Shown here: piece by piece, positions 1 through 39,567 of the stretch
How positions within the stretch are numbered: the stretch's first letter is position 1
Layout of the letters: each line of letters starts with the position of its first letter
NCBI GenBank assembly: GCA_025054955.1
Contig: JANWZE010000148.1
Coordinates: forward strand, 1 to 39,567
Length of the DNA stretch: 39,567 nt
Direction: 5' to 3'
Source: Blastocatellia bacterium
GTDB lineage: Bacteria; Acidobacteriota; Blastocatellia; HR10; J050
Program-made: the position numbers and the translations under genes
The notes under the pieces: generated by a model
What the model saw: the letters and a program-made list of their open reading frames with translations, nothing else
The model's database searches: none
Told to the model about the DNA's origin: nothing

Positions 1-25
1 GGGAGCCGTCTTCAGCCGAAGTTGT

Positions 26-1060
26 TCAGACCGTCTGCGTCACTTTTCGTAGCGAACGGGGCTGGTCTGGCGACAATCCTTTCGCTTGGGCCAGCAACGC
101 AGCAAACATCTGGCCGGGGATGATGTAAGGAATCGGCGAGAGCAAATCGTCAATGCGATCAGGCATGTTGACGCTACGGCTGGCGCGACGCTGAATCCGC
201 GCTTCACTGGAGATGACGACGGTCTCCGCTCCGAGTTGGCGAAGTCGCTCATGGATTTTCATCATATCGTGAAACACACGGCCTGGCGGCGCAAACAGGA
301 AGACGGGAAAATTTTTCTCGACCACAGCAATCGGTCCGTGCTGAAAATCGGCGCTCGAAAAGCGTTCCGCCACAACGTAACACGCCTCCATTAACTTGAG
401 CGACAATTCAAAAGCGTTGGCGTAGTTCAACCCGCGCCCAATCACGATACAATGTTCCATGAAGCGGTAGCGTTCGACCATAGCAGCCACCGACGATTTC
501 AATTCGAGCGCATGAGCGGCATACTCCGGCAGCCGTTCGATTGGCTTCAGAGCGGCACTGCCACTGAGCGCCGCAGCTAGCAGGTAGAAGATCATCAACT
601 GACCAGTATAGGTTTTTGTTGCGGCCACGCTTCGCTCTTTGCCGGCGCGGATCAGAAAGATGTCATCAACCAGTTGAGCCATTGTTGATTTGGCTTCATT
701 GGTGATCCCAATTGTGAGCGCCCCGGCGCGACGACAGCTTTCCAGCACCAGGTTAATGTCCTGCCCTTCACCTGACTGAGAGACGCCAATGACCAATGCA
801 TCACTCAATCGCAGCTTGGCTTTGTACAACGTGTGAACGGAAGGCGCCGCGAGCGAAACCGGTATGCCAGTTGTAATTTCCAGCAAATATCGTCCGAATA
901 ATGCTGCATTGTCAGATGTGCCGCGAGCCACCAGCAGAATCAATGGAATATTGCGAGACCGCAGATGGGCAGCGAACCGGCGCGCATGGTCGCGCTCAGC
1001 ACGTAGCGTCCGCTCCAGCGCTGCCGGCTGTTGTTCAATTTCTTGCATCATGATAGTCAT
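26..1060 (-). CDS. GlmS-like tandem SIS-domain sugar-phosphate isomerase/deaminase
   Basis: A 344-residue protein made of two SIS (sugar isomerase) domains. The first carries VARGTSDNAA near residue 43 and GVSQSGEGQD near residue 90, the phosphosugar-binding Ser/Thr loops. The second carries IGRGLNYANAFELSLKLMEA and then FSSADFQHGP, which matches the isomerase half of glucosamine-6-phosphate synthase. The glutaminase half with its N-terminal Cys is absent, so this is not a complete GlmS. GlmS-like deaminases (NagB-II type) and AgaS/FrlB-type enzymes have this size and layout, and the exact substrate cannot be read from sequence. I start at the ATG ending at 1060; a GTG nine codons upstream is possible. 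It lies 145 bases downstream of the transaldolase on the same strand, probably as a sugar-phosphate unit. Confidence 0.85.
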   Translation of the reverse strand: MTIMMQEIEQQPAALERTLRAERDHARRFAAHLRSRNIPLILLVARGTSDNAALFGRYLLEITTGIPVSLAAPSVHTLYKAKLRLSDALVIGVSQSGEGQDINLVLESCRRAGALTIGITNEAKSTMAQLVDDIFLIRAGKERSVAATKTYTGQLMIFYLLAAALSGSAALKPIERLPEYAAHALELKSSVAAMVERYRFMEHCIVIGRGLNYANAFELSLKLMEACYVVAERFSSADFQHGPIAVVEKNFPVFLFAPPGRVFHDMMKIHERLRQLGAETVVISSEARIQRRASRSVNMPDRIDDLLSPIPYIIPGQMFAALLAQAKGLSPDQPRSLRKVTQTV

Positions 1061-1205
1061 AGCGTCAAGTATCAAAACCCAAGACACGAATCACGGATCA
1101 CCGTTGCGCAGAGCAATGGCAGGCTGAGACAAACGTTCAATGACCGCTGACATCGGGTCAAGCGCGCGTGAGTATATGAACAGTTTGAGGTCTGTGCTCG
1201 TGAGT

Positions 1206-1853
1206 TTATTTGAATACGTTGTTCCAATCTTTGAGAAACTGCGCCAAACCAATGTCAGTGAGCGGATGTTTGACAAGCTGTTGCAACGTCTTGAACGGCA
1301 TCGTGGCGATGTGCGCTCCGATGAGCGCTCCTTCAACGACATGCAAGGGGTGACGCACGCTGGCAACAAGAATCTCCGTAGCAAACTGGTAGTGGTCAAA
1401 AATCTGCTTGATCTGCCGAATCAGCTCCATGCCGGATTGGCCGACATCATCCAGTCGCCCGACAAATGGACTGACCACTGTGGCCCCGGCCTTGGCAGCC
1501 AAGATTGCTTGCGTGGCGTTGAAAATCAGCGTCGTGTTGATGCGAACGCCCTCAGCCGACAATACTCGAATCGCTTTCAGGCCTTCGATAGTACAAGGAA
1601 TTTTGACCATCACATTCGGATGGATGCGGGCAAGCTCCCGACCTTCACGCATCATGCCCTCGGCGTCGGTGGCCACGACTTCCGCGCTGACCGGCCCGTT
1701 GACCAACGTGCAGATCGTATGGATGTGCTGTTTGAAGTCAACCGGACCTTCACGTGCCATCAGCGTTGGATTGGTGGTAATGCCGTCAATCGCACCCCAT
1801 GAGACGGCTTCGCGGATTTCGTTCAAATTGGCTGTGTCTAAGAAAAACTTCAT
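1206..1853 (-). CDS. Small transaldolase / fructose-6-phosphate aldolase-like (TalC/FSA family)
   Basis: A 215-residue single-barrel class I aldolase. It opens with [15 protein letters not shown] and has GITTNPTL near residue 24; the Schiff-base lysine is K84 in NVMVKIPCT. The length and motifs are those of the small transaldolase (TalC/MipB, FSA) family. Members either move dihydroxyacetone between sugar phosphates (pentose phosphate pathway) or cleave fructose 6-phosphate, and sequence alone does not separate the two. The start is the ATG ending at 1853, preceded by a GGGAGAG ribosome-binding site; the longer in-frame extension would run into the promoter. A sigma-70-type promoter lies just upstream (1893-1921). 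The gene precedes the SIS protein and may share its transcript. Confidence 0.9.
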
Positions 1854-1892
1854 AAGCGACTCTCCCTGATTCGTGCTGCTGGAGTAGGCCCA

Positions 1893-1921
1893 ATGATACC
1901 GAGCCAACCGGCTTCGGTCAA
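1893..1921 (-). promoter_or_regulatory. Putative sigma-70 promoter of the transaldolase gene
   Basis: Read on the minus strand: -35 TTGACC (1916-1921), a 17-base spacer, and -10 TATCAT (1893-1898). The expected start of transcription is near 1886, about 33 bases before the ATG, which leaves room for the visible ribosome-binding site. Found by eye. Confidence 0.5.
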
Positions 1922-2171
1922 ATCGGATGAGACGTCGCCCACTGAAAAAGCGTAACCGATACAGCGTGAAACGATGAAATAGCGAGAGCCTCCCGTTGAA
2001 AGGAGCCTGGGCTGGTGGAGGCTGGAGCGGCTAAGCGGCCTCGGAACGGCTCCTGGAGCAGTTCACAACGCAGGATGGGCAATTTCACACCTGCCCAAGG
2101 TGGCACTTGTCTGATTTCTGTCGGCTGCCGCTTGAGGCGCCGTCGCCTCTTGCCGAGGCGAGAACAAGCAA

Positions 2172-2200
2172 CTGACAAAGCACGGATGATTTGCTACAAT
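2172..2200 (+). promoter_or_regulatory. Putative sigma-70 promoter of the NtrY-like kinase
   Basis: -35 CTGACA (2172-2177), a 17-base spacer, and -10 TACAAT (2195-2200), each five of six to consensus. The -10 overlaps the first possible ATG (2199), and transcription should begin near 2207. That argues that the ATG at 2217 is the real start, with a leader of about 10 bases. Confidence 0.5.
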
Positions 2201-2216
2201 GCCGCTATCGCTGATT

Positions 2217-4472
2217 ATGGCGCAGACGAAACCGAGACAGTTGCCAGCGTGGGTCGTGGCGTTTGCCGTCGCTGCGCTGACGATCATCACGTTCAGTCTC
2301 CTTCTGATTTTAGGCACGGTGAAAATCGCGCCGCTACGCCCCGATCAGCCGGATGATCCGTTTTTGCTTTACGTGCTGACGGCATTTAATTTCGTCGCGT
2401 TTACCGTCTTCCTGTTCATTTGGGCCCGTTTGTTAATCAGGCTGCGGCAGGAGCGTCGAGCGCAGCAACTTGGCTCACGGCTCAAAACTAAGTTGGTTTG
2501 GTATTTCATCGTGGTGGTTATTTTGCCGTTGGTTCTGTTGGGTGTGTTCTCCTACGGCGTGATCAATGTGACAATTGAAAAGTGGTTTGGCGAGCCGTAT
2601 CAAAACGTGTTGCGCGAGGCGCTATCGTTATCTGAGGAACAGATGGCCGACGAAGTTCACGATGTGCATCAGATGCTACAATGGCTCCAGGCCTCGGTTG
2701 ATAAAGCTGCTGACGCAACTGCTGTGAAGGCTATCATTGAGCCGGCCTTGAGTTCCGACCAGGCTAACGATTTTTTGCTGATCCAGGTCGTGGATAGTGA
2801 GGGACGGCTGATCCTCTCACAGGCCAAGCCCGGCGTTGAGATTCCGTCAGCAGCTCGCATGGCGCTAAGCAAAATCCTACAGCAGCGCCGGCCTGAGCAA
2901 GATGTCATCGAACCTGTATGGCTCGGCGATGGACAAAGCCCGCTGCTCGTCGCCGTGATGCCCGTTGGCCGGCACGGCTACACGATGGCTGCATTGTACC
3001 AACCAAGACCAGCCCTTGCTGAAAAAGTGGCGAATATCCGACGGGAACACGATCGCTATCAAAGCCTCTATCGTCGGCAAGGACAAATCCGTCGCTCGAC
3101 CTTTCAGGTGTTAGGCTTGGTGACCTTCCTTTTATTGTTCGTTGCGACCTGGACAGCGATTCATCTGGCTAAAGGCATCACCATACCGATTGAGGCGCTG
3201 GCCGACGCGACCCGCCGCGTCGCCATGGGAGACTTGACCCAGACAGTCAATGTGCCCGCGCAAGACGAGCTGGCCATGCTGGTCCAATCGTTCAATCAGA
3301 TGACGGCTCAACTCAATGAGAATCGCGTGATGCTCGAAGCCTCTGCTGCCCAACTGCGCCAAACCAATCTGACGCTGGATGAGCGACGACGCTATATCGA
3401 AACGGTGCTAGAAAGCTTGTCAACCGGCATCATCTCATTTGACTCAGCCGAGCGCATCACCACGCTCAATCACGCAGCCCGCCGCATTCTTCACCTGAAC
3501 GAATCGCCGGCGACAGCCACAGCGCTGATGCAGGCCATTCAACCGGCCGTTTCTGAAGAGAGCATTCACCAATTACGACGAATGATCCAAAAGGCCGGAC
3601 GGACGGGCTTCGCGACGGTTGACGTGCAAATGCATCACGGGGCCGGGGTCTCGCATTTGATTGTCAGTGCGTCAGCGTTGCGCGACGAGCAATCCCACCT
3701 GCAAGGCATGGTGGTCATGCTGGAAGACATCACCGAGCTGGTTCGCGCGCAACGTCAAGCTGTCTGGAGTGAAGTGGCGCGGCGCATGGCTCATGAGATT
3801 AAAAACCCACTGACGCCGATTCAGCTCTCGGCGCAGCGTATCCTCAAACATCTGGATCGCGCCGATGCGCTCCAAGAGGCGCCCGATCAACAGATGATCC
3901 GCGAATGCATGGCGACGATCATCGGTGAAGTGCATACGCTGCAGCGAATGGTCAACGAATTTACGCGGTTTGCTCGACTGCCGCCGGCCGTTCTCGAAGA
4001 GAACTCATTGAATCAGGTCGTGGCGTCTACTCTCAAACTCTATGAGGACCGGCTCAACGGCATCGTCATCGAATCGGTGTTGGATGAGCGGCTGCCGGTG
4101 GTCCGGTTCGACGCCGAACAAATCAAACGCGCGTTGGTCAACCTCATTGACAACGCCTTGGAAGCAGTCCATCAAGTCGCTGGCGAACAGCGCATCTCTG
4201 TTCACACGCGGTATTGTCCTGAACAGGAACTGGCGCAAATCATCGTTAGTGATACAGGCATCGGCATTGATCCCAAAGATTATGCCAAGTTGTTTACGCC
4301 ATATTTCTCCAAGCGGCCGCATGGAACAGGCTTGGGCTTATCTATTGTCAACCGCATCATCGCCGAACATCATGGCCGCGTCCGCGTTCAACCGAATCAG
4401 CCGCGCGGCGTCCAATTTATCATCGAGTTGCCAACGTCTCAGCATAAGGAAACCGAAGCGCATGCAGGTTAA
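2217..4472 (+). CDS. NtrY-like membrane sensor histidine kinase
   Basis: A 751-residue kinase. N-terminal membrane segments lie near residues 12-34, 50-75 and 92-115, followed by an extracytoplasmic sensor region and another membrane segment near 297-318. Then come a HAMP domain (about 318-370), a PAS domain (about 390-500) and the kinase core. The phosphoacceptor is H526 in MAHEIKNPLTP. The ATPase has N646 in the N box, DTGIGI (679-684) and GTGLGLS (703-709). This order is that of NtrY, partner of NtrX in nitrogen or redox control. The NtrX-like regulator follows after 83 bases. I prefer ATG 2217 over 2199 because a strong promoter -10 overlaps 2199. The signal sensed is unknown. Confidence 0.9.
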   Translation: MAQTKPRQLPAWVVAFAVAALTIITFSLLLILGTVKIAPLRPDQPDDPFLLYVLTAFNFVAFTVFLFIWARLLIRLRQERRAQQLGSRLKTKLVWYFIVVVILPLVLLGVFSYGVINVTIEKWFGEPYQNVLREALSLSEEQMADEVHDVHQMLQWLQASVDKAADATAVKAIIEPALSSDQANDFLLIQVVDSEGRLILSQAKPGVEIPSAARMALSKILQQRRPEQDVIEPVWLGDGQSPLLVAVMPVGRHGYTMAALYQPRPALAEKVANIRREHDRYQSLYRRQGQIRRSTFQVLGLVTFLLLFVATWTAIHLAKGITIPIEALADATRRVAMGDLTQTVNVPAQDELAMLVQSFNQMTAQLNENRVMLEASAAQLRQTNLTLDERRRYIETVLESLSTGIISFDSAERITTLNHAARRILHLNESPATATALMQAIQPAVSEESIHQLRRMIQKAGRTGFATVDVQMHHGAGVSHLIVSASALRDEQSHLQGMVVMLEDITELVRAQRQAVWSEVARRMAHEIKNPLTPIQLSAQRILKHLDRADALQEAPDQQMIRECMATIIGEVHTLQRMVNEFTRFARLPPAVLEENSLNQVVASTLKLYEDRLNGIVIESVLDERLPVVRFDAEQIKRALVNLIDNALEAVHQVAGEQRISVHTRYCPEQELAQIIVSDTGIGIDPKDYAKLFTPYFSKRPHGTGLGLSIVNRIIAEHHGRVRVQPNQPRGVQFIIELPTSQHKETEAHAG

Positions 4473-4555
4473 CCCAGGGCGGCGACACTCACGGCCAGGA
4501 TCAACAAACTATCGCTCACTCGCTTCTGAGGCGGCGCAACCCGAGCATACCGACT

Positions 4556-5929
<1,374 letters not shown>

Positions 5930-6803
5930 AGTATTGATCAAGCCAGCCTGAGGCATGGGACAAAAGATTTCAAAAGACTGTTGACTCATTTTGAAGTTGA
6001 TCAATGGGTCGAGCCAGCTTGTCGTATTGGATGGCCAATCACCGAACGTACACGCGCGACGCCTCTTGAAAAAGCGCGTTGTAGCTTGTGGCCTTGAAAC
6101 ACGCGATCTCAAACCGTGTCGGGTGACGCCCGTCAGATGAGCAATCGCCCCTACGCAGCAGCAGGCCATGAAGAATGAAACACGTTCGTTTGCATGCCAC
6201 GGAAATGGTTATTTTCACAGGAATCGCTCCGCTGAAGAATGTGGCACAGGCGTTCCCGCGTGTGCCCCATTTTCATCGTTCGTGGCGTGCGCGGAGCATA
6301 AGGGGGATTCCTCAGAAAACGTCCGAGGTCAGGAACAGAGGAGGTCCAAGCTCCGCGTGCGCCGGAGGCGCAAGCAGCAGGCAGCCAAACGTGCAACGTC
6401 TGGAACAGCCGATCAAACAATCGTGGAGCGTTGGAGACGCGCCGAGATGTGCGCGTTTGTGATCAGTGATTGAACACCATGAACGAGTCGGTGAGGGGAC
6501 GGGTGGCGCCTCTCCAAGGCGCCCTGCGAATTGGGGGATGATGTCCCACCCAGACATTTCACGTCTGGCTACCCGTTGGTGCGCGGCTGCCACCCTCGAA
6601 GCACGAAATTCACTCACCATAACGTGACTAAATGCCGAGTGAAGGTCGTACATTCCCGCTCAGTCAGTTCGGCCTCCTCCATGCTTTTTGGTTCCATCAA
6701 CGTGGGCCTTTTTCCTTGCATTTGGTATGAGTCTGACGGGCGCGCTTGCTGCACGGAGCGCAGGGTTGACTCCGTTGGTGAAAGTTAGTATTTTGTTTTC
6801 GCT
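5930..6803. other. Gene-poor intergenic region of about 870 bases
   Basis: No open reading frame here looks like a real gene: the candidates on both strands are short, low in complexity and lack ribosome-binding sites. A perfect hairpin, GGCGCCT (6505-6511) with AGGCGCC (6517-6523), has no T-run and is not a convincing terminator. Sequence near 6265-6285 resembles a stretch near 30590 (the phrase TTCGTGGCGTGC occurs in both), which hints at decayed dispersed repeats. The last 40 bases hold the promoter of the small HTH gene. Confidence 0.5.
6766..6794 (+). promoter_or_regulatory. Putative sigma-70 promoter of the small HTH gene
   Basis: -35 TTGACT (6766-6771), a 17-base spacer, and -10 TATTTT (6789-6794). 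Transcription would begin near 6801, and the ATG is at 6804 with no ribosome-binding site, so the mRNA would be leaderless or nearly so. Confidence 0.45.
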
Positions 6804-7094
6804 ATGAAAAAAACAAAATCCTATGTTAAAAGCGGTCAGTCATCAGCCAAGAGCTCCTCTGGGCGGCCGGCGCGCGCGCCCTGGAGCGAGTCTGAGATCA
6901 ATCAACTTCGCAAGCTCTATCCGACGTCATCCAATCAGGATATCGCGCGCAAGCTTGGCCGTAGCCTCAGCAGTGTGATCTCGCAAGCCTTCAAGATGGG
7001 ACTCAAGAAAGACCCGCAACGACTCGTGGCGATGGGAAAGGAAAACATCGCGCATCGTTGGGGACCCAAAAGCAAGGCGAAACGCAAGAAATAA
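6804..7094 (+). CDS. Small basic protein with SANT/Myb-like helix-turn-helix
   Basis: A 96-residue, strongly basic protein. After a Lys/Ser-rich tail (1-25) comes a three-helix segment (about 28-72). It starts with the tryptophan of PWSESEINQLRKLYP and continues through NQDIARKLGRSLSSVISQA, typical of SANT/Myb-like or resolvase-type DNA-binding domains. The C-terminus is again Lys/Arg-rich. It is probably a small DNA-binding protein or nucleoid-type regulator; its targets are unknown. It stands alone, with a promoter whose expected transcript starts about three bases before the ATG. Composition and length argue for a real gene, but I cannot name a family with certainty. Confidence 0.7.
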   Translation: MKKTKSYVKSGQSSAKSSSGRPARAPWSESEINQLRKLYPTSSNQDIARKLGRSLSSVISQAFKMGLKKDPQRLVAMGKENIAHRWGPKSKAKRKK

Positions 7095-7220
7095 TCGAGA
7101 GGCCAAGACTACTGTCAGCGAAGCATGCCCAATCACTCGATGATTCGCTTCTGATCACCTCTGGCATTCATCCAATCCTCATGAATTCATCGGCCACCCA
7201 TCTTCGCGCAGGCCTTCTTC

Positions 7221-9023
7221 TCAGCGGTGGATTTTCACCTCCGTCCAATAGCGATCATACAGCAGCATCGTTTCTCCCACATCGGCCAGATATTCGCAAT
7301 TCTTCAACGCTTCAGCAGGAGGAAACAGTGCCGGGTTGTTGCGTAGCTCGGCACGCACCATCGGTAACGCCGCGCGATTAGGAATGGGGTAGACGATGAA
7401 GTTCATATTCTCGGCGGCGACCGCCGGTTCCATCAGATAGTTGATGAACTCATGAGCTAGGTCAGGGCGCTGAGCGACGCGGGGAATACAGAGATTGTCA
7501 ATAGCGATGGTGCATCCTTCACGCGGAATGACGAACGCGATAGCCGGATGCTCCAGCATAATCTTGGCGATCTGTCCGCTATACCCGTGCGAGAGCCAGG
7601 CATCGCCGCTGAGCAACACTTGATCGAATGCGGCGCTATCATAAGCGCGCACCAATGGCTTTTGCTCAACCAATCGGTCGCGCGCCTGACGTAGTTCGTT
7701 CGCATTGGTGCTGTTCAGTGAATAGCCAGACAGCTTCAGAGCGACGGCAAAGGCTTCACGTACATCATCAAGCATCACGATGCGGTCGCGATAGGCCGGA
7801 TTCCACAACGCACTCCAACTGTCAATTGGCTCGGTGACTTTATCTTTCCGGTAGCCGATGCCGGCGGTGGTCCACGCATACGGCAATGAATAACGGTTTT
7901 GTGGATCAAATGGACGATTCAGCATCGCTGGGTCTAGATGCACGCGATTAAGCAAAGAGGCATGGTCCAGTGGCAGTAAAAGATTTTGCTTAATCAGAAT
8001 CCTCACCATGTAATCGCTGGGGACGATGATGTCGTAACGAGCTACGCCGGCCTGCAATTTGGCCAGCATGGCCTCGTTGGAGTCATACGTCTCCATATTG
8101 ACCTTGACGCGATAGCGTTGCTCGAAATTGCGGACGACGCTGGGCGCAATATAGTTCGACCAGATCAACAGGTTCAATTCGGCCTGAGTCACCGTCGGGT
8201 TGCTTCCACCGGCCGCAAACGCGCCAATCCCGATGAGCACCGTCGCCACCAGCGTCCCATTGACTTTCGTGAAGCGGCCGGCGCGTAGTTGGAATGAGAC
8301 GGCGGCCAACACCACCGTCGTCAATAACAAGATGGTCGAGATGGCATTGATTTCCGGCGTAATGCCGGTCTTGATCATCGAGTAGACCTGCAACGGCAGC
8401 GTCGCGGCGCCGGCGCCCGCGACAAACGACGTGATCACGTAGTCATCAAGCGAAATCGTAAACACAAGCAGCGCGGCAGCCGCAATGGCCGGCGCCAGCA
8501 GTGGAAGCGTGACGCGAACGAATGCTTGTACTTCGTTTGCTCCGAGGTCCATGGCAGCCTCTGCCAAGCGCGGAGGCAGCATCGTCAGGCGCGCTCGCAC
8601 GACAAAGAACACATAGGACACGCTGAATGCGACATGGGCGATGACCACTGTCCATAACCCCAATCGAAATCCGATCAGCCCGAAGAACGCAACCATGGCA
8701 AAGCCCACGACGATCTCCGGCACAATGATAGGCAGGTAAAACATGGCCTCATACGCCCGGCGCAACCGCAGCCGCCGACGATAAAAGGCCAGCGCAGCCG
8801 CGGTCCCCACGAGCGTTGCCAGCACGGCAGTAAGCACGGCCACAAGCAGGCTTAGACGCAGCGATTGGATGATTGTTTGATTGTTCAAGGCAGCGGTATA
8901 CCAATCCCAGGTGAAGCCGCGCCAGACAGCGCCAATGCGCCCGCGATTGAATGAAAACACTACCAGCACAGCGATTGGCGCATACAGAATCAGATAGACG
9001 ATAATGAGCCAGAGTCTGGTCAT
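7221..9023 (-). CDS. PotC-PotD fusion: polyamine-type ABC permease fused to its substrate-binding protein
   Basis: A 600-residue fusion. Residues 1-260 are a PotC-type permease with six membrane helices and the ATPase-contact EAA loop (EAAMDLGANEVQAF, near 157-170). An extra hydrophobic helix follows (about 264-285). Residues 290-600 are a PotD-type periplasmic binding protein, starting LNLLIWSNYIAPSVV and containing DIIVPSDYMV. Since a PotC domain ends in the cytoplasm, the seventh helix would carry the binding protein to the outside and tether it to the channel. The start overlaps the potB stop by four bases (ATGA), so translation is coupled. Substrate is inferred as spermidine/putrescine from family; other amines or amino-acid derivatives are possible. 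Confidence 0.9.
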   Translation of the reverse strand: MTRLWLIIVYLILYAPIAVLVVFSFNRGRIGAVWRGFTWDWYTAALNNQTIIQSLRLSLLVAVLTAVLATLVGTAAALAFYRRRLRLRRAYEAMFYLPIIVPEIVVGFAMVAFFGLIGFRLGLWTVVIAHVAFSVSYVFFVVRARLTMLPPRLAEAAMDLGANEVQAFVRVTLPLLAPAIAAAALLVFTISLDDYVITSFVAGAGAATLPLQVYSMIKTGITPEINAISTILLLTTVVLAAVSFQLRAGRFTKVNGTLVATVLIGIGAFAAGGSNPTVTQAELNLLIWSNYIAPSVVRNFEQRYRVKVNMETYDSNEAMLAKLQAGVARYDIIVPSDYMVRILIKQNLLLPLDHASLLNRVHLDPAMLNRPFDPQNRYSLPYAWTTAGIGYRKDKVTEPIDSWSALWNPAYRDRIVMLDDVREAFAVALKLSGYSLNSTNANELRQARDRLVEQKPLVRAYDSAAFDQVLLSGDAWLSHGYSGQIAKIMLEHPAIAFVIPREGCTIAIDNLCIPRVAQRPDLAHEFINYLMEPAVAAENMNFIVYPIPNRAALPMVRAELRNNPALFPPAEALKNCEYLADVGETMLLYDRYWTEVKIHR

Positions 9024-9886
9024 TGCGCTGACTCCTTGCTGCGCGGGCCAGACCTGAACGCTACGATCAGCAAGACGAGAATGACAATCGTCAATAACAC
9101 AGACAACGCTGACCCCAGCGGCTGGTTGCGCTGCACAAACTGATTTTGAATCACATTGCCGACCATCGCCGACTTGGCGCCGCCGAGTAAATCAGGCGTG
9201 ATGAACGCACCGAGCGATGGAATAAAGACGAGAACGATAGCCGTGATGATACCGACCTTGGTCAACGGCACGACGACACGAAAAAATGCGCTCCACCGAT
9301 TGGCTCCCAGGTCCATCGCGGCTTCAACTAATCTGATGTCCAGCCGCTCCAGAGAGACATACAACGGCAGAATCATGAACGGGATTTCACCGTACACCTG
9401 GCCGACGAGCACGGCGAAATCAGAATAGAGCAACCACGTCAGCGGCCGATCAATCAGATTGGCTTGCATGAGCAGCGAGTTGATGAACCCTTCCGCTCGT
9501 AGCAGAAACACCCAGGCGTACGTCCGCAACAAGAATCCTGTCCAAAACGGCACGACGCACAACAATAGCAGCAGATTCTTCCACTTCTTACTCGACTGCA
9601 CGGCGATGTAGTAGGCCACCGGGTAACAGATGACCAGACATATCAGCGTCGTGGCCGTCGCAATGATCAGCGAACGCCAGTAGATACTGAAGTAGAGTGG
9701 ATCGAGTAACTGGATATAGTTGCCCACATGGAAATTCCACTGCACGCCGCCATAAAAGCTGCGCTGGGCAAAGCTATAGAGGAGGATGATACCTAGTGGC
9801 GCAAGGAAGAACAGGCCCAACCAACCGACGGCTGGACCAAGCAACAGAACTGTAGACCACACTCGCTTGGTGCGGCTCGTAGGCAA
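9020..9886 (-). CDS. potB: PotB-type ABC transporter permease
   Basis: A 288-residue inner-membrane permease with about six hydrophobic helices and the ATPase-contact loop EAAMDLGANRWSAFFRVV near 188-205. It forms the channel with the PotC half of the next gene, with which it overlaps by four bases. The listed start is a TTG; a GGAGG lies only three bases before it, closer than normal, so the start is uncertain by a few codons (a GTG eight codons in is the alternative). A 171-base gap separates it from potA upstream, with nothing gene-like in it. Polyamine specificity is inferred from family and gene order. Confidence 0.88.
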   Translation of the reverse strand: MPTSRTKRVWSTVLLLGPAVGWLGLFFLAPLGIILLYSFAQRSFYGGVQWNFHVGNYIQLLDPLYFSIYWRSLIIATATTLICLVICYPVAYYIAVQSSKKWKNLLLLLCVVPFWTGFLLRTYAWVFLLRAEGFINSLLMQANLIDRPLTWLLYSDFAVLVGQVYGEIPFMILPLYVSLERLDIRLVEAAMDLGANRWSAFFRVVVPLTKVGIITAIVLVFIPSLGAFITPDLLGGAKSAMVGNVIQNQFVQRNQPLGSALSVLLTIVILVLLIVAFRSGPRSKESAQ

Positions 9887-10057
9887 TCACCTCCCCTTCG
9901 CCACGCGGCCCTCAAGCCACGAAGACGCCAAGATCGCCATGCAAAAACCAATTGTTCTGCGAGCCGGTGCCACGGGCGTGCGCTTCATGTTCACGACGGC
10001 TACTTCGCACTTGATACATCGGAGTGCCCTTGCGGCGAGCAACGGGATGATCGGCGA

Positions 10058-11146
10058 TCAATCAGAAAGAAGGATCACGCTCTCTGGCATCCACGCAAGA
10101 AACACCGACTGACCGTGATGAAATCGCTCGGATCGCCATCCCGAATGATTCTGCTCCGACACTGTGACCAGCAGGCGGCCAACACGCACCTGCCAATGCG
10201 TGAGGTCGCCCAAATAGGATTTATTTTCGACAACGCCCCGTAACCAGATGCTGCCATCCGCTCGGAGCGGCTCCGCCGACAGTTCGATTTTTTCCGGCCT
10301 GACGGCAAACCGCACGCGTGGACCAATCAATGACTCTCCGTTCAGAGCGATTTCCATTGGTTGCCCCTCGATGTTGAGGAGAACGCGTTGGCCGTTTCGC
10401 GCGACGATCTCAGCCTCGAAGATATTACAGACGCCGATGAAGTTCGCCACAAACGTCGTCTGGGGACGCTCATACACGGCGCGCGGCGTTCCAATTTGCT
10501 GAACGCGCCCATCGGCCATGACAGCGATACGGTCTGAGAGGCTGATGGCTTCCTCTTGATCATGGGTCACCAGCAGAAAACTCATATTGAGCTGTCGCTG
10601 AAGCTGCTTCAATTCCTGCTGCATCTGTTTGCGCAACTTGAAATCGAGCGCGGCCAGCGGCTCGTCTAGTAGGAGCGCCTGCGGCTCTAATACAATGGCA
10701 CGGGCCAAGGCCACGCGCTGTTGTTGACCACCGGATAGTTCATCAGGCATGCGCTGTTGGTAACCGGCCAATTGGACCAATTCCAGCGCTTGAGCCACCT
10801 TTCGCTCGATGTCCGGTTTGGGCAGTCTCTTTTGCTCCAAGCCAAAGGCAACGTTTTTGAATACGTTCAGGTGAGGAAACAAGGCGTAGTGCTGAAACAC
10901 CGTATGAACCGGCCGGCGATAAGGCGGCTCGTTGGTGACGTCGCGCGGGCCAAGATAGATACGGCCGGTATCAGGTAGATCAAAGCCGGCAATCAGTCGG
11001 ATCAACGTCGTTTTACCTGACCCCGATGGACCAAGCAAGGTGAAGAATTCGCCTCGCTCGATCTGCAAGGAGACTGCGTCAACGGCAGTGACGGGGCCAT
11101 ATCGTTTGGTAACACAATCAACCCGAATCGCGTTCCCGTTTTCCAT
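10058..11146 (-). CDS. potA: PotA-type ABC transporter ATP-binding protein
   Basis: A 362-residue ATPase that energises the PotB/PotC-PotD importer. It has Walker A GPSGSGKTT near residue 38, the signature LSGGQQQRVALARA, Walker B LLLDEPLAALD, the H-loop THDQEEA, and a C-terminal TOBE-type regulatory domain (about 240-362). I start at the ATG ending at 11146 (MENGNAIRVDCVTKRYG); the frame stays open 72 codons further up, but that stretch has no family similarity and covers the promoter. It is first in the potA-potB-potCD unit. The expected transcript begins about 12 bases before the ATG and no ribosome-binding site is visible. Confidence 0.93.
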   Translation of the reverse strand: MENGNAIRVDCVTKRYGPVTAVDAVSLQIERGEFFTLLGPSGSGKTTLIRLIAGFDLPDTGRIYLGPRDVTNEPPYRRPVHTVFQHYALFPHLNVFKNVAFGLEQKRLPKPDIERKVAQALELVQLAGYQQRMPDELSGGQQQRVALARAIVLEPQALLLDEPLAALDFKLRKQMQQELKQLQRQLNMSFLLVTHDQEEAISLSDRIAVMADGRVQQIGTPRAVYERPQTTFVANFIGVCNIFEAEIVARNGQRVLLNIEGQPMEIALNGESLIGPRVRFAVRPEKIELSAEPLRADGSIWLRGVVENKSYLGDLTHWQVRVGRLLVTVSEQNHSGWRSERFHHGQSVFLAWMPESVILLSD

Positions 11147-11164
11147 CGTCGTTGGTTGGCCTGA

Positions 11165-11193
11165 ATCATAGGAAAATTTGTGTTCCAACGCAA
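11165..11193 (-). promoter_or_regulatory. Putative sigma-70 promoter of the potA operon
   Basis: On the minus strand: -35 TTGCGT (11188-11193), a 17-base spacer, and -10 TATGAT (11165-11170). Expected transcription start is near 11158, about 12 bases before the potA ATG. It lies back to back with the promoter of the gldA operon, only three bases from its -35. Confidence 0.45.
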
Positions 11194-11196
11194 GCG

Positions 11197-11226
11197 TTGC
11201 CGATTGCGAGCGGGTTGGGCTAAAAT
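11197..11226 (+). promoter_or_regulatory. Putative sigma-70 promoter of the gldA operon
   Basis: -35 TTGCCG (11197-11202), an 18-base spacer, and -10 TAAAAT (11221-11226). Transcription would start near 11233, leaving a leader of about 185 bases before the GTG at 11418. A small stem, CTCAGC pairing with GCTGAG near 11275-11291, lies in that leader. Confidence 0.35.
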
Positions 11227-11417
11227 AGCTGCCTTTCAGTAGCCTTGATGGGCTCTCAGTATGACAAGCAGTAAGCTCAGCAGTCGGCTGAGAGATCGAA
11301 TAGCAAATAGCCAACGATCCATACACATGACGGAAGGGTTCGCCGGTTTCGGCTGCGGCCACTTCCAGCCGAGTTCGTTGGTTGGATGGAACGCTTGAGC
11401 GTTAAGGAGTAAAGACC

Positions 11418-12395
11418 GTGATTCAAGTTGAGAACCTGACCAAAGACTACAGCGGCGTTCGCGCGGTGGACAACATCACGTTCGACGTGAAGAAAGGTGA
11501 AATCCTTGGGTTCCTCGGACCGAACGGCGCCGGCAAAACGACGACGATGCGCATTCTGACCTGTTTCATGCCGGCCACCAGCGGAGTGGCCAAGGTCGCC
11601 GGCTTCGATGTGTTCGAGCAATCGCTGGAGGTGCGTCGGCGCATCGGATACTTGCCCGAAAATCCGCCGCTTTATCCCGAAATGACCGTGCAGGGCTATT
11701 TGGAGTTCGTCGCCCGCATCAAAAACGTGCCGGCGGAGAAGCGACGTCAAGCGGTCGAACGAGCCATGGAGATGTGCAACATCGTTGACCAACGTCATCA
11801 GCTCATCCGCAAGCTGTCGCGCGGCTACAAGCAGCGGGTCGGGTTGGCCCAAGCGCTGGTGCATACGCCGGAAGTCATCGTGCTGGACGAGCCAACCGTG
11901 GGACTCGATCCCAAACAAATCATCGAAGTGCGCCACCTGATCAAAGGGCTCGCCGGCGAGCATACGATCATTCTCTCCACGCACATCTTGCCGGAAGTCA
12001 GCATGACATGCGACCGCGTCGTCATCATCAACAAGGGCAAGATCGTCGCTGAAGACACGCCGGAGAATCTGACGATCCAACTGAAAGGCGGCGAAGTCGT
12101 CCAGTTAGAAGTCCAAGCCGATGCCGACCAATTGCAACAAGCTATCAGCCCGTTGGAGGGCGTGCGACACATCGAGGTTCACAAAATGGATAGCACCGGT
12201 CGGCTCTCGGTCAAAGTCGAGAGCGAACCGGGCCGAGACCTGCGCAGCCGGCTGGCGGCCCTCATTGTGCAACGCGGTTTTGAATTGTATGAACTACGCG
12301 CCGTCAATCTCAGTCTGGAAGAGATCTTCCTGCAACTGACCACTCAGGAAACCGGCTCTGAGCCTTCCACGCAAGCCAAGGAGGTTGCTGCATGA
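11418..12395 (+). CDS. GldA-like ABC exporter ATP-binding protein
   Basis: A 325-residue ATPase with Walker A GPNGAGKTTT near residue 34, signature LSRGYKQRVGLAQAL near 137, Walker B VIVLDEPTVGLDP, and a C-terminal extension of about 100 residues as in the GldA/NosF/CcmA type. It starts with GTG after a strong AAGGAG eight bases away. It overlaps the permease gene by four bases (ATGA). In Bacteroidetes GldA works with GldF and GldG in gliding. Outside that phylum the same trio is common without gliding and its cargo is unknown. The neighbours here are exactly that trio plus a DUF4340 protein, so exporter function is well supported and the cargo is not. Confidence 0.9.
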   Translation: MIQVENLTKDYSGVRAVDNITFDVKKGEILGFLGPNGAGKTTTMRILTCFMPATSGVAKVAGFDVFEQSLEVRRRIGYLPENPPLYPEMTVQGYLEFVARIKNVPAEKRRQAVERAMEMCNIVDQRHQLIRKLSRGYKQRVGLAQALVHTPEVIVLDEPTVGLDPKQIIEVRHLIKGLAGEHTIILSTHILPEVSMTCDRVVIINKGKIVAEDTPENLTIQLKGGEVVQLEVQADADQLQQAISPLEGVRHIEVHKMDSTGRLSVKVESEPGRDLRSRLAALIVQRGFELYELRAVNLSLEEIFLQLTTQETGSEPSTQAKEVAA

Positions 12396-13183
12396 AAAAC
12401 ATCATTGCCGTGTTTCGCAAAGAACTCAGCTTGTATTTTGTCTCACCGATCGCTTACGTGGCGATTGGCGTGTTTTTGGCCATCATGGGCTATGCGTTCC
12501 ACATCATTTTGACAGGTGTCATTCGCGAATCATTCGAACACTCGATGCGAGCTGCGCAGATGGGCGGCGGTTTCAGCTCATTCGATGTGCCGGCCATCGT
12601 CATGCAAAGTTTCTTTGGCTTCATGGGGACGATCCTGCTGTTTGTTATTCCCTTCCTCACGATGGGCATCTATGCCGAAGAGCGGAAACGCGGCACCATG
12701 GAGCTGTTGATGACCTCGCCACTGAAGGATTCGCACATTGTCTTGGGCAAGTTTCTGGCGACGTTAACGCTTTTTCTGATCATGCTGGCCGTGACGTTCC
12801 TCTACTACATGGCCATGTACATCTTCAGCGATCCGCGCCCGCCGCTGGCGCCCACGTTGGCTGGCTACCTCGGCATCCTGCTGTTTGGCGCCGCGCTGAT
12901 TGCCATCGGTCACTTTCTCTCTTCGTTGACCGAGAATCAGATCATTGCGGCGGTGCTCACGTTTGCCACGTCCATCATGTTGTTCCTGTTGGCAGCGGGC
13001 GTTCAGGACTCGACCACCGCGTTCGGTGAAATCCTGAAATACCTGTCGCTGCTCAATCATCTGGGCGACTTCGGTAAGGGCGTGATTGATACCAAGAGCC
13101 TTGTGCTTTACGTCAGTTTCGTTGTGCTCGGCGTCTTCTTGACGTTGCGCTCGATTGACTCATTGCGATGGAGGAGGGCGTAA
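12392..13183 (+). CDS. GldF-like ABC-2 type permease
   Basis: A 263-residue membrane protein with six predicted helices and the ABC-2 motif EERKRGTMELLMTSPLKD near residue 94, the usual contact with the ATPase. It opens with a short cytoplasmic segment (KNIIAVFRKELSLYFVSPIAY) typical of GldF. It overlaps the ATPase gene by four bases and is followed three bases later by the GldG-like gene, which has a GGAGGAGGG ribosome-binding site. It forms the membrane channel of the exporter. Confidence 0.9.
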   Translation: MKNIIAVFRKELSLYFVSPIAYVAIGVFLAIMGYAFHIILTGVIRESFEHSMRAAQMGGGFSSFDVPAIVMQSFFGFMGTILLFVIPFLTMGIYAEERKRGTMELLMTSPLKDSHIVLGKFLATLTLFLIMLAVTFLYYMAMYIFSDPRPPLAPTLAGYLGILLFGAALIAIGHFLSSLTENQIIAAVLTFATSIMLFLLAAGVQDSTTAFGEILKYLSLLNHLGDFGKGVIDTKSLVLYVSFVVLGVFLTLRSIDSLRWRRA

Positions 13184-13186
13184 CCG

Positions 13187-14701
13187 ATGAACAAGAAAGA
13201 ACTATTCAAAGCAATCGGTTATCTGGGCGCCGCGCTGCTCATTTCCGGCGCGTTTCGCTATTATGCGTTCGAGACCTGGCAAAAGTGGGAAAAAATCATG
13301 GTCGGCGCGGGCGGCGCATTGCTCCTGCTCAGCCTGATCGTCAACTTTGCAGAAATCAAAGCGGTGTGGAGCCGCCGCTCAACCAAGCTTGGCGCCAATA
13401 CAGTGACGATGACGCTGGCCGTAATCGCGATTCTCGGACTGCTTAACTTTCTTGGCTACCGGCACAGCAAGCGGTTTGATCTATCCGAAGAAAAACTCTA
13501 CAGCCTGTCCGACCAAACCAAGCAAATCCTGTCCAACCTCAAGCAGGACGTCAAAATCATGCACTTTGACAAACAAGATGATCCCGTGCTGCGTGAGCGC
13601 GTGCAAGAGTATAAGGCGCTGTCGCGGCGCATCAGCTACGAATTCGTTGACCCGCAGGAAAAACCCGACGTTGCACAGCAGCACAAGATCACCAGTTTCA
13701 ACCAGACCATTGTCGTCGCAGGCGACCGCATTGAGCGAACCGAAGGCATCGAAGAGCAAGACATCACGAATGCGATTCTGAAAGCGACACGTAATCAGAC
13801 TAAGATCGTATACTTCGTCGAGGGTCACCAAGAGAAATCGCTCACCGACAGCAGCGGCGAGGGCTACCGCGCCATCGAAAACGCGCTGAAAAACGAAAAC
13901 TACGAGGTGAAGTCTGTCAATCTGGTAACCACCAATCAGGTCCCATCGGATGCCAGTGTACTGGTCGTAGCAGGCCCCAAACAGGGGTTGTTCCCACAAG
14001 AAGCCAGCATGATCGCTAAATACCTCGACGAAGGCGGCAAAGTCATGCTGTTAGTTGATCCCGACACCAAACCGCAACTGGATGAAATCTTCAAAAAATG
14101 GGGCGTTGAGGTGGGCGATGACACGATCATTGATGTGAGCGGCGTTGGGCGCCTGTTTGGAACAGGGCCAGCGGTGCCGATGGTAAGCCAATACGGCAGC
14201 CATCAAATTACCAGAAATTTCCAAGGCACGATGACATTTTTCCCACTGGCGCGTTCCGTTAAGCGAGCGGCCGATGCCCCTTCCGATGTGATGATCACCG
14301 AGCTGCTCAACACGTCGGCCCAAAGTTGGGCAGAGACAGACCTGACGCTTGGTGGTCAGGTGGAATTCACCGAGGGCAAAGACACGAAAGGGCCGATTTC
14401 GCTCGGCATTGTCGCCGACAAGAAAGTTGGCCAGAAGCAGGCGCGGCTGGTCGTCATTGGCGACTCGGACTTCGCAACCGACCGCTACGTCGGCATGCAG
14501 CGCAATGGCGACCTGTTTCTGAACTCGATCAACTGGCTGGCCGGCGATGAAGACTTGATTTCCGTGCGACCAAAGGAAGCCAAGGATCGGCGCGTCACAC
14601 TCACACAAACACAACAGAACCTGCTTGCCTTTTTCAACTACATCTTTCTTCCACTGCTGGTCCTCGGCGCTGGCGTCTCCGTTTGGTGGAGACGACGATG
14701 A
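13187..14701 (+). CDS. GldG-family ABC transporter auxiliary protein
   Basis: A 504-residue protein. Two N-terminal helices (about 8-26 and 36-53) and a third (about 69-86) precede a large extracytoplasmic domain that begins near KRFDLSEEKLYSLSDQTKQI, the usual start of the GldG/IFT52-like region. A single helix lies close to the C-terminus (about 480-500, before WWRRR). Conserved stretches such as TKIVYFVEGHQEKSL and LLVDPDTKPQLDE are typical of the family. It presumably forms the extracytoplasmic part of the exporter with the DUF4340 protein 37 bases downstream. The precise role is not established outside gliding bacteria. Confidence 0.88.
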   Translation: MNKKELFKAIGYLGAALLISGAFRYYAFETWQKWEKIMVGAGGALLLLSLIVNFAEIKAVWSRRSTKLGANTVTMTLAVIAILGLLNFLGYRHSKRFDLSEEKLYSLSDQTKQILSNLKQDVKIMHFDKQDDPVLRERVQEYKALSRRISYEFVDPQEKPDVAQQHKITSFNQTIVVAGDRIERTEGIEEQDITNAILKATRNQTKIVYFVEGHQEKSLTDSSGEGYRAIENALKNENYEVKSVNLVTTNQVPSDASVLVVAGPKQGLFPQEASMIAKYLDEGGKVMLLVDPDTKPQLDEIFKKWGVEVGDDTIIDVSGVGRLFGTGPAVPMVSQYGSHQITRNFQGTMTFFPLARSVKRAADAPSDVMITELLNTSAQSWAETDLTLGGQVEFTEGKDTKGPISLGIVADKKVGQKQARLVVIGDSDFATDRYVGMQRNGDLFLNSINWLAGDEDLISVRPKEAKDRRVTLTQTQQNLLAFFNYIFLPLLVLGAGVSVWWRRR

Positions 14702-14738
14702 AACCGAAGTGTACTGATAGAACGCAGATCATGGGCCT

Positions 14739-16061
14739 ATGAAGAAGAGTACGTTGATTCTGTTACTGGTGGCTGTGGGTTTGGGCGTATTCGTTTATTT
14801 CTACGAATACAAAGGCGGCGAGAAACGCCAACAGGCGGAAGCCGAACGAAAAAAGATTTTTCAGTTCAAAGATGAAGATATTAGCCGCCTCTCTATAAAC
14901 CGCGCCGGCGAAACGCTCACATTTGAACGACGCGATAACGATTGGGTCATGACACAACCGATCAGCGCCAAGGCAGATTACTCAAATGTCTCGTCACTCA
15001 TCACCAATCTGACAACGAGCCAAATAGACCGCAAGCTGGCCGCGTCGGCAGACAAACTGGCCGGATATGGACTTGAGCAACCTGCTGTCACGCTGACCAT
15101 CACTCTGAAAAGCGGCGAGCAACGCCAGATTAAATTCGGCAACAAGGATTTCGCTGGCACCAGCGTCTATGCGCTGATTGACGGCGGGCAAGAAGTGGCC
15201 ATGGTTCCGGCCTACCTGTTGGACAGCGTTGACAAGTCAGCGTTCGAGTGGCGCGATAAATCGCTGCTGGACGTCACATTTGAACAGGTCACCGCGCTTG
15301 AACTGACAACCCCAGCCGGCCATTTTCAATTAAGTAAACAGGGTGATCAATGGCAACTGCAACAACCTCGGTCGTTGCCGGCCGATTCTGCTGAAGTCAG
15401 CTCAATTGTCAGTCAATTAACCTCTGCCCGCATGACTGAAGTCGTCGCTGAGCAAGCCGATGACCTGAAGCCTTACGGACTGGACAAACCGCTCATCTCT
15501 GCCAAACTGCGTACACAGAAAGGCGATGAGCAAATACTCATGCTCGGCAAGAAGGAGGGTGAACATTACTTCGGGAAAATCAACACCAAAAGCCCCGTGT
15601 TCAAACTGGCTTCGGATGTCTACACGACGCTCGACGTAACACTGTTCAAACTGCGCAACAAAAAACCGGCTATTTTCAGTCAAGACGAGATCACCCGCAT
15701 TCAACTGAAAAACGAGCATCAGACGATCGTCTGTGAAAAATCGGGCGACAAGTGGCTTATGAAACAGCCGACCGAGCAAAAAGACAAAGAAGTACGCGCC
15801 TATGAAATCTTCACGCCGTTGACCATCAACGACGCGAAAGAGATTTTCGACGTGCCGCCGAAAGAAGCGACAGCGGCGCTGACCAACCCGCTCGTCGAAG
15901 TTCACCTGACCAAAAGAGACGGCCAGACCATTACTATCAGCCTCTCCAAGAAAGTGGGTGAATTCGTTTACATCAAAAACAACTCAAGCCCAGCGGTGAT
16001 GAAATTCGAGGCCAGCCTGCTCGATCAACTCAACGTCAAGGCTGACACTCTGGTGCTGTGA
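14739..16061 (+). CDS. DUF4340 domain-containing exporter-associated protein
   Basis: A 440-residue protein with one N-terminal membrane anchor (about 4-21) and a long extracytoplasmic part. It is built from repeats of the DUF4340 type: each has a strand pattern like ISRLSINRAGETLTFERRDN, a W(V/Q/L)M or WQL element, then QP (near residues 66, 205 and 345). This partner commonly follows gldG in non-gliding bacteria. It has no catalytic motif and is probably a structural or substrate-handling subunit. No clear ribosome-binding site precedes the ATG, so it may depend on coupling with gldG. Confidence 0.85.
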   Translation: MKKSTLILLLVAVGLGVFVYFYEYKGGEKRQQAEAERKKIFQFKDEDISRLSINRAGETLTFERRDNDWVMTQPISAKADYSNVSSLITNLTTSQIDRKLAASADKLAGYGLEQPAVTLTITLKSGEQRQIKFGNKDFAGTSVYALIDGGQEVAMVPAYLLDSVDKSAFEWRDKSLLDVTFEQVTALELTTPAGHFQLSKQGDQWQLQQPRSLPADSAEVSSIVSQLTSARMTEVVAEQADDLKPYGLDKPLISAKLRTQKGDEQILMLGKKEGEHYFGKINTKSPVFKLASDVYTTLDVTLFKLRNKKPAIFSQDEITRIQLKNEHQTIVCEKSGDKWLMKQPTEQKDKEVRAYEIFTPLTINDAKEIFDVPPKEATAALTNPLVEVHLTKRDGQTITISLSKKVGEFVYIKNNSSPAVMKFEASLLDQLNVKADTLVL

Positions 16062-16113
16062 GCGGGATATTGCCTGCTCGGAAACGCGCGACGCCCTTGT
16101 AGCCCACCACCGG

Positions 16114-16285
16114 CAACCGATTTGGTTGAAGAGATCGCTGAAACCATCCGCCTCCTGCGCCGAAGGGTGATCCGACTATTAGTGACCGATTGCTTGAGGA
16201 GATCGGTGAACCGATTTGCCTCTTCCTGGACGGAACGGTGATCCAACCATCAGCAACCGATTTGCTTGAAGAGGTCGGAGAAACC
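16114..16285. repeat. Degenerate tandem repeat, period about 70 bases, 2.4 copies
   Basis: A core like AACCGATTTGCTTGAAGAG recurs at about 16114, 16183 and 16254, each followed by a similar ATCGGTGAAACC element, and the sequence between copies is also related. In one frame the last copy reads like a protein tail (ATDLLEEVGETL then stop), but earlier copies are out of frame with it, so it may be a decayed gene end or a non-coding repeat. The last copy contains the -35 of the next gene's promoter. Confidence 0.6.
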
Positions 16286-16294
16286 CTGTAAGAT
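16266..16294 (+). promoter_or_regulatory. Putative sigma-70 promoter of the coiled-coil gene
   Basis: -35 TTGAAG (16266-16271), a 17-base spacer, and -10 TAAGAT (16289-16294), within and just after the last repeat copy. Expected transcription start is near 16301, about 33 bases before the ATG. Confidence 0.4.
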
Positions 16295-16333
16295 AGTAGC
16301 GTCCCATGATCGGGTAAAGGTAGAGAACAAACT

Positions 16334-17170
16334 ATGGCATTTGAAGTGCAAGATTATAAGGATTTGGTTCGGCTAATTGAGGAGCATCCAGAGTGGCGAG
16401 CGGAGCTTCGGCGCCTGGTATTGACCGACGAGCTATTAGAGTTACCAGTGATTGTACGAGAGCTGGCTGAGGCACAACGGCATGCCGAAGAACGACTCAG
16501 TCGCGTCGAAGAGCAGATCGCTCTGTTGACTCAGGCGCAACGGCACGCCGAAGAACGACTCAGCCGCGTCGAAGAGCAGATCGCTCTGTTGACTGAGGCG
16601 CAACGGCGCACTGAAGAACGACTCGCGCGAGTTGAAGAGCAGATGGCTTTGTTGGCCGAGGCGCAACGGCAGATGGCTGATGAGATCAGGAAGATGGCGG
16701 CTGATCAACGGCGCATTAGTAACGACGTCGCTGACCTGAAAGGAACCGTCTTAGAGTGGAAGTATAGAAACAAAGCAACGGCCTATTTTGGCGCCGTGTT
16801 GCGTCGAGCTCGCGTTGTCGAGATGCAGACGTTAGAAGAACGACTGGAGGCCTCTCTCACTGAAGAGGAAATCAAGGATGTATTGCGGCTGGACCTGATT
16901 GTGCAAGGTCGGTTATCCCGACAGGCTGACGCGCCCGAAGTTTATCTGGCGGTAGAAATTTCGTCGGTCATAGATGCTTATGACGTACAGCGAGCTAGAC
17001 ACAGAAGCTATCTTTTGCGCAAGGCGGGCTTTCCGACCATCCCGATGGTCGCTGGTGAACATTTAACTCCTGGAGCCGAATTCGAAACCAAGGAACACTC
17101 TGTTCCTGTCATGCAGGATGGAAAAGTCACCTACTGGGAAGAAGCCCTGCAACGATGGGCAACGAATTAG
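16334..17170 (+). CDS. Coiled-coil protein with nuclease-like (PD-(D/E)XK superfamily) C-terminus
   Basis: A 278-residue cytoplasmic protein. Residues 46-108 are three near-identical 21-residue units (three heptads each, EAQRHAEERLSRVEEQIALL), with a degenerate fourth at 109-130: a long coiled coil. Residues 140-278 look like the nuclease-fold domain found with such coiled coils in cyanobacteria, archaea and others (DUF3782-like). D187 lies in LRLDLIV and E208 in YLAVEISS, followed by DVQRARHRSYLLRKAGF and a VAG strand. The usual E-x-K lysine is S210, so catalysis is doubtful. The function of the family is unknown. An AAAGG about 13 bases before the ATG is a weak ribosome-binding site. Confidence 0.75.
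   Translation: MAFEVQDYKDLVRLIEEHPEWRAELRRLVLTDELLELPVIVRELAEAQRHAEERLSRVEEQIALLTQAQRHAEERLSRVEEQIALLTEAQRRTEERLARVEEQMALLAEAQRQMADEIRKMAADQRRISNDVADLKGTVLEWKYRNKATAYFGAVLRRARVVEMQTLEERLEASLTEEEIKDVLRLDLIVQGRLSRQADAPEVYLAVEISSVIDAYDVQRARHRSYLLRKAGFPTIPMVAGEHLTPGAEFETKEHSVPVMQDGKVTYWEEALQRWATN
16469..16657 (+). repeat. Three in-frame 63-base tandem repeats encoding heptads
   Basis: Units at 16469-16531, 16532-16594 and 16595-16657. The first two are nearly identical in DNA and the third has diverged; a fourth degenerate unit follows. Each encodes 21 residues, so copy-number change would keep frame and only lengthen or shorten the coiled coil. Confidence 0.85.
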
Positions 17171-17741
17171 GGTGGCTCTGGAGACCAATGACTTGTCTTA
17201 CATGCTTAACCTGAACTGTGAAATCACGCCGACACCAGCATGGGCGCTGAGTACATTAGAGCGATTTTCAATTGCCTTTAGCTTAGGGGCCCCGCATGCT
17301 GCGGGCTGATGCACGCCGCAAGCGTGCGCTCCCAAGACAAACTCATTCGCAAACCGCTCTAAGCCATCCGGCGTTTCTGCCAAGGAGCCAAATCTAAGTA
17401 ACGTGACAAAAGGTCGTGGCGTTTTTGGAGTGCTGCGAGGTGTCGCAGCTTTGGCCGGAAAGCGGTGACACGTCACCGCACGCCAAAACGTCCCGTACCC
17501 CGAATGCCCCAGAACGTTTCTGCACCTACTTAGCGCCACGGAGCAGACACATTATCACGCAAGTGCGCAGCTCGGCGCTGCGATCCATCAATGTGACGAC
17601 ATTAGGATTGAGTCCTGCCCATCCTCCGAAAAGACAGGCACAGATTTACTGAGTAGATTTTCAATCATTCAATCGGTGAATCGGTGCTTGTTTTTCATCG
17701 TTTCCGCATGGCAGCTCGTGCTTATGAAGACCTCTTCTGAT
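17171..17741. other. Convergent intergenic region of about 570 bases
   Basis: Lies between the converging coiled-coil and FAD oxidoreductase genes. No credible reading frame was seen. It contains a double-hairpin palindromic element (17420-17490). No hairpin with a T-run was found, so the terminators of the two genes were not located. Confidence 0.5.
17420..17490. repeat. Palindromic double-hairpin element (REP/BIME- or MITE-like)
   Basis: The outer arms CGTTTTTGGAGTGC (from 17420) and GCACGCCAAAACG (to 17490) are imperfect inverted copies. Each arm holds its own hairpin: GCTGCGA/TCGCAGC (17432-17449) and GCGGTGAC/GTCACCGC (17462-17479). The whole is a head-to-head pair, the layout of mobile extragenic palindromes. 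It has no T-run, so it is not an ordinary terminator. Confidence 0.6.
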
Positions 17742-18899
17742 TCAGAGGACGGCGGTCTCCTTGATCAATTGACCGGTGGTGAATCGTTCAACGCTGAGGA
17801 TGGACACATCAACCAACGAGGTCTCTCCGTGGAGAATGATGTCGGACACGATCCTGCCTGTGGCGGGCGAGTGCATCACGCCATGTCCGCTGAATCCATT
17901 GGCGAGATAAAATCCTTCCACGCCGGGCACTGGCCCGATGATCGGATGATGATCGGGAGTGACTTCGTAAAGACCAGCCCAGCAACGACGCGGATTGACT
18001 TGCGCATCAGCCAAGCACGGCACCCGATTCACTGCACGAAGCAAAATCTTCTCAATGAACGCTGGATCGAAGGCGGTCTTGAAGCCGTACGTTTCATCTG
18101 GATCAGGCCATGCCAACAAAATGCCCTCACCTTCACGGCGAAAATGAAAGCCGTTGGACATGTCAATCACCATCGGTAACGGCCGGGGCAATAGCTCAAA
18201 CGGCTGTGTGTTGACAATCTGGCGACGTAGTGGTTGAACGGGAATGTCCAGGCCAACCCATTGCGCCACTTGAGCGGCCCACGCGCCAGCCGCATTCACC
18301 ACGGTGCGCGTCCACACACGTCCCTGCGTGGTCATCACGCTTGAGACACGCCCGTGCTCCAGCTCCACGCCGGTCACTTCGGTGCTCAGCCATATTTGAA
18401 CGCCGCGTTCACGTGCGCGAACAGAAAACCCCCGCAACACGCTATATGGATCAACAAATCCATCCGTTGGGCAGAAGCTGCCGCCGAGAATGTCATCGCT
18501 TCGTAGCTGGGGAATCATCTGTCTGATGTCATCGGGCGAGACCATCTGCACATTGGTGAGGCCTTGAGCCACCTGCTGCTGGCGATTGGCGCGCAGCGCA
18601 GCCAGATGTTTCTCACTGGTTGCCATGAACAGATAGCCATGCGGCCTGTAATCGGCGGTGTGACCGGTCAGGTCTTCAAAGTGGGCGAAGCAGTCAATCG
18701 AATAACGCGACATCTGGATGTTGATCGGCGTAGCAAACTGAGCACGGACGCCGCCGGCGCTCTTACCTGTTGAGCCCATTTCTTGCCGTTCGTTGCGCTC
18801 GATGATGACGACATTCGTGCAGCCTGCCTCGGCCAGATGATAGGCAATGCTCGATCCAACAATCCCACCGCCGATGATGACAACATCAAATGCTGACAT
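17742..18899 (-). CDS. FAD-dependent oxidoreductase (DAO family, sarcosine/amino-acid oxidase-like)
   Basis: A 385-residue flavoenzyme. The FAD-binding Rossmann motif [15 protein letters not shown] is near residue 8, followed by the second FAD element [13 protein letters not shown] (near 43). The C-terminus has [19 protein letters not shown] and [15 protein letters not shown], typical of the D-amino-acid oxidase/sarcosine oxidase beta subunit class. It should oxidise an N-methyl or amino acid using FAD. The substrate is not evident and no partner subunit genes are adjacent. I use the ATG ending at 18899 ([12 protein letters not shown]); the upstream extension falls in tandem repeats. Confidence 0.88.
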
Positions 18900-18911
18900 A
18901 CTCACCTCAAG

Positions 18912-18998
18912 CGTGACCGCGCAGCAGCGGTTCGTCTGCACAACCGTGACCGCGCAGCAGCAGTTAGTCTACATAACCGTGACTGCGCAGCAGCGATA
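18912..18998. repeat. 33-base tandem repeat, 2.6 copies
   Basis: Units start at 18912, 18945 and 18978 (exact 33-base period), each opening CGTGAC(C/T)GCGCAGCAGC. They sit immediately upstream of the FAD oxidoreductase start, in its leader or promoter region. A related GAGCAGCAGCGCC lies at about 19019. Confidence 0.8.
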
Positions 18999-19053
18999 GA
19001 ATTTGATCTGTTCAGCATGAGCAGCAGCGCCACAGAAGCACTCAATGGTTCCG

Positions 19054-20154
19054 TCACCGGCTCAGTTTAATATCACCGGTGACTGTCTGGATACGAATTT
19101 CCGGTGGACCGCCCTGACCGACGCGGCCTCGCGCGGTGACACGCGCAAAGTCACGTTTGACATTCAGCTCGATACCGCTGCCACGATGATCAATCGCGCC
19201 ACGGAGCGAGCTGACGTCCACATCGGCATTGTAGCCGTCAAGGAAGCGTATGGTAACGTCACCGGCCACTGATTCAATCTTCATCGGTACAGGTTGAGCG
19301 GGCGGACTCAGCTCCAGATTGATAGTGCCATTGACTGTTTTGGCTGAGATGACTCCGCTAAATTCTTTTGCGACGATATCGCCGGCCACGGCCTCGGCTG
19401 TGACCTGTTGATAAACACCGAGCAGCTCAATATCGCCTCGCACGGTCTGCACATGTTTGACGATGACATTGCGAGGCAATTTGACCTCATAATCCAGATG
19501 CGCTTCACTGCCTTCAGGTCGTTTGGTGCGAACAATGACATGGCTGGCATCCGACGTGTCAATCTCCATGTCGAGCTGCGCTTTATCTTCTCGGCTGCCA
19601 AGATGTTTCTTGGCTTCGATGAAAACTGCATCTTGATCCCACGTCGTCAGCTTGACGTCGCCAACATCTGCCGAGATGGAAAATGACCCGCCGGCAGCTA
19701 GTGGGATGGTACGTGTGACCACTTCACCAGAGTGTTCAACCTTGATTGCATCGCCGGCATTGATGTGGACAATGCGTTTACCATCTTTCGTGATTTCGAT
19801 GCCTTGATCAGTTTCAGTAATCTGGACGCCAGGGAGAGTGGTGAGACGGTAAATACCATATCCGATCCCACCCAAGATCAATCCCGCTGTGAGGATTACA
19901 GCGCCTAGCACCCACGGCCAACGTCGTCGAGGCGGTTTTTCCAATGGGATGTCAGCATACGGCGCGGGCGGCGCGGGAGGAGCGTAAACAGGTTGTGTAG
20001 CACTAGGCGCCGATTGTGGCATGGTCGCATCGCCCGGGAAGGGTCGAGTTGGTTGCTCTTGGATGGAAACTGCGCCTGTTGGTGCGCCACAAAACCGACA
20101 GAACCTCATGCCGGGTAAAAGCTCGGCGCCGCAGCGTGTACAGCGTGCTGTCAT
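19054..20154 (-). CDS. Zinc-ribbon membrane protein with DUF4097-like beta domain
   Basis: A 366-residue protein in four parts. A zinc ribbon with two CxxC pairs lies at residues 5-23 (CTRCGAELL...FCRFCG). A Pro/Ala-rich linker runs to about 80. One membrane helix spans about 84-106 (WVLGAVILTAGLILGGIGYG), and a long repetitive beta-rich domain fills 120-366. The repeats (VGDVKLTTWDQDAVFIEAKK, VRGDIELLG, VAGDIVAKEFSG, VAGDVTIRFL, VTGDIKLSR) match DUF4097/putative adhesin beta-solenoids. The start is the ATG ending at 20154, with AGGGAG nine bases upstream. The ribbon would be cytoplasmic and the solenoid outside. It may be an envelope sensor; its function is not established. Confidence 0.82.
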   Translation of the reverse strand: MTARCTRCGAELLPGMRFCRFCGAPTGAVSIQEQPTRPFPGDATMPQSAPSATQPVYAPPAPPAPYADIPLEKPPRRRWPWVLGAVILTAGLILGGIGYGIYRLTTLPGVQITETDQGIEITKDGKRIVHINAGDAIKVEHSGEVVTRTIPLAAGGSFSISADVGDVKLTTWDQDAVFIEAKKHLGSREDKAQLDMEIDTSDASHVIVRTKRPEGSEAHLDYEVKLPRNVIVKHVQTVRGDIELLGVYQQVTAEAVAGDIVAKEFSGVISAKTVNGTINLELSPPAQPVPMKIESVAGDVTIRFLDGYNADVDVSSLRGAIDHRGSGIELNVKRDFARVTARGRVGQGGPPEIRIQTVTGDIKLSR

Positions 20155-20309
20155 GGTAGGCTCCCTATTGGTCACACCTGATCCAAATTCATATAACGCC
20201 CTAGTGAGCTGCCGGTCGCCGTTTTTCGTCCAACCATGGCTGCATAAACTGTGACCATCTTAATGCTCCCGCAGCTTCAGTAAAGTTTTCGGTCTTGTTC
20301 ATGTGAGAC

Positions 20310-21830
20310 TCATGACTTCAGTACGCTCTCGCTGAGGAGATGTTTCTGAATTTTGCCCGTGGCCGTTCGAGGGAATGAATCAACAAAGAAGACTCGGCGT
20401 GGACATTTGAAGTCGGCCAGTCGGCTCTGGCAATAGGCGATCACGTCCGCGGCATCCCATGTTTCACCCTCTTTCAAAATCAGGCAGGCGCCCACTTCCT
20501 CACCCCAGATCGGATCAGGCAGGCCGATGACGGCCGCTTCTTTCACCTTGGGGTGTTGGTAGAGCACCTGTTCGATTTCCTGCGGATAGATATTGACGCC
20601 GCCGCGAATAATCATCTCCTTCTTGCGCCCGACGATGTAGAAATAGCCTTCTTCATCGTAGTAACCGAGATCGCCTGTGTAGAGCCATCCATTGCGAATC
20701 GTTTGCGCTGTTGCTTCGGGATTCTTGTAGTAGCCTTTCATCACGTTGCGCCCACGAATGATGATCTCGCCCACCTGACCGGCTGGCAACGGTTGGCCGT
20801 TGTCGTCCACGATGGCGAGCTCCTGGCCCGGAAATGGCAATCCAATTGAACCGATCTTGCGTTTGCCTTCAACCGGATTGATCGTGCTTGCGCACGTTCC
20901 TTCAGACAGGCCGTACCCTTCGATGATTTTAGCGTGGAATTTCTCCTCAAACCGGGTGAACACCTCCACCGGCATGGGGGCAGCGCCGCAGATACACATC
21001 CGCAGGCTACTCAAATCGTATTGGTCAGCATCAGGCAAATTCAACAAAATTGAATAGACGGTCGGCACGCCGCTGAATGTGGTGGCGCGATAGCGCGCCA
21101 GATTTTCAAAAAACGTTTTGGGCGAAAACCCTTCGGTCAGGATCATGCTGCCGCCGCCTTGCATCGGCATGAGAATGGTGACGACCTGCCCGTTGACGTG
21201 AAACAACGGCAGAATACACATGGCGCGCTCATCAGCATTCATGCCCGATACCATCGCGCCTTGCCAGCTATTGATGTAGTAATTTCCCTGTGTGAGCACC
21301 ACGCCTTTGGGCTTGCCGGTGGTTCCCGAGGTGTAAATGATACCCATCTCATCGTCGGGACTGATCGGCACATCCAGCTCATCGGGGGGCGCAGCCAGCA
21401 ACTCGGTGAACGAGAGCATCCCGGCCGGCGCGTCGTCGCCGACAACGACAATTTGCTTGAGCTGTGGACAGACAGGCCGAATCGCCTCGATCAATGGTAG
21501 GAATTTGCTTTCGGTCACCATCGTGGTTGCATCGGAGTTATTGACGATATACTGCACCTCTTCGGCCTTCAACAACACATTGATCGGGACAAGCACGGCT
21601 CCCAACTTCGGAGTCGCCAAAAACAGGTAGACAAATTCGGGCCGGTTCGTTAGCATGACGCAAACCTTATCGCCTTTGTTGACTCCCAGCTCGAGCAACC
21701 CGCGGGCAACGCGATTGGTCAGCTCATGCAACTGGCCATAAGAGACCTCCAGGTCATGGAAATAGAGGAACGTCTTATCCGGCGTGGTTTGGGCGCGCAG
21801 TCGGAGTAGGTCAGGAATTGTCTCTTTCAT
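20310..21830 (-). CDS. Acyl-CoA synthetase (AMP-forming, fatty-acid-CoA ligase type)
   Basis: A 506-residue member of the ANL superfamily that activates a carboxylic acid to acyl-AMP and then acyl-CoA. The P-loop is IIYTSGTTGKPKGVVLT near residue 164; the aromatic/adenine motif is IIEGYGLSEGTCAS near 288. The hinge region is YTGDLGYYDEEGYFYIVGRK, followed by EMIIRGGVNIYPQEIE. The catalytic lysine is in the C-terminal RTATGKIQKHLL. The length is normal for medium- or long-chain acyl-CoA ligases. The ATG has GAGGTGAG just upstream. It may serve fatty-acid breakdown; no beta-oxidation genes are adjacent. Confidence 0.9.
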   Translation of the reverse strand: MKETIPDLLRLRAQTTPDKTFLYFHDLEVSYGQLHELTNRVARGLLELGVNKGDKVCVMLTNRPEFVYLFLATPKLGAVLVPINVLLKAEEVQYIVNNSDATTMVTESKFLPLIEAIRPVCPQLKQIVVVGDDAPAGMLSFTELLAAPPDELDVPISPDDEMGIIYTSGTTGKPKGVVLTQGNYYINSWQGAMVSGMNADERAMCILPLFHVNGQVVTILMPMQGGGSMILTEGFSPKTFFENLARYRATTFSGVPTVYSILLNLPDADQYDLSSLRMCICGAAPMPVEVFTRFEEKFHAKIIEGYGLSEGTCASTINPVEGKRKIGSIGLPFPGQELAIVDDNGQPLPAGQVGEIIIRGRNVMKGYYKNPEATAQTIRNGWLYTGDLGYYDEEGYFYIVGRKKEMIIRGGVNIYPQEIEQVLYQHPKVKEAAVIGLPDPIWGEEVGACLILKEGETWDAADVIAYCQSRLADFKCPRRVFFVDSFPRTATGKIQKHLLSESVLKS

Positions 21831-22094
21831 CGCTCACCTCTGAACATGGCATCAGACGACCACGGCGCTCCCGTGATCAATGAGGTCACATAGACACCCA
21901 GGCCTATGCGTCTCGTCAGTTGACCAGCAGGCGGTTGTCCAACGTGACCGCGTGGTCGGCTGGTAACAAGCACACGCCACGGTTGATCCTGAACAATCAG
22001 CCAGGAAATCCGCGTCGGCCAGAATTGATCGAATCCTTGTTGACGTGTTCGTGTGCGTTGGCTCGGATGGCGTTGGCTCGGATAGGCCGGCGTG

Positions 22095-22436
22095 TCATGC
22101 AAAACTTTTGACCGCCTCGTCTTCATCTTTGAACTCTTCAAATACCGATAGCAATTTGGTGAGCGTCAGCACGTCGTGAACGCGCTGACTCAGATTGAGC
22201 AGCTTGAGGTGGCCGCCATGCGTGCGCGCGGTGGTGAAGCTGTACACCAGCGCCCCAATGCCGGAGCTATCAATGTAGTCTACCTGCTCCAGATTCAGCA
22301 AAATTTTCGTTCGTCCGGCGGCCAGCAAGCTTTTCACCTTCTCGCGTAAGGTGGCTTCCTCTTCTCCTAGCCGAATTGAACCACTCAAATCCAGAATCGT
22401 CACATCATCAATCGTACGTTCCATCATCGTCAACAT
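22095..22436 (-). CDS. STAS-domain anti-sigma-factor antagonist
   Basis: A 113-residue single STAS domain of the SpoIIAA/RsbV type. The phosphorylatable serine is S57 or S58 in VDYIDSSGIGAL. Unphosphorylated members bind an anti-sigma factor or kinase and free its partner. I start at the ATG ending at 22436, with GGAGG eight bases before it. It lies 96 bases downstream of the HPF-sigma fusion gene on the same strand, so a link between the two is plausible. No anti-sigma kinase (RsbW type) gene is in the window. Confidence 0.88.
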   Translation of the reverse strand: MLTMMERTIDDVTILDLSGSIRLGEEEATLREKVKSLLAAGRTKILLNLEQVDYIDSSGIGALVYSFTTARTHGGHLKLLNLSQRVHDVLTLTKLLSVFEEFKDEDEAVKSFA

Positions 22437-22532
22437 CAGAATATCCTCCTCAATCAACAAGCTGCGCGTCGGTGCCTTTTCCCACGAGCCGGCCAATCAA
22501 GACGGACTCGGTGAGGCGCTGAGTTTGCCCGC

Positions 22533-23552
22533 TTAACTGGCTACTGCGCGTTGAACTGAAGGCGTCGTTGTCCATTCAGCTCGCGCAAGCTGCCGACGCA
22601 GAAAATCTCGGGCTGCTTGGTAGTCGCGTTGCACTTCTTCCAGAGACTGGCCCGTGACCAAACACACCTGTTCGAGCGTGAAATCTTCGATGGTGTGTAA
22701 AACAAAGACATCGCGCCAGCGTTTGGGCAGTGTGGCAATGACCTGCTCGATCTCCTGCTGAAATTGCCGTCGAGCCACAATCTCTTCCGGCGAGGGGACG
22801 TGAGGATCAGGCACGATGTCTTCCCAGTGCAACTTCTCATCGGGTTGATACCAAATGTACATCTCGTCTTCAACGGCTGACCCTTTCTGTTGCGGTGAAA
22901 CGCGGGACAATCGTTGTTCGACAGGTTGTTCTTCCTGCGTTGCTGCTTCTCGCCGTTGCTGTTCCTGCTCAATGCGCTGTTTGAACACCTCATCGGCGAG
23001 TCTGGCCAGCCAATCTTCAACCGCCGACGTTGGCGGATTCGCCTGGTAATCGCCCATCGCGCGCATGACGGTTTCATCTATGATAGCTTCACTCGGCACG
23101 GCCTCGGCATCTAACTCGCCGGTTGCCTGGAAATGCTCCATCGCCCGACGGACATATCCAGTTAAGAAGGGTAGGTGCCGATCAATGAGCTGCTCGATGG
23201 GCAGCGGTTTTGTTTGGTCATCACATTGAGCACGGGCTTGATTAGCTCTCTCTGTCAATGATGGCGGCTGGTATCGCTTCAATAACTGGTCGAGCGCCTT
23301 AAAGCCAGTTCGCAGCAATGCTCTCACCTCACGTCCCTTCTCCGCCACTTCGATTGATGACTCCGGCCATGTTAGCTTCAGCGTCACTTCGTACAATCGC
23401 TTGCGTTTCGGTTTGGCCACACGGCCCTGCAACGATGCGCTATCAGGAGCCAATCGCCTCAATGAACGCTCCAGCTTGCTCACCTGTTGCTCAATGAACC
23501 GCTGAATGGGCAACGATGGCTCATACTGCTCGAAGCTCCACTGATGGTTCAT
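22533..23552 (-). CDS. Fusion of HPF/RaiA-like ribosome-binding domain with sigma-70-like factor
   Basis: A 339-residue protein. Residues 14-93 resemble hibernation-promoting factor: IQRFIEQQVSKLERSLRR, a central Lys/Arg-rich strand (VAKPKRKRLYEVTLKL), then an acidic strand and a helix ending LDQLLKRY. Residues 119-193 look like a weak sigma region 2 (LIDRHLPFLTGYVRRAM, then DWLARLADEVFKQRI). An acidic Gln-rich linker (195-260) leads to a good sigma region 4 (262-322, with TLPKRWRDVFVLHTIEDFTL and a helix-turn-helix). The start is the ATG ending at 23552 with GGAGG eight bases before it; the earlier in-frame TTG would place this site inside the gene. It may couple translation state to transcription. 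Known parts, inferred job. Confidence 0.75.
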   Translation of the reverse strand: MNHQWSFEQYEPSLPIQRFIEQQVSKLERSLRRLAPDSASLQGRVAKPKRKRLYEVTLKLTWPESSIEVAEKGREVRALLRTGFKALDQLLKRYQPPSLTERANQARAQCDDQTKPLPIEQLIDRHLPFLTGYVRRAMEHFQATGELDAEAVPSEAIIDETVMRAMGDYQANPPTSAVEDWLARLADEVFKQRIEQEQQRREAATQEEQPVEQRLSRVSPQQKGSAVEDEMYIWYQPDEKLHWEDIVPDPHVPSPEEIVARRQFQQEIEQVIATLPKRWRDVFVLHTIEDFTLEQVCLVTGQSLEEVQRDYQAARDFLRRQLARAEWTTTPSVQRAVAS

Positions 23553-23621
23553 AACCCCAACCTCCAACCAACTTGTTGATCTTCTCGCGCGTGATCTTAT
23601 TACATCGTCGAGCGCGATAAC

Positions 23622-23650
23622 ATCCTATCCCGATCGCGCCTTACTGGCAA
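23622..23650 (-). promoter_or_regulatory. Putative sigma-70 promoter of the HPF-sigma gene
   Basis: On the minus strand: -35 TTGCCA (23645-23650), a 17-base spacer, and -10 TAGGAT (23622-23627). Expected transcription start is near 23615, about 60 bases before the ATG. Confidence 0.4.
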
Positions 23651-23817
23651 GTGAATTTGCAATTTTCTCGGCTGAGCGCCTGTGAGTTAAACCGCCGGCT
23701 GGCCACACTCTTTTGACCATTAACGGGGAGCAACCGGATGGCCGCTTCCGCGGCAACGCGGCTTGGCCACTGCTGCATCTTCGGGATAAGCGACGAGCAA
23801 GACGGACAACGACGGCG

Positions 23818-23847
23818 CTTACAGATTTCTTCTAAGAGTGCTACAAT
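23818..23847 (+). promoter_or_regulatory. Putative sigma-70 promoter of the M1-like gene
   Basis: -35 CTTACA (23818-23823), an 18-base spacer, and -10 TACAAT (23842-23847). Expected transcription start is near 23854, 16 bases before the ATG, just leaving room for GAGG. Confidence 0.35.
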
Positions 23848-23869
23848 CTCGGCTCTCGTGAGGAATCGA

Positions 23870-25876
23870 ATGAAACAGCCTGAGCATCGCATGCTAGTTT
23901 TGACGCTGATCCTGCTCATCCTTGCTAGCCTCGCCCCGCTTCGCCATCAAGCTCAACAAAAGGGTGACGCTGACGTGGTTGACGTGCTCCATTATCAGAT
24001 TGACGCAGAAATCACCCCCGAAGAATCCCTCCTGACGGGCAAGGCGGTGGTGACGTTGAAGCTGTTGACGAACACTCGATCAGTGGTGCTGGAAATGAAC
24101 GGCTCGTTGGTCATTTCAAAAATCGTCAACGAGCAAAACAAGCCGCTCGACTTTTTGCAGGACCGACTCGACAAGATGGACGTCCGCATTGATCTGGGCG
24201 AAACACTCAGCGCCGGCAAGGACATGAAGTTGACGTTTGAGTATAAAGGTGTGCTGAAGACGCCTGAAGGAGGCCCAGTAGCGGACCGGCGATTGGCGGC
24301 TGTTGGCACAGATGGTTCCTATTTATTTTATGCGGCTCGTTGGTTTCCATTTCACAAATACGCTGCTGATCTGGCTACTTATCAGATCAACTTGACTGTG
24401 CCGGAAGGACTCTCGGTGGCCGGTTATACGCAATCGCCGACGGCGCCCAAACCGGTCAAAAAAGGCAAATTGATGCACACGTTGACCAGCAACGAACCGG
24501 TGATGCCCGGTTCGCTGGCTGTGGCCAATTACATCACTCGCACGGTCTCCCCGGCAGGCGGCTTGACGCTGGAGTTCTTCGCCAAACCAGGCGACGAAAA
24601 CCGCATTGACCGCTTCGCTCAAGCGATCGGTAAAATGCTGGAAGTGTATAGCGCGCGCTTCGGTCCCTACGCGTTTGGCTCGCGCATGCAGGTGGCCGAA
24701 ATTGACGATGAATCACTTGACTACTATGTGGGGCCGGGCACGCTGTTTCTCTCTCAGCGCGTGTTCAGCGAGCAAATTCCTTTTGATCTGGGGCGGCTGG
24801 CGCGTGAAGTCGCCTATCAGTGGTGGGGGCAGGCCGTCGCCCTGAAGACATTTGACGACGCTTGGTTATCGCAAGGACTCGCCCAGTACAGCTCGCTACT
24901 GTTTCGCCAAGAAACGCTCAGCGCGATTGAAGCTGAACAAGCTGTCAGCGAAACGATGGAACGGGCGCTGACGTTCGAATCTGCTGCCTCGATTGCGCGC
25001 GCGCCATCCGAGCTGTATGACTTGGGACCCAACTACATCGGCGTCGTCTACTACAAGGGTGCATTCGTTTTCCACATGATGCGCCACCTGCTCGGCGACG
25101 ACAAATTCTTCACGCTCTTGAAAAAGTATTACCAAACCTACCGCGGCAAAAACGCTTCGATTCGCGACTTTGAATCGCTGGCCACGCAGGTCGCCGGTCG
25201 CCCGATGCGCAGCTTTTTTGGTCAATGGGTTGATTCGACGGGGGTGCCGGAGTTTCGCCTTGAATATGTGATCTTGCGCACGCGCGCTGGCAATTTTAAG
25301 GTGCGTGGGACACTCAGACAAAACTTCGACCTGTTTGATCAGCCGGTTGACTTGCTGCTGCGCGCCGAAAGTGGAAACAAAAGGCAGACCATCGCACTGA
25401 AGGGCACGGAAGCGACGTTCGAGATGACGTCTGAGTCGCCGCCGGTGGAAGTCGTGGTTGATCCAGATAACAAAATCCTACGCATCTCTGAGACTATCCG
25501 CCTGAACGTCATAGTCCGGCGCGGCATTGAGCATTTTCGCAATCGCCAGTACCCCGAAGCCGAGCAAGAATTCCGTGCGGCGATTGAACTGGACCCGCAA
25601 AGCTCATGGGCGCACTATAACCTCGGCCTGCTCTACTTTGAACAGCGGAACTGCCTGAAAGCGCTCGATTCGTTCAACGACGCGATCAACAATAACCGGA
25701 AACCTTCGTGGGTGGTCGTCTGGAGCCATATTTATCGAGGCAACTGTTACGACGCCAATGAAGAACGTGAACGCGCCGTAGCCGAATATCAGAAGGCACT
25801 TGACACCGGTGACAATTATAACGACGCGCAACAAGTCGCTCAGCAATACATGAGCAAACCGTTCAAGTATCAGTAA
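23870..25876 (+). CDS. Catalytically degenerate M1-peptidase-like protein with TPR tail
   Basis: A 668-residue exported protein. A signal peptide (about 1-28) is followed by the beta-rich N-terminal domain of M1 aminopeptidases and then the catalytic fold. At the zinc site the family pattern HExxH-x18-E is replaced position for position by R312-E-V-A-Y316 and Q335 (REVAYQWWG, then WLSQGLAQY), so all three metal ligands are lost while QWWG is kept. YYKGAFVFHMMRHLLG and the FFGQWVDSTGVPEF segment are typical of M1. Two or three TPR-like repeats close the protein (about 547-640). The start is the ATG at 23870, with GAGG six bases upstream; a longer in-frame start lacks support. It is likely a binding or scaffold protein. 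Confidence 0.82.
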   Translation: MKQPEHRMLVLTLILLILASLAPLRHQAQQKGDADVVDVLHYQIDAEITPEESLLTGKAVVTLKLLTNTRSVVLEMNGSLVISKIVNEQNKPLDFLQDRLDKMDVRIDLGETLSAGKDMKLTFEYKGVLKTPEGGPVADRRLAAVGTDGSYLFYAARWFPFHKYAADLATYQINLTVPEGLSVAGYTQSPTAPKPVKKGKLMHTLTSNEPVMPGSLAVANYITRTVSPAGGLTLEFFAKPGDENRIDRFAQAIGKMLEVYSARFGPYAFGSRMQVAEIDDESLDYYVGPGTLFLSQRVFSEQIPFDLGRLAREVAYQWWGQAVALKTFDDAWLSQGLAQYSSLLFRQETLSAIEAEQAVSETMERALTFESAASIARAPSELYDLGPNYIGVVYYKGAFVFHMMRHLLGDDKFFTLLKKYYQTYRGKNASIRDFESLATQVAGRPMRSFFGQWVDSTGVPEFRLEYVILRTRAGNFKVRGTLRQNFDLFDQPVDLLLRAESGNKRQTIALKGTEATFEMTSESPPVEVVVDPDNKILRISETIRLNVIVRRGIEHFRNRQYPEAEQEFRAAIELDPQSSWAHYNLGLLYFEQRNCLKALDSFNDAINNNRKPSWVVVWSHIYRGNCYDANEERERAVAEYQKALDTGDNYNDAQQVAQQYMSKPFKYQ

Positions 25877-25891
25877 CCGAGGTCGAGCCCG

Positions 25892-27601
25892 ATGCGTCCA
25901 AGCAATCACCGTTCAAGCAAACGCCGGGCGTTGACAGATCAGGATCGCCAGCCGGACCCGGTCGAGCTGGAAATCTTCAAAGCGCTTTACACCTCGGTGG
26001 CTGAAGAGATGGGCGTTGTGCTACGGCGAACGGCCTTCTCGCCCAACATCAAAGAGCGACGCGATTATTCCTGCGCGGTATTTGATCGGCATGGCCGCCT
26101 GATTGCGCAGGGAGACCACATGCCGGTTCATCTGGGTTCCATGCCGCTGTCGGTGAAAGCGGCGCTGGAGGCCGTCGCACTGCAGCCGGGTGACATTGTC
26201 ATTCTCAACGATCCGTATGCGGGCGGTACGCACCTGCCTGATGTGACCATGGTCAGCGCGGTGTTTGGGCGAGAGCGCCGCGCCACACTGCGACCAAGCG
26301 CCACGCAAAATAGGCAGCGGCTTTCTTCATCGCTACGGACTGCGGCTTCTCTGCCCGCCGGGTCCTCTGCGCCTGTGTTGTTTTATGTGGCCAATCGCGC
26401 TCACCACAGCGACATCGGTGGCGCCACGCCCGGCTCGATGGGCGCCAGCAGCGAAATCTTTCAAGAAGGAATCCGCATCCCGCCGGTGCACATTGCCCGC
26501 GGTGGCCAGCTTGAACATGATGTCTTGAATCTGATCTTACAAAACGTTCGGCTGCCCGATGAGCGTGAAGGAGACCTGACCGCCCAAATCGGCGCTATGC
26601 GCGTCGGCCAGGCTCGATTGTTGGAAATTGTCGAGCGGTATGGTTTCGATACGGCCGACTTTTACGCTGATCAACTCATTGCTTACACAGCCCGACTGAT
26701 GCGCCATACGATTGCCAATATCCCAGACGGTGATTACTCAGCTCAGGATGTCCTCGACGATGACGGTTTGACCACTCAACCGATTCCCATTCGGGTCACG
26801 ATTTCCATTCGCGGCGATCATGCCACTGTTGATTTCACCGGCAGCGCGCCACAAGTGCGGGGTGCAGTCAACGCCGTCGAAGCGATTACGGTTTCGGTTG
26901 TCTATTATGTATTCCGTTGCTTGATTGACACGGATGTGCCGGCCAGCGCCGGGATTCTTGAGCCGATTCAGATCATCGCTCCAGCGGGCACCATCGTGAA
27001 TGCGCGCCCGCCGGCGCCGGTGGCTGGCGGCAACGTGGAGACCTCACAACGCATCGCTGACGTGCTCTTCAAAGCTCTGTCGCAAGCCATGCCGAATAAA
27101 ATCCCGGCAGCCAGTCAAGGCACGATGAATAACCTCTCAGTGGGCGGCGTTGATCACCGAACCGGCAAGCTGTTTGCCTACTACGAAACGATTGCCGGCG
27201 GCATGGGCGCGCGGCCAGGCCGCGACGGCTTGCATGCCATTCACACGCACATGACCAACTCGCTGAACACGCCGACGGAAGCGCTGGAGTACGCCTATCC
27301 GTTTCGCGTTCGCCGGTATGCGATCCGGCGTCACTCTGGAGGGCGCGGCCGCTGGCGCGGTGGCGATGGGATTGTGCGGGAGATCGAATACCTCACCGAC
27401 GCGCGTGTGTCGCTGCTGTCGGACCGGCGCGTCTCCGCGCCTTATGGCTTGCACGGCGGCGGCGACGGCAAGCCGGGCCGCGCCATTCACTACCACCACC
27501 GGCGAGCCCGCCGACTCACCGGCAAATTCACCATAGATGTGCAGGCCGGCGACCGCATTCGGATTGAGACGCCGGGCGGCGGCGGCTTTGGCCCCGCTTG
27601 A
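25892..27601 (+). CDS. Hydantoinase B / N-methylhydantoinase B-like (HyuB)
   Basis: A 569-residue member of the HyuB/oxoprolinase beta family, which opens cyclic ureides or related rings using ATP together with a HyuA subunit. Typical parts are NDPYAGGTHLPDVTMV near residue 106, NRAHHSDIGGATPGSMG near 168, and the C-terminal GRGRWRGGDGIVREIE. There is an odd, basic, Ser/Arg-rich stretch at about residues 126-162 where relatives go almost straight from the VFV strand to VANRAHH, an excess of about 30 residues. No HyuA gene is adjacent, so it either pairs with a subunit encoded elsewhere or has another role. It starts 15 bases after the M1-like gene. Confidence 0.85.
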   Translation: MRPSNHRSSKRRALTDQDRQPDPVELEIFKALYTSVAEEMGVVLRRTAFSPNIKERRDYSCAVFDRHGRLIAQGDHMPVHLGSMPLSVKAALEAVALQPGDIVILNDPYAGGTHLPDVTMVSAVFGRERRATLRPSATQNRQRLSSSLRTAASLPAGSSAPVLFYVANRAHHSDIGGATPGSMGASSEIFQEGIRIPPVHIARGGQLEHDVLNLILQNVRLPDEREGDLTAQIGAMRVGQARLLEIVERYGFDTADFYADQLIAYTARLMRHTIANIPDGDYSAQDVLDDDGLTTQPIPIRVTISIRGDHATVDFTGSAPQVRGAVNAVEAITVSVVYYVFRCLIDTDVPASAGILEPIQIIAPAGTIVNARPPAPVAGGNVETSQRIADVLFKALSQAMPNKIPAASQGTMNNLSVGGVDHRTGKLFAYYETIAGGMGARPGRDGLHAIHTHMTNSLNTPTEALEYAYPFRVRRYAIRRHSGGRGRWRGGDGIVREIEYLTDARVSLLSDRRVSAPYGLHGGGDGKPGRAIHYHHRRARRLTGKFTIDVQAGDRIRIETPGGGGFGPA

Positions 27602-27626
27602 TGCAATCCGGCCAATTCGATATGAT
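27598..27626 (+). promoter_or_regulatory. Putative sigma-70 promoter of the lipoprotein-sorting-like gene
   Basis: -35 TTGATG (27598-27603, overlapping the hyuB stop), a 17-base spacer, and -10 TATGAT (27621-27626). Transcription would start near 27633, four bases before the ATG at 27637. Confidence 0.4.
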
Positions 27627-27636
27627 AGGCGTCGCT

Positions 27637-28431
27637 ATGAAGCATACCAACCGAGCCCTTTTGCTTTGCTTGATGTTGCTCGTCAGCCCATCGGGCGTAG
27701 CGCCAGCGAACCAGAAAGACAAGAAACTCACCGAGCTGAAAATCCAAGCCGCGGCTGCCTACGGTGGATTGGGCACGTTACTGGTGCTGCGTCAATCAGG
27801 GTTCATGCGTGGCACGGTCAAGCTCTACACCGGAACGGATACACCTCAAGAAGGCGAAATCACGATTCGCTTCACGCGAAAACTGAAAGTGGCTGAAGAC
27901 CTCACACGGATTGATTTGAAGCTGCCGTCAGCGCCGAAATTGACTATCGCGTGGGATGGAACTCGCGTCTGGGGCACAGAAGATGACCGGCCGATTGTGC
28001 TTTACTTGCGTAGTGAAGCCGCTATGAAGGCGCAGTTGATCCATAACTACGAGGCCTTTCTGCGCGCTGAAGAGCTGGGCACGCCGGTCAAATACATTGG
28101 CGAAGAAAAGCGCAGTGGCATCCCGTTGCATGTGCTGGAGCTGCGTCATGCCGACGGCTCGACCACCCGCTACTACGTCAGCGCCAAAACTTGGCGCATC
28201 CTCCATCTGGAATACGAGTTCTCCGTCCCATCGCAAGCCAAACCCATTCGCGTCCGTGAATCATTCTATGATTTTCGCGTGGTGCAAAACACGCTGGCCC
28301 CGTTTCAGGTGAAACGCTACGAAGACGATCAGTTGGTGCAGGAGTATAACTTCACGGAAGTGACGTTTGGGGTTCAGATTGATAAATCGCTGTTTGAACA
28401 GGGCGGGGGCAGCACCACGAAAGGCTCCTGA
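27637..28431 (+). CDS. Secreted outer-membrane lipoprotein-sorting-like protein
   Basis: A 264-residue protein with an N-terminal signal peptide (KHTNRALLLCLMLLVSPSG, about 1-24) and a beta-rich mature part. It has the half-barrel pattern of LolA/LolB-like and DUF4292/MucB-type proteins: residues 50-110 with GEITIRFTRKLKVAED and RIDLKLPSAPKLT, then alternating strands with a YVSAKTWRILHLEY element and a YDFRVVQNTLAPFQVKRY element. It is probably a periplasmic lipid- or lipoprotein-handling protein; identity within the fold is uncertain. The frame is open from 27598, but the signal peptide and promoter favour 27637. It follows hyuB at once but may have its own promoter. Confidence 0.7.
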   Translation: MKHTNRALLLCLMLLVSPSGVAPANQKDKKLTELKIQAAAAYGGLGTLLVLRQSGFMRGTVKLYTGTDTPQEGEITIRFTRKLKVAEDLTRIDLKLPSAPKLTIAWDGTRVWGTEDDRPIVLYLRSEAAMKAQLIHNYEAFLRAEELGTPVKYIGEEKRSGIPLHVLELRHADGSTTRYYVSAKTWRILHLEYEFSVPSQAKPIRVRESFYDFRVVQNTLAPFQVKRYEDDQLVQEYNFTEVTFGVQIDKSLFEQGGGSTTKGS

Positions 28432-28607
28432 TGATCGCTACACTCTCAACGAGGTGCGTGGCGTTGCTTCTGCGCCGCGCGTGTGATTGTTACACGTCAA
28501 TGTAGCGTGAGGACAACCGAAGAGCGCGCCGGCCCAATACCATTCGCACACACAAAATCGTAGACTGCCGCTTGGGACGTTCTGCTGCTGCTCTCCATGT
28601 CGTTTCA

Positions 28608-28952
28608 TCAAACATGGCCTTCATCTGGACTATTGGTAAAACGCTCAGGCTGATCTTCAATGGAATTTTGCTTGCCCGCCTCTGCTTGAAGACGCCGGGA
28701 TTCTTCCAAGATGGCGCTAAATAGGCGTCGGACAGTTTGCTCGTCGAGCCGGCCGCGGCTCCGCTCAACTGCTCGTTCAATGACTTGTTGCTCACGCTCG
28801 GGAGCCGCAATGTCCAGCTTCATTTGATGCTTGAGCTTGCCGATTTCAATCGAGCAGGCCGCTCGACGCGTCAGCAACTCAATCAGTTGTTCGTCAATCT
28901 CGTCAATTTGGCGTCGCCAATCTTCAATCGTCACGTCACTCACTGCTCTCAC
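28608..28952 (-). CDS. Chorismate mutase (AroQ class)
   Basis: A 114-residue all-helical AroQ-type domain that converts chorismate to prephenate, toward phenylalanine and tyrosine. It has the family pattern IDEIDEQLIELLTRRAACSIEIGKLK near residues 16-41, then R53 and a Q(Q)VIERAVERSRGRL stretch. The start is a GTG that overlaps the stop of the upstream gene by four bases (GTGA), a coupling signal that fixes it. About 20 residues after the domain are unstructured. No prephenate dehydratase or dehydrogenase is fused or adjacent. Confidence 0.88.
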   Translation of the reverse strand: MRAVSDVTIEDWRRQIDEIDEQLIELLTRRAACSIEIGKLKHQMKLDIAAPEREQQVIERAVERSRGRLDEQTVRRLFSAILEESRRLQAEAGKQNSIEDQPERFTNSPDEGHV

Positions 28953-29767
28953 ATATAGAAGAGACTCAATCGGGGCAGGCGATATTGCTCGCGCAATCGC
29001 TTGGCCACGTAATGATCCATCGTTTGGCGATAGATGTGCGGCTCCATGCGCTTTTTATACTCGCGCAGTTGTCGCTTCGCTTCTTTGCGCACGGCTTCCA
29101 ATTCGTCCGGAGGGATGCACTGCAATAATGTTTCGTACAACATGGTCTCAAGACGACTCAACTCTTGTTCTATGGCTTCCAGATCAAGCGTCTGCGCAGA
29201 CTTCATATCCTGTACCATGTCATCCAACCGTGTGTCTGCGCGCTGGACAGTCTGCTGGATAAGCTCCGTCGCGGAAGGTGAGTCAAATGAAGCGGCAAAC
29301 TCTTGCAGCAACGGCCTTCGTCCCGCTACATACGCAAGAATTGTTTCTTTGGAAAACGGCGGCGGCGCTTGTGCAGGCTCTGGGCCGGAAGCTGACTCGG
29401 ACGCTGCCCCCACGCGCGCGTGTTTGTACTCCTCAAAGCAGGAGAGAACCTCTTGCTGGCAATAGAGAATTGAATTGATCAACCTGCCAGAAGCCGCGCG
29501 GTGATTGGCTTCGTAAGCGTCAAATACGCGGTCAATCCCTCGCAAGACGATGTGCAACGGGATACCCATATCTTTCCAGCTTTCGATAATGGCCCAATCA
29601 AGTGAAGAAACCAGCAGGTGCTTCCCTCGTCGGCGGACAAAATGCTCCTCCACCTCGGTGAAATAGTTGAAGTAATTGACGACCAGCGTATCGCGTGGCG
29701 GTGTCTCTTCAATGGCGTCAAACGGGGCTACGTTCGCTTGATTGGCGCTGTCGGACATGGCGCTCAT
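28949..29767 (-). CDS. Conserved-looking hypothetical protein between coaX and chorismate mutase
   Basis: A 272-residue soluble protein I do not recognise. The first 100 residues are compact and Trp/Tyr-rich (LVVNYFNYFTEVEEHFVRRR, then SSLDWAIIESWKDMGIPLHI and VLRGIDRVFDAYE). A Pro/Ala linker near 120-140 leads to a helical C-terminal half rich in Glu, Leu and Arg. It has no signal peptide or membrane helix. Its stop overlaps the chorismate mutase GTG by four bases and its start overlaps the end of coaX by about 50 bases (about 40 if the second Met is used), so the three form a tight operon. Function unknown. Confidence 0.78.
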   Translation of the reverse strand: MSAMSDSANQANVAPFDAIEETPPRDTLVVNYFNYFTEVEEHFVRRRGKHLLVSSLDWAIIESWKDMGIPLHIVLRGIDRVFDAYEANHRAASGRLINSILYCQQEVLSCFEEYKHARVGAASESASGPEPAQAPPPFSKETILAYVAGRRPLLQEFAASFDSPSATELIQQTVQRADTRLDDMVQDMKSAQTLDLEAIEQELSRLETMLYETLLQCIPPDELEAVRKEAKRQLREYKKRMEPHIYRQTMDHYVAKRLREQYRLPRLSLFYM

Positions 29768-30515
29768 AGATTAGCCGCAATCCTTCCAGTGTCAAGTTGT
29801 CGTCAATGGTTTGAATATACTTGCAGGCGCGACCAATCAGGTGAGCCAATCCACCTGTGGCGATCACATGGGCGGGTCCTCCGAGCTCTTCTTGTAATCG
29901 CTCCAAAATTCCATCAACCAGCCCGATGTAACCGTAGTACAGACCCGATTGAATGCTGCTAATGGTGGAGGTGCCGATCACCGAATGAGGACGTCGAAGG
30001 TCTACACGCGGCAGCTTGGCAGCACGCAGAAACAAGGCTTCGGCTGAAATCGTGATGCCGGGCGTGATGACGCCGCCCAGGTACTCGCCTGCTTGCGAGA
30101 TCACGTCGAACGTCGTCGCCGTTCCAAAATCAACCACGATACAGGGACTGCCATAGCGCGCCAGCGCAGCCACGGCATCAGCAATCCGGTCAGCGCCAAC
30201 TTCCATCGGATTGTCGTAGCGCACAGGCATGCCCGTGGGCACAGACGCATCAACAAACAACGGATCGAGCTTGAAATAGGTAGCAGCCATCTTGCGCAGG
30301 GGGAAATCCAGCGGCGGTACGACCGACCCGATGACGATGCCGTCAATCTGCTGAAACTCTAGCCCGGCCAGCGTGAAGAGATTGCGACAAAGAATCCCCA
30401 ACTCGTCAACTGTGCGTTCCCGATTAGTCGTCAACCGCCAACTGGTCACCAGTTCAGCCTCACGGTAGACTCCCAGCGCCATATTCGTATTGCCCACGTC
30501 AATGACTAACAACAT
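29718..30515 (-). CDS. coaX: Type III pantothenate kinase (CoaX)
   Basis: A 265-residue ASKHA-fold kinase that phosphorylates pantothenate, the first step of CoA synthesis. It has the phosphate-binding start MLLVIDVGNTNMALGVY, MEVGADRIADAVAA near residue 99, the VVDFGTATTFDVIS loop and a GGVITPGI motif, all typical of type III enzymes. The ATG ending at 30515 has GAGGAGG nine bases upstream; an earlier in-frame start lacks both family similarity and a site. It is first in a three-gene operon with an unknown protein and chorismate mutase. Confidence 0.95.
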   Translation of the reverse strand: MLLVIDVGNTNMALGVYREAELVTSWRLTTNRERTVDELGILCRNLFTLAGLEFQQIDGIVIGSVVPPLDFPLRKMAATYFKLDPLFVDASVPTGMPVRYDNPMEVGADRIADAVAALARYGSPCIVVDFGTATTFDVISQAGEYLGGVITPGITISAEALFLRAAKLPRVDLRRPHSVIGTSTISSIQSGLYYGYIGLVDGILERLQEELGGPAHVIATGGLAHLIGRACKYIQTIDDNLTLEGLRLIYERHVRQRQSSERSPV

Positions 30516-30681
30516 AGCTGTTCGCCTCCTCTGGCAAAATAAACCCACCAAACATGCCAACCACGCGAAAGAATTTCTTCTTCATCCTTCGTGGCGTGCT
30601 GTTGCTCATGAACAATTTCTCTGGACAATTACACCACCAAACAAGGTGCGCCCGCCCGCAGACACGCCGGGCACTCATCCT

Positions 30682-30789
30682 GTGATTGGGTCGGTATCGG
30701 CGCTGGGTGCCTGTATTCATAGCGGGCGCTGCCCGCATCCCTTCCCCGCGCCGTGATTGAGTCGGTATCGGTGCTGTGTGCATGTATCC
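30682..30789. repeat. 37-base direct repeat pair
   Basis: Copies at 30682-30718 and 30753-30789 share a start like GTGATTG(G/A)GTCGGTATCGG; the spacing is 71 bases and the copies differ at a few positions. The GCGGGC/GCCCGC hairpin (30722-30736) lies between them. Confidence 0.75.
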
Positions 30790-30816
30790 GCTCATTGGCC
30801 AGTGGACCTTCAGCAC

Positions 30817-30848
30817 CACTTCAGGATGTCCTCACTTCGGGATGTCCT
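30817..30848. repeat. 16-base tandem duplication
   Basis: CACTTCAGGATGTCCT (30817-30832) is followed directly by CACTTCGGGATGTCCT (30833-30848), differing at one base. Confidence 0.75.
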
Positions 30849-31082
30849 CCGGTGAGCTTTGCATTGTACTGAAAGTCGGCGCTCATCCGACAGTCCTTCA
30901 GCGACTCGATGATTTTCTTGGTAGCCCTGACGCAGGGGTCCTGCTGGGAAGTTTTGCGGCAGGTCAATTGACACGGCTGACCGACCCCTGCTAGATTTCA
31001 TTCTCACTAATGAGTCAGATTTGTCAACAACGGCCATCGCCAAGACCGAACGTTATGACCACCTACTATTGGTGTCGTTATT

Positions 31083-31223
31083 GGTGTTGCGGGTATGACA
31101 TGAGCTGTCGTTGCCCCAACACTCGTGCGCTGATAGTGGGCAAGGAAGCTGCTGATGAAACCTAGTTAGCGATACACACACGAACGACGTTGAACCCACT
31201 ATCAGGCGCGCTGGTAGTGGGTT
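31083..31223 (+). promoter_or_regulatory. Attenuator-like structured leader upstream of cysM
   Basis: Three elements are visible. A first hairpin pairs GTGTTG (31084-31089) and GGG (31091-31093) with CCC (31114-31116) and CAACAC (31117-31122), with an inner GACA/TGTC stem. Next, GCGCTGATAGTGGG (31127-31140) can pair with CCCACTATCA (31195-31204) plus GCGC (31206-31209), with one bulged base. Last, the same middle strand forms a terminator with 31211-31223. Segments 31127-31140 and 31208-31221 are near-identical copies that compete for one partner, the hallmark of an antiterminator/terminator switch. No known riboswitch consensus was recognised. Confidence 0.6.
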
Positions 31224-31230
31224 TTTATTT
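31193..31230 (+). terminator. Rho-independent terminator-like hairpin just before cysM
   Basis: A 13-base stem pairs AACCCACTATCAG (31193-31205) with CTGGTAGTGGGTT (31211-31223), including one G-T pair, with a five-base loop and the T-rich tract TTTTTATTTT. It ends only 11 bases before the cysM ATG, so it must be a regulated (conditional) terminator, or act on translation, if cysM is transcribed from upstream. Confidence 0.75.
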
Positions 31231-31241
31231 TGGTAAACACG

Positions 31242-32165
31242 ATGATCGCTGAATTGACCGTCAGACAAACCATCGGGCTGTTAGATACAATCGGCAACAC
31301 GCCATTGCTGAAGTTGTCGAACTTAGCTCCAGCGCGACATGGGGTTGAAATCTATGTCAAAGCAGAATGGTTCAATCCTGGCGGCTCGGTCAAAGATCGC
31401 GCGGCGCTCAACATGATTGTAGAAGGCGAACGCTCAGGCCGGCTGACGCCGGATAAAACGATCCTCGATGCGACATCCGGCAACACGGGCATCGCCTACG
31501 CCATGATCGGCGCCGCCAAAGGGTATCGCGTCAAACTCTGCATGCCGGAGAATGCCAGTCGTGAACGCCGCCGGACGCTTCAAGCCTATGGCGCCGAGCT
31601 GGTCTTGACCGATCCACTGGAAGGCTCTGATGGGGCGATCCGTGAAGCCAGGCGACTCTATGCGGAGAATCCCGAACAGTACTTCTATCCCGATCAGTAC
31701 AACAACCCGGCTAACTGGCAAGCTCACTACCACACTACGGCGGTGGAAATTTACCGGCAGACCGGCGGGCGGATCACTCATTTTGTAGCTGGGTTGGGCA
31801 CGAGTGGGACATTCGTCGGCACTGGTCGGCGACTCAAAGAATTGAGTCCCGGCATTCAGCTAATCTCAATTCAGCCTGACTCTTCGTTTCACGGGTTGGA
31901 AGGGCTCAAGCACATGGAGTCGGCCATTGTACCGGGCATCTATGATCCCACACTGGCCGACGTGGATATGCGAGTGAGCACGGAAGAATCGCTTGACATG
32001 GTCAGACGGCTGGCTCGCGAGGAGGGCTTGCTGGTCGGGTTATCATCCGGCGCAGCAGCCGTTGGCGCTATGCGAGTTGCTCAACAACTCGACCGTGGTC
32101 TCATTGTCGTCATCTTCCCAGACGGCGGTGATCGCTACTTGAGCGAACGCTTTTGGGATGAGTGA
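31242..32165 (+). CDS. cysM: Cysteine synthase, CysM type (thiocarboxylate-dependent)
   Basis: A 307-residue PLP enzyme of the cysteine synthase family. It has GNTPLLKL near residue 18, the PLP lysine K51 in NPGGSVKDRAALNM, the SGNTGIA phosphate loop and GLGTSGTFVGTGRRLKE. The adjacent genes for a CysO-type carrier and a Mec-type peptidase strongly suggest the mycobacterial-type route: O-phosphoserine plus CysO-thiocarboxylate gives CysO-cysteine. Substrate choice (O-acetyl- versus O-phosphoserine) is inferred from context. The ATG at 31242 is the first with family similarity; no ribosome-binding site is visible, as the terminator-like hairpin ends just upstream. Confidence 0.88.
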   Translation: MIAELTVRQTIGLLDTIGNTPLLKLSNLAPARHGVEIYVKAEWFNPGGSVKDRAALNMIVEGERSGRLTPDKTILDATSGNTGIAYAMIGAAKGYRVKLCMPENASRERRRTLQAYGAELVLTDPLEGSDGAIREARRLYAENPEQYFYPDQYNNPANWQAHYHTTAVEIYRQTGGRITHFVAGLGTSGTFVGTGRRLKELSPGIQLISIQPDSSFHGLEGLKHMESAIVPGIYDPTLADVDMRVSTEESLDMVRRLAREEGLLVGLSSGAAAVGAMRVAQQLDRGLIVVIFPDGGDRYLSERFWDE

Positions 32166-32256
32166 AGGCCTGTGAAAGCGGCCGGCAGATAGCGATGATC
32201 GTCATTGGTCGGATCAACACCATTGCTAAGGCAACATAAATGATCGGAGTGACACG

Positions 32257-32676
32257 ATGCGCATCAAGCTGACGGATAAACACCGAACGGCCATCGCGCT
32301 ACAAGCCGAGCGCACATATCCGCATGAGTGCTGCGGCCTGTTGCTAGGACGCGAGCTTCATGGCGCGAAAGTCGTGGAAGACCTCTGGCCATGCGACAAT
32401 GCGTGGGTTGAATCGCCGCAGAATCGCTCGCTGATTCCCTCTGAGCAAGTGCTCCAGTGTGATCGTGAAGCCCGCGCGCGCGGACTGGAGATCATCGGGT
32501 TTTATCATTCTCATCCGAACGTGCCGGCGCGCCCTTCGGAGTTTGACCGCGAGCATGCGCTGCCTTGGTGGTCTTACATCATCATCTCAGTTCAAAACGG
32601 CAAGGTTGCCGAGCTCCGTTCATGGAGGCTGCGGGATGATCGCTCGCAATTCGATCAAGAAGAAATTTTCACATAA
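32257..32676 (+). CDS. mec: JAB1/MPN/Mov34 metalloprotease (Mec-type CysO-cysteine peptidase)
   Basis: A 139-residue JAMM-fold zinc peptidase with all motif residues present: E24 in HECCGLL, then H84-S-H86, P87, S94 and D97 (HSHPNVPARPSEFD). In mycobacteria Mec releases cysteine from the C-terminus of CysO-cysteine, and relatives elsewhere cut ubiquitin-like fusions. The ATG has GGAG seven bases upstream. It lies between cysM and the cysO-moeZ fusion, 91 bases after cysM and 12 before the fusion gene. It may have two jobs here: releasing cysteine and cutting the carrier free of its fusion partner. Confidence 0.9.
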   Translation: MRIKLTDKHRTAIALQAERTYPHECCGLLLGRELHGAKVVEDLWPCDNAWVESPQNRSLIPSEQVLQCDREARARGLEIIGFYHSHPNVPARPSEFDREHALPWWSYIIISVQNGKVAELRSWRLRDDRSQFDQEEIFT

Positions 32677-32688
32677 GGAGGCAAAACG

Positions 32689-34134
32689 ATGTCAGTAAAA
32701 ATCCTAATTCCCACACCGCTTCGCCCTTATACGGGCAACCAGCCAGATGTCTCTGTTGATGGGAACACGGTTGATGAAGCACTGGCACAACTCACATCAC
32801 AGTTTCCTGAACTGAAGAAACATCTGTACAACGAATCGGGCCAGTTGCGCAGTTTTGTCAATCTCTATGTTGACGAAGAAGACATCCGCTATCTGGAAGG
32901 AGGCCACACGGCCATTCGTGACGGTCAGACCATCAGTATCGTTCCATCCGTTGCCGGAGGCAGCACAGCCGTGGCCGTGCCATCGCACGAAGTGGAATTG
33001 ACTCACGAAGAAATCAAGCGCTATAGCCGGCATCTGATTATGCCGGAGGTTTCGCTAGAAGGACAAAAGAAGCTAAAGGCCGCCCGTGTGTTGCTAATCG
33101 GCGCAGGCGGGCTTGGCTCACCACTGGGGCTTTACCTGGCAGCAGCCGGCGTCGGCCACCTGGGATTGGTAGATTTTGATGTGGTTGACGAAAGCAATCT
33201 ACAACGCCAGATCATTCATACGACGCCGGACGTTGGCCGCCCCAAACTGGATTCAGCTCGAGAGCGGCTCCGCGCCATCAACCCATACGTGCAGATTGAA
33301 ACCTATCCCACTCGACTCACATCGGAGAACGCGCTCGACCTGTTTGCCCAATACGACATTATTGCAGACGGCACAGACAACTTTCCCACGCGCTACCTGG
33401 TGAACGATGCCTGTGTGTTGCTCGGCAAACCGAACGTGTACGGTAGTATTTTCCGGTTTGAAGGCCAAGCCTCTGTCTTTTACGCTACAGAAGGGCCGTG
33501 CTATCGCTGCCTCTATCCTGAACCGCCCCCGCCTGGCCTAGTGCCAAGCTGTGCCGAAGGCGGCGTGCTCGGCATTTTACCCGGCCTGGTCGGCCTGATT
33601 CAGGCCACAGAAACGATCAAGCTCATTCTTGGCAAAGGCGAGCCCTTGATTGGCCGACTGCTGTTAGTGGACGCCCTGGGCATGAAATTCCGTGAATTGA
33701 AGTTGCACAAGAATCCTGATTGCCCGGTCTGCGGCCTGCATCCAACAATCACCACACTGATTGATTACGAGCAGTTCTGCGGTATGCAACCTGAAGCTGA
33801 GGCCGTCGAAGATGAGGCATGGGAAATCACACCAGTCGAGCTGAAACGCCGATTGGATCGTGGCGAACCTCTGTTCATCCTCGACGTGCGCGAGCCACAA
33901 GAGTGGGAGATCGCCCGCATACCCGGCGCGACGCTGATTCCACTGGGACAATTGCCATCCCGCCTTCATGAGCTAAACAGCGCCGACGAGATCGTCTTGC
34001 ACTGCAAGAGCGGTGTGCGCAGCGCCAAGGCCTATCGCCTGCTGTACGACGCTGGCTTCCGCAAAATCAAAAATCTCAAAGGTGGCATTCTGGCTTGGTC
34101 TGACCAAGTTGATCCAAGCGTACCAAAGTACTGA
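32689..34134 (+). CDS. CysO-MoeZ-rhodanese fusion: sulfur carrier, E1-like activator and sulfurtransferase
   Basis: A 481-residue, three-part protein. Residues 1-91 are a ubiquitin-like sulfur carrier very close in pattern to CysO, ending VPSVAGG, whose di-glycine is normally the C-terminus. After a short linker comes an E1-like MoeB/MoeZ/ThiF domain (about 105-365) with GAGGLGS (138-144), D230, zinc cysteines C271, C274, C345 and C348, and C288 in the VPSCAEGG loop. A rhodanese domain (about 378-481) has active-site C439 in LHCKSGVR. The E1 domain adenylates the carrier and the rhodanese supplies sulfur to give the thiocarboxylate used by CysM. The di-glycine is internal (G90-G91), so release needs a cut. 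Strong AAGGAGG site. Confidence 0.93.
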   Translation: MSVKILIPTPLRPYTGNQPDVSVDGNTVDEALAQLTSQFPELKKHLYNESGQLRSFVNLYVDEEDIRYLEGGHTAIRDGQTISIVPSVAGGSTAVAVPSHEVELTHEEIKRYSRHLIMPEVSLEGQKKLKAARVLLIGAGGLGSPLGLYLAAAGVGHLGLVDFDVVDESNLQRQIIHTTPDVGRPKLDSARERLRAINPYVQIETYPTRLTSENALDLFAQYDIIADGTDNFPTRYLVNDACVLLGKPNVYGSIFRFEGQASVFYATEGPCYRCLYPEPPPPGLVPSCAEGGVLGILPGLVGLIQATETIKLILGKGEPLIGRLLLVDALGMKFRELKLHKNPDCPVCGLHPTITTLIDYEQFCGMQPEAEAVEDEAWEITPVELKRRLDRGEPLFILDVREPQEWEIARIPGATLIPLGQLPSRLHELNSADEIVLHCKSGVRSAKAYRLLYDAGFRKIKNLKGGILAWSDQVDPSVPKY

Positions 34135-34352
34135 CCGGCCCAGGCAGCCGGCATGCACGTCTCTCTTGGGGCCAGGGGCCAAGCAGGCGTGTTGTTCACT
34201 GTGCCAAAGTGGTGACCGGCTGACTGGCTGACCAGCCCAGGCAGGCAGGACGAGGCCAAAGCCTTTTGCCTGCGTCCGCCCTCGAACAGCGTCGGGTAGT
34301 ATCCCCTGGTTAAGGGGCAAGAGGAGGCCAGAGTCTTTTGCCTGCATTCGCC
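34120..34352. repeat. Two pairs of imperfect direct repeats behind the cysO-moeZ gene
   Basis: 34120-34139, which covers the moeZ stop, and 34201-34220 share a 20-base element (GT(A/G)CCAAAGT, then TGACCGGC; 17 of 20 identical). A second pair, 34251-34280 and 34323-34352, shares a 30-base element built around CTTTTGCCTGC. The interval 34135-34386 has no gene; it leads up to the purU start. Confidence 0.65.
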
Positions 34353-34376
34353 TGCCTGCATCGCCTGTGATACAAT
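34348..34376 (+). promoter_or_regulatory. Putative sigma-70 promoter of purU
   Basis: -10 TACAAT (34371-34376) with a weak -35 TCGCCT (34348-34353) at a 17-base spacing. Transcription would begin near 34383, about four bases before the ATG at 34387, with no ribosome-binding site. Confidence 0.35.
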
Positions 34377-34386
34377 CAGCCGCCAC

Positions 34387-35250
34387 ATGCCGGAACAGAG
34401 GCGCACAGCTACATGGTTGCTGTCCGGGCCTGACCAGAAGGGGCTGGTAGCCAAAATCGCCGGTTTTCTCTATCAGCACGGTGCCAACATCCTGCATGCC
34501 GATCAACACCAGGATTCATCTGTTGGCATGTTCTTTCAACGCATTCAGTTTGAACTGGACGGCATGGACTTGACTTTCGAGCAGGTGAAGCAGGCCGCCG
34601 ACCCACTCGTTCAGGAGCTTGGCATGCGCTCCCAACTCCTCTCTAGCGAACAACGCAAACGCGTGGCCATTCTTGTCTCCAGACCCGGTCACTGCTTGCT
34701 GGACCTGCTGCTACGGGCACGCGCCGGCGAATTGCGCGGCGACTTCGTGCTAGTCATCAGTAATCACGACGACCATCGGGAGATGGTTACCGCCCTCGGA
34801 TTGCCGTATTACACGTTCCCAATAACCAAAGAAACCAAACCTGAACAAGAACACGCGATCATCGAGCTGCTGCGTCGTGAATCCATTGATCTGGTCATCC
34901 TTGCTCGCTATATGCAGATTCTCGGCAAAGAGTTCGTCTCTGCTTTTCCGTATCGAATCATCAATATCCACCATAGTTTTTTGCCTGCGTTTGTCGGCGC
35001 GAAACCCTACCACCAAGCCTATGAGCGTGGCGTTAAACTGATTGGGGCGACCAGTCATTACGTCACCGAAGAGCTAGATGCCGGCCCGATCATTGAACAA
35101 GAGACTGTGCGTGTATCCCATCGCGATTCGATTGAAGACTTGCTGCGCAAGGGCCGCGATTTGGAAAAACTGGTCTTAGCGCGCGCTGTACGCTATCACC
35201 TGGAAGATCGTGTGCTGGTTTATGCCAACAAAACAGTGGTGTTTGATTAG
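34387..35250 (+). CDS. purU: Formyltetrahydrofolate deformylase
   Basis: A 287-residue protein. An ACT domain (about 6-85; WLLSGPDQKGLVAKIAGFL) is followed by a formyltransferase-fold hydrolase domain (about 95-287). Diagnostic parts are VLVISNHDDH with the catalytic Asn, INIHHSFLPAFVGAKPYHQA with the catalytic His, and ATSHYVTEELDAGPIIEQ with the catalytic Asp. It hydrolyses 10-formyl-THF to THF and formate, balancing one-carbon units; the ACT domain usually senses glycine or methionine. Its length fits PurU. The ATG at 34387 is the first with similarity and no ribosome-binding site is evident. Confidence 0.95.
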   Translation: MPEQRRTATWLLSGPDQKGLVAKIAGFLYQHGANILHADQHQDSSVGMFFQRIQFELDGMDLTFEQVKQAADPLVQELGMRSQLLSSEQRKRVAILVSRPGHCLLDLLLRARAGELRGDFVLVISNHDDHREMVTALGLPYYTFPITKETKPEQEHAIIELLRRESIDLVILARYMQILGKEFVSAFPYRIINIHHSFLPAFVGAKPYHQAYERGVKLIGATSHYVTEELDAGPIIEQETVRVSHRDSIEDLLRKGRDLEKLVLARAVRYHLEDRVLVYANKTVVFD

Positions 35251-35255
35251 AGGAG

Positions 35256-35365
35256 TAAACTCCCGGTCGAATGACTCAATGAAATTCCGATCTCAAGGTA
35301 AGCTCACGCTCGATTGACTCAACAAAATTCCGGTCTCAAACTAAACTCACACCGACTGAGTAAAC
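35256..35365. repeat. 43-base tandem repeat, 2.5 copies
   Basis: Units start at 35256, 35299 and 35342 with an exact 43-base period, each opening TAA(A/G)CTC and containing TTGACTCAA-like and AATTCCG(A/G)TCTCAA elements. They fill most of the gap between the convergent purU and aldehyde dehydrogenase genes. Confidence 0.8.
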
Positions 35366-35377
35366 CCAATGCCTGCC

Positions 35378-37084
35378 TCAGGTCCGAACAAAGACGTCGC
35401 ACTGCTCACCTAAATCTCGCGCCGCTGGCGTAATGATGGTTTTGCTGTTGACGTAGATTTTCTGGTGATTGGCAATGGCCCGTTTGACATCGTCTTCGCA
35501 GACGAAATCAACCGCTTTGGGCAGCGGGTTTTCAGTCCGTGTTGCTGGTTGCGCCGCCGGTGGGGCCGGCGGCACAGGAGGGTTTCCGGCTGGCGGCTCC
35601 TCGGCGCGACCCAACCGCGATGTCAGAACTTGTTCGACCAATGCCTCGATGGTTGAACGGTCAATGCGCCATCCTGACCGCTCTGGCGTCGAAGTCACAA
35701 CAGCCGATCGAACTGGCACTGCCGCTGTCGGACGTGTTGCCGGCTGCGTCTCGAATGCAACCCGCTTGATGTCGAGCAAGTGGCGTGGTGAGATGTTATC
35801 CGAAGTGATGTTACCGCCCCAGGAACCACAACCGAGCGTCATGCTCGGCGATAAATCAGTGGTCAAGCCGATCGAGCCATGCGGCGCCGGTGTATTAACC
35901 ACAATGCGGGAGGCCGGCTGGCGCAACGAGAACGCCTTGATGACGCTCCGATCGCGCGAATGCACGGCCAGCGTATGCCCGGTTCCACCAAAACGTAATA
36001 TACGCTCACACAGCTCGGCTCCCGCTTTCCAATCCGGCACGGTGTAAAACGCCAGAATCGGCGAGAGCTTCTCCAATGAGAGCGGATATTCCTTGCCAAC
36101 GCCATCGAGCTCGGCCACCAACACCCGCGTCTGCGGTGGAACTGAAAAACCGGCCATTTCAGCAATCTTTGTTGGGTATTGCCCAACGACCTTGGGATTG
36201 ACCGTCAGCGAAGGCTGAATCACAACGGGGCCAAGCGCGTTGATCTCGTCTCGGCTGAGGAAGTATGCTCCCTGCGCCTTAAGGATTTCGCGCACTTGAT
36301 CGGCAATCGGCGCATCAGCAACAATGGCCTGTTCCGATGAGCAAATGGTCCCATTGTCGAAGCACTTGCCGGTGAGTATATCGGTCACCGCTTTTTCCAG
36401 ATCAGCGGAACGCTCGATAAAGGCTGGTACATTACCGGGTCCAACACCAAACGCTGGCTTGCCGCTACTGTAGGCGGAACGCACCAATCCCAAACCACCG
36501 GTGGCCAGAATTACAGCCGTGCGCCGATGCTTCATCAACTCCTGCGTGCCTTCGATGGTCGGATCGGTCATCCAGCTTATGGCATCAGGAGGCAGTCCTT
36601 CACGCACGGCGGCATCGCGCATAATACGGGCTGTTTCAGCAATGCAGCGGGCAGCATTCGGATGTGGGCTAACAACGATACAGTTGCGCGCCTTGAGCGA
36701 GATCAAAATCTTATAGATCGTTGTCGAGGTTGGGTTAGTCGTCGGAATGATGGCAGCGACAACGCCGCGTGGGTCAGCCATCTCAATGATGGTCTCTGTC
36801 TCAGCGATGATGCCCACCGTTTTCATCGTCTTGAAGGCCTCGTACACGTTGACGGCAGCGAAGCGATTCTTTTCAGCTTTATCAGCGGCAATACCATAAC
36901 CGGTCTCTGCCACAGCCAGCTCGCCCAAGCGGTAAATCTCTGGACGCACAGCTTCAGACATTGCAGCACAGACGCGATCAATTTGCTCCTGAGAGAACTC
37001 AAGAAGGGCTCGCTGCGCCTCAGCCGCTCGGTTGACCAGGTCACGCGCCTGCTGGATGGACATCAAATCTTTATCGGTGAGCAC
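35378..37084 (-). CDS. Microcompartment-type CoA-acylating aldehyde dehydrogenase with C-terminal extension
   Basis: A 568-residue protein. Residues 1-445 are a CoA-acylating aldehyde dehydrogenase of the EutE/PduP type, with catalytic C248 in NGTICSSEQ and [12 protein letters not shown] near 114. A Pro/Ala-rich linker with an amphipathic helix (about 474-492, [20 protein letters not shown]) looks like the short encapsulation peptides that target cargo to microcompartment shells. A further domain (about 523-568, [20 protein letters not shown]) ends with [11 protein letters not shown], a motif also seen in other microcompartment proteins. It should convert an aldehyde plus CoA and NAD+ to acyl-CoA. 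The start is a GTG with AAGGGAG upstream. The shell protein gene lies 88 bases upstream. Confidence 0.88.
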
Positions 37085-37172
37085 AACTGTTCTCCCTTAG
37101 CGCCTTGCTCGGTGTCAGGCCGGCGGTGAGCCTTGCACGCAGTCTCGCACCGCAAGGCCAGACACGTTGACG

Positions 37173-37472
37173 TTACTTCTTGTCACTCTCGCTGAGGTTG
37201 CCTTGAGGAATGATGCGTTCGACCTCGGCATGGGGTCGAGGGATCACATGAACACTAATCAGCTCACCAACGCGCCGCGCGGCAGCCGCGCCCGCATCAG
37301 TCGCCGCTTTGACCGCACCCACATCACCACGAACAAAGACGGTCACGTACCCTGCGCCGATATACTCTTTCCCGACTAATCGAACATGCGCGGCCTTCAC
37401 CATCGCATCGGCCGCTTCAACGGCTCCGACGAAACCTTTCGTCTCCACCATGCCCAACGCTTCCAATGTCAT
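37173..37472 (-). CDS. Hexameric microcompartment shell protein (BMC-H, PduA/EutM-like)
   Basis: A 99-residue single BMC domain. It opens with [20 protein letters not shown], has the pore-lining [20 protein letters not shown] segment (about 35-54), [13 protein letters not shown], and the closing [13 protein letters not shown]. The length and motifs match canonical BMC-H, whose hexamers tile the shell facets and let small substrates pass. The start is the ATG ending at 37472 with GGAGG 12 bases before it; the longer frame upstream has no similarity. It is the first gene of a two-gene unit with the cargo dehydrogenase. No other shell gene, vertex protein or signature enzyme is in the window. 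Confidence 0.95.
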
Positions 37473-37686
37473 AACTTGTTGAATCCTCCGTGTCGTTCTA
37501 GTTGCAGTGGCTAATGCTAACACAAAACCCACATCGGCAGAAGCTGCGAACCGCACAAAAAGCTGCTTCATTTGTGAGGCCTATCATCTCTGCTCGGTGG
37601 TCATTTCACAATCTACGGTTGCGCCCCCATACCCCGCCCTGCTGACCGTGTGTAGCAGAGGTGGATGCTCTCATCTCAGGTTGGGA

Positions 37687-38718
37687 TCACTCTTCTTCCA
37701 ATTGCGTGACGCGCTGCTTTAATTGCTCAAGCTCCGCCTGTAACCGAGGAATCCGCACAAGCGAAGCATACTGCGCTTTGAATTCGCTCATCGGTCGAGC
37801 TGGCGTGCCCCAGACAAATTGGCCTGGATGAATGCGCTTGCCTGTGGGAATGCCGGCCTGCGCTCCTACAATAGCGCCTTCACCAATCAGAACATGATCA
37901 GCAATGCCGACCTGGCCACCAATAACGGCTCGATCCTCAATCCGTGAACTTCCTGCTGCGCCAACCTGAGCTGCTAACACGCAATGCTGGCCGATATAGA
38001 CGTTATGGGCGATTTGCGTCAGATTATCAATCTTCGTGCCACGCCTGATAATGGTTGCATCAAGCGCGCCCCGGTCAATACAGACGTTCGCCCCGATCTC
38101 AACATCGTCTTCGATCAGGAGTCGCCCAATCTGAGGAAACTTGTGATAGACGCCATCCACATTGACATACCCGAACCCGTCGCTGCCCAGAACGCTCCCA
38201 GCATGCACGATGACGCGCGCGCCAAGAGTGACGTTGGGATAAAGCGTCACATGAGGATGAAGCACACACTCCTGGCCAATGAGGCAATCGGCACCAATGT
38301 AAACACCGGCGCCGATGATGCTGTTGGCGCCTATGCGTACACCGGCTTCGAGCACAGCATACGGGCCGATGCTCACTCCTTCACTTAAATGAACGGACGG
38401 ACCGATGATGGCTGACGGATGTATGCCCGGCACTGGACGGCGCGGCAGATGAAAGACGTTAGCAATGCGGGCAAAGGCTAACTTTGGATGAGCCACTTGG
38501 ATATAAGTTTTGTGGTGGAGGTGAACGGATTCGGGAACCAACAAGCAGCCGGCTGAGGATTGCTCAGCGGCCTCGACCTGGCGTTCCGATTCGATGAACG
38601 CAATATCGTGGTGTCCAGCCTGAGCCAAACTGGCCACGCCCGTAATGAATTTTGTTCCATCACCAACGACTCGACCAGCAACTAGAGCGGCAAGGTCAGA
38701 AACGGTGTGTCGCATCAT
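37687..38718 (-). CDS. lpxD: UDP-3-O-acylglucosamine N-acyltransferase
   Basis: A 343-residue acyltransferase of lipid A synthesis that adds the N-linked acyl chain to UDP-3-O-acylglucosamine. An N-terminal uridine-binding domain (about 1-100) is followed by a left-handed beta-helix built from hexapeptide repeats (about 105-285). The catalytic His is in [14 protein letters not shown], and the C-terminal helix (about 315-343) is as in LpxD. The ATG ending at 38718 has AAGGA nearby; a second ATG follows directly. It stands alone, not in the usual fabZ-lpxA-lpxB cluster, and marks a Gram-negative with lipid A. Confidence 0.93.
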
Positions 38719-38828
38719 TGAATTCTTCCTTTACTGAGTTGGTTAATCAGAAAATCTACAAAAGTTTGAGAGCATCTTGCAATCTTTAGTTTTTATGTTA
38801 TTATACTGGCTTTTGTTCAAGAGCAGAT

Positions 38829-38859
38829 TTGTCTTTGCAGGATGCACGACGGTTATAAT
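38829..38859 (+). promoter_or_regulatory. Putative promoter of the tRNA-tuf operon
   Basis: A perfect -10 TATAAT (38854-38859) lies 32 bases before the first tRNA. The best -35, TTGTCT (38829-38834), has a long 19-base spacing, so the -35 is uncertain. A second AT-rich candidate, TATACT (38802-38807) with TTGCAA (38777-38782), lies upstream; strong stable-RNA operons often have tandem promoters. Confidence 0.45.
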
Positions 38860-38891
38860 ATGATGTTCGTTTGGTACCAGGAGTAGGTTGA

Positions 38892-38967
<76 letters not shown>

Positions 38968-39003
38968 TCGTCTGGCAAAGACAGGTGATGTTTGACAGCA
39001 CGT

Positions 39004-39091
39004 GCAGGGGTGGCAGAGCGGTCAAATGCATCGGGCTGTAAACCCGACGGGTTTTCACCCTACGGAGGTTCAAATCCTTCCCCCTGCACCA
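39004..39091 (+). tRNA. tRNA-Tyr (anticodon GTA)
   Basis: An 88-base class II tRNA with a long variable arm, acceptor GCAGGGG/CCCCTGC, anticodon stem TCGGG/CCCGA with loop CTGTAAA, and an encoded CCA. Confidence 0.97.
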
Positions 39092-39192
39092 GCTTTGAGC
39101 GATGAATCGGCAATGATGCATTGTGAGCGCCGGGTAGGGGCATGGACGTTTTTTCTCGTGCTGTCTCATGCTGCGCTCGCCAGCGGTTGTCA

Positions 39193-39269
<77 letters not shown>

Positions 39270-39305
39270 GTTGGGTGACACCAGGGCGTGTCATCATACG
39301 GTTGA

Positions 39306-39381
39306 GCCGACATAGCTCAGACGGTAGAGCACCACCTTGGTAAGGTGGGGGTCATGGGTTCAAGTCCCATTGTCGGCTCCA
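39306..39381 (+). tRNA. tRNA-Thr (anticodon GGT)
   Basis: A 76-base cloverleaf with acceptor GCCGACA/TGTCGGC, anticodon stem CCACC/GGTGG with loop TTGGTAA, and an encoded CCA. Last tRNA before tuf, 46 bases from its start codon. Confidence 0.97.
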
Positions 39382-39427
39382 GGCAGTTTTTCAACGAGGC
39401 TTTTTACCAGGTGAGGAAACAAAGCGT

Positions 39428-39567
39428 ATGGCCAAAGAGAAGTTTGAGCGAGACAAGCCGCATGTGAACGTAGGGACGATTGGGCATATAGATCATGGGA
39501 AGACGACGTTGACGGCGGCGATCACGAAGGTATTAGGGAAGAAGAATCCGAAGGTGGTGTTTCGGAG
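39428..39567 (+). CDS. tuf: Elongation factor Tu, N-terminal part (gene runs off the window)
   Basis: The first 46 codons of EF-Tu, the GTPase that delivers aminoacyl-tRNA to the ribosome. It begins [20 protein letters not shown] and continues into the P-loop [19 protein letters not shown] lies 11 bases before the ATG. The codon choice differs from neighbours (many GGG, AGG and GTA), which may be local. The Thr-Tyr-Gly-Thr-tuf order is the same as the thrU-tyrU-glyT-thrT-tufB operon of Escherichia coli, so co-transcription is likely. The rest of the gene is outside the window. Confidence 0.97.

Follow-up and report, generated by a model that had tools for sequence, protein, structure and literature searches.

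Known coordination between the shutdown of translation and the reprogramming of transcription in stress uses separate proteins and shared regulators. A gene in the 39,567-nucleotide stretch of Blastocatellia bacterium DNA analysed here (the window) raises the question of whether a single polypeptide can take part in both. The gene lies on the reverse strand (22533..23552) and encodes 339 amino acids from an ATG at 23552, with a GGAGG at 23561-23565, 8 nt upstream of the start codon. An earlier note had read its product as an HPF/RaiA-type ribosome hibernation domain fused to sigma regions 2 and 4. This fusion is real: residues 1-96 fold as HPF and not as something else, the search with sigma profiles does return a match, and a survey of other genomes recovers the same arrangement, in two same-family genomes whose proteins are 46-48% identical to this one and in remoter form throughout the phylum and beyond it.

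The HPF/RaiA domain (residues 1-96; 23265..23552, reverse strand) is supported by structural matching of an AlphaFold2 model built on a 14-sequence alignment. The model has HPF topology, most of the domain being predicted at a pLDDT of about 90, and aligns with V. cholerae HPF (4hei) at a VIA-align Z of 15.1 and 1.5 Å over 90 residues. Its top structural matches are HPF/RaiA structures, several of them on hibernating ribosomes. The HPF/RaiA pattern that had been noticed in the N-terminal 80 residues is therefore upheld by the fold, while the Pfam match itself is weak: Ribosomal_S30AE scores 18.7 bits (E 0.003) in the window protein, below the cut-off of 23.7. Relatives alignable over their whole length do exceed this threshold: L033 with 45.5 bits (1.2e-11), L034 with 43.5 bits, and L063, L064 and L081 with 31.6-35.0 bits. 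A Pfam scan of the window protein to E 5 found no S30AE C-terminal dimerisation domain of the kind present in long HPF (lHPF); the C-terminal half is the part that matches sigma factors. The AlphaFold2 pTM values, 0.33 and 0.50, are too low to give the orientation of the two halves. The window genome (G000) also has a separate gene with an ordinary HPF sequence, and all but one of the nearly complete genomes of the class likewise have an S30AE match above the cut-off. The fusion is thus an addition to the usual hibernation factor and not its replacement.

The two same-family genomes that carry the full-length fusion at 46-48% identity also encode a second copy, which is more canonical and shows about 31% identity. 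A profile search (E 1e-15 or better) found relatives in 23 of 396 Acidobacteriota genomes, representing 18 of 210 genera; most are full-length and a few are cut by contig ends. A scan of genome contigs added fusions from Nitrospirota, Tectomicrobia, Myxococcota and Chromatiales, as well as a Nitrospinota record that is cut at the contig end, with the HPF part falling outside it. Because the architecture recurs in the same family, throughout the phylum and in other phyla, neither a chance open reading frame nor an assembly join can be its source. A viral origin was also rejected, as a search of viral contigs gave no relative. In the tree, the window clade (support 100/100) stands apart from a clade that unites the second copy with the Nitrospirota and Tectomicrobia sequences (96/91). 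No description of HPF joined to a sigma module was found in the open-licence papers searched; the protein family is conserved and, it seems, undescribed. The Chromatiales members (L068, L069, L070 and L071) retain the HPF domain and the YQPDE motif described below, and their region 4 looks degenerate.

The TIGR02937 (sigma70-ECF) profile matches residues 119-322 of the window protein with 55.9 bits (cut-off 42.9) and exceeds its cut-off in five of the seven family members scanned. A region 4-like helix-turn-helix (residues ~255-325; 22578..22790, reverse strand) matches Pfam Sigma70_r4_2 at 29.8 bits (cut-off 25.7) and aligns with CnrH at Z 11.1, with 67 residues at 1.2 Å. The region 2-like domain (residues ~119-200; 22953..23198, reverse strand) is covered by TIGR02937, but the Pfam profile for region 2 does not match the window protein. 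That Pfam profile reaches 19.4-19.6 bits in L033 and L034, and at most 19.6 among the family members scanned, compared with 55-74 bits in eight ECF controls. The most conserved element of the whole family lies between the two regions: the motif YQPDE-x-L-x-x-ED, invariant in all 14 alignment rows, whose YQPDE occupies residues 235-239 (22836..22850, reverse strand) of the linker.

Does this half still work as a sigma factor? We compared the family with ECF controls of the same class, 27 sequences that form a small set picked by similarity. One position of region 2.2 is aspartate in all 34 family members (D159 in the window protein) and glutamine in 26/26 ECF controls. We take this position to correspond to Q406 of sigma-70, presumably a contact with core polymerase. 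In region 2.4, an asparagine found in 26/26 controls is lost from the family, where R, E or D takes its place (E188 in the window protein). The recognition helix of region 4 lacks the [NST]R signature. In most members it carries either no net charge or a negative one, and the mean is -1.06 in the family against +3.15 in the ECF controls (p 8e-12, a value that is indicative only, since the sequences are related). The clear region 4 and weaker region 2 reported in the earlier note are thus both confirmed, and so is the erosion it saw in region 2, which has also affected the recognition helix of region 4. As far as can be judged from residues, these changes favour a sigma mimic, or a strongly altered sigma, over an ordinary promoter-reading sigma factor.

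Mimicry of this type would resemble that of PhyR. The profile PF22233 (PhyR_sigma-like), which overlaps PF08281, scores above cut-off for L064, L082 and L087 and for none of the eight ECF controls (21.2 bits or less where it matches at all). The sigma half of the L062 model has as its best structural matches a NepR-bound ECF sigma (5uxx, Z 17.2), SigW-RsiW (14.7) and PhyR-NepR (4qic, 13.7). Since anti-sigma-bound ECF sigmas have this compact fold in common with PhyR, structural matching cannot tell a sigma factor from a PhyR-like mimic. The Pfam scans of family members showed no receiver domain.

A candidate partner for such a mimic is encoded next to part of the family. A ZAS-type anti-sigma gene with the HxxxCxxC motif lies directly downstream of the fusion in L061, L062, L063 and L065, which belong to one supported clade, and in L062, where it spans 5664-5972, it overlaps the stop codon of the fusion. 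Its product matches the anti-sigma profile NF052375 (8.8e-8) and RsrA (7.1e-6), both below the cut-offs, and scores 21.9 bits against zf-HC2, whose cut-off is 22.2. In L064 and L066 the fusion protein itself ends in a tail that resembles the C-terminal half of ZAS (Smith-Waterman scores of 49 and 66, reached by 0 of 2000 shuffles). The C-terminal tail of L063 was also considered as ZAS-like and is unconvincing, as 19 of 2000 shuffles reach its score. Among 16 further ZAS homologues in the sister genomes, seven adjoin an ECF gene that itself matches the fusion, and both the fusion and its ZAS partner therefore look derived from ECF-ZAS pairs. Unlike in PhyR systems, no separate cognate sigma gene was found adjoining ZAS.

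We tentatively favour, at somewhat below even chances, a protein in which an HPF/RaiA domain is coupled to a PhyR-like sigma mimic module descended from a ZAS-paired ECF sigma, so that the level of idle ribosomes would lead to release or capture of the anti-sigma. The mimic part of this reading is preferred because the changes at core-binding and DNA-contacting positions are fixed. The HPF domain would dock in the tRNA/mRNA channel of the small subunit and sense or mark idle ribosomes. The sigma-like half, having presumably lost the usual reading of promoters, would act as PhyR does and bind the anti-sigma, perhaps with weak binding to core polymerase. Binding to the ribosome and to the anti-sigma may compete or cooperate, and the amount of idle ribosomes would then set anti-sigma release or capture, in a direction that we can only infer. 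The mechanisms put forward in the earlier note, a factor shuttling between ribosome and polymerase or a ribosome that serves as anti-sigma sink, are conceivable as well. Hibernation partners and chaperones from neighbouring genes would act alongside. Genes for baeRF10 (Balon-like) proteins sit beside the fusion in L061/L062, L066, L082, L087 and L090, and HSP20, an SDH-type protease, FtsH, PGK-Usp, DnaJ, DnaK and a Clp N-domain protein are encoded near members of the family.

A broader version of this idea, which we hold with less confidence and regard as possible though doubtful, is that ribosome hibernation is itself the input of a sigma/anti-sigma switch, with HPF on the idle ribosome controlling the capture of ZAS by the sigma mimic, or sigma, to which it is fused. 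If so, one polypeptide would report the state of translation directly to transcription, with no need for ppGpp. There is a real chance that the fusion is a new class of translation-to-transcription switch. With both modules in one protein, found in five phyla beside anti-sigma, Balon-like and chaperone genes, the question of direct signalling from idle ribosomes to polymerase would become testable with a single purified protein.

The strongest competing explanation, which we consider rather unlikely, is that the protein is a genuine, divergent ECF sigma. HPF would tether it to ribosomes, the idle ribosome being a sink or a delivery platform, ZAS would be an ordinary anti-sigma, and the protein would transcribe its own stress operon of HSP20, protease, FtsH and baeRF10 genes. 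The TIGR02937 match above cut-off and the retained helix-turn-helix are what such a sigma should have, ZAS is placed directly downstream as it is for ordinary ECFs, the stress genes around the fusion could be an autoregulated regulon, and the recognition helix of the Acidobacteriota ZAS-linked clade keeps some basic residues. Against these points stand the exchange of the core-binding glutamine for aspartate in every family member, the loss of the region 2.4 asparagine and the acidic or neutral recognition helix of most members.

The loss of the conserved glutamine also counts against a second alternative, in which the HPF domain keeps hold of idle ribosomes and core polymerase is bound by the sigma-like half without promoter recognition, so that both machines are stored together and the anti-sigma limits this to stress. 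Such joint storage would account for the conservation of the two halves together in five phyla and for the Balon-like and chaperone neighbours, and it has a counterpart in E. coli, where the shutdown of polymerase and ribosome is coordinated, for the same purpose, by the separate proteins Rsd and RMF (PMC6904343). Polymerase binding by the fusion is only conjectured, however, and we consider this alternative improbable. A protein that acts only on ribosomes, as an ordinary hibernation factor with a vestigial sigma half, is very improbable: the one Chromatiales member scanned (L068) does lack any Pfam or NCBIfam sigma match, but selection in the window clade constrains the sigma domains and linker more strongly than HPF (dN/dS 0.03-0.07 vs 0.31), members of the family have a ZAS partner gene or a fused ZAS tail, and the window genome already has a normal HPF.

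The closest precedents for the reading as a ribosome-coupled mimic are PhyR, HibA and ECF sigmas with fused regulatory domains. PhyR, the anti-anti-sigma of Alphaproteobacteria, likewise has a sigma2-sigma4-like module with eroded DNA-contact residues and an anti-sigma partner gene, but it carries a C-terminal receiver domain and pairs with NepR, where the fusion has an HPF domain and a ZAS-type anti-sigma. In ECF41 and ECF56 with SnoaL_2, and in Planctomycetes ECFs with N-terminal extensions, an ECF-derived module is also joined to an extra, possibly regulatory domain (PMC8103513); that domain is not HPF, the review names no HPF fusion, and the fusion differs further in its changed core- and DNA-contacting residues. 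The archaeal HibA is likewise an HPF/RaiA domain fused to a regulatory module, in that case CBS, with another partner domain and order, and the survey of bacterial HPF fusions in the same paper mentions no sigma factors in the text examined (PMC13324472). The HPF/RaiA factors (YfiA, protein Y) share the N-terminal fold and the domain length, and many fusions match S30AE above cut-off, but they have no equivalent of the 220-residue sigma-like module that follows HPF here. The neighbourhood has precedents too: Balon genes are reported to have RaiA, Hsp20 and "alternative sigma70 factors" among their neighbours (PMC10901736), and baeRF genes near HPF (PMC6514570). The baeRF10 genes beside the fusion are placed similarly to those of these hibernation operons, in which RaiA and sigma70 are separate neighbours and no single HPF-sigma protein is described (PMC10901736, PMC6514570).

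The window's own copy departs from the rest of the family in its HPF half. Between two sister genomes, dN/dS in the window clade is 0.31 for HPF, 0.07 for region 2, 0.03 for the linker and 0.06 for region 4. In the ZAS-linked copy, by contrast, constraint is strongest on the HPF half (0.04) and the linker (0.03). The tail of helix alpha-2, which contacts rRNA, has a mean net charge of +1 in the window clade, +3.9 in the other fusions and +5.1 in canonical HPFs. With this faster evolution and less basic tail, the window protein retains the HPF fold but may bind the ribosome weakly or differently. The purely translational role once suggested for it becomes less likely for the window clade, in which conservation is concentrated in the sigma half and linker and HPF is under the least constraint.

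The window clade also differs in its neighbours. No ZAS gene lies within 900 bp downstream of the fusion, and compared with G001 and G002 the window genome lacks baeRF10, a second fusion copy and, at E 0.001, any ZAS homologue. This joint absence looks as if a module had been lost or never gained. All three window-clade members (L031 and L032 included) have instead a downstream gene on the same strand for a STAS-domain protein of the SpoIIAA anti-anti-sigma type, which in the window (22095..22436, reverse strand) encodes 113 amino acids from an ATG at 22436, preceded by AGGAGG at 22445-22450, and matches Pfam STAS (3.1e-18) and TIGR00377 (1.8e-20). In this clade a STAS gene thus stands where the ZAS-linked clade has its anti-sigma, and the HPF helix is less basic, so that ribosome binding is perhaps weakened or changed.

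Several further features of these loci deserve mention. In L031 and L032 an HSP20 gene separates the STAS and AMP-ligase genes; the corresponding part of the window (21830-22436) has no HSP20 gene, nor was a recognisable remnant of one found in the window. No conserved upstream motif could be recognised between the window gene and L059, which share only 7-8 base matches there, too few to be informative. In another Acidobacteriota clade (L074, L075, L076, L077, L079, L081 and L083) the gene after the fusion is of the class I/II aminotransferase type, as Pfam confirms for L074, and no anti-sigma gene was seen downstream. The island of the ZAS-linked fusion in L061 also encodes a protein that combines phosphoglycerate kinase with a universal stress protein domain (L061:7723-9936). 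On the other side of the window gene, and divergent from it, lies a gene for an M1 peptidase with TPR repeats (23738-25876, forward strand), whose synteny with the fusion is kept in L031.
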